Of a DNA stretch of 64,000 nt, positions 1 through 64,000 are shown piece by piece (within the stretch, counting starts at the first letter, position 1; each line of letters begins with the position of its first letter). The notes under the pieces are model-generated. The model was not told where the DNA came from and did no database searches. It was given only the letters and a program-made list of their open reading frames with translations. The stretch is from positions 1 to 64,000 of the forward strand of contig JARDZP010000014.1 in the NCBI GenBank assembly GCA_029240795.1, in the 5' to 3' direction. The DNA is from Haloplasmataceae bacterium. Lineage in GTDB: Bacteria; Bacillota_I; Bacilli_A; Haloplasmatales; Haloplasmataceae. The translations under genes were made by a program, and so were the position numbers.

Positions 1-17
1 TCTCGTCTGGACCGCCA
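1..17 (+). tRNA. tRNA-Asp, 3' end only
   Basis: Only the last bases of a tRNA lie in the window: the 3' strand of the T stem (2-6), the acceptor 3' strand CTGGACC (7-13), discriminator G (14) and encoded CCA (15-17). The G discriminator together with this acceptor strand is typical of bacterial tRNA-Asp. The anticodon is outside the window, so the identity is inferred. Confidence 0.7.
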
Positions 18-21
18 GTCT

Positions 22-97
22 GGTTCGGTAGCTCAGTCGGTAGAGCAAAGGACTGAAAATCCTTGTGTCGGCGGTTCGATTCCGCCCCGAACCACCA
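22..97 (+). tRNA. tRNA-Phe (GAA)
   Basis: A complete 76-nt cloverleaf. Acceptor strands GGTTCGG and CCGAACC pair fully. The anticodon loop reads CTGAAAA, giving anticodon GAA, and the T loop is TTCGATT. Discriminator A and CCA are encoded. It sits 4 nt after tRNA-Asp and 11 nt before tRNA-Gly, so the three are probably cotranscribed. Confidence 0.97.
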
Positions 98-108
98 TAA
101 TTTAAACT

Positions 109-182
109 GCGGGCGTAGTTTAATGGTAGAACCTCAGCCTTCCAAGCTGATTGTGAGAGTTCGATTCTCTTCGCCCGCTCCA
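109..182 (+). tRNA. tRNA-Gly (TCC)
   Basis: A 74-nt cloverleaf with acceptor GCGGGCG/CGCCCGC. The anticodon loop CTTCCAA gives anticodon TCC. Discriminator T and CCA are encoded. It is the last tRNA of the cluster and is followed 20 nt later by a rho-independent terminator. Confidence 0.97.
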
Positions 183-202
183 TGAAGAATATGTTTTATT
201 GG

Positions 203-229
203 GTATTAACTTTGGTTAATACTTTTTTA
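203..229 (+). terminator. Terminator of the tRNA cluster
   Basis: Perfect 8-bp stem GTATTAAC/GTTAATAC (203-210 and 215-222), 4-nt loop, followed by TTTTTT. It separates the tRNA operon from cdaA. Confidence 0.85.
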
Positions 230-297
230 TTTATTGTTTTATTGCCATTTTTTGTTAGTTTATAGTTTATAAAATTATGTAATTAAAATCAATTTTA

Positions 298-306
298 TGT
301 TATAAT
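298..306 (+). promoter_or_regulatory. Extended -10 promoter of the cdaA operon
   Basis: TGTTATAAT is an extended -10 (TGn plus consensus TATAAT). No clear -35 is visible. A start site near 313 would make the in-frame ATG at 316 almost leaderless, which supports a downstream start codon for cdaA. Confidence 0.6.
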
Positions 307-336
307 ATTAATAACATGTTTGTGGTGGTGAGCAAA

Positions 337-1137
337 TTGCTTGAATTAGATATATATTTTATTAATGTTGCTTTAGATTTTTTTGTAAAAGCTTTAGATT
401 TTATATTCTTATTTTTGATAATATATTCTACTCTTAAAATTTTAACTTTTTCATCAAGAATAATTAATATTATTAAAGGTATGTTATACCTTTTAATTAT
501 TTATTTCTTCTCAAATTTGCTAGATTTATATATTATGAATTTAGTTTTTAATTCCTTTATTGAATTTTGGCCAGTATTAATTGTTATTATTTTTACTCCT
601 GAAATAAGAATGATATTAGAACGAGTAGGTAGAAACTACGCTGGTAATAAAACAATTAATGTAGAAAAAGTTGGAAAAGATTATATTATTGAAGAATTAA
701 TAAAAACTACAGAATATTTATCAAAGCGAAGAATTGGTTCCTTAATTGCGATTGAACGTAATGAGTCTTTAGAAGATTTTATTAAGGAATCTACTCCATA
801 TAAAATTAGGGTATCGAGTGAAGTTTTAACCACTATATTTATCCCGAGTACACCAGTGCATGATGGTGCTGTCATTATTCGTGGTGAAAATATAATGTGT
901 GCTAGAGCCGTTTTACCTAATTGTAAAAATGAAGAGAAACTTCCTCCTAAAGTAGGAACTAGACATCGTGCTGCCCTAGGATTAAGCGAACAAACCGATG
1001 CTATTACAATTGTCGTATCAGAAGAGACTGGAAATTTATCTGTTGCTATGAATGGTAAATTAGACTATGGTATTACTAAAGAAAGTTTAAGACTTTATTT
1101 AGACAAATATATTATTACCAAGCCAACTAAGGACTAG
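337..1137 (+). CDS. cdaA: Diadenylate cyclase CdaA (membrane c-di-AMP synthase)
   Basis: Condenses two ATP into the second messenger c-di-AMP at the cytoplasmic face of the membrane. Three hydrophobic segments fill the first third of the protein. A DisA_N cyclase domain follows, with the catalytic DGA motif (about residues 176-178) in a PVHDGAVIIR context and the RHR motif (209-211). The frame is open from ATG 316, but the promoter -10 lies at 301-306. The GGTGG/GGTGAG stretch at 324-332 is placed to serve TTG 337, so I chose TTG (266 aa). ATG 316 or a GTG at 322-328 remain possible. It is the first gene of an operon with a 75-aa membrane protein and glmM, the usual Firmicute cdaA-cdaR-glmM arrangement, in which c-di-AMP level is tied to wall precursor supply. 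Confidence 0.93.
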   Translation: MLELDIYFINVALDFFVKALDFIFLFLIIYSTLKILTFSSRIINIIKGMLYLLIIYFFSNLLDLYIMNLVFNSFIEFWPVLIVIIFTPEIRMILERVGRNYAGNKTINVEKVGKDYIIEELIKTTEYLSKRRIGSLIAIERNESLEDFIKESTPYKIRVSSEVLTTIFIPSTPVHDGAVIIRGENIMCARAVLPNCKNEEKLPPKVGTRHRAALGLSEQTDAITIVVSEETGNLSVAMNGKLDYGITKESLRLYLDKYIITKPTKD

Positions 1138-1146
1138 GAGGGTACT

Positions 1147-1374
1147 ATGGGAAATAAGTTCGTTAATGTATTAGTAAATATGGTAAAAATGCCATATATA
1201 TTTTCCTTATATTTACTAATCATGTTTTTTTCTTTATTTGTTCCTTCTAAAATTATTTCTAAAATAATTAATATTGAGTTTGTGGAAAATAACATTAACT
1301 TCTTTTTTAATAATAGTTTCTACCTTAAATTTATAGCTTTAATCATTACCGTTATAATATATATATACAATTAA
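1147..1374 (+). CDS. Small membrane protein in the cdaR position
   Basis: A 75-aa protein with two strongly hydrophobic segments (about residues 15-33 and 55-74) and no recognisable domain. A strong AGGAGGG ribosome binding site overlaps the cdaA stop, and glmM starts 15 nt downstream, so it is translated as part of the operon. In most Firmicutes this slot holds CdaR, a protein of several hundred residues with one N-terminal helix and extracytoplasmic YbbR domains. No YbbR domain is present here. It may be a stripped-down CdaR remnant or an unrelated regulator of CdaA. The function is not known from sequence. Confidence 0.75.
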   Translation: MGNKFVNVLVNMVKMPYIFSLYLLIMFFSLFVPSKIISKIINIEFVENNINFFFNNSFYLKFIALIITVIIYIYN

Positions 1375-1389
1375 CTGGAGGTAAACTGA

Positions 1390-2721
1390 ATGAAAAAATA
1401 TTTTGGAACTGATGGTATTAGGGGAGTAGCTAATTTAACATTAACACCCGAACTTAGTTTTAAATTAGGTAGAGTACTAGGTCATGTACTAAAGAATAAT
1501 AATAATAATGTTAATATATTAATAGGAAGAGATACAAGAATTTCCGGAGAATTATTAGAACATGCTTTAATATCTGGATTGTTGTCAATTGGAGCTCATG
1601 TAATGCGTTTAGGAGTAGTATCTACACCAGCTGTAGCATATTTAACAAAATCTTTAAATGCATCAGCAGGGATAATGATTTCTGCATCACATAATCCATA
1701 TCCTGACAATGGAATTAAAATATTTGGTTCAAATGGATATAAATTAACTGATGAAGTAGAAATTGAAATCGAACGCTTAATTGATAGCGAAGACACATTA
1801 GAAAGAGTAATAAATGAAAAAGTTGGTGTTGTTGAAAACTATTTCGAAGGATTACATAAATATTTAGCTTTTTTACAAAAGACTGTAAACAATTCTTTCG
1901 AAAATCTTAAAATCGCAATTGATTGCGCTAATGGTGCTACATCTAATCTCGCTCCACATTTATTTGTTAATTTAGGTGCAGAAGTATTGTTAATTAATAA
2001 TACTCCAAATGGTACAAATATTAATGTAAATTGTGGTTCCACTCATATTTCTTCATTACAAAAATTTGTTTTAGAAAAAGGTGCTGATTTAGGTCTCGCA
2101 TTTGATGGTGATGGTGATCGATTAATTGTTGTTGATAATTTAGGTGAAGTTATCGATGGTGATTATTTATTATATATAATCGGAAAATATTTAAAAGAAA
2201 CCGGAAAATTAAAACAAGATACTATTGTTACTACTGTTATGAGTAATATTGGATTTTTTAAAGCTATTTCGGATATTGGTATTCAGAGTGTTAAGACAAA
2301 TGTTGGTGATCGATATGTCTTGGAAGAAATGTTAAAGAATGATTTCACTTTAGGTGGGGAACAATCAGGACACATTATCTATTTAGATTATTGTACAACA
2401 GGTGATGGATTGCTTACCGCAATACAGTTAATAAATATTCTAGTAGAGAAAAACCAAAAATTATCAGAATTAAAACAAGGCATGAAAACTTATCCACAAG
2501 TACTAAAAAATATTAATGTTAATGATAAACATGCTGTTTTAAAAAACGAAGAATTACTAATATTAATCAAAAGAATTGAAAATGATTTAGGAACAAATGG
2601 AAGAATTCTTGTAAGAGCTTCAGGAACTGAACAATTAGTTAGAGTTATGGTTGAAGCGGAAAATAATGAAATCTGTGAAAAGCATGCAAATGAAGTTATT
2701 GATTTTATTAAACAAATTTAA
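1390..2721 (+). CDS. glmM: Phosphoglucosamine mutase GlmM
   Basis: Interconverts glucosamine-6-phosphate and glucosamine-1-phosphate, the entry step to UDP-GlcNAc for peptidoglycan. It is 443 aa, the normal length for the family. N-terminal FGTDGIRG, the active-site phosphoserine loop ASHNP (Ser about 100), the metal-binding DGDGDR loop (from Asp 239) and the C-terminal phosphate-binding RASGTE motif are all present. The start follows CTGGAGGT with good spacing. It is the last gene of the cdaA operon and is followed by a clear terminator. GlmM is known to bind and inhibit CdaA in Bacillus and Lactococcus, so the pairing is functionally meaningful. Confidence 0.97.
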   Translation: MKKYFGTDGIRGVANLTLTPELSFKLGRVLGHVLKNNNNNVNILIGRDTRISGELLEHALISGLLSIGAHVMRLGVVSTPAVAYLTKSLNASAGIMISASHNPYPDNGIKIFGSNGYKLTDEVEIEIERLIDSEDTLERVINEKVGVVENYFEGLHKYLAFLQKTVNNSFENLKIAIDCANGATSNLAPHLFVNLGAEVLLINNTPNGTNINVNCGSTHISSLQKFVLEKGADLGLAFDGDGDRLIVVDNLGEVIDGDYLLYIIGKYLKETGKLKQDTIVTTVMSNIGFFKAISDIGIQSVKTNVGDRYVLEEMLKNDFTLGGEQSGHIIYLDYCTTGDGLLTAIQLINILVEKNQKLSELKQGMKTYPQVLKNINVNDKHAVLKNEELLILIKRIENDLGTNGRILVRASGTEQLVRVMVEAENNEICEKHANEVIDFIKQI

Positions 2722-2730
2722 TTATAAGTT

Positions 2731-2763
2731 AAGCAAGTATGAAAAAAATACTTGCTTTTTTTA
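2731..2763 (+). terminator. Terminator after glmM
   Basis: Perfect 10-bp stem AAGCAAGTAT/ATACTTGCTT (2731-2740 and 2748-2757), 7-nt loop, then a T tract. Ends the cdaA-glmM operon. Confidence 0.9.
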
Positions 2764-2826
2764 TTTATTTGTCAAAAATAATTTTTTTTTGAATATACTT
2801 AATTTGAGTAAGTAAAGGGTGAGATT

Positions 2827-3585
2827 ATGTTTGAAATAAATAATATGAAAATAAATCTAAATATAACTGGAAGTGGTAAGCAAGATATAATTCTTCTTCA
2901 TGGTTGGGGACACAGTATAGAAGCATTTAAACAAGTGCAATCACATCTCGAAAAAAACTTCAAAATATATAGTGTTGACTTACCTGGTTTTGGAATGAGT
3001 GATAAACCTCCTTATCCTTTTAACACTGAAGATTATGCAAATGTAATTAATGATGTAATTAAACATTTTAGAATTAATAAACCAATAATAATTGGTCATT
3101 CATTTGGTGGTAGAGTATCGATAAAATATGTTTCCAAGTACAATAACATAAAAAAGTTAGTATTAATAGATAGTGCCGGAATTGTTAATAAAAAGACTTA
3201 TAAATATTACATTAAGGTATATTACTTTAAATTATTAAAAAGAATATTTTCATTACCAATTCTAAAAAAATATAAAAACAAAGTATTAGGTAAACACGGT
3301 TCTAGTGATTATAAAAATGCTGATGAATTAATGAAAAAGATTCTTGTAAAAGTAGTAAGTGAGGACTTAAGGAATGATCTGTTAAATATAAAATGCCCAA
3401 CTTTGTTAGTATGGGGAAGAAATGATACAGCAACTCCCTTAAGTGATGCGTATACAATGGAGAACTTATTAATTGATGCTGGTCTTGTAATAATAGAAAA
3501 TGCTGGTCATTTTTCGTATTTAGAAAATTTAGGTTTATTTTTAAAAGTATTAGATTCTTTCTTTATAGATGATTTAAAAATGTAG
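2827..3585 (+). CDS. Alpha/beta hydrolase
   Basis: A 252-aa cytosolic hydrolase with no signal peptide. Visible features are the oxyanion HGWG motif (25-28), the nucleophile elbow GHSFGG (Ser 92), the acid Asp 200 in GRNDTATP and His 228 in AGHFSYLE, which together make a complete catalytic triad. The substrate cannot be read from sequence. Closest in feel are MhpC/BioH-like esterases. It is followed 11 nt later by the MurF-like gene and then ddl, which suggests a three-gene unit. The link to wall synthesis is context only. Confidence 0.85.
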   Translation: MFEINNMKINLNITGSGKQDIILLHGWGHSIEAFKQVQSHLEKNFKIYSVDLPGFGMSDKPPYPFNTEDYANVINDVIKHFRINKPIIIGHSFGGRVSIKYVSKYNNIKKLVLIDSAGIVNKKTYKYYIKVYYFKLLKRIFSLPILKKYKNKVLGKHGSSDYKNADELMKKILVKVVSEDLRNDLLNIKCPTLLVWGRNDTATPLSDAYTMENLLIDAGLVIIENAGHFSYLENLGLFLKVLDSFFIDDLKM

Positions 3586-3596
3586 GGAGGTAGGCT

Positions 3597-5198
3597 ATGA
3601 GTGTGATTTATTATTTAACCCTAATTTTAACTTCTTTATTATATATTTATATAAGTATAAGAAGATATGTTCATAGTTGTTTTATTATGCAACTTGAACA
3701 TTATAGTATAAATAAATTTTTTAAATGGTTGATGAACAATAAGGTAAATAAGAAACTTATATTACCAGTTATTTCTTCATTAATAAATATAATAATTGTA
3801 TTTGCTTTTGATGTAAATTTATTTACCATATTTATTCAATTAATATTAGGATTACTAACTATACCTTATATAAAATATAAACATGAAAAAAAGAAATTTG
3901 TTTTAACAAACAGAGTTAAGAGAATTTTTGTAACAAGTATCGTTTTAATAGGGATCATTCTATCTTTAATCTACTTTATTATGAATAAGAGTGCCAATAT
4001 GGGTATAATTTTATTTACAAGTTTATTAATTATTAATTTTTTAGTTTTTGATTTAATGTTACTTGCTTTTTTAACATTAATTCCGATTGAAAAATATATT
4101 CAAAATAAATTTATAAAACTTGCCAAAGCAAAACTCTTAACGAATAGTAAACTTAAAGTAGTTGCTATAACAGGTAGTTATGGTAAAACTTCAACTAAAT
4201 TTGTCTTAAACGATATACTAAGTAAAGCATTTAACGTGTGCGTAACTCCTAACTCTTTTAATACACCAATGGGAGTAACAACAACTGTTAATAATAAATT
4301 AAGAAATATTGATGAAATATTTATTTGTGAGATGGGTGCCTGTAAAAAAGGAGAAATAAAAGAATTATGTGATATTGTAGATCCTAAAATAGGTATTTTA
4401 ACAAGTATTGGTCCACAACATTTAGAATCTTTTGGTAGTATAAAAAATATCATTAATACTAAATTTGAACTAATTGAGTCATTGCCAAGTGAAGGTGCTG
4501 CTATACTTAATTATGACAATTACTACATTAGAAATTATCATATAAAAAATAATGTTCAAGTCTTAACATATGGTATTGAACAATCAAATGTTATGTATCA
4601 AGCGATAAATATTCATTATGGAACATTTGGTTCTACGTTTGAGGTAGTTTTCCCCAACAAGGATCGTTATTTATTTAAAACAAAATTATTAGGAAAACAT
4701 AGTATCTATAATATTTTAGCCGGAATAGTTACTGCTGATTACTTTAAGTTAAATATGAAAATAGTTGCAACTACCATTGAACAATTAACAACTGTAGAAC
4801 ATCGATTGCAATTAATTAATTTTAAAAACTATAATATTATAGATGATTCTTTCAACGCAAACATTGAAGGAGTAAGCAATGCCATTGATATTTTGAATCA
4901 TTTTGAAACAAAAAAGATTATCATAACACCAGGTATGATTGAACTTGGTCAATCACAATATGAACATAATTATTTTTTTGGGGAAAAGATTGCCGGGGTA
5001 TGCGATTATATCGTGTTGGTTGGTAAAAATCAAACTAAACCTATTTTTAATGCTTTAAGTGATTCATTATATCCAGAAAATCAAATATTTGTTACCAATG
5101 ATTTCAAAGAAGGTATGCAACATATTCTTAATACATTTAAAGAAAACTTTACAGTATTAATTGAAAATGATCTACCTGATAATTACAATGAAAATTAA
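3597..5198 (+). CDS. murF: MurF-like Mur ligase with an N-terminal membrane region
   Basis: Probable UDP-MurNAc-tripeptide:D-Ala-D-Ala ligase, adding the terminal dipeptide to the wall precursor. The ATP-binding loop GSYGKTST (193-200) is followed by a TPNSFNTPMG substrate loop, an EMGA metal-ligand segment, and DDSFNAN and ENDLPDNY near the C-terminus, all MurF-like. At 533 aa it is longer than ordinary MurF (about 450). The first 190 residues are not a soluble MurF N-domain but carry about five hydrophobic segments. Membrane-fused MurF relatives of this kind occur in other Firmicutes. The gene immediately downstream makes the D-Ala-D-Ala substrate, which supports the assignment. A divergent Mur ligase acting on another substrate is the main alternative. 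Confidence 0.85.
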   Translation: MSVIYYLTLILTSLLYIYISIRRYVHSCFIMQLEHYSINKFFKWLMNNKVNKKLILPVISSLINIIIVFAFDVNLFTIFIQLILGLLTIPYIKYKHEKKKFVLTNRVKRIFVTSIVLIGIILSLIYFIMNKSANMGIILFTSLLIINFLVFDLMLLAFLTLIPIEKYIQNKFIKLAKAKLLTNSKLKVVAITGSYGKTSTKFVLNDILSKAFNVCVTPNSFNTPMGVTTTVNNKLRNIDEIFICEMGACKKGEIKELCDIVDPKIGILTSIGPQHLESFGSIKNIINTKFELIESLPSEGAAILNYDNYYIRNYHIKNNVQVLTYGIEQSNVMYQAINIHYGTFGSTFEVVFPNKDRYLFKTKLLGKHSIYNILAGIVTADYFKLNMKIVATTIEQLTTVEHRLQLINFKNYNIIDDSFNANIEGVSNAIDILNHFETKKIIITPGMIELGQSQYEHNYFFGEKIAGVCDYIVLVGKNQTKPIFNALSDSLYPENQIFVTNDFKEGMQHILNTFKENFTVLIENDLPDNYNEN

Positions 5199-5216
5199 AG
5201 AGGGTGAATTTAAACA

Positions 5217-6383
5217 ATGAGTTTAAATATAGGTGTAGTATTTGGGGGAAAGTCAGTTGAGCATGAAGTATCGATTATTTCAGCCCTTCAAATGATTGAA
5301 AATATTGATAAAGAAGCGTTTGTTCCAATACCAATTTATTTATCAAAAAATAATGATTTCTATTATCATGAAGATATGGATAAAGTGGATTTTTTTAAGG
5401 ATTTAAAATCTATTGAAAAGACTGCAAAAAAGGTAACTTATATTAAACAAAGTAATGGTGTGCAATTAATGGAAGTATCTAAAAAACAATTTAAAAGACT
5501 ATTTGATTTAGATGTTATTTTTTTAGTAGTCCATGGAACTGGTTGTGAAGATGGAACATTATCTGCTTATTTTGAAATGTTAAACATTCCATACGTTGGA
5601 AGTAATATTTTATCATCTGCAATTAATCAAAATAAATGGAAAATGAAACAAATATTAGATAATAATCAAATTCCAACAGTTCGTTATTTTGGATTTTATG
5701 ATCATGACTATTATCAAAACGAAGAGTATATTATTAATTCGTGTGAGGAAATTGGCTACCCATTAATAGTTAAACCAGCATCTTTAGGTTCTAGTGTTGG
5801 TATAACAAAATGTAAAGATAGAGATTCATTAAATCACGCTATTATTACCGCATTACAGTATGATATGGAAATAGTAGTTGAGGAATCAATTCAAAACTTG
5901 ATGGAATTAAATTGTGCAGTATTAGGAAATTATGCAACACAAGTTGCATCTGCGGTAGAAAAAGTAATGCAAAAGGATGAAATTTTAAGTTATAAAGATA
6001 AATATTTAAGTGGGGATAGAAATACAAAAGGTATTGTGAATACGAATCGTGAATTACCTGCTAATATACCTGTAGAATTAAATTTTGAAGTACAATCATT
6101 GGCTAAACTAGTCTTTAAAATAATTGGAGGTAATGGTGTATCGCGAATTGATTTTTTATACGATAAAGATATAAATAAATTATATGTTAATGAAATAAAC
6201 ACAATTCCTGGTTCATTATCTTTTTATTTATGGCAAATAAACAATTTATCTTATAAAGAATTAATTAATAAATTAATTGAATTAGCAATTGAGAAATATC
6301 GAGAAAAGGAAACTAAGATATTCACATATGAGACTAATATTTTATCAATACCAATAAATTTTACTAAAGGAAAATTAAAATAA
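5217..6383 (+). CDS. ddl: D-alanine--D-alanine ligase (Ddl family)
   Basis: An ATP-grasp ligase joining two D-Ala residues, which feeds the MurF-like enzyme encoded 18 nt upstream. The 388-aa sequence begins with VVFGGKSVEHEVS, the N-domain signature, and has the PASLGSSVGI ATP-grasp loop and a metal-binding EINT segment near the C-terminus. The residues after EINT read IPGSLSFYLW rather than the LPGFT form of well-studied Ddl and VanA enzymes. Clostridial Ddl-like proteins with this variant are known, but the second substrate (D-Ala, D-Ser or D-Lac) cannot be decided by eye. The start follows AGAGGGTG. A strong terminator closes the unit. Confidence 0.92.
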   Translation: MSLNIGVVFGGKSVEHEVSIISALQMIENIDKEAFVPIPIYLSKNNDFYYHEDMDKVDFFKDLKSIEKTAKKVTYIKQSNGVQLMEVSKKQFKRLFDLDVIFLVVHGTGCEDGTLSAYFEMLNIPYVGSNILSSAINQNKWKMKQILDNNQIPTVRYFGFYDHDYYQNEEYIINSCEEIGYPLIVKPASLGSSVGITKCKDRDSLNHAIITALQYDMEIVVEESIQNLMELNCAVLGNYATQVASAVEKVMQKDEILSYKDKYLSGDRNTKGIVNTNRELPANIPVELNFEVQSLAKLVFKIIGGNGVSRIDFLYDKDINKLYVNEINTIPGSLSFYLWQINNLSYKELINKLIELAIEKYREKETKIFTYETNILSIPINFTKGKLK

Positions 6384-6385
6384 TA

Positions 6386-6436
6386 AAAATCAAAAGAGGT
6401 ATAGTATACGTACCTCTTTTGATTTTATTCTTTTTT
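6386..6436 (+). terminator. Terminator after ddl
   Basis: Perfect 16-bp stem (6386-6401 with 6411-6426), 9-nt loop, followed by a T-rich stretch ending TTTTTT. Confidence 0.93.
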
Positions 6437-6460
6437 ACTAGTGGTAATTTTTTCTTGAGA

Positions 6461-6489
6461 TTAACATTGACTATTATATATGTTACAAT
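6461..6489 (+). promoter_or_regulatory. Promoter of the 134-aa membrane protein gene
   Basis: TTAACA (6461-6466), 17-nt spacer, TACAAT (6484-6489), with an extended -10 TG at 6481-6482. The gene starts 24 nt downstream with a GTGGAGG ribosome binding site. Confidence 0.6.
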
Positions 6490-6512
6490 AATATTGAAGT
6501 GGAGGATTCAAA

Positions 6513-6917
6513 ATGCGCAAATATAATAAGAAAATATTAACAGCATTAGTAGTTGCTTATAAAAAAGGAATTATTAATCGAAAACCTCTTAATCGGTGGC
6601 TAAATATTGATAAGATCTTTAATAGAATTATCAAGTATTTATGTTACCTTGTTTTATATTTATTTCTTTTTTTAATTTTTGATAGTAAAGCATTTATTTA
6701 CTTTAAAATGGATGAAACAGTTATTATAAGTGGGTATATCATTGAAAAGTCTAAAATCGTATCTGGCTTTGTATTGGGTATTATGGCATTAAATTTTTAT
6801 AAACTTATCGTATATTTGAATCAAGTATTTATTGTAAAAAAGGCAATGAAAATATATAATGGTGAAGAATTCAACATTGAACAATTAAATAATATTACTT
6901 ATAAAATACATGTTTAG
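6513..6917 (+). CDS. Hypothetical membrane protein, 134 aa
   Basis: Not recognised. A basic N-terminus of about 40 residues is followed by two hydrophobic segments (about 42-62 and 82-105) and a short cytoplasmic-type tail. It has its own promoter, a GGAGG site and terminators on both sides, so it is a real single-gene transcript. No known motif was seen. Confidence 0.75.
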   Translation: MRKYNKKILTALVVAYKKGIINRKPLNRWLNIDKIFNRIIKYLCYLVLYLFLFLIFDSKAFIYFKMDETVIISGYIIEKSKIVSGFVLGIMALNFYKLIVYLNQVFIVKKAMKIYNGEEFNIEQLNNITYKIHV

Positions 6918-6930
6918 ATATATTAAAAGT

Positions 6931-6974
6931 AAATAACCTTGTAAACAATTTTGTGTTTACAAGGTTATTTTTTA
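6931..6974. terminator. Bidirectional terminator between convergent genes
   Basis: Perfect 16-bp inverted repeat (6931-6946 with 6955-6970), T tract on the plus strand and T-rich flank on the minus strand. It serves the 134-aa gene and the convergent clpP. Confidence 0.9.
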
Positions 6975-7550
6975 TTTTGTGATTATCTTATCGATGAGTC
7001 CATATTTTAAGGCATCTTCAGCAAACATGAAATAATCACGTTCTGTATCACGCTCAATAACTTCAATAGGTTGATTAGTATTTTCAGAAAGAATTTGATT
7101 TAATTTTGATCTTATCTTGATAATTCTTTCAGCAGCAATTCTAATTTCGGTAGCTTGCCCTTGAGCTCCCCCTAGTGGTTGGTGGATCATGATTTCACTA
7201 TTTGGAAGTGCATATCTTTTTCCTTTTGCTCCGCATGATAACAAAAATGCTCCCATTGATGCAGCCATACCTACACAGATTGTGCACACATCTGGTTTGA
7301 TATAGTTCATTGTATCAAATATAGCCATTCCCGAAGTGATAGATCCACCTGGGCTATTAATATATATTTGGATGTCTTTTTCATTATCTTCACTAGCTAG
7401 AAACAGCAATTGTGCGATAATACTATTGGATACTTGATCATTTATTTCTCCACTAAGCATAATAATACGATCTTTTAGTAATCTTGAATATATATCATAC
7501 GCTCTTTCACCTTTACCAGTTTGTTCAATGACAGTTGGTACTAAGTTCAT
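6972..7550 (-). CDS. clpP: ATP-dependent Clp protease proteolytic subunit
   Basis: Serine peptidase that forms the double-heptamer chamber served by ClpX/ClpC. The frame extends upstream to 7574, but ATG 7550 has an AAAGGAGGA site at the right distance and gives the canonical start [11 protein letters not shown], so the protein is 192 aa. The catalytic triad is Ser 98 (GMAASMGA), His 123 (MIHQP) and Asp 172 (TERDYFM). It is alone in its transcript, divergent from an XRE-type regulator. No CtsR box (tandem GGTCAAA) was seen upstream. Confidence 0.97.
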
Positions 7551-7658
7551 AAAATGTCCTCCTTTTATTTCCAATTATTTAAATTCTAACATGAATGATA
7601 CAAAACAACAAATGAAAAAAATGTAAAAAAAGCGAAAAAAATCAATAAAAGTTAAAAT

Positions 7659-7680
7659 AAACATTTATTTATAAATGTTT
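7659..7680. repeat. Inverted repeat in the clpP leader
   Basis: AAACATTTAT and ATAAATGTTT separated by TT form a perfect 10-bp inverted repeat between the clpP -10 and the clpP start. It could be a protein-binding site or a leader hairpin. It has no adjacent T tract strong enough to call a terminator with confidence. Confidence 0.5.
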
Positions 7681-7711
7681 TTAATAATATTGAGCAAAGT
7701 AGTTTACACTT

Positions 7712-7720
7712 ATTATAACA
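7712..7720 (-). promoter_or_regulatory. Extended -10 promoter of clpP
   Basis: On the minus strand this reads TGTTATAAT. It would give a leader of about 155 nt before clpP. No good -35 at 17 nt was seen. Confidence 0.5.
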
Positions 7721-7742
7721 CTTATAAATTTCTGCAACCTAG

Positions 7743-7770
7743 TTGACATAAAAAATATAATTGATATAAT
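7743..7770 (+). promoter_or_regulatory. Promoter of the XRE regulator gene
   Basis: TTGACA (7743-7748), 16-nt spacer, TATAAT (7765-7770), an essentially consensus sigma-A promoter 29 nt before the ATG. It lies back to back with the clpP promoter. Confidence 0.85.
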
Positions 7771-7798
7771 TATCATAAAGGTATTTATAGGTGATATT

Positions 7799-8518
7799 AT
7801 GAGTAGAGATTTAAGAGAGATAATTAAAAAAGTAGGAATCACACAACAAGAACTAGCAGATTATTTAGGAATTACAAGGCAATATTTAAATAACTATTTA
7901 GATGAATGTTTAGAAGAACCTAAACTTCCGCAAAAATATATTGAAAATATTATGTTTTTATTTGAAGTTAAAACGAGAGACGAACTTTTCGATGAAAATT
8001 TTAATCGAACTGCTAAGGTAATAAAAAGAAGAATAAGTGTAATAAAATCAACAAAAGAAAGTATTGATAATCTTTTTAATATTGAACATGAAAAGAAAAT
8101 TGAATTATTTAAAATTGTTGAAAATTTTCAATATCTAGCTTCTCTCGATAAGGACTTACTAGAATCATTTGCGATATTATTAGAAAATATTGTAAAAGAA
8201 CCTAATTATCAAGCATTAATAAGTTATGTTGGGAAGAAATACTTAATTATAGACTTTAATGATGAACGCTTCAATAATGACGCTATTAAAAGTAGAGAAG
8301 CTTTACTTCATAATATTTTAGATAAAAAAGAGTTTAATTTTAATGATTATAAAGATTTATATGAAGAATTTATAAATAGTACAAAGAAACAAGATAATAT
8401 AGATATAGAGGCATTAAAACAATCATTAAGTGACTTGGGGTATAATAATTTATCACAAAAGGATGTAGTTGATCTGTTGAAAAAATATAATCAATTAAAA
8501 AATACTGAGAAAGAGTAA
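7799..8518 (+). CDS. XRE-family HTH protein with a long helical C-terminus
   Basis: 239 aa. Residues 5-50 form a clear XRE helix-turn-helix (ITQQELADYLGITRQYLNNYL), unusually close to the N-terminus. The remainder is helical and charged without a recognised domain. Its strong promoter is divergent from clpP, so it may control itself and perhaps clpP, but this is inference. The ligand and regulon are unknown. It is not related by eye to the three regulators at 21-25 kb. Confidence 0.8.
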   Translation: MSRDLREIIKKVGITQQELADYLGITRQYLNNYLDECLEEPKLPQKYIENIMFLFEVKTRDELFDENFNRTAKVIKRRISVIKSTKESIDNLFNIEHEKKIELFKIVENFQYLASLDKDLLESFAILLENIVKEPNYQALISYVGKKYLIIDFNDERFNNDAIKSREALLHNILDKKEFNFNDYKDLYEEFINSTKKQDNIDIEALKQSLSDLGYNNLSQKDVVDLLKKYNQLKNTEKE

Positions 8519-8751
8519 TTTTGATAAATACTGCTTTAGTGATTGATTTTGATTGAAAAATATTTTTGAAAAAATGATAAAGCTAAATTTGATATTTTTG
8601 TACTTGATCATAATTGTTCGAATTCATAATTTTCGAAAAAAGACATTTTTCTTTGAAAGTAAAGTTTTCTAAAAATAAGAATAAATTACTCATCTATATT
8701 TAGATGTTTTTAAATAGAAAATCATATTTCTTGTTTATATTAATTATTATT

Positions 8752-8776
8752 TTGTCGCATATTGCGACAATTTTTT
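8752..8776 (+). terminator. Rho-independent terminator upstream of gdhA
   Basis: Stem TTGTCGCA/TGCGACAA (8752-8759 and 8763-8770), 3-nt loop, followed by TTTTTT. It lies 234 nt beyond the XRE gene, whose transcript it probably ends. Confidence 0.85.
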
Positions 8777-8816
8777 ATTTGTAGTAAAATATAATTTAAT
8801 ACGATTAACTACAAAT
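8777..8816 (+). promoter_or_regulatory. gdhA promoter with inverted repeat
   Basis: A TATAAT (8790-8795) lies inside a perfect 9-bp inverted repeat, ATTTGTAGT (8777-8785) and ACTACAAAT (8808-8816). The -35 is poor. A dimeric regulator bound to these half-sites would cover the -10, so regulated expression of gdhA is plausible. Confidence 0.5.
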
Positions 8817-8843
8817 AAACATACCGCATAAAATAATTACTAG

Positions 8844-10199
<1,356 letters not shown>

Positions 10200-10601
10200 G
10201 AAATGTTTATAAAATAATTAAATATTGAAGAGTTATGGAAAATAAAGATGTTTTCTCGATAATGATTTTTTAGGCTCAATTTGAATATCTTGCAGGTAAC
10301 ACACGTTAGAGAATCAAATGATTTCCTTTGCAGTTTATTTCTTGTAGGTACATTTGGATGAATAGCACAAGTGCTAAATCATTGAAAAAATAATTGATAG
10401 TGGAACTTACGATAAGGTAAGTTCTTTTTTTTAAAAAAAATTACTATAAAATCATAACTTATATTAAATGGAGTTGAAAAATTCGTAATCATTTTGTATA
10501 TTGAAGGAACAATTTTTTCATTTTAATCCTTGTTTTTTTAAGCTCAAATTAGGTTTCTTACTCATATACTATATTATTATAAGCGATTAAGGTGGTTGAA
10601 A
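10200..10601 (+). other. Intergenic region after gdhA
   Basis: About 400 nt without a supported gene. A terminator is at 10403-10432. The 200 nt between the gdhA stop and that hairpin are less AT-rich than most spacers here, but I found no RNA family signature or ORF with a ribosome binding site. The part after 10440 is the promoter region of the 273-aa gene. Confidence 0.5.
10403..10432 (+). terminator. Terminator downstream of gdhA
   Basis: Stem GAACTTAC/GTAAGTTC (10403-10410 and 10417-10424), 6-nt loop, then eight T. Confidence 0.9.
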
Positions 10602-11423
10602 ATGAGTAACGTGATTAATGAGTTAGAAAAGTTACGAAAACTTAAAATTAAACTTTACTTATTTGTATTTTTAATTTTTATATCTCTATTATTTATAGAT
10701 TTTTATATCAAAAATAAGTGGTTCTATTATTTAATTATATTTAATAACTGTATATTAGTTATTATAAATACGATTTTTATTGAAATAAAGGTTGGATACA
10801 GATATAAAAAACTTTATCATGAATTTTTTAATAAATTAATTAAATTACTTGATAGTTCATTTGAATATGAAAATGCTCCAACCGATATACATTATGAAAT
10901 ATTTGATAATAAATTATGTGATTTTAATGCCAGTAGTAAAATTGATAATATATTAAGATTAAGAAAGAATAGTAATATATATGAATTATTAGATATAAAG
11001 TTATATTTAAACCCTAATCGTTCACACAAAATATTATTATTTAAAGGATATCTTTTAACATTAAGAAATAAAGAAGTAACTAATAATGAAATATTAATCT
11101 TAAATGCTAAAAAGCCTTTATTTGGTGATTTTAGATTAATAAAAAAAGCATTTTTAGGTAAATATAAAATTTATAGTATTAATGATCATATCAATGAATC
11201 ACTTTTAGAGAAATTTAAATTCGTTTTAGATAAAAATTTAAAAAAAGGTAATAAATTTAATATCTATATTGGTGAAGATATTATAATTTTTAAAAGATGT
11301 TTATTTAGTACTTTTAATAAGCCGTTTATTTTTCAAAAAATCAATCATAAATTTATTGATAAAAAAATATATCAATTAAAGAATATCCTTATATTTATAA
11401 ATGATTTTATAGATTGTTTGTGA
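10602..11423 (+). CDS. Hypothetical membrane protein, 273 aa, DUF3137-like layout
   Basis: Two adjacent hydrophobic segments (about residues 18-36 and 43-62) precede a basic soluble domain of about 200 residues. The layout, and a segment around LLFKGYLLTL, resemble DUF3137 proteins, but the match is weak. ATG 10602 is preferred over TTG 10596 because AAGGTGG lies 6 nt before it. It has very high Asn/Lys/Ile content, like its surroundings. The function is unknown. Confidence 0.65.
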   Translation: MSNVINELEKLRKLKIKLYLFVFLIFISLLFIDFYIKNKWFYYLIIFNNCILVIINTIFIEIKVGYRYKKLYHEFFNKLIKLLDSSFEYENAPTDIHYEIFDNKLCDFNASSKIDNILRLRKNSNIYELLDIKLYLNPNRSHKILLFKGYLLTLRNKEVTNNEILILNAKKPLFGDFRLIKKAFLGKYKIYSINDHINESLLEKFKFVLDKNLKKGNKFNIYIGEDIIIFKRCLFSTFNKPFIFQKINHKFIDKKIYQLKNILIFINDFIDCL

Positions 11424-11451
11424 AATTATGAAACAAATGAATATAACAAAA

Positions 11452-11503
11452 ATTAACAATCAATACTAAGATTATAACATTGTTTTAAGTATAAATTGTT
11501 AAT
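11452..11503. repeat. Long imperfect inverted repeat before rpiB
   Basis: ATTAACAAT-CA-ATACT (11452-11467) pairs with AGTAT-AA-ATTGTTAAT (11488-11503), leaving a 20-nt loop. There is no T tract after it. It sits just upstream of the rpiB extended -10, so it could be an operator pair or an RNA fold at the end of the upstream transcript. Confidence 0.5.
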
Positions 11504-11518
11504 AAAATTGGTTGTGTA

Positions 11519-11527
11519 TGGTATAAT
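11519..11527 (+). promoter_or_regulatory. Extended -10 promoter of rpiB-glyA
   Basis: TGGTATAAT, an extended consensus -10, 34 nt before the rpiB ATG. Confidence 0.6.
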
Positions 11528-11560
11528 TACATAGATAATAATAAATTAGGAGTGATAATA

Positions 11561-12001
11561 ATGAAAGTAGCATTAGGTAGTGACCACGGAGGTTATGATC
11601 TTAAAGAGAATATTAAAAAACTACTAGTTGAATTAAAGATTGAACACACTGACTTTGGTTCAGGTAGTACTTCAAGTTGTGATTACTCTGATTATGCGAT
11701 AAAGGTTGCGGAAGCAGTTGCTCATAAAGAATATGAAAGAGGAATACTTGTTTGCGGTACAGGAATTGGAATGTCAATAGCCGCAAATAAAGTGAAAGGT
11801 ATTCGAGCTGCTTTAGTAACAGACATGTTTACCGCAAAAGCTACAAGAGAACATAATAACAGCAATGTATTATGTTTAGGTGGAAGAATTACAGGTCCAC
11901 AAATTGCTTTGGAAATCGTTAAAATTTGGTTAGGTACTGAATTTGAAGGTGGAAGACACATTAGAAGACTTGATAAAATCACTGATTATGAAAATAAATA
12001 A
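11561..12001 (+). CDS. rpiB: Ribose-5-phosphate isomerase B
   Basis: Interconverts ribose-5-phosphate and ribulose-5-phosphate in the pentose phosphate pathway. It is 146 aa. GSDHGG at the N-terminus, the CGTGIGMSIAANK loop with the catalytic cysteine, and EHNNSNVLCLGGR are RpiB/LacAB signatures. The frame is open from GTG 11552, but ATG 11561 has the AGGAG site at 9 nt and gives the canonical start. rpiB-glyA-upp upstream of the atp operon is a common Firmicute order. Confidence 0.95.
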   Translation: MKVALGSDHGGYDLKENIKKLLVELKIEHTDFGSGSTSSCDYSDYAIKVAEAVAHKEYERGILVCGTGIGMSIAANKVKGIRAALVTDMFTAKATREHNNSNVLCLGGRITGPQIALEIVKIWLGTEFEGGRHIRRLDKITDYENK

Positions 12002-12023
12002 ATTTTGATATCGGAGGGATAGA

Positions 12024-13271
12024 ATGAAAGTTTTAAAAAATAGTGACAGTGAAGTTTTTGAATACATTCAAGCTGAACTAAGTCGTCAAAGAAATAATCT
12101 AGAAATGATAGCTTCAGAAAACTTTGTTTCAGAAGCTGTTCTAGAAGCACAAGGATCAATTCTAACAAATAAATATGCAGAAGGTTATCCAGGGAAACGT
12201 TACTATGGTGGATGTGTTAATGTAGACAAAATTGAAGATTTAGCCCGTAATCGTTTAAAAGAAATTTTTAAAGCAGAACATGCTAATGTACAACCGCATT
12301 CAGGCTCACAAGCTAATATGGCAGTCTATATGGCTATTTTACAACCAGGTGATGTTGTATTAGGAATGGATTTGGCTCATGGTGGACATTTAACTCATGG
12401 ACATAGTTTAAATTTTTCTGGTAAAAGTTATAAATTTTATAGTTATGGTGTAAGCAAGGAAACTGAAACGATCGATTACGACGAAGTTAGAAAAATCGCT
12501 TTAGAATGCAAGCCAAAACTAATCGTTGCAGGTGCTAGTAGTTATCCGCGTGAAATTGACTTTGCTAAGTTTAAAGAAATAGCAGATGAAGTTGGTGCAT
12601 ACTTCATGGTAGATATGGCTCACATTGCTGGACTCGTTGCTGCTAACTTACATATGAGCCCAGTTCCATATGCTGATTTTGTAACTTCTACAACTCACAA
12701 GACATTACGGGGTCCACGTGGTGGAATAATATTGTGTAAAGCAAAATTTGCTTCAGTGATTGATAAAACTGTTTTCCCAGGTGTTCAAGGCGGACCATTA
12801 ATGCATGTGATTGCTGCCAAGGCAGTATCGTTTAAAGAAGCATTACAACCTGAATTTAAAGAATATATGAATCATGTTAAAATTAATGCACAAAAACTTG
12901 CAGAAGCATTTGTAAGTCGTGGTGTTAAAGTTATATCTGGTGGTACTGATAATCATATGTTATTAGTTGATGTTAAAGCTAGTTTTGGCGTTAGTGGAAA
13001 AGAATCTGAACATCTACTGGATTCAGTAGGTATTACTTGTAATAAAAATATGATTCCATATGATACCGAAAAACCAATGGTGACTAGTGGAATCCGTTTA
13101 GGAACACCCGCACTAACAACAAGAGGCTTTACAGCTATTGATATGGATGAAATTGCAGACATTATTTGTGAAACTTTAACATTAAAAGAGGAGAATAATA
13201 ATATTCAAGTTCAAAGTTTCCGTGTTAGTAAACTTGTTGAAATGTATCCTTTATATCAAAATATAGAATAA
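12024..13271 (+). CDS. glyA: Serine hydroxymethyltransferase
   Basis: PLP enzyme that transfers the serine hydroxymethyl group to tetrahydrofolate, giving glycine and the main one-carbon unit. It is 415 aa, standard length. Visible features are [15 protein letters not shown], the Schiff-base lysine in [12 protein letters not shown], and a C-terminal region typical of GlyA. A CGGAGGG site lies 7 nt before the ATG, and it starts 22 nt after rpiB, so the two are cotranscribed. Confidence 0.98.
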
Positions 13272-13367
13272 ATTTAATTAATTTTAAAAATAAGAATTCC
13301 ATCATATGACAAAATATGTTAAACTGTTAAAAGTAATAATGTAAAAAATTAGAAGGGAGTTCTAACA

Positions 13368-14015
13368 ATGTATAATTTAAATAACGATAATATGGTGTTA
13401 GTAATTGACCATCCACTTATTACACACAAATTGACACAAATAAGAAAAAAAGATACTGGAACAAATGAATTTAGACAAATAGTTAATGAAATTGGTGGAT
13501 TAATGGTTTATGAAATTACTCGCGACCTTGAACTAGAGGATGTAGACATTGAAACACCAGTAGCACCAATGAAAACTAAACAATTAGCGGGTGAAAAATT
13601 AGTAGTTTGTCCTATTTTACGAGCTGGCTTAGGAATGGTTGATGGAATTTTACAAATGATGCCATCTGCACGTGTAGGCCATATTGGTTTATATCGTGAT
13701 GAAGAAACATTAAAACCTGTTGAATACTTTGCTAAGTTTCCTAATAAATTAGAAGGACGTTTAGTAATTATTGTCGATCCTATGTTAGCAACTGGAGGGT
13801 CAGCTATAGCAGCAATTGATCTAGTAAAAAAACGCGGAGTAAAAAATATTAAATTTGTCTGTCTAGTAGCAGCTCCTGAAGGCGTTACAGCACTAAGAAT
13901 AGCTCATCCAGATGTACCAGTATATATTGCAGCACTTGATGAAAAGTTAAATAATAAAGGTTATATTGTACCAGGATTAGGGGATTGCGGGGATAGAATT
14001 TTTGGTACAAAATAG
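13368..14015 (+). CDS. upp: Uracil phosphoribosyltransferase
   Basis: Converts uracil and PRPP to UMP (pyrimidine salvage). It is 215 aa. The PRPP-binding loop [11 protein letters not shown] and the C-terminal uracil-binding region ending [10 protein letters not shown] are intact. The start follows GAAGGGAG. It precedes the ATP synthase genes with only 14 nt between, as in many Firmicutes. Confidence 0.97.
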
Positions 14016-14029
14016 TTTTGGTGACATTT

Positions 14030-14326
14030 ATGAATGAAAACAATGAAAATAAACCAAAATTTACATATGAAGAATTATCTAAAAAATACCTAGAAAAACA
14101 AACGATAGATAAAAAGTCAAACGCTGCAAAGGAGTTTTCAACGGATTACTCAATGGTCGTATCATTTATAGTATCTATCTTGATATTGAGTTTTCTAGGT
14201 GTTTTTTTTGGCAATAAATTAGATCAAAAACTAAATACAACACCATTATTTATTCTGCTTTTTTCCTTTTTGGGTATAGCAGCTAGTTTTCGCAATTTAT
14301 TGAAAGATATAAAACAAAAAAAGTAA
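14030..14326 (+). CDS. AtpZ/AtpI-like membrane protein
   Basis: 98 aa with a charged N-terminal third and two hydrophobic segments (about residues 38-60 and 65-82). This is the size and shape of the AtpZ-type protein encoded at the head of ATP synthase operons, proposed to help assembly or ion supply. The frame opens at TTG 14018, but ATG 14030 has GGTGA 5 nt before it. Followed 16 nt later by the AtpI-like gene. Confidence 0.75.
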   Translation: MNENNENKPKFTYEELSKKYLEKQTIDKKSNAAKEFSTDYSMVVSFIVSILILSFLGVFFGNKLDQKLNTTPLFILLFSFLGIAASFRNLLKDIKQKK

Positions 14327-14342
14327 AGGGGTTGATAAAAAC

Positions 14343-14741
14343 ATGGATGAAAATATAGAACTTGATACACTCTATCGAAAAGTAATAAATCTATCTTGGG
14401 TAGTCTTGATTTGCATAAGTGTTATTTTGGGTATGTTATCTTTGATATTTTTTCCAAATATCTTATGGTACAAGCTATCTTTAAGTTATTTACTAGGTGC
14501 AATGACCAGTATATTTGCGTTTAATCTGTTAAAAAATAATGTATCTAATCTATCATCTAACGCAAGACGTGCAATTAGTGGTTCTTCATCAAACTATGCT
14601 ATTAGATTTGTTATATATGCTTTTGTATTGTTTTTTAGTTTTAAATTTGAAAACGAAAAATTAAGTCCATATTTAGTAGCATTAGGATTTTTGACTGTAA
14701 AAGTAGGTATTTATCTTAATGCTTTGTTAAAAAAGAAATAG
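14343..14741 (+). CDS. atpI: ATP synthase subunit I (AtpI-like)
   Basis: 132-aa protein with four hydrophobic segments. Size, position directly before atpB and the pattern of two helical hairpins fit AtpI, a chaperone-like factor for c-ring assembly that is poorly conserved in sequence. AAGGGG lies before the ATG. The call rests mostly on position and topology. Confidence 0.75.
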   Translation: MDENIELDTLYRKVINLSWVVLICISVILGMLSLIFFPNILWYKLSLSYLLGAMTSIFAFNLLKNNVSNLSSNARRAISGSSSNYAIRFVIYAFVLFFSFKFENEKLSPYLVALGFLTVKVGIYLNALLKKK

Positions 14742-14757
14742 AAAGGAGGTAAAAATT

Positions 14758-15633
14758 TTGCTTGAAAATAGTGATGGAGTATTATATACAAAAAAACAAG
14801 TGCCTTCAAAACTTATTTTGATAGTATCAATTGTAGTTGGATTTGTTCTAGTTGTAGCCTTTTTAGGAATTATAGTCAATTTATTATTTAATTATAATGA
14901 TACCAAAAATGTATTTCAATTAAAAGGTACAACAGATCAATTATTTAGTTTAGTACCACATGTAATGTCAATTATTATAATAACTATATTTTTATTAGTA
15001 TTTATGGTTATAATAAATACTAAGATTAAGAAGGCAGATCCATTAAAGAAACCAGAAGGATTAGTGTTAGCTGTGATACTATTTGTATCAACTATTGATA
15101 AATTTGCGGTTGATATGTTTGGTGAAAAAATGAAATCTCTTGCACCTTATATCGGTTACTTAGCTGTTTACTTGTTTAGTGCAAATATATTTGGACTCTT
15201 AGGATTTACCCCACCACCAACTTCTAATCTATCAGTAACACTTTCCTTTGGAATAAGCACTTTCTTAATAATAAGATATTACGGTATTAAATTTAATGGA
15301 TGGGGACATTTAACAAGTTTATTTAAACCTTTCTTATTATCACCTATTAACATTATTGGTGAAATCGCTTTTCCATTTACATTATCATTACGTCTATTTG
15401 GAAATATCTTAAGTGGTACGCTCATAATGACTTTGGTCTATACGGGTATAGCTGGAGGTTTCAACTTCATACTAACCACAATTTTTGGGTCAAATCTAGG
15501 AATTGGTGAGTTATTTGCACCGTTTGTAGGGGTACCCTTTTTACACATTTACTTTGATCTATTTTCTGGATTTATACAAACCTTCGTATTTATCCTATTA
15601 AGTTCAGTATTTATCTCAAGTGCAGCAAATTAA
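14758..15633 (+). CDS. atpB: ATP synthase Fo subunit a
   Basis: Stator channel subunit of Fo. It is 291 aa. It has several hydrophobic helices and the conserved SLRLFGNILSG segment, which carries the essential arginine facing the c-ring. The start is TTG 14758, since an ideal AAAGGAGGT lies 7 nt upstream and no suitable ATG exists nearby. The N-terminal extension before the first helix is short. Confidence 0.95.
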   Translation: MLENSDGVLYTKKQVPSKLILIVSIVVGFVLVVAFLGIIVNLLFNYNDTKNVFQLKGTTDQLFSLVPHVMSIIIITIFLLVFMVIINTKIKKADPLKKPEGLVLAVILFVSTIDKFAVDMFGEKMKSLAPYIGYLAVYLFSANIFGLLGFTPPPTSNLSVTLSFGISTFLIIRYYGIKFNGWGHLTSLFKPFLLSPINIIGEIAFPFTLSLRLFGNILSGTLIMTLVYTGIAGGFNFILTTIFGSNLGIGELFAPFVGVPFLHIYFDLFSGFIQTFVFILLSSVFISSAAN

Positions 15634-15643
15634 AATAAAATAA

Positions 15644-15949
<306 letters not shown>

Positions 15950-16003
15950 TTCAAAATTTTATCGAGGATTTAGCCTCATATAAATGAGTAAAGGAGGCAT
16001 AAT

Positions 16004-16528
16004 ATGGCAGAATTAGGTAAAAAAATTGGAGACTTGGTTCAGGGTGGATTATTCCCAAACCTAATTACTTTTTTCACGCAGATTTTAGCAACGCTCATAC
16101 TTTTCTACTTCTTAAAAAAATTAGTGTGGAAACCAGTTCAAGAAATGTTAGCTAAACGTAGTGAGGTAATTGTAGCTGAGTTAGAAAGTGCCAAGGCAGC
16201 TAAATTTGAAGCTGAAGCTATGAAGGCAGAATATGAAAATGATTTAAAAAATGCTAAGGCTGAAGCTAATAAAATGATGGAAAATGCAAGAATACAAGCA
16301 TTGGAATCAAAGACTTTAATAATACAAGAAGCCGAAAAAGAAGCAGCTTATAAAGTTGAAAAAGCAACAAAAGAAATTAATCTTGAAAGAGATAAAGCGG
16401 CGAAAGCATTAAAAGCACACGTTGTTGATATAGCATTTATAGCTGCTGAAAAATTAGTTCATGAAAATTTAGATGATAAAAAAAATCGTCAATTGATTGA
16501 TAAGTTCATTGAAGAGGTAGGCGAATAA
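16004..16528 (+). CDS. atpF: ATP synthase Fo subunit b
   Basis: Peripheral stalk. It is 174 aa with one N-terminal membrane helix (about 18-38), the WKPVQEMLAKR segment at its end, then a long Ala/Glu/Lys-rich coiled coil. A strong AAAGGAGGC site precedes the ATG. The atpH start follows its stop directly. Confidence 0.95.
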   Translation: MAELGKKIGDLVQGGLFPNLITFFTQILATLILFYFLKKLVWKPVQEMLAKRSEVIVAELESAKAAKFEAEAMKAEYENDLKNAKAEANKMMENARIQALESKTLIIQEAEKEAAYKVEKATKEINLERDKAAKALKAHVVDIAFIAAEKLVHENLDDKKNRQLIDKFIEEVGE

Positions 16529-16529
16529 T

Positions 16530-17066
16530 ATGAGTAGTCCATTCGCCCAAAGTTATGCTGAAGCAATATTTGATTTGGAACTGGAAAAAGGTAACTTAGA
16601 GATGACTAGTGAACAATTAACATTAATAGTAAATTCATTTAAGGATAATGATGAATTTATAAAAATCTTAAATCATCCTCAATTAGGTAAAGATGATAAA
16701 AAACAAATAATAAGAGATGTGTATGGTAATTTTGATAACATCATCACTAATTTCTTATTTGTTTTAGTAGATAATGATCGTATAGGTGGATTACTTGATA
16801 TTTATGATGCATTTATAAAGATTTACAATGAATATCAAAATACTATTAATGTATTGGCATATACAACTATTGCTTTAGATAATGCACAGATCGATCGGTT
16901 AAAAGAAAAATTAATAATAAAATACCGCCATAAAATTGAAGTAACTAATTTCATTGATGAAAAAGTTATTGGTGGTATGAGATTAATAATTAACGAAGAT
17001 GTAATTGATTATACAATAAATAATCAACTTAAAAATTTAAAATCCCATGTTTTAAAACAAATTTAA
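16530..17066 (+). CDS. atpH: ATP synthase F1 subunit delta
   Basis: Connects the peripheral stalk to the top of F1. It is 178 aa. It opens with the FAQSYAEAIFDLE segment typical of delta and has the C-terminal DEKVIGGMRLIINEDVIDYTI motif of the OSCP/delta family. It begins 1 nt after atpF stops, suggesting translational coupling. Confidence 0.94.
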   Translation: MSSPFAQSYAEAIFDLELEKGNLEMTSEQLTLIVNSFKDNDEFIKILNHPQLGKDDKKQIIRDVYGNFDNIITNFLFVLVDNDRIGGLLDIYDAFIKIYNEYQNTINVLAYTTIALDNAQIDRLKEKLIIKYRHKIEVTNFIDEKVIGGMRLIINEDVIDYTINNQLKNLKSHVLKQI

Positions 17067-17077
17067 TAACAAGGTAG

Positions 17078-18595
<1,518 letters not shown>

Positions 18596-18631
18596 AAAAA
18601 ATACACCATAGTAAAGGGTGGTGAGGATTAA

Positions 18632-20937
<2,306 letters not shown>

Positions 20938-20951
20938 TGGAGGAGATAACT

Positions 20952-21344
20952 TTGATTAAGATAAATGTTGTTACTCCTTTAGGAAAGTTATTTGAAGAAG
21001 AAGTTAATTTTATAACAATCAGAAATGCTGATGGAGAACAAGCTATTTTAAAAAATCATATTCCTGTAGTAATAGCTATAAATCCAGGTTATATAAAGTT
21101 AAATAGAAAAGATGAAATTTTATTTGTTACAATTGTTGGTGGATTTTTAGAATTTAGTAATAACATAGTTAACGTCATAGCTCAAGAGGCTGAAATCGGA
21201 AGAGATCATGATAATGCATTAAAACATTTAGAAGATTTACGTAAGAATAGAGTAAATGAAAATAAACGTAAAAATATCGATTTTACAAAAGCAGAACGTG
21301 AATTAAGAGAACAAATTAGAAATATTAGTGCAAATCAACTATAA
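20952..21344 (+). CDS. atpC: ATP synthase F1 subunit epsilon
   Basis: Rotor subunit that also restrains ATP hydrolysis. 130 aa: N-terminal beta sandwich beginning IKINVVTPLG, then the two-helix C-terminal domain (KAERELREQIRN), so the inhibitory helices are retained. The frame is open from GTG 20937, which overlaps the atpD stop, but that stretch is the GTGGAGGAG ribosome binding site. TTG 20952 is the better start. Confidence 0.94.
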   Translation: MIKINVVTPLGKLFEEEVNFITIRNADGEQAILKNHIPVVIAINPGYIKLNRKDEILFVTIVGGFLEFSNNIVNVIAQEAEIGRDHDNALKHLEDLRKNRVNENKRKNIDFTKAERELREQIRNISANQL

Positions 21345-21350
21345 TTAATG

Positions 21351-21379
21351 AGCAGCTCGTAAATGAGTTGCTTTTTTTA
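21351..21379 (+). terminator. Terminator of the atp operon
   Basis: Stem AGCAGCTC/GAGTTGCT (one G-T pair), 6-nt loop, seven T. It separates the ATP synthase operon from the regulator/peptide locus. Confidence 0.9.
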
Positions 21380-21396
21380 TTTAATTTTGCAATTAC

Positions 21397-21425
21397 TTAC
21401 ATTTTATGACAATTTTTGATATAAT
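21397..21425 (+). promoter_or_regulatory. Promoter of the first regulator
   Basis: TTACAT, 17-nt spacer, TATAAT (21420-21425), 21 nt before the ATG. The TTTGATATAATTAA core is repeated before the second regulator (23073-23086), as expected if the two genes arose by duplication. Confidence 0.65.
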
Positions 21426-21446
21426 TAACAAGGTAGGTGATAAGTA

Positions 21447-22709
21447 ATGAAAATTTTCGATTATGCTATACCAGATGAAGAGAAAAAGCAATTAGGTTAT
21501 ATCATTAGAGAAATAAGAAAAATCAAATTTCAAGAATATAAGAATCGTACTCTAATTGAAAATAATCCTTATACAAAAGAAAACTTTTGTGAAAATAACA
21601 CAATATGCCACTACCATACCTTAACTAAATTAGAAAGTGGAGATACAGCAAAAGAAGATTTAGTCTATCATACTCTATTAGATAAATTAGAGTTATATTT
21701 CCAAGTTGGAATTAATGAACACATGAGGAATATGGAATTTATTAATGATATCGCAAAAGATATGTTAATTTCTATAGAATATATTGATGATGAATTATTG
21801 ATAAGTATAAAACAAAGATTAGAAAAAGTAAATTTTGAAAAAGACTGTATTGCATTAATGTATTTGGATGTAATAAACTTTGCTTATAATACTCAATTAG
21901 TTAAACAGATAGATGAATCAATAATTGATAAAATGGAAAGATTTTCCGATTTTTATAATGACGTATATAAAGGAATAGTTAATTTGTTATTGGGAAACTA
22001 CTTTCTAAATAATAGTCAGTATGATAAATCAAAATTATATTTATATAATTCCAAGAAATTTTTTGAAGCAAATAATTACAGTAAAGGTATAGTCAATGCA
22101 TACCTTATTGGTTTGCATAAGATGACTTTTAACTATTTAGATATTGTATCTATTTGTAATGAAATGGAAATTTATTATAACGAAACAAATAATTATAAAA
22201 GATTAATTCATGTTTATAATTATTTATCTGATTATTATTTTTTAATAAATGCTATCGACTATGCTGAAGAGTATTTTAAAAAGACAATTGATATTATTAA
22301 TAATCATAAAGGTTTAGAGCGATACAAATTTATTTTAAATTTTAACTGGGGCATAAGATGCTTCGCTAATTATCGAATTGAAGAAGCCTTGCAGTATCTA
22401 TTAGATGCTTATCAAAATTGTAATAATCCAAATCTTTACCTTCAAAATATAAACTTACTCTTGATCATGTTAACTAAGTTACAAAAACCGTATGCATTAA
22501 TCATAAAATATTTAGAGGTTGGTAAAAAGTATTATGAAAACATTAATGAACCAGATCAAATGTTATTCAAATATTTTACTTTTAAATACGAAAAAAATGG
22601 TTATCATCGTCGTTATGCGTTAGAAAAACTCATTCCTAAATTAAGTAATAATCGTAATAATAACGAAATTTTATTATTTATTTATGAAGATTTATATAAA
22701 AAGTTGTAA
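21447..22709 (+). CDS. RRNPP-like regulator 1 (HTH plus TPR-like repeats)
   Basis: 420 aa. Residues 12-80 form a divergent XRE-type DNA-binding domain: LGYIIREIRKIK begins it, and TLTKLESGD lies where XRE proteins have the recognition helix followed by E-x-G. An insert with NPYTKENFC and a nearby CH lies between. The remaining 340 residues are helical and rich in Tyr/Asn, with TPR-like spacing (LLGNYFLNNSQYDKSKLYL, YLSDYYFLINAIDYAEEYF). HTH plus C-terminal TPR is the architecture of PlcR, Rgg, Rap and AimR peptide receptors. A secreted PapR-like peptide gene starts 106 nt downstream, the usual receptor-peptide order. It is paralogous to the next two regulators. The family assignment is by architecture and context, not by clear sequence homology. 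Confidence 0.75.
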   Translation: MKIFDYAIPDEEKKQLGYIIREIRKIKFQEYKNRTLIENNPYTKENFCENNTICHYHTLTKLESGDTAKEDLVYHTLLDKLELYFQVGINEHMRNMEFINDIAKDMLISIEYIDDELLISIKQRLEKVNFEKDCIALMYLDVINFAYNTQLVKQIDESIIDKMERFSDFYNDVYKGIVNLLLGNYFLNNSQYDKSKLYLYNSKKFFEANNYSKGIVNAYLIGLHKMTFNYLDIVSICNEMEIYYNETNNYKRLIHVYNYLSDYYFLINAIDYAEEYFKKTIDIINNHKGLERYKFILNFNWGIRCFANYRIEEALQYLLDAYQNCNNPNLYLQNINLLLIMLTKLQKPYALIIKYLEVGKKYYENINEPDQMLFKYFTFKYEKNGYHRRYALEKLIPKLSNNRNNNEILLFIYEDLYKKL

Positions 22710-22736
22710 AAGCACGTTAATTTGGTACAGTTTTAT

Positions 22737-22783
22737 ATACTTTTTATATTTTTTTCGCCACCTTTCTATTTTTATAGTACAAT
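22737..22783 (+). promoter_or_regulatory. Peptide-gene promoter with upstream box A
   Basis: ATACTTTTTATAT (22737-22749) lies 28 nt upstream of a TACAAT -10 (22778-22783, overlapping TATAAT 22783-22788). No -35 is recognisable, so activation by a bound regulator is likely. The same 13-mer at the same distance, and a similar CTATTTTT stretch before the -10, recur at 25659-25704. Confidence 0.6.
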
Positions 22784-22814
22784 ATAATTAGTAACAAATT
22801 GGGAGGAAAAATAA

Positions 22815-22985
22815 ATGAAAAAAATTAAAACATTACTAGTGTCATTTTTAGTAGTATTAACAATCGCATTAGCGATTAATTTTAGTCAACAAAACCAAAT
22901 AAAAGAGTATGCATCTATTAATGAGGTATCAGATATAGAAACTAGACCATTACCTTTCTCAATAAAAAAACCAACTCAATTATAA
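22815..22985 (+). CDS. Small secreted propeptide, PapR-like
   Basis: 56 codons after a strong TTGGGAGGAAAAAT site. The N-terminus is MKKIK, then a hydrophobic run (residues 6-23) with ALA at 18-20 fitting signal peptidase I. A polar 36-residue tail ends IETRPLPFSIKKPTQL. Size, Sec signal and the C-terminal PLPF segment recall PapR, whose mature pheromone contains LPFEY. It lies directly downstream of a receptor-like gene and has its own promoter and terminator. Predicted role: exported, trimmed outside and re-imported by an oligopeptide permease to bind one or more of the three regulators. The exact mature form cannot be deduced. A small secreted protein of another kind is the alternative. 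Confidence 0.75.
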   Translation: MKKIKTLLVSFLVVLTIALAINFSQQNQIKEYASINEVSDIETRPLPFSIKKPTQL

Positions 22986-23014
22986 AAATAAATGATTACC
23001 TTATTAATTACTTT

Positions 23015-23052
23015 AAAAAGTACTATTCAATATATGAATAGTACTTTTTATT
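23015..23052 (+). terminator. Terminator of the propeptide gene
   Basis: Perfect 15-bp stem AAAAAGTACTATTCA/TGAATAGTACTTTTT (23015-23029 and 23035-23049), 5-nt loop. With the promoter at 22778 it defines a transcript of about 260 nt that holds only the peptide gene. Confidence 0.92.
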
Positions 23053-23055
23053 TCA

Positions 23056-23083
23056 TTGAATTAATTCCTTAATTTGATATAAT
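23056..23083 (+). promoter_or_regulatory. Promoter of regulators 2 and 3
   Basis: TTGAAT (23056-23061), 16-nt spacer, TATAAT (23078-23083). Regulator 3 starts 15 nt after regulator 2 stops, so this promoter probably serves both. Confidence 0.7.
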
Positions 23084-23113
23084 TAAATAGAATGATGTGA
23101 TCAAGGACGGATA

Positions 23114-24364
23114 ATGATGCAAAAAGAAACAGATAACCTACTTTCAGACGATGTAAAATTAAAGCTTGGATGTTTAATTAGAGAAATTCGAAAATATAAG
23201 TATCAAGAATATGTTAAAGATGATAATAATTTTAACCCCTATACTAAAGAAAATATTTGTAGTGATATATGTCATATAAACACATTATCTAAATTGGAGT
23301 GTGAAGTAGTTAAAAAGGATTCTATTTATCATTCTATCTTAGCTAAACTTGATTTAAAATACAATGTTAATGATATCGAGTTTATTGAAAATTCCAAATT
23401 ATTAGAAAACGTAATTTCAGGAAATTTATTGCACGCTATAGAATTTAAAGACAATGTAGCCTTAGAAGCCATTAAGAACAAATTAGATACCTTTAATTTT
23501 GAGAATGATTGTTTTAATAAAATGAATCTATGGTTTATTAATTTTTTTATAGTATTTAAACTATATGATGTGATCGAAGAAAAAAATATAAATTTACTAA
23601 CAGGGTTATTAGATTATTTTATTGATATTTATAAATGTTTAGCTAAGAATTTATTAGGATTATATTTTTTTACTAAAAAGAATTATGATACAGCAAAAAC
23701 ATTTCTTCTTGAAGCTAGAGAATCATATATAAAACTTAATATAAACCCTGGTATTATAAATGACGACCTTATTAAAGCCTATGAATATAATAATAATTAT
23801 CTCGAAGCCATTCAATTATGTTTAGAGATGGAAAAGTATTATTTTATTAATAATAATTATAACTGTTTGATCAATGTATATATTTTTTTAGATAATTATT
23901 ACTTACTTATAAATGCGAATGAACAAGCTCTATGTTATTTTAATAAAACAACTGATTTAGTTTTAAAAAATCCTGATTTAAATCATAATGTTTATTTGAT
24001 GAACTATAATTGGGCATTAAAACATTATAAAAATAATGAAATAGATCAAGCTATTGACTATGGTTATTCTGCTTACAAAAATTGTAATGTAACAGTTAAA
24101 AAATTAGAGACCATTAATTTATTATTAATTTTATATACAAAAGTAAAAAATAATAAAATTCTAAAGTTAATTGAAGAGGGAAAGAAATATCTTGATTATG
24201 CAAATGATTATGACCAATTATTATTTAGATATTTTGTATATAAGTTTGAAAATAAAGATTATTATCGTAAATTCGCTACTGAAAAGGTTATGCCATTTTT
24301 AAAAAAAATTAGAAATAAAAAAGAATTTTTATTATTTATTTACGAAGATTTATATGAAATATAA
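23114..24364 (+). CDS. RRNPP-like regulator 2
   Basis: 416 aa and paralogous along its whole length to the regulators at 21447 and 24380. The N-terminal domain has LGCLIREIRKYK, NPYTKENIC, CHINTLSKLE and a helical tail. The conserved C-terminal end reads FLLFIYEDLYEI, matching the other two. The segment after SKLE is CEVVKKDS instead of the x-G-x form, so the E-x-G turn is changed here. ATG 23114 and 23117 are both possible after GGACGG. The role is as for regulator 1. Which copy binds the peptide is unknown. Confidence 0.72.
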   Translation: MMQKETDNLLSDDVKLKLGCLIREIRKYKYQEYVKDDNNFNPYTKENICSDICHINTLSKLECEVVKKDSIYHSILAKLDLKYNVNDIEFIENSKLLENVISGNLLHAIEFKDNVALEAIKNKLDTFNFENDCFNKMNLWFINFFIVFKLYDVIEEKNINLLTGLLDYFIDIYKCLAKNLLGLYFFTKKNYDTAKTFLLEARESYIKLNINPGIINDDLIKAYEYNNNYLEAIQLCLEMEKYYFINNNYNCLINVYIFLDNYYLLINANEQALCYFNKTTDLVLKNPDLNHNVYLMNYNWALKHYKNNEIDQAIDYGYSAYKNCNVTVKKLETINLLLILYTKVKNNKILKLIEEGKKYLDYANDYDQLLFRYFVYKFENKDYYRKFATEKVMPFLKKIRNKKEFLLFIYEDLYEI

Positions 24365-24379
24365 TTCTCGAGGTGAAAT

Positions 24380-25612
24380 ATGAGAAATATAAAAGAATAT
24401 AGTTTAACAAATGAAATAAAAAGAAAACTGGGATTTATTATTAAAACCACAAGAACAAATAGGCAAAAAGAATACCAAGGGTTAATAGAAAAAAATCCAT
24501 ACACTAAGGAAAACTTCTGTAAAGAGACATGTCATTATCATACACTTACTAAATTGGAAAATGGAATTATAAAAGAAGATATGATCTATCATATCTTCTT
24601 GGATAAACTGGGGTTTTATTTTCAAATTGAAGTAGATGAGCATCTAAAAAATTTGGAGATTATTTATCAATTAGTTAAAAAATTATTAATCGCTAACGAA
24701 TATTTAGATGATGATTTACTTAACAATATAATTATTGAATTTGAAAAAAATGACTTTTCAAAGGACTGTATCGCTGATTTACACTTAAAATTATTGAAAC
24801 ATTACAGTAATTTGCAAAAGTTTAATCAAAGTGAAACTGAATTTAAGTTAATTGAATCCTATTTATTATTTTATGATGATATTTATTTAGGTATGGCATA
24901 TCATTATTTAGGGTTATCCTATTTAAAAAGAAGAAATATAAATAAGTCAGAAGAATTACTTTTCAATGCAAGAGAGATATACGAAAAAAATAATGTGAGT
25001 AGAGGTATTGTAAATCCCAATATCATAAATATATATGAGTATAAAAAAGAATATCTTAATGCGGTAAATTTATGTTTTGAAATGGAAAATTATTTTCTTG
25101 AAAGTAAAAATTTTAAACGTTTGATTCATACCTATAATTTTTTGAGTTACTTTTATTTAATGATAAATGATTTTAATACAGGTGAAAGATATTATAATAA
25201 ATGTATGATGATTATCGATAATAATGAAAGTCTATTAAGGTATAAAGGTATAATTCAATATAATTTTGGTGTTTATATTTTTTCAAACTTTGGAATTAAG
25301 GAAAGTGAAAAATTTCTAATATCTTCATATAAAACGTCTCAATTAAAGGAATATAAATTTTTAGGGAAAATTGTATCATTAATTATTATGACATCATTAA
25401 AATACTGTGAAAAAGAAATTATCGATTTGCTAAATGATGGTGTAGAAGAGGATAAAAATGAAACTCATAATATAATTTATAGATATTTTAAATACAAATA
25501 TGAGAAGCCTGGATATCATCGTAAATATGCATTAGAAAAGCTTATTCCTTATTTAAAAGAACGAAAATTAACTGAAGAGTTACTGTTTATTTATGAAGAT
25601 TTATATGGATAA
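24380..25612 (+). CDS. RRNPP-like regulator 3
   Basis: 410 aa, closer by eye to regulator 1 (CHYHTLTKLENG, KEDMIYHIFLDKL, GYHRKYALEKLIPYL) than to regulator 2. It has an N-terminal divergent HTH with the shared Cys/Cys-His element, then helical repeats such as YHYLGLSYLKRRNINKSEELL. It starts 15 nt after regulator 2 with GAGGTG, so it is cotranscribed. No peptide gene with a Sec signal follows it, but a short promoter-terminator unit does (25699-25802). Confidence 0.72.
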   Translation: MRNIKEYSLTNEIKRKLGFIIKTTRTNRQKEYQGLIEKNPYTKENFCKETCHYHTLTKLENGIIKEDMIYHIFLDKLGFYFQIEVDEHLKNLEIIYQLVKKLLIANEYLDDDLLNNIIIEFEKNDFSKDCIADLHLKLLKHYSNLQKFNQSETEFKLIESYLLFYDDIYLGMAYHYLGLSYLKRRNINKSEELLFNAREIYEKNNVSRGIVNPNIINIYEYKKEYLNAVNLCFEMENYFLESKNFKRLIHTYNFLSYFYLMINDFNTGERYYNKCMMIIDNNESLLRYKGIIQYNFGVYIFSNFGIKESEKFLISSYKTSQLKEYKFLGKIVSLIIMTSLKYCEKEIIDLLNDGVEEDKNETHNIIYRYFKYKYEKPGYHRKYALEKLIPYLKERKLTEELLFIYEDLYG

Positions 25613-25658
25613 AAAATGTAAGTTGTTCATAATTTACTCCTTCTCGAGAGTAATTTAA

Positions 25659-25704
25659 ATACTTTTTATATATTTTTAAAGTAGACTATTTTTTATTGTA
25701 TAAT
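25659..25704 (+). promoter_or_regulatory. Promoter with upstream box B, twin of the peptide promoter
   Basis: ATACTTTTTATAT (25659-25671) is identical to box A and lies 27 nt before TATAAT (25699-25704). The stretch before the -10, CTATTTTTTATTG, also matches that of the peptide promoter. No -35 is present. It is probably under the same regulator. Confidence 0.6.
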
Positions 25705-25710
25705 AATAGT

Positions 25711-25810
25711 GGGTTAATTAGTGAGGATTGTTCATAAGTATTGTTATTATATGAAAAGGGTAATAATTAAAAAAAAGAATGGTATTTTATGCCATTCTTT
25801 TTATGTTTAA
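25711..25810 (+). ncRNA. Short transcript after regulator 3, small RNA or tiny peptide
   Basis: The box B promoter and the terminator at 25772-25802 bound a transcript of about 90-95 nt. One reading frame, GTG 25721 to TAA 25808, would give 29 residues ending ILCHSFYV. It has a weak GTGGG site, lacks a signal peptide and runs through the terminator stem, so it is doubtful. The options are a regulated small RNA, a decayed second peptide gene, or a leaderless short peptide. Confidence 0.4.
25772..25802 (+). terminator. Terminator of the short transcript
   Basis: 13-bp stem AAAAAGAATGGTA/TGCCATTCTTTTT with one G-T pair and a 5-nt loop. Confidence 0.9.
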
Positions 25811-25860
25811 TGTTATAATTTTATTATTAGAATAAATAATAATTATTAAGGAGTTTAATT

Positions 25861-26094
25861 ATGATTGATAAATTTGTAATCGTTCTAAAAATTGGTACTT
25901 ATTTAGCAATAATGCCTTTTGTGTTTCGGATTATTATGGGAATTGACCTCAGTAGAATATTTAAGAAAAATCATACTGCAGAAATAAAAATGGCTTATTT
26001 ATTTTTAACCATCATTATAAGCAAATTAATTGGGGATTTTATTATTGATATCATGGATTTAATAAGAATTTTATTAGATTTATCAAATATTTAA
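25861..26094 (+). CDS. ywzB: DUF1146 (YwzB) membrane protein
   Basis: 77 aa with two hydrophobic segments. The pattern, with a central short charged loop and a second helix YLFLTIIISKLIGDFIIDI, fits DUF1146/YwzB, a small protein encoded after the ATP synthase operon in many Firmicutes. Its role is unknown. AAGGAG lies before the ATG. In Bacillus relatives murA and spoIID are found in this neighbourhood. Here they are absent, and the regulator/peptide locus sits between atpC and this gene. Confidence 0.75.
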   Translation: MIDKFVIVLKIGTYLAIMPFVFRIIMGIDLSRIFKKNHTAEIKMAYLFLTIIISKLIGDFIIDIMDLIRILLDLSNI

Positions 26095-26121
26095 GATAAC
26101 AACGTAATTTTAATACAAAAT

Positions 26122-26150
26122 TTGTAAAAAATAGAAAATATTGTTAAAAT
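26122..26150 (+). promoter_or_regulatory. Promoter of spoIIQ-like gene
   Basis: TTGTAA, 17-nt spacer, TAAAAT with extended TG. It looks like a vegetative sigma-A promoter rather than a sigma-F one. It makes the upstream in-frame ATG at 26152 unlikely as the start. Confidence 0.6.
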
Positions 26151-26199
26151 AATGAATAATTGGAATTTCACTGGTCATAATAAAAACGAGGTGATGACA

Positions 26200-26865
26200 G
26201 TGAAAAACAAATTAAATAATGTTTTCAAAAAGTTCCAATCATATTCATTCATTATATTCTTAGCTCTAGTACTTGGCGCATTCTTTGCTTTAGCTCAATT
26301 AAACAAAGATAAGCCAGTAGATGATCCAAATGTTACAGACGTAGGAACTAATACAGATAATGATCCAACTGACGGTATAGTAAAAGTTGAAGATGAAAAA
26401 TTTATTATGCCAATAGCAGATGCGTTAAATCCTGAATTAGTTCGTAACTACTATGACTTAAATGCTTCTTTGGAAGAAAAAGCAGCAGCTATTATTGAAT
26501 ACGATAATTATTTCTTTATTAACCAAGGTGCAGATTACACAGTTGATAAAGAAGCTGATTTCGAAGTATTAGCATCTCTAAGTGGAACTGTAACTAAAGT
26601 TCAACAGGACATGACAGTTGGATGGATGGTAGAAGTAGAACATCTATATGGTGTTAAAACTGTATACAATAGTTTAGCTGATGTAAATGTAGCTGAAGGC
26701 GACACAGTAGCAATAGGTGACGTATTAGGTACATCAGGCAGTAACGACTTTGATCCAACTTCTGGTGTACACGTACACTTCGAAGTAGTAAGTGGAAATT
26801 CAAAATTAAATCCTGAAGATATGATTGGAACAGGAATAGCTCAATTCAAACCTGAAAATGAATAG
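26200..26865 (+). CDS. spoIIQ: SpoIIQ-like M23-family membrane protein
   Basis: 221 aa: short cytoplasmic start, one membrane helix (about 16-36), an acidic linker, then a LytM/M23 domain. VEVEHLYGVKTVY, the GDVLGTSG turn and HVHFEVV follow the SpoIIQ pattern. The HxH pair is kept, but the first zinc histidine of active M23 peptidases is not, as in Bacillus SpoIIQ. In spore formers SpoIIQ joins SpoIIIAH across the two forespore membranes. GTG 26200 is chosen because GAGGTGA lies just before it. The ATG at 26152 falls at the transcription start. Next to spoIIID, as in Bacillus. Confidence 0.85.
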   Translation: MKNKLNNVFKKFQSYSFIIFLALVLGAFFALAQLNKDKPVDDPNVTDVGTNTDNDPTDGIVKVEDEKFIMPIADALNPELVRNYYDLNASLEEKAAAIIEYDNYFFINQGADYTVDKEADFEVLASLSGTVTKVQQDMTVGWMVEVEHLYGVKTVYNSLADVNVAEGDTVAIGDVLGTSGSNDFDPTSGVHVHFEVVSGNSKLNPEDMIGTGIAQFKPENE

Positions 26866-26874
26866 TATAATTCT

Positions 26875-26911
26875 AAAAGCCTTTAAATCAAGTTGATTTA
26901 AAGGCTTTTTT
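26875..26911 (+). terminator. Terminator after spoIIQ
   Basis: Perfect 15-bp stem (26875-26889 with 26895-26909), 5-nt loop, T tract. Confidence 0.93.
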
Positions 26912-26974
26912 ATGTATATTTTATAGTTCTTGTAAATATATTTTTAGTAAGTATAAAGTGAAAGAGGTAATATT

Positions 26975-27229
26975 ATGGATGAACAAATTACCGAAAGAGT
27001 TTTAACTGTTGCTAACAGTATTTTACAAAAAAAAACAACTATAAGAAATATTGCTTTATTGTATGGGGTTTCTAAAAGCACAGTTCATAAAGATTTAACA
27101 GAAAGGTTAATAGATATTGATTTAAGTTTATATGAACGGGTACGTGAATTATTAGAATATAATAAATCTGTTCGACATATTCGTGGTGGAAATTCCACAA
27201 AATTGAAATACTTAAATCATATAAAATAG
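26975..27229 (+). CDS. spoIIID: Sporulation regulator SpoIIID
   Basis: 84-aa DNA-binding protein. VSKSTVHKDLTERL, in the helix-turn-helix (about residues 22-45), and the basic helix SVRHIRGGNSTKLKYL are nearly the Bacillus SpoIIID sequence. In Bacillus it switches mother-cell gene expression after sigma-E. GAGG precedes the ATG at normal spacing. Its strong conservation suggests it is under selection, whether for sporulation or a related envelope programme. Confidence 0.95.
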   Translation: MDEQITERVLTVANSILQKKTTIRNIALLYGVSKSTVHKDLTERLIDIDLSLYERVRELLEYNKSVRHIRGGNSTKLKYLNHIK

Positions 27230-27256
27230 AGTAGAATAATATATTAATTGGTATAG

Positions 27257-27300
27257 TAAAAGGGTGCTTTCTTATTTAAAAGAGTGGCACCTTTTATTTT
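27257..27300. terminator. Bidirectional terminator, spoIIID/yigZ
   Basis: TAAAAGG(G)TGC (27257-27267) pairs with GCACCTTTTA (27287-27296), with a one-base bulge and partly paired interior, and flanking T/A tracts on both sides. Confidence 0.75.
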
Positions 27301-27926
27301 ATATAATCAACTTCCTTCATAATAATATCCCTTTTAGTTAATGATACTTTCTTATTAGTAAGGTCGATCAGCCAACTTATAAATTCATCAGATTTCTCAA
27401 CATCAACAATGACATCATAAAATACCTTTTCTAAATATATTTTATTCATTATTTCATAATTTGCTAACCGTGAATCTAAAATACCAATATGTGTATAATC
27501 CGCGGTAATTGTGATTACTTGCATTCTTTTTCTTTCAATAATGCCAATTTGTTTAATAGTTTCTGAAACAGCTCCCGAATAGGCTCTAATTAAGCCCCCT
27601 GCTCCAAGCTTTATACCACCAAAATATCTGGTTACAACACAAACCGTATCGGTTAAACAATTTTTTCTTAATACTTCAAGCATGGGTATACCTGCTGTTC
27701 CACTAGGCTCACCATCATCATGTGCTTTTTGAAGATTACTTTCTATACCTATGATATAACAAGAACAATTATGGGTAGCATTATAATGGATTTTTTTAAT
27801 TTTTTGAATAAATGCATGAGCTTCTTTATCACTATTAACTCTTGCAATATGACAAATGAATCGCGATTTGTCAATAATTGTTTCATGTTCTCCATCGTCT
27901 TTAATTGTTAAATATTTATTATTCAT
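27294..27926 (-). CDS. yigZ: YigZ/IMPACT family protein
   Basis: 210 aa. AHDDGEPSGTAGIPMLEVL and TRYFGGIKLGAGGLIRAYSGA are the signature of the UPF0029/YigZ (IMPACT) family, with the family's C-terminal domain after about residue 135. The biochemical role is not established. The eukaryotic relative regulates the kinase GCN2. ATG 27926 follows GGGTGAT on the minus strand. It is convergent with spoIIID and shares the terminator between them. Confidence 0.93.
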   Translation of the reverse strand: MNNKYLTIKDDGEHETIIDKSRFICHIARVNSDKEAHAFIQKIKKIHYNATHNCSCYIIGIESNLQKAHDDGEPSGTAGIPMLEVLRKNCLTDTVCVVTRYFGGIKLGAGGLIRAYSGAVSETIKQIGIIERKRMQVITITADYTHIGILDSRLANYEIMNKIYLEKVFYDVIVDVEKSDEFISWLIDLTNKKVSLTKRDIIMKEVDYIK

Positions 27927-28125
27927 AAATTATCACCCATATAAATTATATAGTATTTTTTAAGTAATTCAAGTTTTGAAAATTATATGGCAACAAAAGA
28001 TGACTAATTTCAGTAAAAAAACCAAAAAAACTATACAATTGGTAGTTTTATTGATAAAATAAAGAAGTAACAATTTTATTTTTAAGTTCAAAGTAAATCA
28101 TGATATTAAGTGGTAGGTGGGTTTT

Positions 28126-28995
28126 ATGTCAAATCAAAAAATCGCTATTGTTACAGATAGTACATCATCATTAGATTTTTTGAAGCATCATTATGATAAT
28201 ATATTTATGGTAAGAATGCCGATCTTTTTTGGTGATAAAGAGTATATTGATGGAGAAACTATAACCGTTGAAGAATTTTATCAACGTATTTCAACTGAAA
28301 ATACGATACCTTCAACATCACAACCTTCTCTAGGTGATACTTTAAATTTATATGAAAGAATAAAAGCTGAGGGATATACTGATATTATTCATTTTCCAAT
28401 ATCTAAAGGGTTAAGTGGAACTTATCAATCATTATTTTCAATTAGAGAATTAGTTGATAATGTTCATGTTCATATTGTAGATACAAAAAGTACAGCTGTT
28501 ATTCTAGGATTTATTGTATTAGAAGCTGCTAGATTAGTGTCTGAAAGTAAATCAGTTGATGAAGTATTAATGTATAGTAATTATTTGTCTAACAATTTTA
28601 AACCATATTTTATGGTTGATGATTTAAAATATTTGATTAAAAATGGTAGACTTTCAAATGCTGCTGGTTTTATAGGTAGTATTTTAAAAATCAAGCCAAT
28701 TTTAACATTTAATGAAGAAGGACAAATTGTTGGTATCGAAAAGATTCGTACTACCAAAAAGGCTATGAGTCATATTATCGAGACTGTAATAGAAGAAACA
28801 AAAAATTTAAAAAGAGTACAATATTTCATTTCATATGGTGGAGATCAAGAATTAGTTCAGTCTTTTAAAGAAATTATTACAGAATACAACAAATTTAATA
28901 TGCAAGAAGTATTAGAATGTATATTACCATCGGTTATTGGTGCCCACGTCGGTTGTGGTATCGTTGCATTAGGGTATTTTATATTAGAGAAATAA
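28126..28995 (+). CDS. DegV family fatty-acid binding protein (copy 1)
   Basis: 289 aa. The N-terminal IVTDSTSSL, the TSQPS loop and the C-terminal IGAHVGCG motif define DegV. Members bind a fatty acid, and FakB-type members present it to the kinase FakA for phosphorylation and phospholipid synthesis. No fakA is in the window. ATG 28126 has GGTAGGTGG ahead of it. The upstream GTG in frame is part of that site. A second copy lies 17 nt downstream. Confidence 0.93.
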   Translation: MSNQKIAIVTDSTSSLDFLKHHYDNIFMVRMPIFFGDKEYIDGETITVEEFYQRISTENTIPSTSQPSLGDTLNLYERIKAEGYTDIIHFPISKGLSGTYQSLFSIRELVDNVHVHIVDTKSTAVILGFIVLEAARLVSESKSVDEVLMYSNYLSNNFKPYFMVDDLKYLIKNGRLSNAAGFIGSILKIKPILTFNEEGQIVGIEKIRTTKKAMSHIIETVIEETKNLKRVQYFISYGGDQELVQSFKEIITEYNKFNMQEVLECILPSVIGAHVGCGIVALGYFILEK

Positions 28996-29012
28996 CATAG
29001 GAGTGTGGTTAT

Positions 29013-29870
29013 ATGACTAGTAAAATCGCAATTTTAACAGATAGTTCATCATCACTTGATTTCGCAACCCATCAATATGATAATGTGTTTCAAGTAAGAT
29101 TATCAGTATTATTTGATGGTGTCGAATATATTGATGGCATTTCTATCACAAACACAGAATTTTTTCGTCGAATTGTTGAAGAAGATATAATACCAACTAC
29201 ATCTCAACCTTCACCAGGACAAGTTGTCGAAATCTGTAAAGAAATTAAGTCAAAAGGATATACAGATGTTATTTATTTACCTTTATCTAAAGGTATTAGT
29301 AGTAGTTATAGTTCGATAATGGGATCAATTGATTTAATTGAGGGTGTTAACTTTACAGTAGTTGATACTAAAGCTACCGCAGTTTATTTATGCTATCTAG
29401 CGTTAGAAGCCGCAAAATTAACGAAAGAAAATAAATCTGTAGAAGAAATCATTAAGCATGTTGAACATCTACGTGATCATTTAAGAATTTATTTCATGGT
29501 AAATGATTTAAAATACTTAGTAAAAAACGGAAGATTATCAAATGCAGCTGGATTTATCGCAACTATGTTAAAAATAAAACCAGTCTTAGAATTTGATGAA
29601 GAAGGAAAAATTGTTGGTACACAAAAAATTCGTACTACCAAAAAGCTATTAGAGACAATAGTTGAAAGTGTTAGTAAAGAAACACAAGGTAAAAAAGTTC
29701 AATATTGTATATGTCATGGCTTAGATATACCATTATTAAATGATTTAAAAACTGAAATCGCAAAATACATTAACGTAGATGAAATCTTAATCTTACCTTT
29801 ACCACCTGTTATTGGTGCACACGTAGGTAATAGCGTCGTCTCATTTGGTTATTTTGTGTTAGATAATTAA
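29013..29870 (+). CDS. DegV family fatty-acid binding protein (copy 2)
   Basis: 285 aa and clearly duplicated from the preceding gene (same LTDSSSSLDF start, KYLVKNGRLSNAAGFI core, IGAHVGNSV end). Two FakB-like proteins with different fatty-acid preference are usual in Firmicutes, so this pair may divide saturated and unsaturated chains, but the specificity cannot be read here. AGGAGTG precedes the ATG. A terminator follows. Confidence 0.93.
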   Translation: MTSKIAILTDSSSSLDFATHQYDNVFQVRLSVLFDGVEYIDGISITNTEFFRRIVEEDIIPTTSQPSPGQVVEICKEIKSKGYTDVIYLPLSKGISSSYSSIMGSIDLIEGVNFTVVDTKATAVYLCYLALEAAKLTKENKSVEEIIKHVEHLRDHLRIYFMVNDLKYLVKNGRLSNAAGFIATMLKIKPVLEFDEEGKIVGTQKIRTTKKLLETIVESVSKETQGKKVQYCICHGLDIPLLNDLKTEIAKYINVDEILILPLPPVIGAHVGNSVVSFGYFVLDN

Positions 29871-29892
29871 GAAGCTTATAGCTTCTTTTTTT
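29869..29892 (+). terminator. Terminator after the degV pair
   Basis: Stem AAGAAGCT/AGCTTCTT, 3-nt loop, T tract. Confidence 0.9.
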
Positions 29893-29932
29893 ATTTATTA
29901 TAGTTTTGGATATAATAAATAGGGTGATTATA

Positions 29933-31321
29933 ATGAATTTTATCGATAGAGTAAATGAACTTAAATATTTAAATGATGAATACGAAAAAGACACCTCATC
30001 ATTAATAATTGTTTATGGAAGACGAAGAATTGGCAAAACAGCTTTATTAAGGGAATTCGGTAAAGATAAATTGATGTTATACTACTTTATAACTGAAGAA
30101 TCTGAATATCAAGTCATGAAGAAATTTAAAGAAATAGTCGCAGATTTTACTAAAAATGAATTATTGAAAGTAGCTCAAGTAAACGATTGGGAGATTATTT
30201 TTAAACAATTCGTAGAATATCATACAGATCAAAAGAAGTTATTAGTACTAGATGAGTTTCAATATTTAGGTAAAACAAAACCGGAATTCATTTCTATCTT
30301 TCAGAAAATTTGGGATACAATGCTAAAAGATAAAAATATCATGGTTATCTTATGTGGTTCACTTGTACATATGATGGCAGAACAAACATTATCTTATTCG
30401 AGTCCTTTATATGGGCGAAGAACAGGTCAAATGAAACTTAAACAAATAAAATTTAAAGATTATCAACTTTTTTTTACAAACAAAGATCGTAAAACCTTAA
30501 TTGAGTACTATGCTGTCACAGGTGGAGTTCCAAAGTATATTGAGTTTTTTAAAGAGGAAATTGATGTATATGAGGCTATAAGAAAAAGTGTTTTAAATCC
30601 TCAAACTTTTTTATATGAAGAACCATTATTTTTACTTCAAAATGAAGTTAAAGAAATAGGTAGCTATTTTTCACTAATAAAAAGTATCGCATCTGGTAAT
30701 TGTAAACTATGTAATATTTCTGCCTCTCTAGGTTTAGAACAAACTCGATTAACTAAGTATTTACAGACATTAAGTAATTTAGATATCATTGAGCGGGAAG
30801 TACCTATAACTGATCCAAATCCTGAAAAAAGTAAAAAAGGTCTCTATTTTATTAAAGATAATTTTATTGAATTTTGGTTTAAATTTGTATATCCATATAA
30901 AAATTATTTAGAGCTTGATAATAAAGAATACGTGTTAACCAAAATTAAAGATTATTTTATAAGTAATCATGTTAGTTTTGTGTATGAGAAAGTATGTATG
31001 GAAACGATGTGGGATATGAACGAAAATAAAATTTTTGGCTTTCATTTTAATCGTCTGGGTAGATGGTGGGATAAAGATAATGAAATAGATCTAGTTGCTT
31101 ACGATGCAAATGGTAGAGACATCATCTTTGGTGAATGTAAATACACAAATAAACCAATTGATACGGATGTCTTTAGTTCAATATGCGAAAAGGCTAAAAC
31201 AGTTGAATGGAACAATGAAAACCGTAAAGAACACTACATCTTATTTTGTATCTCTGGTTTTACCCAACCGATGATTGATTTAGCTAAAATGAGAGAGGAT
31301 ATAGTCTTAATCGATTATTAA
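29933..31321 (+). CDS. AAA-type ATPase with DUF234 nuclease-like C-terminus
   Basis: 462 aa. The Walker A motif is GRRRIGKT (about residue 25) and the Walker B motif LLVLDEFQYL. A winged-helix-like middle follows, and a C-terminal PD-(D/E)xK-type core is visible as NEIDLVAYD plus GECKY. This is the archaeal-type ATPase/DUF234 family, spread sporadically among archaea, Firmicutes and Bacteroidetes. The role is uncertain; defence or mobile-element association has been suggested for relatives. ATG 29933 follows AGGGTGA. It is a single-gene unit with its own -10 (TATAAT near 29910) and terminator. Confidence 0.9.
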   Translation: MNFIDRVNELKYLNDEYEKDTSSLIIVYGRRRIGKTALLREFGKDKLMLYYFITEESEYQVMKKFKEIVADFTKNELLKVAQVNDWEIIFKQFVEYHTDQKKLLVLDEFQYLGKTKPEFISIFQKIWDTMLKDKNIMVILCGSLVHMMAEQTLSYSSPLYGRRTGQMKLKQIKFKDYQLFFTNKDRKTLIEYYAVTGGVPKYIEFFKEEIDVYEAIRKSVLNPQTFLYEEPLFLLQNEVKEIGSYFSLIKSIASGNCKLCNISASLGLEQTRLTKYLQTLSNLDIIEREVPITDPNPEKSKKGLYFIKDNFIEFWFKFVYPYKNYLELDNKEYVLTKIKDYFISNHVSFVYEKVCMETMWDMNENKIFGFHFNRLGRWWDKDNEIDLVAYDANGRDIIFGECKYTNKPIDTDVFSSICEKAKTVEWNNENRKEHYILFCISGFTQPMIDLAKMREDIVLIDY

Positions 31322-31328
31322 TAATTTT

Positions 31329-31359
31329 AACCTATAATAGATTTTATTATAGGTTTTTT
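31329..31359 (+). terminator. Terminator after the ATPase gene
   Basis: Perfect 11-bp stem AACCTATAATA/TATTATAGGTT, 5-nt loop, T tract. Confidence 0.9.
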
Positions 31360-31394
31360 AATTCTTAGTAGCGTAAATAAATATAGGTGATAAG

Positions 31395-32641
31395 ATGATT
31401 TATATTAGAGAAAATACAAATGAAAAGGAAAGCTTTATACCGTGCGTTAATAAAATTGGTAATAAATATATTTGTAATCGATGTTTAAATTCTGATTACT
31501 CACAATTCTATCAGGACCAGCTGGGAATCTATTGTTTAAAATGTTTAGTCTTTGGCAAAAGTTCTACATATAAGGAAATCCATCGTCAAAAGATAAATTA
31601 TGAAAGTTTAGATAAATATTATTTAAACAAAGTGATCTACCTTTCAGAAATGCAAGCTAAAGCATCTATTGAATGTGTAAATGCCTTTAGTCATGGATAT
31701 AACCTACTCATTTTTGCGGTTTGTGGAGCAGGTAAAACAGAAATAGTATATGATGTTATCCTTAAAGCTTTAAATGAAGGTAAAATCGTCTGTTTTGCGA
31801 CACCACGAAAAGATGTTGTCTTAATGTAAAAATTGTATCGTTATACTCAGGTACTGAAGATAAAAAGAATATTGGTAATTTATATATATCTACAACTCAT
31901 CAATTAATAAACTTCTACCACTTTTTTGACCTGATTATTTTAGATGAAGTTGATGCATTCCCTTACTATAATAATAAAATGTTAGAAGGCTTTATTGAAA
32001 AAGCAAGAAAAAAGGATGTACCCATTATTTACTTAACAGCAACCCCAACTAAAAAGTTAAAAAAAGAGATGGCTAGTAAAAGACTAAGGTATTTTGTCAT
32101 ACCAGCGAGATTTCATAAACATCCTATTCCCTATCCAAAGGTAGTACTTACGAATAACACAATAAGTAGTCTTGAAAATAATAAAGTCCCCAAGAAAATA
32201 ATGAAGTGGTTAAATAATAAGCGAGCTATTAAAAAACAAGTCTTTATATTTGTGCCTCATATTAAATGTGGACTAATGCTTGAAAGTATTTTAAAAAAAG
32301 AGTTCAATTGTCAATTTGTTCATGCAGAAATGAGTAATCGGAAAGAAATAATAAATAACTTTAGACAAGGTAATTTACAATTTATTATTACTACCACTAT
32401 TCTTGAACGAGGGGTAACCGTGAGTAATGTAGATGTATGTATTATTAAATGTGATGATGAAATATTTGATGAAAGGTCTATTGTACAAATCATTGGTAGA
32501 GCCGGACGTAATCGAAATCATCCCACAGCTGATGTCGTTTTATTTGCTGATTACTATAGTGCAGGAATTAAAGATTCACTTAAACATATAAAAGGGATGA
32601 ATAAAATCGCATTAAAGGAAGGTCTAATAATTGATGAATGA
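31395..32641 (+). pseudogene. comFA: comFA, disrupted by an internal deletion and frameshift
   Basis: ComFA is the DEAD/DEAH-type ATPase that drives single-stranded DNA import in competence. The 5' part (31395-31829) has the zinc-finger cysteines (CNRC...CLKC), Walker A CGAGKTE and motif Ia CFATPRKDVV, then stops. The reading continues in another frame from about 31823: NVKIVSLYSGT, the DEVD Walker B (near 31945), LTATPTKK, and the C-terminal helicase motifs including QIIGRAGRNRNH, to the stop at 32641. Compared with ComFA, about 11 residues between DVVL and NVKIV are missing, so a deletion of roughly 34 nt rather than a single-base slip caused the break. comFC overlaps its end and is intact. 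A sequencing or assembly error is possible. Confidence 0.85.
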
Positions 32642-33299
32642 ATGTGAAATCTGTCATAAAATGTTGGCTAATAATATAAATTTTAGTAATCTATTTAAAG
32701 TAAAAAAGAGTTTGATTTGTGATCATTGTGCAAGATCATTAGAAAAAGTAAATGGTGGTTGTAGCATGTGTGGAAAAAAGACAAAGGAAGTTATTTGCCC
32801 TGATTGTTTATATTGGGAGGGTCAATCACTTAAAATTAAAAATTATTCCTTATTTTATTATAATGAATTGGGTAAAAACATCATCAATCAAATTAAGTTT
32901 AATGGAAATTGTAAGGTACTTAATACCTTTTATAATCAAACAAATGACTTTTTTGTAAAAAAAATAACTAATGATTTTATTATTATTCCTGTTCCACTTC
33001 ATTCCGAAAGGTTAGCTGAGCGTGGATTTAATCAAAGTCTATATATTGCTAACATGTTACCATTCAAAGTAATAGATGTGATAGATAAAGTAAATAACGA
33101 TAAACAAAGTAAGAAAAACCGGCACGAACGATTAAATTTAAATAATTTTCGTTTTAAATCTAATGTCAATCTCGAAAATAAAAAGATTATAATAGTCGAT
33201 GACATTTATACTACTGGTGCAACGATTCATCATATTGGTAAAATAATATTATCTAAAAAGGCCAAAGAGGTCATTAGTTTTACATTATTCCGTAGTTGA
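32634..33299 (+). CDS. comFC: ComF family protein (phosphoribosyltransferase-like)
   Basis: 221 aa. The N-terminal zinc-ribbon cysteines (CEICHK, CDHC, CSMC, CPDC) and the C-terminal PRPP-loop-like IIVDDIYTTGATIH define ComFC, needed for efficient DNA uptake. ATG 32634 overlaps the end of comFA, with GGAAGG upstream, so translation was coupled to comFA in the intact operon. Its reading frame is undamaged. Confidence 0.92.
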   Translation: MNECEICHKMLANNINFSNLFKVKKSLICDHCARSLEKVNGGCSMCGKKTKEVICPDCLYWEGQSLKIKNYSLFYYNELGKNIINQIKFNGNCKVLNTFYNQTNDFFVKKITNDFIIIPVPLHSERLAERGFNQSLYIANMLPFKVIDVIDKVNNDKQSKKNRHERLNLNNFRFKSNVNLENKKIIIVDDIYTTGATIHHIGKIILSKKAKEVISFTLFRS

Positions 33300-33372
33300 T
33301 AATAATTTTATTTGATATTTTTTATAATATATATTATTATATATGTATAGAATGAAAATTGGAGGAAGCAAT

Positions 33373-33585
33373 ATGAGTGGAATTTTTAGAGGAAAAGTAA
33401 AATGGTTTAATAATGAAAAGGGGTATGGTTTTATTACACGCGAAGAATTGGGAGAAGATATCTTTGTTCATTTTTCAGCTATCGAAAATAAGGGTTATAG
33501 GACCTTAAATGATGGAGAAGAAGTTGAATTTGAATTAGTTAAAGGAGATAAAGGGTTCCAAGCAACAAATGTAGTTAAAAAGTAA
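33373..33585 (+). CDS. Cold shock protein (CspA family)
   Basis: 70-aa single OB-fold RNA chaperone. RNP1 KGYGFIT and RNP2 DIFVHFSAI are intact. The longer frame from 33343 is rejected: ATG 33373 has TTGGAGGAAGC upstream and gives the usual start before [13 protein letters not shown]. The AT-only leader at about 33310-33345 contains TATAAT and a long 5' UTR, as is common for csp genes. Confidence 0.95.
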
Positions 33586-33590
33586 ATTTA

Positions 33591-33619
33591 TTGTTAAAAC
33601 GCTTTACGTATGTTAAAAT
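33591..33619 (+). promoter_or_regulatory. Promoter of hpf
   Basis: TTGTTA (33591-33596), 17-nt spacer, TAAAAT (33614-33619) with extended TG. A cre-like palindrome occupies the spacer. Confidence 0.65.
33595..33606. promoter_or_regulatory. cre/LacI-type operator in the hpf promoter
   Basis: TAAAACGCTTTA is a near-perfect palindrome around CG. The core AAAACGCTTT is identical to the site at 48274-48283 in the starch island. Binding between -35 and -10 would repress. Confidence 0.45.
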
Positions 33620-33651
33620 AGAAGTATAACGAAGTAAAGGAGTTGTTGATT

Positions 33652-34209
33652 ATGAAAGTAGTATTACGAGGTAAAAATGGATTCGTTTATACCAAAGCAA
33701 TTGAAAACTATCTAAATGAAAAACTAGCAAGAGTTAGTTATCTATTCCACAATCCCGAAGAAGTTGAAGCACGTGTCGTTTGTAGTGTTTTAAATGAAAT
33801 ACAAACAGTAGAGGTAACATTACCTTCTAAACACATTATTTTACGTGCAGAAGTAAGTCAAGATGATTTATATGTTGCTATTGATTTAGTAATTGATAAA
33901 TTGGAAAGACAAATTCGTAAACATAAAGAAAAAATTAATACTTTATATAAACAACGTGAAGGAGTTGCAGAATTCTTTAAATCAGATGAAGAACTAGATA
34001 TTAAAGGATTGGAAGCTGAAATAGTTGGTAAAAATCTTGTTAAGAATAAAAAGATTGAATTAAAACCAATGAATGTTGAAGAAGCCGCGATGAATATGGA
34101 ATTGGTAGATCATGATTTTTATGTATTCTTAGATAAAGAGTCTAATAAAGTCTCGATTATTTATAAACGTGAAAAAGATAATGATTATGCTGTTATTCAA
34201 ACTGAATAA
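33652..34209 (+). CDS. hpf: Ribosome hibernation promoting factor, long form
   Basis: 185 aa. The N-terminal HPF domain (KAIENYLNEKLARVSYLF...) is joined by a linker to a C-terminal dimerisation domain (KIELKPMNVEEAAMNMELVDHDFYVFLDKES). This long form dimerises 70S ribosomes into inactive 100S particles in resting cells. ATG 33652 has AAAGGAG at good spacing. The TTG nine bases earlier is within that site. A terminator follows. Confidence 0.96.
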   Translation: MKVVLRGKNGFVYTKAIENYLNEKLARVSYLFHNPEEVEARVVCSVLNEIQTVEVTLPSKHIILRAEVSQDDLYVAIDLVIDKLERQIRKHKEKINTLYKQREGVAEFFKSDEELDIKGLEAEIVGKNLVKNKKIELKPMNVEEAAMNMELVDHDFYVFLDKESNKVSIIYKREKDNDYAVIQTE

Positions 34210-34220
34210 AAAAATAAATT

Positions 34221-34255
34221 GCGCTTACTAAATTTTAGTGAGCGCTTTGTTTATA
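34221..34255 (+). terminator. Terminator after hpf
   Basis: 11-bp stem GCGCTTACTAA/TTAGTGAGCGC with one G-T pair, 3-nt loop, moderate T-rich tail. Confidence 0.8.
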
Positions 34256-34318
34256 TTTTCTTTTATATTATAGATTGTTATATTATAATAAATATAACAA
34301 GAAAAGTGGGTGATGATT

Positions 34319-35488
34319 ATGAAATTTTTACATACTGCTGATTGGCATATTGGCAAGATCATAAATGAATATTCAATGATAGAGGATCAAAAATTTATCA
34401 TTGATAAATTATTCGCAGTTATTGAATTAGAAAAACCAGATGTAATTGTGATAGCGGGAGATGTTTATGATCGTTCCATTCCACCTAAAGAAGCCATTGA
34501 ATTATTAGACTTTACACTGACTAAGATCATTGAATTTTATAAAATACCAACCTTGATTATATCAGGTAATCATGATAGTTCAGAGCGATTAAGCTTTGGT
34601 AATAAGTTATTAGAACACAAAAACTTATTTATTCAAGGACTAATTTTTGATGAAATTAAAAAAGTAACAATTAATGATGAATATGGTCCTGTTAATTTTT
34701 ACTTAGTTCCCTATGCTCACCCGATGAATGTTAAATATCAATATAATGATACAAATATCATCGACCATAATAGCTCTTTAAAAGCGATTATCGATAAAAT
34801 GAGTGATGATTTTAATGAATTTGAGCGTAATATATTAATCACACATAATTATTTAATATCAAGTTCTGAAGATATACTAACTTCTGATTCCGAACGCAGC
34901 TTAACAATCGGTGGAACAGAATATGTTGATGCAACACTAGTTGAAAAATTTGATTATGTAGCGTTAGGACATTTGCATAAACCGCAAAAGGTGAAACATG
35001 ATTATATTCGCTATTCAGGCTCATTATTAAAATATTCATTCTCTGAGACAGATTTTAATAAAGGGGTAAACATCATCGAACTTAAAGAAAAAAGTAGTAA
35101 ACAAATTACTTTTATTCAATTGGAACCCATACGTGATATGCGAATTATCAAGGGAGAACTAAACACTTTAATAGATAAGAACTTCTATAGTAAAATAAAT
35201 TGTGACGATTATATTTGTGCCATCTTAACTGATAAAACGGATTTATATAATCCAGCTGATCAACTAAGAACTATATATCCGAACTTAATGCAAATTCAAC
35301 GTAATAATAATATCATTGAAGTAGAAAGTAGTACGAGGGCATCAACTAATTTTAAAAGTAAATCTACAGTTGAGCTTTTTGAAGAATTTTATGAAAATAT
35401 TCAAGGTATGAGTTTAGATGATAATCGTCTTAATATCTTAAAAAACGTAATTGATGAAGTTGAAAAGGAAGAAAGTGATTTAGGATGA
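34319..35488 (+). CDS. sbcD: Nuclease subunit SbcD (Mre11-like)
   Basis: 389 aa Mn-dependent phosphoesterase of the SbcCD complex, which cuts hairpins and blocked DNA ends. The metal motifs are in order: DWHIGK, GDVYDR, GNHDSSERL, ITHNYL and GHLHKPQ. ATG 34319 gives the canonical start MKFLHTADWHIGK with GTGGGTG before it. Its last bases overlap the sbcC start (ATGA type), indicating coupled translation. Confidence 0.96.
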   Translation: MKFLHTADWHIGKIINEYSMIEDQKFIIDKLFAVIELEKPDVIVIAGDVYDRSIPPKEAIELLDFTLTKIIEFYKIPTLIISGNHDSSERLSFGNKLLEHKNLFIQGLIFDEIKKVTINDEYGPVNFYLVPYAHPMNVKYQYNDTNIIDHNSSLKAIIDKMSDDFNEFERNILITHNYLISSSEDILTSDSERSLTIGGTEYVDATLVEKFDYVALGHLHKPQKVKHDYIRYSGSLLKYSFSETDFNKGVNIIELKEKSSKQITFIQLEPIRDMRIIKGELNTLIDKNFYSKINCDDYICAILTDKTDLYNPADQLRTIYPNLMQIQRNNNIIEVESSTRASTNFKSKSTVELFEEFYENIQGMSLDDNRLNILKNVIDEVEKEESDLG

Positions 35489-38400
35489 AATTAATTAAAT
35501 TATTAATGAATGCTTTTGGTCCTTATGCTGGTAGTCAAGAAATTGATTTTCGGGAAATTCAAAATAAAAGAATTTTTTTAATTACGGGGCCAACTGGTGC
35601 TGGCAAAACTTCAGTTTTTGATGCGATCGCTTTTGCTTTATATGGTCAATCGAGTGGTAATGAGCGAGATAGTGATAGTTTTAGAAGTCATTATGCCGCA
35701 ATAGATGAAATTACCTTTGTTGAATTAGAATTTATGATTCGTGGTGTAAAATATAATGTTAAAAGAATACCGCGGCAAGAAAAACGCAGAGAACGTGGTG
35801 AAGGGACAATACTTAAAGCTGCTGAAGCCTATTTAACAAGTGATAATGAAAAACCTTACACTGGGGTTTCTGAAGTAACACGTAAAATACAAGAGATATT
35901 AGGACTAACTTATGATCAGTTTTGTCAAATTGTTATGCTCCCACAAGGTGAGTTTCGAAAACTTCTTGAGGCTAATAGTTCTGAACGTGAAGAAATCTTT
36001 CGTTGTATTTTCAAAACAGAAGTATTCAAAGCAATTCAAGATAAACTAAAAACTAAAGTAAAATTATTAAATGATACTATTGGCGAGACAAATAGCTTAA
36101 TTAATAATAATATTGAAAAAATCGAATTTGAAAACGATAATGAATTATCGAATCTAGTTGGGGCAAAATATAAAGATTATGACACAATAATAAATTATGT
36201 AGAAGAAAAAATCGAAAAAGAACAAAATTCTATAAATATCATGGCTGAAGAAGTAAAAATTTTAGAAACAAGATTTCTTGAATTAGAAACATTTATTTCA
36301 AACGCTAAAATAATAAATAATAAATTTAACGAAAGAGATAATCTTAATATTCGTAAAAATGAGTTAGATCAAAAACAAATTTATATAAATTCTTTAGCTC
36401 AAAAACTAGATAAAACAAGAAATGCACAAATTATTTATGAAGTCGAAGAACAAATCATTCATACAAAAAGTAATATTCATAATCTTGAAACGAATCTTAA
36501 AGATAATAATATTTTAAAAGTTAAGTTGGCTGAAGAATTAAAACAATTAAACCATGATAAAAAAGCAATTCAAATTGATTATAATCATTTAAAAGAAGAC
36601 AATCAAAAAACTTTAGTTTTAAGAACAAAGTTAAATAAATACCAAGAATATAATGAATTAAAAAAACAATGTTCACAAATAAATAATGAAATAGATAAAA
36701 ACACTTTTAAAATGCAAAGTGTACAATTAAAAATTAATCAATTAAATGAAGAAATAAAAAGTCATAATGAACTAGTTAGTCTACTTGGTGATACCAATAA
36801 TCAAATAAATGAATTAAAAATAAAGAAACTAAATGCGCAAAATGATTGTAAAAGCATTGAAATGATTAAAAGTCTTTGTGATCATATCATCTCTTTAGAA
36901 GAAGAATATCTTAAAATAAGTAGTTTATATCAATCATCTCAGAACAATTATTTAACATTAAAAAATGAATATATCCACAAATTCGAGTTGTTTCGCAATG
37001 GACAAGCTGGTATATTAGCTAACAGCTTAGTTGAGGGTAATCCCTGTCCTGTTTGTGGTTCAATTCATCATCCGGATAAAGCTTCTGTTATTGAGCTAGT
37101 ACCGAATGAATTGGAACTTAAAGATTTAGAGGATAAGGTAAACTTATTGGAAATAGATAAAAATGATTTATACAATAAAGTATTTAGTAAAAGTTCGGTG
37201 ATAAAAGAAAAGTATAATTCTCTAGCAGAACTTGAAAGTAATAAAAATGAAATGAATATTATTGAGAAATTAGCTTTTTACAAGATAGAACTTCAAAGAT
37301 GCATAGAGAATATTAAGTTAATCTCTTTTGAAATCAATAATTTAGAAAATAATTTAGTTAAAAAACAAGTTCTTGAAAAGAAAATTGATACTTTGTGTAT
37401 TGAATTAAAAAATAGTGAAGATATAAAAGTTAAAAACAGTGAGGATTTAAATCAATCTCAAAATAAATATCAAATTAATCTTTCATTATTAAAACAAATT
37501 GAAGGTGAAATTAGCGATTTTGAAAGTCAAGAAAGTTTAATTAATTATATTGAAAGTTTAGAAAAGAAAGTTAATCACATTGAGCAAACTTATTTAAAAA
37601 CAGATCAAGAAATCATTAATAAAAATCAAAAAATTATTGAAGTTGAAACTAAAATAAATAATTATTTAAATAATATTAATGATACTAAATCATCCTTAAA
37701 TCAATTAACTAAAAAATTTGAAATCAAAATAAATTCATCAAATTTTAATAATGTAAATGAATATCATGATTTTCTATTAAATGTTGATAAAATTAAATTG
37801 ATCGATCAAGAAGTAAGACAATACTATGATGAAGTCAGTTATGTTGATCAAGCAGTCAATAAATTAAATGAAGAACTTATAGGTGTTGAGGTTATTAATA
37901 TTGATAATTTAATTCAAAATCAAAAGGATGTAAAAGTTAATTTAGAAACTAAGAGATTACAAGAAAGAAACTTGCATAACCTAACTCAAAATAATTATAA
38001 AACCATTACTTCAGTAAAATCGCTTTATAAAAAAGTGAAAAATAAAATAGCTGAATTTAATTTAATAAGCGAGATTTCAAAAGTAGCTAACGGCGACAAT
38101 AACGAAAGATTAACATTTGAAAGATTTGTTTTAGCAGCATATTTTGATGAGATTATAAGAGCAGCAAATCTTCGCTTAATTGAAATGTCTAATAATAGAT
38201 ATGTCTTAATTAGAAAAGAAGAAAAAGGCAAAGGAGCTAGCCAACAAGGATTAGATTTAGAAGTAATTGATAATTACACGAGTAAGGTTCGTTCTGTAAA
38301 AACTTTATCGGGTGGTGAAGCATTTATCGCATCACTTGCTCTTGCTTTAGGTTTAGCCGACGTTGTTCAAAGTTATGCAGGTGGTATTCAGTTAGATACG

Positions 38401-38595
38401 ATGTTTATCGATGAAGGTTTTGGTTCACTTGATCCAGAGTCTTTAGACCATGCGATAGCTACATTGACTAGTATTAATAAATCTGGAAGATTAGTCGGTA
38501 TTATATCACATGTTGAGGAATTGAAAGAAAGAATTGATGCTAAATTAGAAATTATTCCAAGTAAATCTGGTAGTTTTGCTAGATTTGTCTTGTAA
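35485..38595 (+). CDS. sbcC: ATPase subunit SbcC (Rad50-like)
   Basis: 1036 aa SMC-like partner of SbcD. Walker A GPTGAGKT is near residue 35, a long Asn/Lys-rich coiled coil follows with the zinc-hook CPVC at about 521-524 in its middle, then the return coil. The ABC signature LSGGEAFIASLALALG and Walker B MFIDEGFGSLD lie near the C-terminus. It is complete, with no break. Confidence 0.96.
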   Translation: MKLIKLLMNAFGPYAGSQEIDFREIQNKRIFLITGPTGAGKTSVFDAIAFALYGQSSGNERDSDSFRSHYAAIDEITFVELEFMIRGVKYNVKRIPRQEKRRERGEGTILKAAEAYLTSDNEKPYTGVSEVTRKIQEILGLTYDQFCQIVMLPQGEFRKLLEANSSEREEIFRCIFKTEVFKAIQDKLKTKVKLLNDTIGETNSLINNNIEKIEFENDNELSNLVGAKYKDYDTIINYVEEKIEKEQNSINIMAEEVKILETRFLELETFISNAKIINNKFNERDNLNIRKNELDQKQIYINSLAQKLDKTRNAQIIYEVEEQIIHTKSNIHNLETNLKDNNILKVKLAEELKQLNHDKKAIQIDYNHLKEDNQKTLVLRTKLNKYQEYNELKKQCSQINNEIDKNTFKMQSVQLKINQLNEEIKSHNELVSLLGDTNNQINELKIKKLNAQNDCKSIEMIKSLCDHIISLEEEYLKISSLYQSSQNNYLTLKNEYIHKFELFRNGQAGILANSLVEGNPCPVCGSIHHPDKASVIELVPNELELKDLEDKVNLLEIDKNDLYNKVFSKSSVIKEKYNSLAELESNKNEMNIIEKLAFYKIELQRCIENIKLISFEINNLENNLVKKQVLEKKIDTLCIELKNSEDIKVKNSEDLNQSQNKYQINLSLLKQIEGEISDFESQESLINYIESLEKKVNHIEQTYLKTDQEIINKNQKIIEVETKINNYLNNINDTKSSLNQLTKKFEIKINSSNFNNVNEYHDFLLNVDKIKLIDQEVRQYYDEVSYVDQAVNKLNEELIGVEVINIDNLIQNQKDVKVNLETKRLQERNLHNLTQNNYKTITSVKSLYKKVKNKIAEFNLISEISKVANGDNNERLTFERFVLAAYFDEIIRAANLRLIEMSNNRYVLIRKEEKGKGASQQGLDLEVIDNYTSKVRSVKTLSGGEAFIASLALALGLADVVQSYAGGIQLDTMFIDEGFGSLDPESLDHAIATLTSINKSGRLVGIISHVEELKERIDAKLEIIPSKSGSFARFVL

Positions 38596-38628
38596 ATTTT
38601 AAAATTATTAAACTGATTAACTTGTATA

Positions 38629-38656
38629 TTGATGGATAAAAATGTTATTATATAAA
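38629..38656 (+). promoter_or_regulatory. Promoter of secA
   Basis: TTGATG, 16-nt spacer, TATAAA (38651-38656), 42 nt before the secA ATG. Confidence 0.55.
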
Positions 38657-38697
38657 GTGATAGTTATTTTTTACTGATTTTATAAAGGAGTGATATA

Positions 38698-41199
38698 ATG
38701 CCTGGATTTTTACAAAGATTATTTGATCCTGGACTTAAAGAAATAAAAAGATTAGAAGTAATAGCGAAAAAGGTTGTTACTCTTGAAAATGATATGAAAC
38801 AACTTTCCGATGAAGAACTTAAAAATAAAACTATTGAATTTCGTGGTCGTTTACAAAATGGTGAAACAATCGAAGATTTATTAGTTGAAGCATTTGCTGT
38901 TGTTCGTGAAGCTTCCACTCGTGTACTACATATGACACCATTTGAAGTGCAAATAATTGGTGCTTTATCAATCCATTACGGTAATATCTCTGAGATGAAG
39001 ACGGGTGAAGGAAAAACATTAACATCAACAATGCCAGCTTATCTTAATGCCTTATCGGGTGAAGGTGTTCACATTGTTACAGTAAATGAGTACTTAGCAA
39101 GCCGTGACTCTCGCGAAATGGGAGAGTTATTTATATGGTTAGGATTAACAGTAGGTTTAAATTTAAATAGTTCAACAAAAGAAGAAAAGCAAGCAGCTTT
39201 TGCAAGTGATATTGTATATACTACAAATAATGAAATAGGCTTTGATTATTTGCGTGACAATATGGTTATCTATAAAAAAGATAAAGTCTTAAGATCACTA
39301 AATTTTGCGATTATCGACGAAGTTGACTCGATTTTAATCGATGAAGCACGTACACCATTAATTATTTCTGGTGGATCTAAAAAAGGTGCTAATTTATATA
39401 TGAATGCTGATATGTTCGCAAAATCATTAACTGAAGAAGATTTTGATTTAGATATTAAAACACGTAATGTTCAATTGTCTGAAATAGGGATTGAGAAAGC
39501 AGAAAAAGCATTTAGTATCGATAATTTATTTGATGTTACTCATGTACAATTGTTACATCATATAAACAATGCTTTGCGTGCTAATGTTGTAATGAAATTA
39601 AATGTTGATTACGTTGTAGACAACGGTGAAGTAATTATTGTTGACCCATTTACAGGACGTTTAATGAAAGGACGTCAATGGAGTGAAGGATTACATCAAG
39701 CAGTAGAAGCTAAAGAAGGCGTAGAGATTAAAAAAGAAACACAAACTTTAGCTACCATTACCTTCCAAAATTTCTTCCGTATGTACAAGAAATTATCAGG
39801 TATGACTGGTACTGCTAAAACTGAAGAAGAAGAATTCCGTAACATCTATAATATGTATGTTGTTGAAATTCCTACAAATAGACCCATTGTTCGTGAAGAT
39901 GCTGAAGACTTAATTTATGCATCAATTGATGCTAAATATAAAGCATTAACTAATGATGTTGTTGAAAGACATAAATTAGGTCAACCAATCTTAATTGGTA
40001 CAGTTGCAGTTGAAACATCTGAAATAATATCCGATTATTTACGCCGTAAGGGTGTTAAACACAATATATTAAACGCTAAAAATCATGAGCGTGAAGCTGA
40101 AATTATTTTAAATGCAGGTCAAAAAGGTGCCGTAACAATCGCTACAAACATGGCAGGTCGTGGTACGGATATCAAACTTGGCGAAGGTGTAAAAGAATTA
40201 GGTGGACTAGCAGTTATTGGTACAGAACGTCATGAATCTAGACGTATTGATAACCAACTACGTGGACGTTCAGGCCGTCAAGGTGATCCTGGTTATTCAA
40301 GATTTTATTTATCGCTTCAAGATGAACTAATGAAACGTTTTGCTTCTGAACGTATTCAAGGTATGCTTAGTCGTTTAGGTTTAAAAGATGATCAAGCAAT
40401 TGAACATAAATTAATTAGTCGTTCAGTTGAATCAGCCCAAAAACGAGTTGAAGGTAATAACTTTGATAGTCGTAAAACATTACTACAATACGATGAAGTT
40501 ATTAGACAACAACGTGAGATAATTTATAATCAAAGAACACAAGTTTTAGAATTTAGTGATATTCGACCAATTGTAGAAGAAATGTTTAGAAATGCGATTT
40601 CAAATCATGTTAATGAATATTTAGGTCAAACGGATAAAGAAACGAAGCAAGATAACTTAATTGCATTAATCAAGTTCTTTAATAACAATATTTTTGGACC
40701 TAATGTATTAAATTTACAACAATTAGAAAACCTAAAAGTAGTAGAAGTTGAAGAGTATATTTATAATTTGGCTCTAGATGAATTAGATCATAAAGCAAGT
40801 ATATTTGAGACTGAAGTCTTCCAAGAATTCTTGAAGGTTATAGTATTACGTATTGTTGATATGCGTTGGACTTCTCATATTGATGTTATGGATGGTTTAC
40901 GTCAAAGTATTGGTTTAAGAGCATATGGACAAATTAATCCATTAATAGAATATCAACAAGAAGGTTTTGAATTATTTGATAGCATGGTGCGTTCAATTAA
41001 TGATGATGTTTTACGATATATCATAAGAGCACAAGTACAACAAAATTTAAAACGTGAAGAAGTAGCTAAACCAACAAAAACAAATTCTGGAAAAGAAGAA
41101 GTAAAACGTCAACCCATTAAAAGTAGTAAAGTAGGGCGTAATGACCCTTGTCCATGTGGTAGTGGAAAAAAATATAAACAATGTTGTTTAAATAAATAA
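38698..41199 (+). CDS. secA: Preprotein translocase ATPase SecA
   Basis: 833 aa motor that pushes unfolded proteins through SecYEG. It contains TGEGKTLT (Walker A), the DEVDS Walker B in [13 protein letters not shown], the preprotein cross-linking domain, [10 protein letters not shown] and the [13 protein letters not shown] helicase motifs. The C-terminal zinc-binding SecB/lipid-contact tail, [13 protein letters not shown], is kept. AAAGGAGTG precedes the ATG. It would export the amylases, binding proteins and the propeptide encoded in this window. Confidence 0.98.
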
Positions 41200-41203
41200 T
41201 AAT

Positions 41204-41230
41204 AAACCCTTGTTTTAATACAAGGGTTTT
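41204..41230 (+). terminator. Terminator or attenuator between secA and prfB
   Basis: Perfect 10-bp stem AAACCCTTGT/ACAAGGGTTT, 6-nt loop, short T tract, only 20 nt before prfB. No separate prfB promoter is evident, so it may only partly terminate. Confidence 0.8.
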
Positions 41231-41249
41231 TATAAAGGTAGATGATATT

Positions 41250-42353
41250 ATGGACTTACTTGAAATAAAGCAAGAATTTTCGCGATTAAGCGAACATTTT
41301 CATGAATTAAAAAGTTATATTGATCTTGAGTTAATTAACAATGAAATAAATCGCCTAGAAGAAATAATGAAAGAACCCAATTTTTGGAGTAATCAACGTG
41401 AAGCTAAAAAAATAATTGATAAAAGTAATAATTTAAAAAATAGATTAGATGTTCTAGGTGACTTATCTAGTAAAGTAGAAGATATAGAAGTTGGCATTAC
41501 TTTAGTCGATGAAACAGAAGATGATGCTTTAAGAATGGAAATCACGAAATTACTTAAGAAATTAGATAGCGAAATGCATAATTTTGAAATTGAATTATTA
41601 CTAACAGGTGAATATGATAAAAGTAATGCTATTTTAGAAATACACCCTGGTGCTGGTGGTACTGAATCACAAGATTGGGGCGAAATGTTATTAAGAATGT
41701 ATACGCGTTACGCTGAATCTAAAAATTTTAAAGTAGATGTATTAGATTATTTAGAAGGTGAAGAAGCTGGCATTAAGAGTGTTACAATTCTAATTAAAGG
41801 TACGAATGCTTATGGATATTTAAAAGCTGAAAAAGGCGTTCATCGTTTAATACGTATGTCACCATTTGATTCATCAGGTAGAAGGCATACCTCTTTTACC
41901 TCAGTTGATGTTATGCCTGAAATCGACGAGGACATCGAAATTGAAATAAGATCCGAAGATTTAAGAGTTGATACTTATCGTGCAAGCGGTGCAGGTGGGC
42001 AACATGTTAACAAAACGGAATCAGCGATTAGAATTACTCATTTACCTTCGGGAATTGTGGTGAGTTGCCAAGCTGACCGTAGTCAAATTCAAAATCGTGA
42101 GACGGCTATGAAGATGCTTAAAACTAAGTTATATCAATTAGAATTACAAAGACAACATAATGAATTACAAAATATTCGTGGCGAGCATAAAGAAATTGGT
42201 TGGGGAAGTCAAATAAGATCATATGTGTTCCATCCATATTCTTTAGTTAAGGATCATCGTACGGATGCTGAAATAGGAAATGTTCAATCTGTAATGGATG
42301 GAGACATTGATTATTTTATTAATGAGTACTTAAAGTTCCAGATAAAGTTGTAG
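41250..42353 (+). CDS. prfB: Peptide chain release factor 2
   Basis: 367 aa. Recognises UGA and UAA through the SPF tripeptide ([11 protein letters not shown]) and triggers hydrolysis with GGQ ([13 protein letters not shown]). The gene is one continuous frame. The programmed +1 frameshift at an early in-frame UGA, used for autoregulation in most bacteria, is absent from the first 40 codons. Its presence shows that UGA is a stop codon in this organism. Confidence 0.97.
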
Positions 42354-42362
42354 AGGTGCAAG

Positions 42363-43013
42363 ATGGAGTATTTACATAACAAGGTTGGTACGCAGATTTT
42401 TGGTTTATTAATTATGATATTTGGCTGTTTTATTTTTGCTTTAGGTTTTAACACTTTTGTTTTACCTAATCACTTATTTACCGGAGGAGTAACGGGCATT
42501 AGTTTAATTGTTTTTGAATTAACGAATATTTCTCCAGCATATACGCAGTGGTTTTTAAATTTACCATTACTTTTTGTAGGTTGGTATTTTATCGGAAACA
42601 GTTATGCATTTAAAATAATATTTGGCTCCTTATTTTTGCCACTCGCAATAAAATTAACGGAAAAATTAAGTTATGTTATTGATACTCCTATTTTACTTTC
42701 AGTTATTATTGGTGGAACTTTATTAGGTTTAGGTCTAGGTGTTATACTAGCTGTTAATGGTTCAACAGGTGGATTAGATATCCCAGCTCGTCTTTTGAGT
42801 AGACATACAAGTTTATCATTAGGTAAAGCGGTTGGAATAATCGATATGATTGTCATTTTAGTTGGAATATTTATCTTCCATAATTACAACAATACTGGGA
42901 TTGAAAAGGGACTCTATGCTGTTTTATTGCTAATTATCATGACAGTGGTAATTGATTTATGTACTCGTGATCGATATTTGAAATTTTTTAAGAATAAATT
43001 AAAAAAAAGATAG
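42363..43013 (+). CDS. YitT family membrane protein, short form
   Basis: 216 aa with five or six hydrophobic helices. LPNHLFTGGVTGIS and NGSTGGLDIPARLLSR are YitT-family signatures. Most YitT proteins of Firmicutes carry an additional cytosolic DUF2179 domain of about 70 residues. This one stops after the membrane part with a basic tail. The transported substrate of the family is not known. GAGGTG lies before the ATG, 9 nt after prfB. Confidence 0.88.
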   Translation: MEYLHNKVGTQIFGLLIMIFGCFIFALGFNTFVLPNHLFTGGVTGISLIVFELTNISPAYTQWFLNLPLLFVGWYFIGNSYAFKIIFGSLFLPLAIKLTEKLSYVIDTPILLSVIIGGTLLGLGLGVILAVNGSTGGLDIPARLLSRHTSLSLGKAVGIIDMIVILVGIFIFHNYNNTGIEKGLYAVLLLIIMTVVIDLCTRDRYLKFFKNKLKKR

Positions 43014-43028
43014 TTTGGAAGTGATTTT

Positions 43029-44441
43029 ATGAAAAATTCATTTAGCTATAAAATTTGTATATTATTTTTAGTAATGGGATTAACTTTAGGAATATCAGGA
43101 TGTACTTTTTTTAAAAAATCTGAATCAAACTCCAATTTTCATGCTGAAATCGATAAATTATTAGCAATATTAAAAGAAAATTCATTTTATTATGAGAATG
43201 AAGAAGAATTATATGAAGGTGCATTACGTGGTATTGTTGCTTCATTAGAAGATCCATATTCTACTTATTTTGATGAAGAAGAATATAATAATTTTCTTAG
43301 CCAATTGCAAGCATCATTTGCTGGATTAGGAGTAACCATAGGTACAAAAGGTTCATATCCGATTGTTACTAGTGTAATAACTGATTCACCAGCTTCAAAA
43401 GCTGGAATAAAAGTTGGAGATACGTTATTAAAGGTTGATGGAGAAGATTTAAAAGGTAAATCAAATAGTGAGATTGCGTCCTTGATTAAGGGACCTAAAG
43501 GATCAGCAAGATCAATTGTTATCGCAAGTGATGACATGAATAATCAAAATACAATCAATGTTACTTTGGATACAGTAACGACGGATACGGTCTTATCTGA
43601 AGTGATTGAAGTAGAGGACAAGAAAATTGGTTATTTGGTCATTACAACCTTTGGAGAACCTACTACACTTGAATTTGAAAATGCTATGGAAACCTTAAAA
43701 TCACAAAATATTGATGGGTTAATCATAGATGTTAGAAGTAATCCCGGTGGATATTTATCTACTGTTAAATCTATGTTAGATTACTTTATTGATAGTGAAG
43801 ATCCTTTTATGTATCAGCAATATAATGATGAGGAAAAGGTGCCCTATTATTTAAAAGATGGAAAATCTTATAATATGGATGATATCGTCATATTAATAAA
43901 TGAATATAGTGCCTCTGCTTCAGAAATATTTGCGGCAACCATGAAAGAATTAAAAAATTATCAGTTAATCGGAAAAACAACTTTTGGAAAAGGAACTGTT
44001 CAAGTGACGAATTTTATTGATGATGATGAAACAAAAACAGTAAAATATACAACGAGTCTTTGGTTAACATCGACTGGTGTTTGGATTCATGGAAATGGTG
44101 TAAATCCTTCGATTGATGTTGAGTTAATTAAATTTAAAGATTTAGCATTTTTAGAATATTCTGAAGATTTGATGATTGATCATGTCGATCAAGAGATTAA
44201 AGAAATGCAAGTTTTATTAACGAGATTAGGATATATTACACGCACTGATGGCTATTTTAATATTCAAACGAGTGATGCTGTAAGAGATTTTCAAGAAGAT
44301 TATATGGGAATTGATAGAGCAACAGGGTTTGTAACTGAAGAAACAATCTATGAACTTAACTTAGAATTAATTAAGTATTTAAATAATTTAGAAAATGATG
44401 AACAATATTTGAAAGCTATCGAATATATCGTTCAAAATTAG
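43029..44441 (+). CDS. ctpA: C-terminal processing protease, S41 family lipoprotein
   Basis: 470 aa. The signal peptide ends in lipobox ISGC (Cys near 25), so the enzyme is anchored outside the membrane. Order: N-terminal helical region, PDZ domain (GLGVTIGTKG to KGSARSIVIA), S41 catalytic core with the Ser/Lys dyad (Ser 296 in SASASEIF and Lys 321 in TFGKGTVQ), and a C-terminal peptidoglycan-binding repeat (LLTRLGYITRTDGYF...AVRDFQEDY). The last domain fits an organism with a cell wall. Cotranscribed with uvrB, whose start is 9 nt after the stop. Confidence 0.95.
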   Translation: MKNSFSYKICILFLVMGLTLGISGCTFFKKSESNSNFHAEIDKLLAILKENSFYYENEEELYEGALRGIVASLEDPYSTYFDEEEYNNFLSQLQASFAGLGVTIGTKGSYPIVTSVITDSPASKAGIKVGDTLLKVDGEDLKGKSNSEIASLIKGPKGSARSIVIASDDMNNQNTINVTLDTVTTDTVLSEVIEVEDKKIGYLVITTFGEPTTLEFENAMETLKSQNIDGLIIDVRSNPGGYLSTVKSMLDYFIDSEDPFMYQQYNDEEKVPYYLKDGKSYNMDDIVILINEYSASASEIFAATMKELKNYQLIGKTTFGKGTVQVTNFIDDDETKTVKYTTSLWLTSTGVWIHGNGVNPSIDVELIKFKDLAFLEYSEDLMIDHVDQEIKEMQVLLTRLGYITRTDGYFNIQTSDAVRDFQEDYMGIDRATGFVTEETIYELNLELIKYLNNLENDEQYLKAIEYIVQN

Positions 44442-44450
44442 GTGATAAAA

Positions 44451-46433
44451 ATGCAGAAAAATGAATTCGAATTAGTCTCTATCTATAAGCCAACAGGAGA
44501 TCAACCAAAGGCAATAGAGAAATTAGTGGCAGGGATCAAACAAGGGAAACATCATCAGGTTTTATTAGGCGCTACAGGTACAGGAAAAACATATACTGTT
44601 TCTAACGTCATAAAAGAAATTAATAGACCAACCTTAATATTGGCACATAATAAAACTTTAGCGGGACAGCTATACTCAGAATTTAAACAATTTTTTCCTA
44701 ATAATGCAGTGGAATACTTTGTTAGTTATTATGATTATTATCAACCGGAAGCTTATGTTCCATCAAGTGACACTTTTATTGAAAAAGATGCACAAATAAA
44801 TGATGAAATTGATAAACTTAGACATAGTGCGACAAGTTCAATGATTGAACGTAGTGATGTTATTATCGTCGCTTCTGTTTCATGTATCTATGGATTAGGA
44901 GATCCCGAAGAATATAGTAAATTAGTTGTTTCAATCAGAGTAGGAATGCAAATGGATCGGAACGCTTTACTAAGTGAACTGGTTAGAATTCAATACGAGC
45001 GAAATGATTTAGATTTTCATCGTGCAACATTTAGAGTTCGTGGAGATGTTGTGGAAATAATACCTTCATCCCATGAAAGTAATTGTATTCGTGTTGAATT
45101 TTTTGGCGATGAAGTTGATCGGATTCGTGAAATTGATGTTGTAACAGGCGAAGTCTTAGGTGAGAGAACTCATGTAGCAATCTTTCCAGCTTCACATTAT
45201 GTTACTAGTGATGAAAAATTAGAGATCGCAATTAAAAATATAGAAGCAGAATTAAAAGAACGTTTAAAGGAATTTAATGAACAAGGCAAATTACTTGAAG
45301 CACAAAGAATCGAACAAAGGACAAATTATGATATCGAGATGTTAAAAGAAATGGGATTTTGTTCTGGTGTGGAAAACTATTCTCGCCACTTAACTGGTAG
45401 AAAAGAAGGAGATACACCGTATACATTATTAGATTTCTTTCCTAAAGGAGATTGGCTTTTAATTATAGATGAGTCCCATGTTTCGCTTCCACAAGTTCGT
45501 GGGATGTATAATGGTGACCGGGCAAGAAAAACAACTTTAGTTGATTTTGGCTTTAGATTACCTTCAGCACTAGATAATAGACCACTAAAATTTGAAGAAT
45601 TTGAAAAGAAAATCAATCAAGTCATTTATGTTTCAGCTACCCCTGGTGAGTATGAATTGACTCATGTTGATGAAGTAGTAGAACAAATTATTAGACCTAC
45701 TTACTTAATAGATCCAGAAATTGAAGTAAGACCATCAGAAAATCAAATTGATGATTTAATTGATGAGATACGTGCGAGAATTGATAAAAATGAACGTGTA
45801 CTTGTAACTACTTTAACAATTAGAATGTCTGAAAAATTAACTGATTATTTTCAAGATATTGGTTTTAAGGTCGCTTATCTTCATGCAGAAGTTAAGACAC
45901 TTGAAAGAATTGAAATCCTTCGAGATTTACGGATTGGAAAATACGATGTGATCGTGGGTATTAACTTACTTCGTGAAGGATTAGATCTTCCTGAAGTATC
46001 ACTCATTGCGATATTAGATGCAGATAAAGAAGGCTTTCTACGTAGTCAACGTTCACTAATACAAACAATCGGACGTGCAGCACGTAACGTAAATGGAAAG
46101 GTAATTATGTATGCTGATAAAATGACAGATTCAATGAGAATCGCAATTGACGAAACATACAGAAGAAGAGAAATTCAAGATACATATAATAAATTACATG
46201 GAATTACCCCACATACGATACAAAAAGCAATCAGAGATGTTATTAAAGCTACACAAGAGTCCGAAGAAAAAACGGAATATACTGAAAAATCTATTAAAAA
46301 GATGACCAAACAAGAAAAGTTAGAGATGATTGCTAACTTAGAAGTTGATATGCGTAATGCCGCAAAAGGCTTAGATTTTGAAAAAGCGGCATCATTAAGA
46401 GATGTCATCTTTGAATTAAAAGCAGAATTATAA
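44451..46433 (+). CDS. uvrB: Excinuclease ABC subunit B
   Basis: 660 aa damage-verification helicase of nucleotide excision repair. Walker A GATGTGKT, the beta-hairpin [17 protein letters not shown], the C-terminal helicase motif QTIGRAARN and the UvrC-binding UVR domain at the end ([22 protein letters not shown]) are present. GTG 44442 is in frame, but ATG 44451 after AGGTGA is the better start. uvrA is not adjacent, which is less common. Confidence 0.97.
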
Positions 46434-46443
46434 TATAAATTTA

Positions 46444-46470
46444 AACTTCACATTTTGTGGAGTTTTTTTT
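46444..46470 (+). terminator. Terminator after uvrB
   Basis: 8-bp stem AACTTCAC/GTGGAGTT with one G-T pair, 5-nt loop, eight T. Confidence 0.88.
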
Positions 46471-46479
46471 ATGTAAGCG

Positions 46480-46491
46480 GTAATCGATTAC
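46480..46491. promoter_or_regulatory. LacI-family operator upstream of the oligo-glucosidase gene
   Basis: GTAATCGATTAC is a perfect 12-bp palindrome of the LacI/GalR type (GTAAnCGnTTAC), ending 13 nt before the -35 of the next promoter. Confidence 0.65.
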
Positions 46492-46504
46492 ACACTAGAA
46501 CTCT

Positions 46505-46533
46505 TTGACATTATAATTTTAATATAATAAGAT
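46505..46533 (+). promoter_or_regulatory. Promoter of the oligo-glucosidase gene
   Basis: TTGACA, 17-nt spacer, TAAGAT (46528-46533). A TATAAT within the spacer is at the wrong distance from TTGACA. Confidence 0.6.
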
Positions 46534-46568
46534 AAAAATAGTTAGATAATAATGGATGGAGTGAAATC

Positions 46569-48266
46569 ATGCGTGGAAAATGGTGGCAAGAAGCTGTAAT
46601 TTATCAAATATATCCTCGTAGTTTTTGTGATTCTAATAACGACGGGATAGGTGATATTCAAGGTATTATTGCCAAATTAGATTATTTAAAAAAATTAGGG
46701 ATAACCGCTATTTGGGTGTGTCCGTTTTATAAATCTCCAATGGATGATAATGGTTATGATGTAAGTGATTTTTTCAGTATTGCACCGGAATATGGAACAA
46801 TGGATGATGTAATTCAATTAATAAATGAATTACACAAACGTGAAATGCGATTAATAGTTGATACGGTTTTAAATCATACATCTGATGAACATCCTTGGTT
46901 TGTTGAGTCTAAATCTGCTATTGATAACCCGTATAGAGATTATTATATTTGGAAAGAAGCAAGACCGGACGGGAGTTTACCTTCAAATTGGGAATCTTTT
47001 TTTGGAGGCTCAGTTTGGCAACATGATGCTCAAACTAACTCATACTATATGCACATCTTTTCGAAAAGAATGCCTGATTTAAATTGGTCTAATGAATTGA
47101 TGCGTAAAGATATTTACCAAATGATGGAATGGTGGCTAGATAAAGGTGTAGACGGATTTAGAATTGATGCCGTAGCACATCTTGACCGTAACATGGATTT
47201 TCCTAATCATCAAGTACCAAATGGTCGAGATTATTCGCCTTGTTATTTTGAATATAGTAACAGACCTAATGTACACGAATATATTCAAGAAATGCGAAAT
47301 GTTGTATTAACTCAATATGATGTGATGACGGTAGGTGAAGCAGGTGGAGCTAGTATTGAAGATTCACTTAAGTACTGTGCTTATGGACGGAATGAATTTA
47401 ATTTGTTAATTAACTTTGATCATTGCTGGGTAGATACGGATGATCATAGCGCTTCTTACGTTCCAGGTAAATGGACATACAAAAAATTAGAATTACCACT
47501 TTTAAAGAAGTCTTTTGCGAAATATCAAGTGAATATGTATCAAAAAGCATGGAATACCATTTACTGGTCAAATCACGATCAACCACGTGTCATTTCTCAT
47601 TATGGTAATGATCATCTTCAATTTCATAATATAAGTGCTAAAATGTTAGCTACGACACTTTATATGATGGGAGGAACACCGATTATTTTCCAAGGTGAAG
47701 AGATAGGTATGACTAATGTCGCATATGAGTCACTAGAAGACTATCGTGATGTTGAAATATATACATTATATAAAGAGACAGTTCAACGTGGTTTAGCAAC
47801 TAATGAGGATATTATGGACAGAATTCATAAGCGAAGCCGTGATAATGCCCGTACACCAATGCAATGGGATCACACTGTTAATGGGGGCTTTTCTACTGTA
47901 GAACCATGGATTAAAACTAACCCTAATTATGTTAATATAAATGTTTTAGATAATTTAGTTAATGAAAATTCTATTTTCTATTATTATCAAAAATTAATTT
48001 GTATCAGACAAAATAGTGAATGTTTGTTATATGGTGATTTCAAATTATATCTTGAAGATGATGAAAATATTTTTATGTATACACGTTCATTTAAAGAGGA
48101 TAGATATTTAGTAATAACAAACTTTTTTGACAAAATTGTTGATGTAGAAATACCAAATGAAATTAATTGTGAAAATGCGGAAGTTATTATAAGTAATTAT
48201 CAATTAAAACAGTTAAAACGTTCTATTTCACTACTTCCTTATGAGGCAATTGTATATCATTTTTAA
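46569..48266 (+). CDS. malL: Oligo-glucosidase, GH13 (MalL-like)
   Basis: 565-aa cytosolic alpha-glucosidase, with no signal peptide, cleaving glucose from short maltodextrins or isomalto-oligosaccharides. WWQEAVIYQIYPRSF at the N-terminus, TVLNHTSDEHPWF (region I), GFRIDAVAH (nucleophile Asp), VGEAGG (acid/base Glu) and SNHDQPR (third Asp) are complete. Whether alpha-1,6 or alpha-1,4 links are preferred cannot be settled here. GGAGTG lies before the ATG. It is first in the inward-facing part of the starch island. Confidence 0.93.
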   Translation: MRGKWWQEAVIYQIYPRSFCDSNNDGIGDIQGIIAKLDYLKKLGITAIWVCPFYKSPMDDNGYDVSDFFSIAPEYGTMDDVIQLINELHKREMRLIVDTVLNHTSDEHPWFVESKSAIDNPYRDYYIWKEARPDGSLPSNWESFFGGSVWQHDAQTNSYYMHIFSKRMPDLNWSNELMRKDIYQMMEWWLDKGVDGFRIDAVAHLDRNMDFPNHQVPNGRDYSPCYFEYSNRPNVHEYIQEMRNVVLTQYDVMTVGEAGGASIEDSLKYCAYGRNEFNLLINFDHCWVDTDDHSASYVPGKWTYKKLELPLLKKSFAKYQVNMYQKAWNTIYWSNHDQPRVISHYGNDHLQFHNISAKMLATTLYMMGGTPIIFQGEEIGMTNVAYESLEDYRDVEIYTLYKETVQRGLATNEDIMDRIHKRSRDNARTPMQWDHTVNGGFSTVEPWIKTNPNYVNINVLDNLVNENSIFYYYQKLICIRQNSECLLYGDFKLYLEDDENIFMYTRSFKEDRYLVITNFFDKIVDVEIPNEINCENAEVIISNYQLKQLKRSISLLPYEAIVYHF

Positions 48267-48272
48267 AAATAC

Positions 48273-48286
48273 GAAAACGCTTTAAA
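48273..48286. promoter_or_regulatory. cre/LacI-type operator before the maltosyltransferase gene
   Basis: GAAAACGCTTTAAA, with the AAAACGCTTT core. It lies about 40 nt upstream of the -10. Confidence 0.5.
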
Positions 48287-48324
48287 AAGGAAACTATTTA
48301 CACAGTTTTAATAATTTTTTTAAA

Positions 48325-48333
48325 TGTTATAAT
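48325..48333 (+). promoter_or_regulatory. Extended -10 promoter, maltosyltransferase-phosphorylase unit
   Basis: TGTTATAAT, 32 nt before the ATG. No -35 at 17 nt. It probably serves both the maltosyltransferase and phosphorylase genes. Confidence 0.55.
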
Positions 48334-48365
48334 AGTGTCATAGAAGTGAAGGGAGTTAAATTGTT

Positions 48366-50474
48366 ATGGATATTTTACAAAATCAATACTCCACAAGTAA
48401 ATTAGTTGAACTTATGAATGTTTTAAAAAATAAAAACAATAAAAATGTTTTTAATTATACTGTTCCTGATTTGTGGAATGTTTGGAACTATAATGGAGAC
48501 GAAATGATTCGTACTAATTGGGGGGAATTAATCGTAAATCCATTTAATTTTTATTATGAAGTGATTAATTCTTTTATTTTACCTAAAAAAGAAGCTGATT
48601 ATAATTATTCAAAACCTATAAATCAAATTAAAAATATAAATAGACCTAAAGATACTCATTATTTAGGTGGAGATTGGATCAAAGAAAGTGTTGTTTATTC
48701 CATGATGATTCGAACCTCTACCTCTTGGGATCATGATCGTAGTGGCAATTTAGATGATAAAAATCTTTATGGTTTAAAAGATACGGGTACATTTGTTAAA
48801 ACACTCGCATTACTTCCGTTGTTAAAAAAAATGGGTGTAGATGTTGTATATATGTTACCAATCTCTAAATTTTCAACTAAAGATAAAAAAGGTGAATTAG
48901 GTTCACCATATGGTGTCTCAAACTTTTATGAATTAGATCCAAACTTAAAAGATCCAATTACAGGTAATGAACTAACTGTAGAAGATGAATTTCAAGCTTT
49001 TGTGGAAGCATGTCATATCTTAGGTATGAAAGTAATGATCGATATAATTCCAAGAACAAACGCAATTGAAAATGAATTAATTGTTGAACACCCAGAGTGG
49101 TTTTATTGGATTAAATCTGATGAATTTAAAGGATACTTCCCACCCTCTGTACCTACAATAGGTAATACGATCAATCCTAAACCGGAGTTTTTAGGTGAGG
49201 TTTATAAATCGGAAGATGTTTGGAAACACATTCATAAATTTTCTTATGATCCAAAAACTTTAGATTCTGTAAAATATAAAAAGGTCCTAAATGAATATAA
49301 AAATAATCCAAATGTAAGTTTTTCTGATTTGGTTAAACGTGAATTTAATATTCAAATTGCTCCTGCCTTCTCAGATCAAATAAATGATCCACAACCACCA
49401 TGGACTGACATCACCTTTTTTAGAATGTATGAAGATCATCCAATTTTAACGCAGAATGAGTTAAACAAATATTTGAAAACGGGTGAACAAATTCCACCCT
49501 ATATTTTATTTGATACGATTAAAAACAACTTTTATCAAGGTAACATTCCAAATAAAGAATTATGGGATTCTTTATCAGGGATCATTCCATATTATCAACA
49601 ACATTTTGGTATTGATGGTGCAAGAATTGATATGGGGCATGCATTATCAAGCGATCTTCTCAATATGATAATAACTAGAGCACGTAAAGTTGATCCACAG
49701 TTCTGTTTCATTGCTGAGGAATTAAGTTCTAGTAATGCTGAAAAGGCAAGAAGCTTAGGCTATAACATGATTATTGGTGATGGATTTTGGCATGAACCTC
49801 GATATAAAGATAGAACAAAAACGTTTCTGTACAATGCTTCTAAACTTGCTGCACCGGTATTTGCCTGTGGAGAAACACACGATACTCCTCGTTTAGCAAG
49901 TCGTGAAGGCAAACGTACTTTATCGAAAATGTTGACGATTATGAATATGTTTGTACCTAATGCAGTTCCTTTTATTAATTCAGGACAAGAAGTATATGAA
50001 GTTCAACCGATGAATACAGGCTTAGACGTTTATCCTAATGGAAGTTTAATGTTAGATAAAAAAGATCCATACTTTGGCAAATTAGCATTATTTGATAAAT
50101 ATGCACTTCATTATTTAAATGAAGATAGATGGGACCTTCCGGATAGTTTAGAAAAGGTTGCTCATATTCGTAAAGAATATTTAGATGTAATCATTAATAT
50201 TGAGAATTTTTCACCGATCTATTTTAAGGATAATGATATTAATTGTGTAGGTTTTAGTTTTGCAAGTAAAGATCATATTCTATTTATATTCGCTAACCTA
50301 GATCCACTTAATGAAGTAGAATGTGTGACCGAATTACAAAATACGAATAAACCATTATATAGTATGGAAAAATTATATTCTACTCATAAGGATACAAAAT
50401 TAATAAATATTGGTATGAACAATAAATTAAACATCCACTTACTACCAGGAGAAGTTAAAATTGTCAGACTATAA
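48366..50474 (+). CDS. Maltosyltransferase-like GH13 enzyme
   Basis: 702 aa, no signal peptide. Residues from about 98 on follow the Thermotoga maltosyltransferase pattern, not ordinary amylase: SVVYSMMIRT, EAFVEACHILG-type QAFVEACHILGMKVMIDIIPRT, HPEWFYWIK, SDQINDPQPPW, IDGARIDMGHAL (nucleophile), FIAEELSS (acid/base) and GQEVYEVQPMN. All three catalytic acids are present. That enzyme moves maltosyl units between maltodextrins, so short oligosaccharides can be rebuilt into chains long enough for phosphorylase. The phosphorylase gene begins 21 nt downstream, which supports this. The similarity was judged from memory of the Thermotoga protein, so the precise activity is inferred. Confidence 0.82.
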   Translation: MDILQNQYSTSKLVELMNVLKNKNNKNVFNYTVPDLWNVWNYNGDEMIRTNWGELIVNPFNFYYEVINSFILPKKEADYNYSKPINQIKNINRPKDTHYLGGDWIKESVVYSMMIRTSTSWDHDRSGNLDDKNLYGLKDTGTFVKTLALLPLLKKMGVDVVYMLPISKFSTKDKKGELGSPYGVSNFYELDPNLKDPITGNELTVEDEFQAFVEACHILGMKVMIDIIPRTNAIENELIVEHPEWFYWIKSDEFKGYFPPSVPTIGNTINPKPEFLGEVYKSEDVWKHIHKFSYDPKTLDSVKYKKVLNEYKNNPNVSFSDLVKREFNIQIAPAFSDQINDPQPPWTDITFFRMYEDHPILTQNELNKYLKTGEQIPPYILFDTIKNNFYQGNIPNKELWDSLSGIIPYYQQHFGIDGARIDMGHALSSDLLNMIITRARKVDPQFCFIAEELSSSNAEKARSLGYNMIIGDGFWHEPRYKDRTKTFLYNASKLAAPVFACGETHDTPRLASREGKRTLSKMLTIMNMFVPNAVPFINSGQEVYEVQPMNTGLDVYPNGSLMLDKKDPYFGKLALFDKYALHYLNEDRWDLPDSLEKVAHIRKEYLDVIINIENFSPIYFKDNDINCVGFSFASKDHILFIFANLDPLNEVECVTELQNTNKPLYSMEKLYSTHKDTKLINIGMNNKLNIHLLPGEVKIVRL

Positions 50475-50495
50475 ATAGAAGAAAGGGGCGATATA

Positions 50496-52910
50496 ATGAT
50501 TACACAGTCGTTTACAGACAAAAACACATTTATAAATGAATATAAAAAACGTTTAGAGAACACTTTTAATGTAAAATTTAATGAAACTTCTTCAACTCAA
50601 AAATATCTTGTATTAGCGAATTTAGTAAAAGAATTAGCTACTGAAAATTGGTCCAAATCTGATGAAGAGATCAAGAATCAACAATTAAAACAAGTTTATT
50701 ACTTTTCGATGGAATTCTTAATGGGTAGATTATTAACTAATAATCTAATGAATTTAGGGGTATATAATGTTGTTCATGAAGCATTCAAAGATTTAGGATT
50801 AGATCTAAATGAAGTAGAAAGTTCTGAAACTGATGCTGGTTTAGGTAATGGGGGACTAGGGCGTCTAGCAGCTTGTTTCCTAGATTCTATGGCTTCCTTA
50901 TCATATCCTGGTCATGGTAATAGTATTAGATATCAAAAAGGCTTTTTCCAACAAAAATTTGTTGATGGTTATCAAATTGAATTACCAGAATTATGGTTAG
51001 ATCAAGAATACGTATGGGAAGTATGTAAACCTGAAGAAGCGGTTTTAGTCCCCTTGTTTGGTGATTTAAAAATCGAAGAAGATGGATCTGTTATACATCA
51101 AAATGCGATATACGTAAAAGCTGTTCCCTATGATGTGCCAATTGTCGGACATAATACTAAAACAGTAAATAAATTAACTTTGTGGGAAGCTCTACCTCAT
51201 AATTATCCTAAAGAAGTAGATAAAACAGTATTTGAAGAAAGTATTCGTAAAATTTCTGAATCACTATACCCAGATGATTCTACAGAAGAAGGTAAATTAC
51301 TACGTGTTAAGCAACAATACTTCTTCGTAAGTGCCGGTTTACGTAGAATCATCAATGAACATAAAAAAGTTTATAATACGATGGAAAACTTTCATGAAAA
51401 GGTTATTTTACATATAAATGATACACATCCAACTCTATTAATACCGGAATTAATGAGAATTTTAATGGATGAAGAAAATTATTCATGGGATAAAGCTTGG
51501 AATATTACTCAAAAAACGTGTGCATATACAAATCATACGATCTTAGCTGAGGCTTTAGAAAAATGGCCAGTTCGTTATTATCAATTATTGTTACCACGTA
51601 TTTATATCATTGTTGAAGAAATTGATAAGCGATTCAAAGCAGAATTAATAAATTATTACGGTGAAAATAATCCAAAAGTTAAATCACTCGCAATCATTAA
51701 TAATAATATTATTCATATGGCTCATATATGTATTGTTGGATGTTTCAGTGTGAATGGTGTAGCTGAACTACATACGAAATTATTAAAAGAAGTTGAAATG
51801 AAAGATTTTAATGAATTTTTCCCTAATAAATTTAATAATAAGACAAATGGGATCACTCATCGTCGCTGGGCATATCATACAAATCCACAATTAACACAAT
51901 TTTTAAATAAATATATTGGTCAAGGTTGGGAAAGTGATATAAACCGACTTGATCAATTAAACGCATTTGCGAAAGATGAAGTAACAAAAAAAGTATTTTA
52001 TCAAGTAAAACAAGCTCGCAAACAAATTTTAGCGGACTATATTGAACTAAAAGAGGGAATTAAACTTAATGTAAATTCAATCTTTGACATTCAAGTTAAA
52101 CGCCTTCATGAATATAAACGTCAATTGATGAATGCATTACATATAATGCATCTATATAATAACTTGAAAGAAAATAAGGAGTTTTATGATTCTTTTTATC
52201 CTCAGACATTCATTTTTGGGGCTAAAGCAGCAGGAAGTTATTATATAGCTAAAAAAATTATCAAATTAATCAATACGTTAGCCGACGTAGTTAATCAAGA
52301 TCGAGATGTATTTGAAAAACTTAAAGTAGTCTTTGTGGAAAACTATAATGTTTCATATGCTGAACTTATTATGCCGGCAGCTAATATTTCTGAACAAATT
52401 TCAACCGCATCAAAAGAAGCATCAGGAACAGGTAATATGAAATTTATGATGAATGGTGCTTTAACTATTGGTACATTAGATGGTGCTAATATTGAAATTA
52501 TTGAGTTAGCAGGAAGAGAAAATGCCTTTATCTTTGGCCTAACAGCTGATGAGGTAAATGCCTTTTATCGTAATAAAAAATATAATCCTAAAGAAGTTTA
52601 TAATTCAAACCCTGATTTAAAAAGGGTACTTGATCAATTAGTTAATGGTTTCTTTACAAAAGTTGATAAGGATGAATTTAAAGATATTTACATCAACTTA
52701 TTAGAAAAAGGCGATTATTTCTTCGTCCTTAAAGACTTTGAAGCATACTGTAAAGCTCAACATGAAGCGAACGAAATGTATAAACATCAAGATAAATGGT
52801 TAGAAATGGCGCTCATTAACATTGCTAACTCATCCTTCTTCTCAAGTGATCGGACAATCGAACAATATTCTGATGATATTTGGAAGTTAAGAAAAATCAA
52901 ATTTGAATAA
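50496..52910 (+). CDS. glgP: Alpha-glucan (maltodextrin/glycogen) phosphorylase
   Basis: 804-aa PLP enzyme releasing glucose-1-phosphate from alpha-1,4-glucan ends. GLGNGGLGRLAACFLDS, the KRLHEYKRQ segment and the PLP lysine in ASGTGNMKFMMNGA are all intact. It is standard length for GlgP/MalP. GAAAGGGGCG lies before the ATG. With the maltosyltransferase it forms an ATP-saving route: chain rebuilding, then phosphorolysis. Glycogen versus maltodextrin preference is not resolvable, and context favours maltodextrin. Confidence 0.96.
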   Translation: MITQSFTDKNTFINEYKKRLENTFNVKFNETSSTQKYLVLANLVKELATENWSKSDEEIKNQQLKQVYYFSMEFLMGRLLTNNLMNLGVYNVVHEAFKDLGLDLNEVESSETDAGLGNGGLGRLAACFLDSMASLSYPGHGNSIRYQKGFFQQKFVDGYQIELPELWLDQEYVWEVCKPEEAVLVPLFGDLKIEEDGSVIHQNAIYVKAVPYDVPIVGHNTKTVNKLTLWEALPHNYPKEVDKTVFEESIRKISESLYPDDSTEEGKLLRVKQQYFFVSAGLRRIINEHKKVYNTMENFHEKVILHINDTHPTLLIPELMRILMDEENYSWDKAWNITQKTCAYTNHTILAEALEKWPVRYYQLLLPRIYIIVEEIDKRFKAELINYYGENNPKVKSLAIINNNIIHMAHICIVGCFSVNGVAELHTKLLKEVEMKDFNEFFPNKFNNKTNGITHRRWAYHTNPQLTQFLNKYIGQGWESDINRLDQLNAFAKDEVTKKVFYQVKQARKQILADYIELKEGIKLNVNSIFDIQVKRLHEYKRQLMNALHIMHLYNNLKENKEFYDSFYPQTFIFGAKAAGSYYIAKKIIKLINTLADVVNQDRDVFEKLKVVFVENYNVSYAELIMPAANISEQISTASKEASGTGNMKFMMNGALTIGTLDGANIEIIELAGRENAFIFGLTADEVNAFYRNKKYNPKEVYNSNPDLKRVLDQLVNGFFTKVDKDEFKDIYINLLEKGDYFFVLKDFEAYCKAQHEANEMYKHQDKWLEMALINIANSSFFSSDRTIEQYSDDIWKLRKIKFE

Positions 52911-52926
52911 TATTTCCTTCCTTTTT

Positions 52927-52953
52927 AGACTGTACAAAAGTACAGTCTTTTTA
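52927..52953 (+). terminator. Terminator after the phosphorylase gene
   Basis: Perfect 9-bp stem AGACTGTAC/GTACAGTCT, AAAA loop, T tract. Confidence 0.92.
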
Positions 52954-52965
52954 ATTTTAGAAAAT

Positions 52966-53252
52966 AGGGGCTGTAACGAAATTAAAAAAGTGAGTTTTCG
53001 GTATTAATTTATTTTGCTTATAAAATGAGAAAATCACACAAAATAACAGCGATAATATAAATGGGAAGAAAAAGAATAGAAGTTCAGACTCAGTTTGATA
53101 TGTAGTTACAAGATAAAAAAAATCAACCTTATTTATCATAAATAATTGTGATTCAAAGTTGATTTTTTTAATTTAATATTCAAATATTATAGAAAAAAGA
53201 GGTGTAAGAAATAAAAACTTATAGATAAATTTTATATTTCGTTACATCCCCT
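52966..53252. mobile_element. Probable MITE or solo insertion-sequence relic, 287 bp
   Basis: AGGGGCTGTAACGAAAT (52966-52982) and ATTTCGTTACATCCCCT (53236-53252) are 17-bp inverted ends with one mismatch. Ends beginning GGGG-CTGT resemble those of DDE insertion sequences. The interior has no transposase: only a 60-codon hydrophobic frame on the minus strand, which I do not credit, and a bidirectional hairpin. A clear target duplication was not seen. The right end lies 5 nt beyond the neopullulanase stop codon. It fills almost the whole space between the two genes. Confidence 0.65.
53116..53169. terminator. Bidirectional terminator inside the inverted-repeat element
   Basis: 12-bp stem AAAAAAATCAAC/GTTGATTTTTTT with a 30-nt loop, so it reads as stem plus T tract on either strand. 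It is probably the functional terminator of the convergent neopullulanase gene. Confidence 0.7.
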
Positions 53253-53257
53253 TAGGA

Positions 53258-55111
53258 TTATCTTTTTAATATTATGAAGTCATAAGCGTCTATCTCAATA
53301 GTCTTAGTTAAGTCTATGACTTCATTCGTATACAAGTTAACAACCAACTCATTCTTCAATTCATCAATTAATAGATTTAATTTTTGATTTTGATTGTTCA
53401 AGACGATGTAGATAGTCTCATTTTCAGCTTGTTTTTTATAAACAATGTGGTTAGTTTCATCATTTGTATCAATCCAAGATAGATCAATTGATTTAAATGC
53501 AGGATGATTTTTACGTAACTCGATTAACTTTTTCATAAATTTAAACATATCTAAATCCTGGGTTTCTTCATCCCAAATCATACAGCGGCGATTATCTGGA
53601 TCGTGTCCTCCAGCTAAAGCGACTTCTCCTCCATAATAAATACTAGGTGTTCCTCCATATGAAAGCAAGAAAACATAAGCAAGTTTAGCTTTTAATTTAT
53701 TATTATCACATACAGTTAAAATTCTTGTTGTATCGTGACTATCTAATAAATTAAATAAATAAGGACTAACATTTTTAGGATAAACAGATAAAACTTTACT
53801 TACAAGTTGTTTAAATTTTGAAGCTTTAATAGCGTCTCTACCGATATAATCAAGTACAGGGAATGTAAATTGATAATTCATAACTGAACTCATTTGATCT
53901 GGTTGAAGCCAAGGGGTAGAGTCGTCCCAGTTTTCCCCAACAATAAAGAAATCAGCTTTCGCTTGATCACATGTTTTTCTAAACTTTTTCCAAAACGCAT
54001 GATCAACCTCATTTGATACATCTAAGCGCCATGCATCAATATCGCACTCTTTAATCCAATATTCGCCAACATGAAGTAAATATTCAATGACTTCAGGATT
54101 TTCGGTATTCCACTTAGGCATTGCAGGAGTAAATGCAAATGTATCAAAGTTTAATTCATTTTGTCCATCAATAAATTTAAACCCAATAGGTGTTGTTCCT
54201 TCATAAACAGGATATTTTTTTATATGGAAATAATCTTTATATTGTGAAGCTTCACCATTTTTTAAAACATCTTTGAAGAAAGGATGGTAAAAACCACTGT
54301 GATTAAATACAGCATCTAACATGACTTTAATTCCACGCTTATGAGCTTCTGTAATTAATATTTTTATTGTCTTTAAATCACCAAATTGAGGATCAATTTC
54401 AAAATAATCAGTTGTGTCATATTTATGAATAGATGGAGATCTAAATAGTGGTGTGAAATAAATGCCGTTAGCCCCTAAATCTTTGATGTAATCTAATTTT
54501 TCAATTACACCTTGTAAATCTCCTCCAAAGAACATATCATTTGTAACTTTATCAATGCTATTCCAAGGTAACGTATTTTGTGGATCATTTTCTTTATTCC
54601 CATTACAAAATCTTTCTGGGAATATTTGATACCAAATGGTATCTTTTACCCATTCAGGACCTTTAAAGATATCTATTTCATTAATAAAAGGGAAATTGAA
54701 ATAGTTAAATAAATCGTATGCCTTTTTATGATCATGTACAATATCTACAATTGTACGACATCCAAATGCGAGTTTGTCTTCTTGCTTCTCAAGAACAAAT
54801 ATATATTTCATACGGCGATATTTTGGTTTAACCGAAATAAACCAATAATCATATAAATCTGTAGTGTATTCTTTGAGCATATACATTGATTCGCTACCTT
54901 CATATAGCCAAACATACTCATTGGTATCTTTATCAAATACGTCCTTATTTTGTTTTTTACCCCAATTAAATGGATCACCAAAAATGAATCTAATCTTTTC
55001 TACATCATCTTTTGCGGTTCTAATTTTAATATGTACAGTTTTTGAATCATAAGCGTAAGCATACTTGCTTTTTGCTTCATGATAAACTGCTGCTAAGTTA
55101 AATGTCAACAT
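53258..55111 (-). CDS. Cytosolic neopullulanase/cyclomaltodextrinase-type GH13
   Basis: 617 aa, no signal peptide. An N-terminal beta domain of about 120 residues (CBM34-like) precedes the barrel, as in neopullulanase, maltogenic amylase and cyclomaltodextrinase. WYQIFPERFCNG, FFGGDLQGVIEKLDYIKDLG, DAVFNHSG, DAWRLDVSNEVDH (nucleophile), VGENWDD (acid/base) and LLDSHDTTR are all typical of this subfamily. It hydrolyses imported branched or cyclic dextrins. The frame extends to 55126, but ATG 55111 after AAAGGAGAGG is the proper start. A consensus promoter overlapped by an operator lies upstream, divergent from the lipoprotein amylase. Confidence 0.92.
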   Translation of the reverse strand: MLTFNLAAVYHEAKSKYAYAYDSKTVHIKIRTAKDDVEKIRFIFGDPFNWGKKQNKDVFDKDTNEYVWLYEGSESMYMLKEYTTDLYDYWFISVKPKYRRMKYIFVLEKQEDKLAFGCRTIVDIVHDHKKAYDLFNYFNFPFINEIDIFKGPEWVKDTIWYQIFPERFCNGNKENDPQNTLPWNSIDKVTNDMFFGGDLQGVIEKLDYIKDLGANGIYFTPLFRSPSIHKYDTTDYFEIDPQFGDLKTIKILITEAHKRGIKVMLDAVFNHSGFYHPFFKDVLKNGEASQYKDYFHIKKYPVYEGTTPIGFKFIDGQNELNFDTFAFTPAMPKWNTENPEVIEYLLHVGEYWIKECDIDAWRLDVSNEVDHAFWKKFRKTCDQAKADFFIVGENWDDSTPWLQPDQMSSVMNYQFTFPVLDYIGRDAIKASKFKQLVSKVLSVYPKNVSPYLFNLLDSHDTTRILTVCDNNKLKAKLAYVFLLSYGGTPSIYYGGEVALAGGHDPDNRRCMIWDEETQDLDMFKFMKKLIELRKNHPAFKSIDLSWIDTNDETNHIVYKKQAENETIYIVLNNQNQKLNLLIDELKNELVVNLYTNEVIDLTKTIEIDAYDFIILKR

Positions 55112-55130
55112 AACCTCTCCTTTCAAATGA

Positions 55131-55159
55131 ATTATAAATTAATAGGAAAACGCTGTCAA
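55131..55159 (-). promoter_or_regulatory. Consensus promoter of the neopullulanase gene
   Basis: On the minus strand TTGACA (55159-55154), exactly 17 nt, TATAAT (55136-55131). It is the most perfect promoter in the window, so strong expression should depend on removing a repressor. Confidence 0.88.
55146..55157. promoter_or_regulatory. Operator in the neopullulanase promoter
   Basis: GAAAACGCTGTC, a half-conserved cre/LacI-type site that overlaps the -35 and spacer. Confidence 0.45.
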
Positions 55160-55194
55160 TTGAATTTCAATGTGGTATTGTTTACAGCATTAAA

Positions 55195-55217
55195 AAAAGC
55201 GCTTTTCATGATATAAT
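55195..55217 (+). promoter_or_regulatory. Operator and -10 of the lipoprotein amylase gene
   Basis: AAAAGCGCTTTT (55195-55206) is a perfect 12-bp palindrome of the cre/LacI type. TATAAT (55212-55217) follows 5 nt later, so a bound repressor would sit between -35 and -10. Confidence 0.7.
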
Positions 55218-55243
55218 AATAGTAAATCTTAGTGAGGTGAAGT

Positions 55244-56869
55244 ATGAAAAAATTTTTAAATTTATTGTTTATTTTTATAATTACTTTAACATTATCAGCT
55301 TGTAAAACGAAAACAGAAACGCAAACGGACACGACTGACTTAATTGAACCAAAATGGTTAGAAGATGAAACTGGAGTATATTATCAGGTGTTTGTAAGAT
55401 CTTTTGCTGATTCTAATGGAGACGGTATTGGTGATTTGAATGGGCTAACAAATAAATTAGATTATTTACAGGATTTAGGTGTTGAGGGGATTTGGTTAAT
55501 GCCAATTCATCCTACTGATAGTTATCATGGTTATGATGTGAAAGATTATTACGCTGTTAATCCAGAATATGGAACAATGGAAGATTTTGATAAATTAATT
55601 GAAGAAGCTCACAAACGTGAGATTAAGATAATACTTGATTTAGTTGTAAATCATACATCAAAAAACCATCCTTGGTTTATTAGTTCAAGTCAAAGTGAAG
55701 AATCGGAATATCGTGATTATTACACTTGGGCAGCCCCTACTGAAAGTAGAGTTACTAAACTAGGCTCTGATGGTCAAACTATATGGTACCGTTTAGGTGA
55801 TATGTACTATGCAAGTTATTTTTCCGACACAATGCCAGACTTAAATTATACTAATGAAGAGGTCCACGATGAGGTCATTAATATTGGAGAATATTGGATA
55901 AACAAAGGTGTTAATGGATTTAGATTAGATGCAGCTAAGCATTTATACGGGGTTAATGAAGTACCTAAACAATATAATTATCTAAACAATATTTACTTTT
56001 GGGATGAATTTAGAACGGCTTTACAAAAGATTGATCCCAATGTATACTTAGTAGGAGAGGTAATGGACAACGCTGCTGTCTATTCGCTATACTATGGGGG
56101 ATTAGATTCTAATTTTAATTTTGATGCAAGTAATTTAATACTTGATTCTGTTAATAACGGAAATGGAAGTTATGCTAATCGCTTGAATCAAATATATATC
56201 CAAATAGGGAGAGAAGAAGAAGATTTTAGAGACTCACCATTTTTGAGAAATCATGATCAAAATCGTACAGCTTCTATTTTACATGGTGATATTGAAAAGA
56301 TAAAATTAGCTGCGGAAATGTTGTTAACATTACCAGGAAATCCTTATATCTACTATGGTGAAGAGATTGGGATGTTTGGTGTAAAAACTGATGGTAATGT
56401 GACTGGCACTGGCGTTTGGGATGAAACAAGAAGATTACCGTTTGTTTGGGGAGATGAACAAGTTACCCCAGATTGGATGGATAATAAATGTAGTCAACTT
56501 CTTACTTCATGTAATCAACCCATCAACCCATTAAACATTCAAATAAATGATGAAAATTCATTATTTAATACTTATAAAGAAATGATAAAATTACGTAGTG
56601 AAAATTCAGCATTAGATTTAGGTAAATTTGCACCATTCATCTCATCGACGAATTATGTTCAAGGTTTCTTTAGATATGATGATCAACAATTATTAGTTGT
56701 CATACATAACTTATCAAATGTTGAACGTGATATGCCTGTATTTACTAATGCTGAACTTATCTATCAATCAAAAGGAAGTTATTCATACAATTCAAGCAGA
56801 ATTGATGCAACATCTACAATTATATTAGAGTTACCCTATGAAAAACTAAATGAATTTATATTGAATTAG
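55244..56869 (+). CDS. Extracellular lipoprotein alpha-amylase (GH13)
   Basis: 541 aa. The signal peptide ends with lipobox LSAC (Cys near 20), so it is a lipid-anchored surface enzyme. The catalytic barrel starts almost at once: YYQVFVRSFADSNGDGIGDLNG (calcium site), DLVVNHTSKNHPWF, GFRLDAAKHLYG (nucleophile), VGEVMDN (acid/base), LRNHDQNR. A C-terminal beta domain is present. It would cut starch or maltodextrins at the cell surface into transportable oligomers. GTGAGGTG precedes the ATG. DUF1189 follows after 10 nt. Confidence 0.93.
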   Translation: MKKFLNLLFIFIITLTLSACKTKTETQTDTTDLIEPKWLEDETGVYYQVFVRSFADSNGDGIGDLNGLTNKLDYLQDLGVEGIWLMPIHPTDSYHGYDVKDYYAVNPEYGTMEDFDKLIEEAHKREIKIILDLVVNHTSKNHPWFISSSQSEESEYRDYYTWAAPTESRVTKLGSDGQTIWYRLGDMYYASYFSDTMPDLNYTNEEVHDEVINIGEYWINKGVNGFRLDAAKHLYGVNEVPKQYNYLNNIYFWDEFRTALQKIDPNVYLVGEVMDNAAVYSLYYGGLDSNFNFDASNLILDSVNNGNGSYANRLNQIYIQIGREEEDFRDSPFLRNHDQNRTASILHGDIEKIKLAAEMLLTLPGNPYIYYGEEIGMFGVKTDGNVTGTGVWDETRRLPFVWGDEQVTPDWMDNKCSQLLTSCNQPINPLNIQINDENSLFNTYKEMIKLRSENSALDLGKFAPFISSTNYVQGFFRYDDQQLLVVIHNLSNVERDMPVFTNAELIYQSKGSYSYNSSRIDATSTIILELPYEKLNEFILN

Positions 56870-56879
56870 GAGTGTGATT

Positions 56880-57671
56880 ATGTTTATATTTCGATACTTT
56901 ACATACTCATTAAAATCAATCTCTAAGTTATTTTCTTTAAAAGATGAGAAAATTATTAAAGTTTTACTCTACTTTTTGTTAATAACAATGATTTATTCTT
57001 TTCCAATGAATTTTAATTTAATTCAAAATAATGGATTTCAAATAACACAATTGACGATAGCTGATAGTATCAATGAAGATTATGTAGATAAACTACCTAG
57101 CGATTGTATAATCAGTTCAACGATTAATTGTTCTGAATCTGAAAACCTTGAAATTCAAGCAGGGGAGTTATTGCTTGTATTTAATGCAAATCAAAATTAT
57201 GAAGTTAAAAATGATAGTTTAGTTTATTATAAAAATAGAATTGTATTTAATTCCAATGGAGATGTTATTGAATCAAATTATAACTATGATGAAGCTTTAA
57301 ACACAAGTGAACTTAAAACACTAACATCAGAAGAAGTAACGAATAAATTAATAAGTGGTTTTGAAGGTGAGTTTTCACCTGAATCAATATTTGCAAGTAT
57401 AGCTTTTTTTACATTTAGTAATATATTGATGAATACTATATATATCATAATTGCTTCAATACTAGCACTATTATTAAGATATGGTTTAAAAAAGTTCCTA
57501 TCATATAAAGAAGCATTTAAACTATTTGTTTTTTCATCAACTTGGCCAATTATCATTTGTGTGATCGTTGGAATGTTTGGATTGTATCCTTTCATGCCAG
57601 TTATTTACCAATTTGGTACACCACTTATGTTCTTACTTGTTTTTTATAGAAATATTGGTAATGTAAAATAA
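56880..57671 (+). CDS. DUF1189 membrane protein (YvdJ-like)
   Basis: 263 aa: one hydrophobic helix near residues 30-50, an extracytoplasmic domain of about 120 residues, then three or four helices (about 165-255). The layout and location match DUF1189, whose Bacillus member YvdJ is encoded in the maltodextrin operon with unknown function. ATG 56880 has AGGAGTG upstream. The GTG two codons earlier is part of that site. Confidence 0.75.
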   Translation: MFIFRYFTYSLKSISKLFSLKDEKIIKVLLYFLLITMIYSFPMNFNLIQNNGFQITQLTIADSINEDYVDKLPSDCIISSTINCSESENLEIQAGELLLVFNANQNYEVKNDSLVYYKNRIVFNSNGDVIESNYNYDEALNTSELKTLTSEEVTNKLISGFEGEFSPESIFASIAFFTFSNILMNTIYIIIASILALLLRYGLKKFLSYKEAFKLFVFSSTWPIIICVIVGMFGLYPFMPVIYQFGTPLMFLLVFYRNIGNVK

Positions 57672-57738
57672 TGATATTAAGCATAAAATCACTAAATAAT
57701 TCGCAATCATTAAACTACAAGACACATACAGAAGTGTT

Positions 57739-57779
57739 GAAAAAAGCAACAGGGTTAGAATCGTTTCTTCCCGTTGCTT
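57739..57779 (-). terminator. Second terminator for the pullulanase gene (minus strand)
   Basis: AAGCAAC-A-GGG (57744-57754) pairs with CCC-GTTGCTT (57770-57779) with one bulged base. The T run (six T) is present only on the minus strand, at 57745-57740. Confidence 0.75.
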
Positions 57780-57847
57780 AAGTATCATATTTATTGTCTA
57801 ATTTATATTGACAATTCAGGTATTTAAATAAACTTTAATCATAATAA

Positions 57848-57884
57848 AACCACGATACAACCAAAGGGTATCGTGGTTATTTGT
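57848..57884. terminator. Bidirectional terminator, DUF1189/pullulanase
   Basis: Perfect 11-bp stem AACCACGATAC/GTATCGTGGTT (57848-57858 and 57868-57878), 9-nt loop, T-rich on the plus side and TTTTATTAT on the minus side. Confidence 0.85.
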
Positions 57885-57887
57885 TAT

Positions 57888-60686
57888 TTATGCTCGCGTT
57901 TTTTTGTAATAAAATATTAAACCAGCAGCAGTGATTGTGATTGCAGCTACTGAAACACCAATAATTAAACCTAAATTATTACCGTTATCATTCGGATTTC
58001 TAGGTTCAACTGGTTCGATGGGTTCAACTTGATACATGACTAATACTTCATTTCCTTTAATGTAGTATTTGTTAGAAAGTGTATCTATTGTTTCTGTACC
58101 AGCTTCTTTTTGGTTTACTACAAGATTCCAATCTCCTTCTGGTAAATTAAATTGTTGGAGATTTTTGCTACCATTAATCATGACGATGATATCACCCCAT
58201 GTGTCACCACTTGCATAGTCTTTAAGTTTATATGCGATAACACCGTTTAGATCTTTATACATAAATTCTAGGTTATCAATAATTTCAACTGAAGTAGCCA
58301 TTCTAAAGGCTGGTTGAGCTTTTCTTAATGTGATTAAACCTTTATAGTAATTAAAAACTTCGATATTTTTTACTTTTAAACTCCAGTCAAGTTGGTTTAC
58401 ACTATCAGGTGATTCATAACTATTATGGTCTCCACCTTTACTTCTCATAAAATCAACACCTGCATGAAGGAATGGAATACCCTGTGAAGTTAAGACAATA
58501 CCATTTGCTTGTTTATGCATATTACTTATTGTTTCATAATCTTTACTTGATGATGAAGCCATAAGTTTATCAAATAAAGTATGGTTATCATGTGCTGAGA
58601 CATAGTTAATTGTATTAGTAGGTTCTGTGTGCCAAACATTATAGTTTCCTAGGTCAGGATGATTAATTCCTCCTGTAATACCGTATTTAACTTTGGATAT
58701 TGATGTTAAATTACCTTGTACAAATCCTTTGTTAGGTGCATCCATTACAGCGCCCTTAATACCATCTCGTGTATCATCATTAAATGCGGCTATTAAAGGC
58801 ATATTTTTTACATTATCTTTGTCAGCACTAATTGCATCACTCATTACAGAACTTCCACCCATCCAAGGTTCACCATAAATTATAATTGTTGGATCTATAG
58901 AGTGAAGTTCAGCTTTGATTGTAATCATAGTTTCAACATCATGTAAAGCCATTAAGTCAAATCTAAAGCCATCAATATTATACTCTCTTGCCCACATTAT
59001 TAGTGAATCAACCATAAATTTTCTAGCCATTACACGTTCAGATGCTAACTCATTACCAGTTCCAGATCCATTAGAGAAACCACCGCTTTGTGTCATACGA
59101 TGGAAATATCCTGGCAGAATCAAATGGAAATTAGAATCTGATGAAAGTCCTGTATGGTTATAAACAACATCCATTACAACACGGATATCATTATCATGTA
59201 AAGTTTGGACCATTTGTTTAAATTCATTTACTCTAACTTCGCCTTTATAGGGGTCAGTTGAATATGAACCCTCTGGCATATTAAAGTTTAAAGGCATGTA
59301 ACCCCAGTTAAATATTCCTCCAGCCTTTTTAGCATAAATTGGATCGTTAAGTCTTGTTTCATCTACAACACCAAAGTCAAATGATGGTAATAGATGTAGA
59401 TGCGTAATTCCTAATTCAATTAAATGATCAAGTCCAGTAGTTACACCTTGATATGAAGTTCCTCTTTGTGTAAGTCCTAGGAATTTTCCCCTCCATGCAT
59501 TATTTCCATTCCATGTTTGGTGTGTTGTTAAATCTCTAACATGTAATTCATAAATAATTGCATCAGTATAATTTTCCATATTATCTGGTTTTACTTCTGG
59601 AGTCCAATTAGCAGGGTTTGTTTTACTAAAATCAAGTACCATACCACGTATACCATTTACACCACCACTAGTGGCATAGGGATCGACCACTTCAGATGTA
59701 GCTGAATCATTAGTTACTTTATAAGTATAATATTTACCATGTTGATCACCATTAATTGTTGTACTCCATACACCCTTCTCACCTAATGTCATATTTACAC
59801 ATTCGCCAGTGTCATCTCCACCATCTTGGATAGTTGAAGGAGCACCAGTTGTATATAAACATACTTGTACGTTAGTTGATATAGGAGCCCATAATTTAAA
59901 TGTTGTTGATTGAGGCGTGTATATGGCTCCTAATTCACCTTCATAATAGAAAGCATTTTCAAATTCAGTAGAATCATAAATTCCATCATAAGTTATTGAA
60001 TATTTTTTTTCGCCATCATCAAAATTAACGATTAGTTCATAACTAGACGAAAAATCCAATTTTGTTGATATGGAAATTGTTCCTTTTGTACCACTCATTG
60101 AAATGCTAGATGGTGTCATTTCAACATTATCCTTCATAAGTCTAACAGCTGTTTGATCAACAGCTTTAGTAGTTATAAATTGGATTTGATTTAAAGATTT
60201 AAAATAAGCACTTGTTATTTTATTTGAACGATCAGGTCCATTAGGATCATTTGGTGAATAACCGATATTCGGATCACCTTGAACAAAATACGCGTGAAGT
60301 TCACCATTTTCATTAGTCTTCGACAAATCCAAGAATCGATCCATACTGACATCTTTATAATCCCAACCTGTTCCAGTCTTTATTATAATCCCAACACTTG
60401 TTGGTGGAGTAGTTGCACTATAACCACTAAGATCAGAAATATTTATCGTAGTAACAGTACCATATTCATCAAGATCAATTGACATTTTTTTATCTGCACC
60501 GGGCTTATTTCCGGGTAGTTTTTCCCATATGTGCATATACATATTACTATAATTGTTGTCAAATCTGTAGTAGTGAATAACTAATTTAGAAGTAGTACTA
60601 GCATTAGCTTCATAGTTAACTGATACTATAAATAAAAAAGTAAACGCTATAAAATTAATGAAAAACCATTTTTTAAGTAATTTCAT
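57888..60686 (-). CDS. pulA: Surface-anchored type I pullulanase
   Basis: 932 aa. A Sec signal (residues 1-29, cleavage after ANA) is followed by an N-terminal CBM41-like module (LVIHYYRFDNNYSNMYMHIWEK), linker and CBM48-like domains, and a GH13_14 barrel. The family motif YNWGYDP appears as FNWGYMPLNFN. Catalytic residues are in DGFRFDLMALHD, IYGEPWMGG and VSAHDNHTLFD. A C-terminal helix (GLIIGVSVAAITITAAGLIFYY) plus a basic tail KKTRA anchors it in the membrane with no LPxTG sortase motif. It cuts alpha-1,6 branches of pullulan, amylopectin or glycogen. It starts after AGGAGGGG on the minus strand. Confidence 0.94.
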   Translation of the reverse strand: MKLLKKWFFINFIAFTFLFIVSVNYEANASTTSKLVIHYYRFDNNYSNMYMHIWEKLPGNKPGADKKMSIDLDEYGTVTTINISDLSGYSATTPPTSVGIIIKTGTGWDYKDVSMDRFLDLSKTNENGELHAYFVQGDPNIGYSPNDPNGPDRSNKITSAYFKSLNQIQFITTKAVDQTAVRLMKDNVEMTPSSISMSGTKGTISISTKLDFSSSYELIVNFDDGEKKYSITYDGIYDSTEFENAFYYEGELGAIYTPQSTTFKLWAPISTNVQVCLYTTGAPSTIQDGGDDTGECVNMTLGEKGVWSTTINGDQHGKYYTYKVTNDSATSEVVDPYATSGGVNGIRGMVLDFSKTNPANWTPEVKPDNMENYTDAIIYELHVRDLTTHQTWNGNNAWRGKFLGLTQRGTSYQGVTTGLDHLIELGITHLHLLPSFDFGVVDETRLNDPIYAKKAGGIFNWGYMPLNFNMPEGSYSTDPYKGEVRVNEFKQMVQTLHDNDIRVVMDVVYNHTGLSSDSNFHLILPGYFHRMTQSGGFSNGSGTGNELASERVMARKFMVDSLIMWAREYNIDGFRFDLMALHDVETMITIKAELHSIDPTIIIYGEPWMGGSSVMSDAISADKDNVKNMPLIAAFNDDTRDGIKGAVMDAPNKGFVQGNLTSISKVKYGITGGINHPDLGNYNVWHTEPTNTINYVSAHDNHTLFDKLMASSSSKDYETISNMHKQANGIVLTSQGIPFLHAGVDFMRSKGGDHNSYESPDSVNQLDWSLKVKNIEVFNYYKGLITLRKAQPAFRMATSVEIIDNLEFMYKDLNGVIAYKLKDYASGDTWGDIIVMINGSKNLQQFNLPEGDWNLVVNQKEAGTETIDTLSNKYYIKGNEVLVMYQVEPIEPVEPRNPNDNGNNLGLIIGVSVAAITITAAGLIFYYKKTRA

Positions 60687-60715
60687 TTTGACCCCTCCTT
60701 GAACTTTATATATTA

Positions 60716-60744
60716 ATTATATTAGAATTGAACGCTGATGTAAA
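60716..60744 (-). promoter_or_regulatory. Promoter of pulA
   Basis: On the minus strand TTTACA (60744-60739), 17 nt, TATAAT (60721-60716). The -35 lies inside the first of three operators. Confidence 0.75.
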
Positions 60745-60754
60745 CGCTATTACA
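60739..60754. promoter_or_regulatory. LacI-family operator 1, pulA region
   Basis: TGTAAACGCTATTACA, palindromic apart from one inserted base, overlapping the pulA -35. Confidence 0.6.
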
Positions 60755-60780
60755 ACTGTAACTAGTTTCAAGATGATATA

Positions 60781-60798
60781 ATGTAAACGCTATTAAAA
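60781..60798. promoter_or_regulatory. LacI-family operator 2, pulA region
   Basis: ATGTAAACGCTATTAAAA repeats 13 bases of operator 1 (TGTAAACGCTATT) 43 nt further on, about four helical turns, which would suit looping. Confidence 0.55.
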
Positions 60799-60800
60799 GT

Positions 60801-60813
60801 GGTAACCGTTACA
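60801..60813. promoter_or_regulatory. LacI-family operator 3, pulA region
   Basis: GGTAACCGTTACA contains the palindrome GTAAC-C-GTTAC, matching GTAAnCGnTTAC closely. It lies toward the divergent surface-protein gene. Confidence 0.55.
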
Positions 60814-60825
60814 TCTGTAAAATGA

Positions 60826-60854
60826 TTGTAAATTAAAATTTCTTATGATAGACT
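60826..60854 (+). promoter_or_regulatory. Possible promoter of the CBM41-like protein and binding-protein genes
   Basis: TTGTAA (60826-60831), 17 nt, TAGACT with extended TG. The -10 is weak. The leader would be about 90 nt and contains the palindrome GCTTTAAAGC (60879-60888 region). Confidence 0.4.
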
Positions 60855-60949
60855 TTAATTACAGCCAATAATGTAAGGGCTTTAAAGCTTATATAAAATG
60901 CTTTAATCCATTTACGATATATTTAAATAGAGAATAGGAGGGACTCTCG

Positions 60950-62518
60950 ATGAGAAAAATTTTAATGTCTGTTACGGCATTAGTATTATTTTTATTTATT
61001 AGTACAGCAGCTGTAAATGCTGCAGAAGCTCCAGCAGCTTGTACTGTAGATCAAAAAACATTAGTATTCCACTACTTGAGATTTGATCAAAATTACGAAA
61101 AAGTAGGTATCCATTTATGGAATACTGGTGGAACAGGTGACACTGTTTTAAAATCTGGTGTAGATGATTTTGGTGCTTATATTAATATTTGTATCGGAAC
61201 AATTTCTCCAACAGAAGGTAAATATTCAATAGGATCAGTTCCTTTATATGATGCCACTGCAGGTGATAATAGATGGGCGACTAAAGATACATTAGATGAT
61301 AAAGATTTAATGATAGATGTTACTTATTTGTTCACTCCAGCTACAGTAGGTGGATCAGATACTCCAGCAGAAATGCATGTTTACTTCCTTCAAGGTTCTG
61401 ATTCAGTTTATCAACCAAATCCAACACTTAATAATATGTTAATTTTGTATGCTGATTCAGAAGTTAAGTATGAAGGATGGGGTATTCATACATGGAATAC
61501 AGGAACAGATGGTTCGACAGCTAGTTGGCCAGAACCCGTTCTTTCAGTTGATACAGGTTATACAGATAAAAAATTCCCAGTTCAGTTATATGTGCTTAAA
61601 ATAGCCGACAATGCAGAAGCTGAAATTGGATTTATTCTTCATAAAGGTGATGCAAAGGCTTGGGGTTCAGATATCTTGTTACCTACAGCTAATGTAAAGG
61701 CAAATGGTACTGAAGTACTATATTACATATATAATACAGAAGCTCCAACAACAAAAGAAAATTTTACTCAACTATTAAATACATATGTAACTGAACAATT
61801 CGATTTCAAACCATTTAATAATGAAGAGGATAAATTAACAGGTACTTATGCACCAGATCCAACTGTTATTAATGTCTTATTTAATCAAGATGTAAAAATT
61901 AAGGTTGATGAAGTAGTAGAATTTAATCCTAATTTCTTTACATTAAAACAAGGTGATACTGAAATCGCAATTGAAGTTAATTATTTACAAAATAAAACTG
62001 CTGTTACTGAATTTGTAATTTCATTTGTTGAAGAAAACTTTAAATTAGATTCTACAAAGGTGTACACATTATCTTTTGATAATGGTAAATCTGGTTCTGA
62101 GGAACAAAAAGCAGAAATCGAAGTTGACATGGACGTTGTAAAACCTACTATAACCCTTGTAGGTGAAACTGTTATAGAAATTGATCAATATGATGAATTT
62201 GAATTTCCAGATTTCGTTGCTACAGACGACCGTGATGGAATTATAACAAAAAGAGTTTATGTACCAGAAGGTAAAGGTATTTTAGATACAGGAAAAGCTG
62301 AGAACCAAATATTAACTCTTTTTGTAACAGATGACTGGGGTAATGAAACTAAATTAGATATTACTGTTAAAATTATTCCTGCTCAAGTTGACGATATAGA
62401 TGACAAAGATAAAGACGATGAAAAAGACGACAATACTGCATTAATTATTGGAGTTATTGTTGGTGTTGTAGCTTTAGTGGGTGCTGCTGGTGTAGTAGTG
62501 CTTAGAAAAAAAGCATAG
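60950..62518 (+). CDS. Surface-anchored non-catalytic CBM41-like protein
   Basis: 522 aa. A Sec signal (1-25, cleavage at VNA-A) is followed by two consecutive modules that resemble the pullulanase CBM41: KTLVFHYLRFDQNYEKVGIHLWN at about 40 and MLILYADSEVKYEGWGIHTWN at about 165, both with the conserved W-x-W/T spacing. An Ig-like region (about 305-385) and a DUF5011-type cadherin-like fold (PTITLVGETVIEIDQYDEF...) follow. The end is an acidic DDKDKDDEKDD spacer, a membrane helix and RKKA. No glycosidase motif is present. It probably holds alpha-glucan at the surface for the pullulanase and amylase and hands oligomers to the downstream binding protein, a Gram-positive analogue of Sus binding proteins. 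Confidence 0.8.
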   Translation: MRKILMSVTALVLFLFISTAAVNAAEAPAACTVDQKTLVFHYLRFDQNYEKVGIHLWNTGGTGDTVLKSGVDDFGAYINICIGTISPTEGKYSIGSVPLYDATAGDNRWATKDTLDDKDLMIDVTYLFTPATVGGSDTPAEMHVYFLQGSDSVYQPNPTLNNMLILYADSEVKYEGWGIHTWNTGTDGSTASWPEPVLSVDTGYTDKKFPVQLYVLKIADNAEAEIGFILHKGDAKAWGSDILLPTANVKANGTEVLYYIYNTEAPTTKENFTQLLNTYVTEQFDFKPFNNEEDKLTGTYAPDPTVINVLFNQDVKIKVDEVVEFNPNFFTLKQGDTEIAIEVNYLQNKTAVTEFVISFVEENFKLDSTKVYTLSFDNGKSGSEEQKAEIEVDMDVVKPTITLVGETVIEIDQYDEFEFPDFVATDDRDGIITKRVYVPEGKGILDTGKAENQILTLFVTDDWGNETKLDITVKIIPAQVDDIDDKDKDDEKDDNTALIIGVIVGVVALVGAAGVVVLRKKA

Positions 62519-62537
62519 GTAAGAAGGAGGGATTCAA

Positions 62538-63881
62538 GTGAAAAAATTTTTATTCTTATTATTTGTTTCTATTCTTGCTGTTACAGTGACTGCTTGTCAA
62601 AGTACAACAAGCGATGTAGTTGTTACAACCAATGATAATCGTGTAGGATACAAATATAATTTTAGTGAAGATAAAAAAGAAACAACAACAATTAAAGTAT
62701 GGGCTGATGATACTGACGGTTTATTCATGCAAGAACTAATAAAAGAATTTAACAAAGTATATCCAGAAATACTTGTTGATTTTACACATATGGGTACAGT
62801 TGATGCTAGAGAAAGATTACAATTAATGGGTGAAAAAGGGGCGGACATTATCCAATTCCCACATGACCATTTAGCTCCTGCTCTAGAAGCAGATTTACTT
62901 TATGCATTACCAACGAGTTATGCTAATTCATTAAATGAACGTATGTCTGATATTTCAATGTCAATTGCAACTGCATGTTTCGATTTTGAAACATCATCAT
63001 TTGAATGTGATGGAACAAATGAAAATGTATTTGCTGCTCCATTATCAGTAGAATCAATAGCTTTATTCTACAATAAGAGCAAAGTAACAACTCCAGCTAC
63101 TACATTTGAATCATTAATTGAAGAATTTGCAGCATATCCAGATGCAGATGTAGCTTCAGGAAAATATTTGTTTAATACAAACTATAATGACTCATATTTC
63201 TTAACATTTGCTTTAACAGCATTTGGATACTCACCATTTGGACCTAATCAAAATGATCCTGATCATGTAGGATTAAATTCAGACGCTGTTATTAAAGGCT
63301 TAACATGGTTAAAAAATGAGATATCACCACTTTATGGTGCAGGAACAACTGCATCAAATATTCAAGCTTTAGCTGATTCTAAATTTGAAGCAGGTGAATT
63401 ACCATATATTATTACTGGTCCATGGAAAATCGAAACATATAAAGCTTTAGATTTTGAAGTAGGTGTAACAACAATTCCTACTATCAATATTGATGGTGTA
63501 GATGTAGCTCCTAAACCATTCGTTGGTGCACAAATGGCTGGTGTATATAAATTTTCTAATAATAAAGAAGCTGCACTTACATTTCTTCAATTCTGGACAT
63601 CAGAAAAAGGACTAGAAATTCAATACAATTTTAAAGGTAAATTACCAGCTCTTAAAGATGAATTAATCGATGAAATAGACGTTATTAATAATGATGAATA
63701 CTTAAAAGGTATAAGAGCTCAAATTACAAATACTATTCCAATGCCAACAATACCAGAAATTCAGCATTATTGGGAACCTGTTAGAATTATGTTTACTGAA
63801 GCATGGGCAGGCGGAGACCCTGCATCAATTGCTTTAAAAGCAGAAAATTCTTACAACGCTAGTCGTAATTTAGGGCAATAA
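62538..63881 (+). CDS. malE: Maltodextrin ABC transporter substrate-binding lipoprotein
   Basis: 447 aa. The signal ends in lipobox VTAC (Cys near 20). A two-lobed solute-binding protein of the maltose/maltodextrin cluster follows: TTIKVWADDTDGLFMQELI, KGADIIQFPHDHLAPAL, SVESIALFYNKSKV, ITGPWKIETYKA, PFVGAQMAGVYKFSNNKEAALTFLQFWTS. It begins with GTG 62538 after AGAAGGAGGG, 19 nt after the surface protein. A hairpin then separates it from a permease gene, so this is the start of the transport operon. Context fixes maltodextrin as the likely ligand. Confidence 0.93.
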   Translation: MKKFLFLLFVSILAVTVTACQSTTSDVVVTTNDNRVGYKYNFSEDKKETTTIKVWADDTDGLFMQELIKEFNKVYPEILVDFTHMGTVDARERLQLMGEKGADIIQFPHDHLAPALEADLLYALPTSYANSLNERMSDISMSIATACFDFETSSFECDGTNENVFAAPLSVESIALFYNKSKVTTPATTFESLIEEFAAYPDADVASGKYLFNTNYNDSYFLTFALTAFGYSPFGPNQNDPDHVGLNSDAVIKGLTWLKNEISPLYGAGTTASNIQALADSKFEAGELPYIITGPWKIETYKALDFEVGVTTIPTINIDGVDVAPKPFVGAQMAGVYKFSNNKEAALTFLQFWTSEKGLEIQYNFKGKLPALKDELIDEIDVINNDEYLKGIRAQITNTIPMPTIPEIQHYWEPVRIMFTEAWAGGDPASIALKAENSYNASRNLGQ

Positions 63882-63893
63882 ATAAAATTTTTA

Positions 63894-63925
63894 AAGGTGA
63901 CCTTACTTTTTAGTATGGTCACCTT
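63894..63925 (+). other. Intercistronic hairpin after the binding-protein gene
   Basis: AAGGTGACC/GGTCACCTT (63894-63902 and 63917-63925) without a T tract. Such hairpins after solute-binding genes stabilise the upstream message or reduce read-through, giving more binding protein than permease. Confidence 0.7.
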
Positions 63926-63945
63926 AAAATAATGGTGGTGAAATT

Positions 63946-64000
63946 ATGAAACTTAATAAAAAGCAAGAAAAAAAAGTTAAACATAATAATAAGGAAGATA
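63946..64000 (+). CDS. Start of a probable sugar permease gene (partial)
   Basis: ATG 63946 follows GGTGGTG. Only 18 complete codons lie in the window. They encode a very basic cytoplasmic start (MKLNKKQEKKVKHNNKED). Position after the binding protein and the positive N-terminus fit a MalF-like permease, but no domain is visible yet. Confidence 0.5.
   Translation, partial: MKLNKKQEKKVKHNNKED

Follow-up and report, generated by a model that had tools for sequence, protein, structure and literature searches.

Most reports of RRNPP-type receptors come from Bacillales and Lactobacillales, and some come from paenibacilli and clostridia (PMC9765709, PMC10075063). In one such system, NprR-NprX, the peptide NprX converts NprR dimers into DNA-binding tetramers, and the crystals of the apo receptor lack the helix-turn-helix (HTH) domain (PMC4970707). 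Five characters have been used to recognize such systems: a propeptide of 10 to 100 aa, a Sec signal, a receptor of 250 to 500 aa, TPRs in that receptor, and adjacency of the two genes (PMC10075063). Our literature search turned up no report of an RRNPP system in Haloplasma, and that genus is not named in the main text of the RRNPP_detector paper (PMC10075063). Here, we describe a locus in a 64,000-nucleotide stretch of DNA from a Haloplasmataceae bacterium (contig JARDZP010000014.1; hereafter, the window) that very probably represents a new RRNPP-type peptide quorum-sensing subfamily, in which peptide-bound R1 would activate promoters bearing a large dyad operator. A little-studied branch akin to the contractile Haloplasma appears to sense its own numbers by means of a short secreted peptide and an intracellular receptor.

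The receptor/peptide block spans 21447 to 25612 on the + strand of the window and is flanked by atpC (which ends at 21344) and a DUF1146 gene (25861). The gene order, all on one strand, is atpC, a terminator, R1, a 56-codon gene, a terminator, R2, R3, a short terminated stretch, and the DUF1146 gene, downstream of which come genes for a SpoIIQ-like peptidase and then a SpoIIID-like regulator (both named by eye). The parts are as follows.

21350 to 21380, + strand: terminator-like hairpin 3' of atpC (stem 21350 to 21373, then a T run)
21396 to 21425, + strand: R1 promoter-like site (CTTACA-N18-TATAAT, with TG before the -10)
21447 to 22709, + strand: R1, 420-aa HTH-TPR receptor/regulator, a proposed transcription activator switched on by peptide (open reading frame, fold model, and fold search)
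22695 to 22748, + strand: 54-bp dyad operator of the peptide gene (left arm 22695 to 22706, inner element 22715 to 22728, right arm 22737 to 22748; model E 8.6e-10, the site being among those that trained the model)
22778 to 22783, + strand: peptide promoter -10, TACAAT (41 nt from the right arm start; no good -35)
22815 to 22985, + strand: 56-aa signal propeptide with an RPLPFSI motif (GGGAGG ribosome site upstream)
23014 to 23050, + strand: terminator-like hairpin 3' of the propeptide gene
23056 to 23083, + strand: promoter-like site of the R2-R3 operon
23114 to 24364, + strand: R2, paralogous HTH-TPR protein of 416 aa (open reading frame)
24380 to 25612, + strand: R3, paralogous HTH-TPR protein of 410 aa (open reading frame)
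25617 to 25670, + strand: second dyad operator (left arm degenerate, right arm 25659 to 25670 intact; E 1.1e-8, included in the model)
25699 to 25802, + strand: -10 (25699 to 25704) and short terminated transcript (terminator 25772 to 25802), a tentative assignment

The hairpin after atpC is terminator-like and would separate R1 from the ATP synthase operon, while R2 and R3, with a promoter-like site of their own, look like a separate operon. The left arm of the peptide-gene dyad overlaps the 3' end of R1, and the dyad is absent from R1's own promoter-like site (21396 to 21425). The stretch from 25699 to 25802, under the second operator, is tentatively read as a possible quorum-controlled small RNA; it has counterparts in two related genomes (G005 and G007), and the transcript aligns poorly across genomes. 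The initial annotation had placed three receptors around one propeptide; the open reading frames, their sizes, and the layout are as it described, but the unit that is conserved is R1 plus the peptide gene only. Four of the five RRNPP characters listed above are found here, namely propeptide size, receptor size (410 to 420 aa), TPRs, and adjacency, the last for R1 and the propeptide in five genomes, with a sixth ending at a contig edge.

What kind of proteins are R1, R2, and R3? R2 and R3 are 42 to 44% identical to R1, and scans of all three against Pfam, NCBIfam, and PHROG returned no family, which bears out the earlier statement that they have no obvious match to a named subfamily. Sequence searches of the PDB yielded only weak, generic TPR matches, and NprR was absent from the profile search of PDB sequences up to E 10. 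The TPR signal in sequence is itself weak: Pfam TPR_2 reaches E 8.6e-6 in the R1 of G007, just below its curated cut-off, and a TPR cut-off is passed only by the orphan paralogue in L027. No RRNPP family matches by HMM, so the evidence for kinship is the predicted fold. The AlphaFold2 model of R1 (14-sequence alignment, pLDDT 91.8) has an N-terminal XRE-type HTH followed by an all-helical TPR superhelix of about 17 helices. The PDB fold search ranks NprR first (5dbk, E 1.1e-6) and Rap and RapI next, and PlcR (3u3w) is matched at E 1e-3; TM-scores against NprR 5dbk are 0.53 to 0.69, to be read with the caveat that TPR superhelices can resemble each other by convergence. Because the apo NprR crystals lack the HTH, the N-terminal 112 aa of R1 were folded separately; XRE HTH proteins, ComR and PlcR among them, make up the overwhelming majority of the matches, which are weak (best E, 0.16) and support, without proving, a predicted HTH at the R1 N terminus. 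The expectation that these proteins would combine an HTH with a TPR-like superhelix, which a different predicted fold would have undermined, was thus upheld, and the nearest solved structures include NprR, Rap, and PlcR.

The 56-aa product begins MKKIKTLLVSFLVVLTIALAI and includes RPLPFSIKKPTQL. Its start scores 22.9 bits against NCBIfam Phr_nterm, just short of the cut-off of 25, and Pfam assigns no family to the window's copy. Across six genomes the propeptides are 44 to 69 aa long, and all copies start with basic residues followed by a hydrophobic stretch, as a Sec signal would. In all five genomes in which R1 is assembled, the gene that follows it is small and signal-like, has a ribosome site, and encodes P[LIM]P[FY]; in G004, the peptide gene lies near a contig edge and R1 is cut off. 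Chance was assessed in five genomes by asking for a signal-like small open reading frame with a ribosome site and P[LIVM]P[FY] no more than 330 nt from the R1 stop; among dinucleotide shuffles of the five regions, 0 of 2000 per region gave a signal-like frame with a ribosome site, or one with the motif. The proposal that a peptide gene accompanies the receptor could have failed on homologues lacking such a neighbor; instead, the homologous loci retain an adjacent small signal-peptide gene. The mature peptide is uncertain because PxP[FY] is followed by 2 to 27 residues, that is, it lies at a variable distance from the C terminus. In both genomes of one genus, a gene of 123 to 132 aa follows the peptide gene (L024:8895-9266 and L025:8668-9066); Pfam found no family for the copy in G006.

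The peptide promoter carries a 54-bp dyad, TATAAAAAGTnT-N8-GTCTCATATGAGAC-N8-ATACTTTTTATA, 40 to 41 nt upstream of the -10, and alignment of the gaps between R1 and the peptide gene places ATACTTTTTATA at that distance from a -10. The pattern of right arm plus -10 gave 5 sites in the window's genome (G000), where its reversed control gave 0, and 8 in G005, where the control gave 3. At the sites so found, a mirror-image left arm and an inner palindrome emerged, neither of which was part of the pattern; at ten sites lying outside the locus, positions one to six of the left arm gave 54 of 60 matches at the exact mirror offset and at most 34 elsewhere. An operator model was then built from 17 sites, which match it by construction, and it returned 11 further sites. 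Nine of these have TATAA at the mirror position, against a background of 0.45% (the model favors that arm), and 9 of the 11 have a -10 at 40 to 41 nt, a feature outside the model for which random expectation is 3%. In the receptor genomes, 28 sites fall at E <= 1e-3 (G000, 7; G003, 2; G004, 1; G005, 10; G006, 3; G007, 5), and two relatives without receptors have none at that threshold. Among 120 genomes of the class, 3 of the 114 outside these six have a single weak partial match, which we take as chance. The peptide promoter bears the operator in 5/5 genomes with the region assembled; the window's own inner palindrome is imperfect. Two further dyads deserve mention: one in L094 (around 4458 to 4516) scores well on both strands and may serve divergent genes, and one in G007 (L104:4557-4607), possibly decayed, retains its left arm and inner palindrome intact but has a broken right arm and lacks a -10.

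In our sample of eight genomes of the order, where the relatives include Haloplasma and Inordinaticella, the receptor family is present in six. The position between atpC and the DUF1146 gene is seen in five (the window, G003, G005, G006, and G007), the G004 contig being too short. No member of the family from outside the order turned up in a phylum sample at E 1e-5, and a class sample gave weak, distant matches. In the tree, the orphan paralogues split off (100/100) and the relatives' R1s group together (99/99); R2 and R3 of the relatives belong to old clades that diverge faster, and the window's R2 and R3 fall nearest R1, in an unsettled part. The orphan paralogue (405 to 407 aa) occurs in five genomes (L027:6940-8160, L028:8166-9410, L029:8332-9549, L030:7799-9016, and, on the minus strand, L091), adjoins MntP-like, NfeD-like, and SPFH genes with no neighboring peptide gene seen, and may be an eavesdropper; the copy in the window's genome is found downstream of the operator-bearing GGDEF-EAL gene. 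In another family of the class, G021 has a 46-aa signal-like peptide gene directly 5' of a gene for a 426-aa HTH-TPR-like protein (L032:1158-2640), another candidate RRNPP pair.

Which genes would such an operator control? Targets were predicted from site position, with gene starts and operon extents judged by eye. A SUKH-domain gene and secA lie downstream of sites in five genomes (G003, G004, G005, G006, and G007), and no SUKH gene like those of the relatives was found in the window's genome, which is 86% complete. Predicted targets there comprise four consecutive MreB-like genes, of which Pfam confirmed the first; a set assigned by eye to exopolysaccharide, in which a chain-length-like protein and a sugar-nucleotide enzyme come after a ParA/CpsD-like ATPase; a GGDEF-EAL protein; and a signal-peptide protein of 839 aa. 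The targets in G005 and G006 include several proteins with signal peptides, one of which carries an Ig-like surface domain. Sites in G000 (contig C82) and G007 (contig C47) have no clear target. Taken together, the targets suggest that cell density would control secretion, surface polysaccharide, cyclic-di-GMP, and perhaps the MreB cytoskeleton. The operator and its predicted regulon, neither of which figured in the initial annotation, are the strongest evidence for a transcriptional output. The length and specificity of the operator allow the regulon to be predicted ahead of experiment; its DNA switches can be read genome-wide, so the R1-peptide system is directly testable.

These observations are consistent with a model, the simplest one in light of the established biology of NprR, PlcR, and Rap (PMC4970707, PMC6568020, PMC10075063), in which the 56-aa propeptide would leave the cell by the Sec route and, once outside, be cut down to a short peptide around P-L-P-F. 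At high density, the peptide would be re-imported, most simply via an oligopeptide permease (Opp; the window's genome has an Opp-type operon at G000:C122), and would bind the TPR superhelix of R1. Peptide-bound R1 would then bind the 54-bp three-element dyad through its XRE-type HTH domains and would probably activate, rather than repress, promoters with a -10 but a poor -35. Because the peptide gene is itself a predicted target, positive feedback would follow. R2 and R3, as diverged paralogues, may modulate or eavesdrop. We speculate that the four-part symmetry of the operator would suit a tetramer, as in NprR. A fuller version, which we consider rather unlikely, has an R1-peptide tetramer on the 54-bp operator, with one of its dimers on the inner palindrome and the other on the two outer arms, which are separated by 42 bp (four helical turns), and would couple density to a duplicated MreB cytoskeleton of the sort linked to Haloplasma contraction; H. 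contractile has seven MreBs and contracts (PMC8432965).

Could R1 instead be a repressor that peptide releases, as for some Rgg proteins and PrgX, with the dyad as the site of repression? The sign of regulation is not readable from sequence and the dyad is large and palindromic, but the operator sits at a fixed 40 to 41 nt upstream of the -10, with a poor -35 and no overlap of the -10, which is the layout of an activator, and we judge repression improbable. Equally improbable, in our estimation, is that the dyad belongs to another regulator while R1 and its peptide act otherwise, for example, by Rap-like protein binding. Rap is among the best fold matches and the link from R1 to the dyad is indirect; against this, the R1 N terminus is HTH-like, and strong operator matches are confined to receptor genomes and sit on every assembled peptide promoter. 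That R1 is the operator's regulator is also indicated by G006, which has only R1 at the locus yet has the operator, and by G001, which has the orphan paralogue and lacks the operator; the assignment of the dyad to R1 is thus inferred from co-occurrence in a few genomes.

Do all three receptors share the peptide and operator? This three-receptor network would be a variant of, and compatible with, activation by peptide-bound R1, and the HTH and TPR regions kept in R1, R2, and R3 speak for it, as does the position of the window's R2 and R3 nearest R1. The single receptor of G006, which keeps operator and peptide without R2 and R3, and the age and faster divergence of the relatives' R2 and R3 speak against it, and we regard it as possible though doubtful. 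A reading in which R1-R3 are XRE-TPR regulators that respond to a different signal, and the 56-aa product is a small secreted or membrane peptide unrelated to them, seems to us very improbable: the propeptides are short and diverged and the window's copy has no Pfam family, but at least five genomes keep the pair with PxP[FY], the peptide promoter carries the regulon's own operator, and the start of the peptide resembles Phr leaders. Phage arbitrium is unsupported: a search of viral contigs returned no relatives, and no viral structure matched the fold at E below 0.001.

Among the closest known systems is NprR-NprX of the Bacillus cereus group, which shares the HTH with a long Rap-like TPR array, is the best PDB fold match, has its peptide gene adjoining the receptor, and activates a large regulon, as the R1 system would. 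The R1 model has that architecture (the HTH match being weak in E-value), and R1 lacks HMM-detectable sequence similarity to NprR; NprX-8, SSKPDIVG, is without PxPF, unlike the window's propeptide, and the predicted operator of R1 is a 54-bp three-element dyad. PlcR-PapR, also of the Bacillus cereus group, has a receptor followed by a peptide gene, a regulon rich in secreted proteins, and autoinduction, as the R1 system would, and the LPFEF active core of PapR resembles PLPF, a PxPF likeness that may be convergent (PMC2464732, PMC6568020). In contrast, PlcR has five TPRs in about 280 aa, where R1 has 420 aa and about 17 helices after the HTH, and the 16-bp palindrome of the PlcR box (TATGnAnnnnTnCATA) stands at a variable promoter distance, where the dyad is 54 bp long at a fixed spacing; R1 accordingly falls outside the PlcR subfamily. 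The initial annotation was right that R1-R3 are longer than PlcR or Rgg; NprR, however, has the same HTH and long TPR layout. Rap-Phr contributes Rap folds among the best matches and a propeptide leader close to the Phr_nterm model, but Rap has no DNA-binding HTH, whereas the R1 N terminus is HTH-like. Because the system appears to work like RRNPP and is neither NprR nor PlcR by sequence, it would constitute a new subfamily with its own operator, as had been suggested from the sequence and as the fold, the conserved adjacent peptide gene, and the lack of a named-family match support. It shows the same kind of signature as the 21 candidate RRNPP subfamilies of RRNPP_detector (PMC10075063) and would extend the RRNPP range to the Haloplasma lineage, via a receptor family that current libraries do not recognize.
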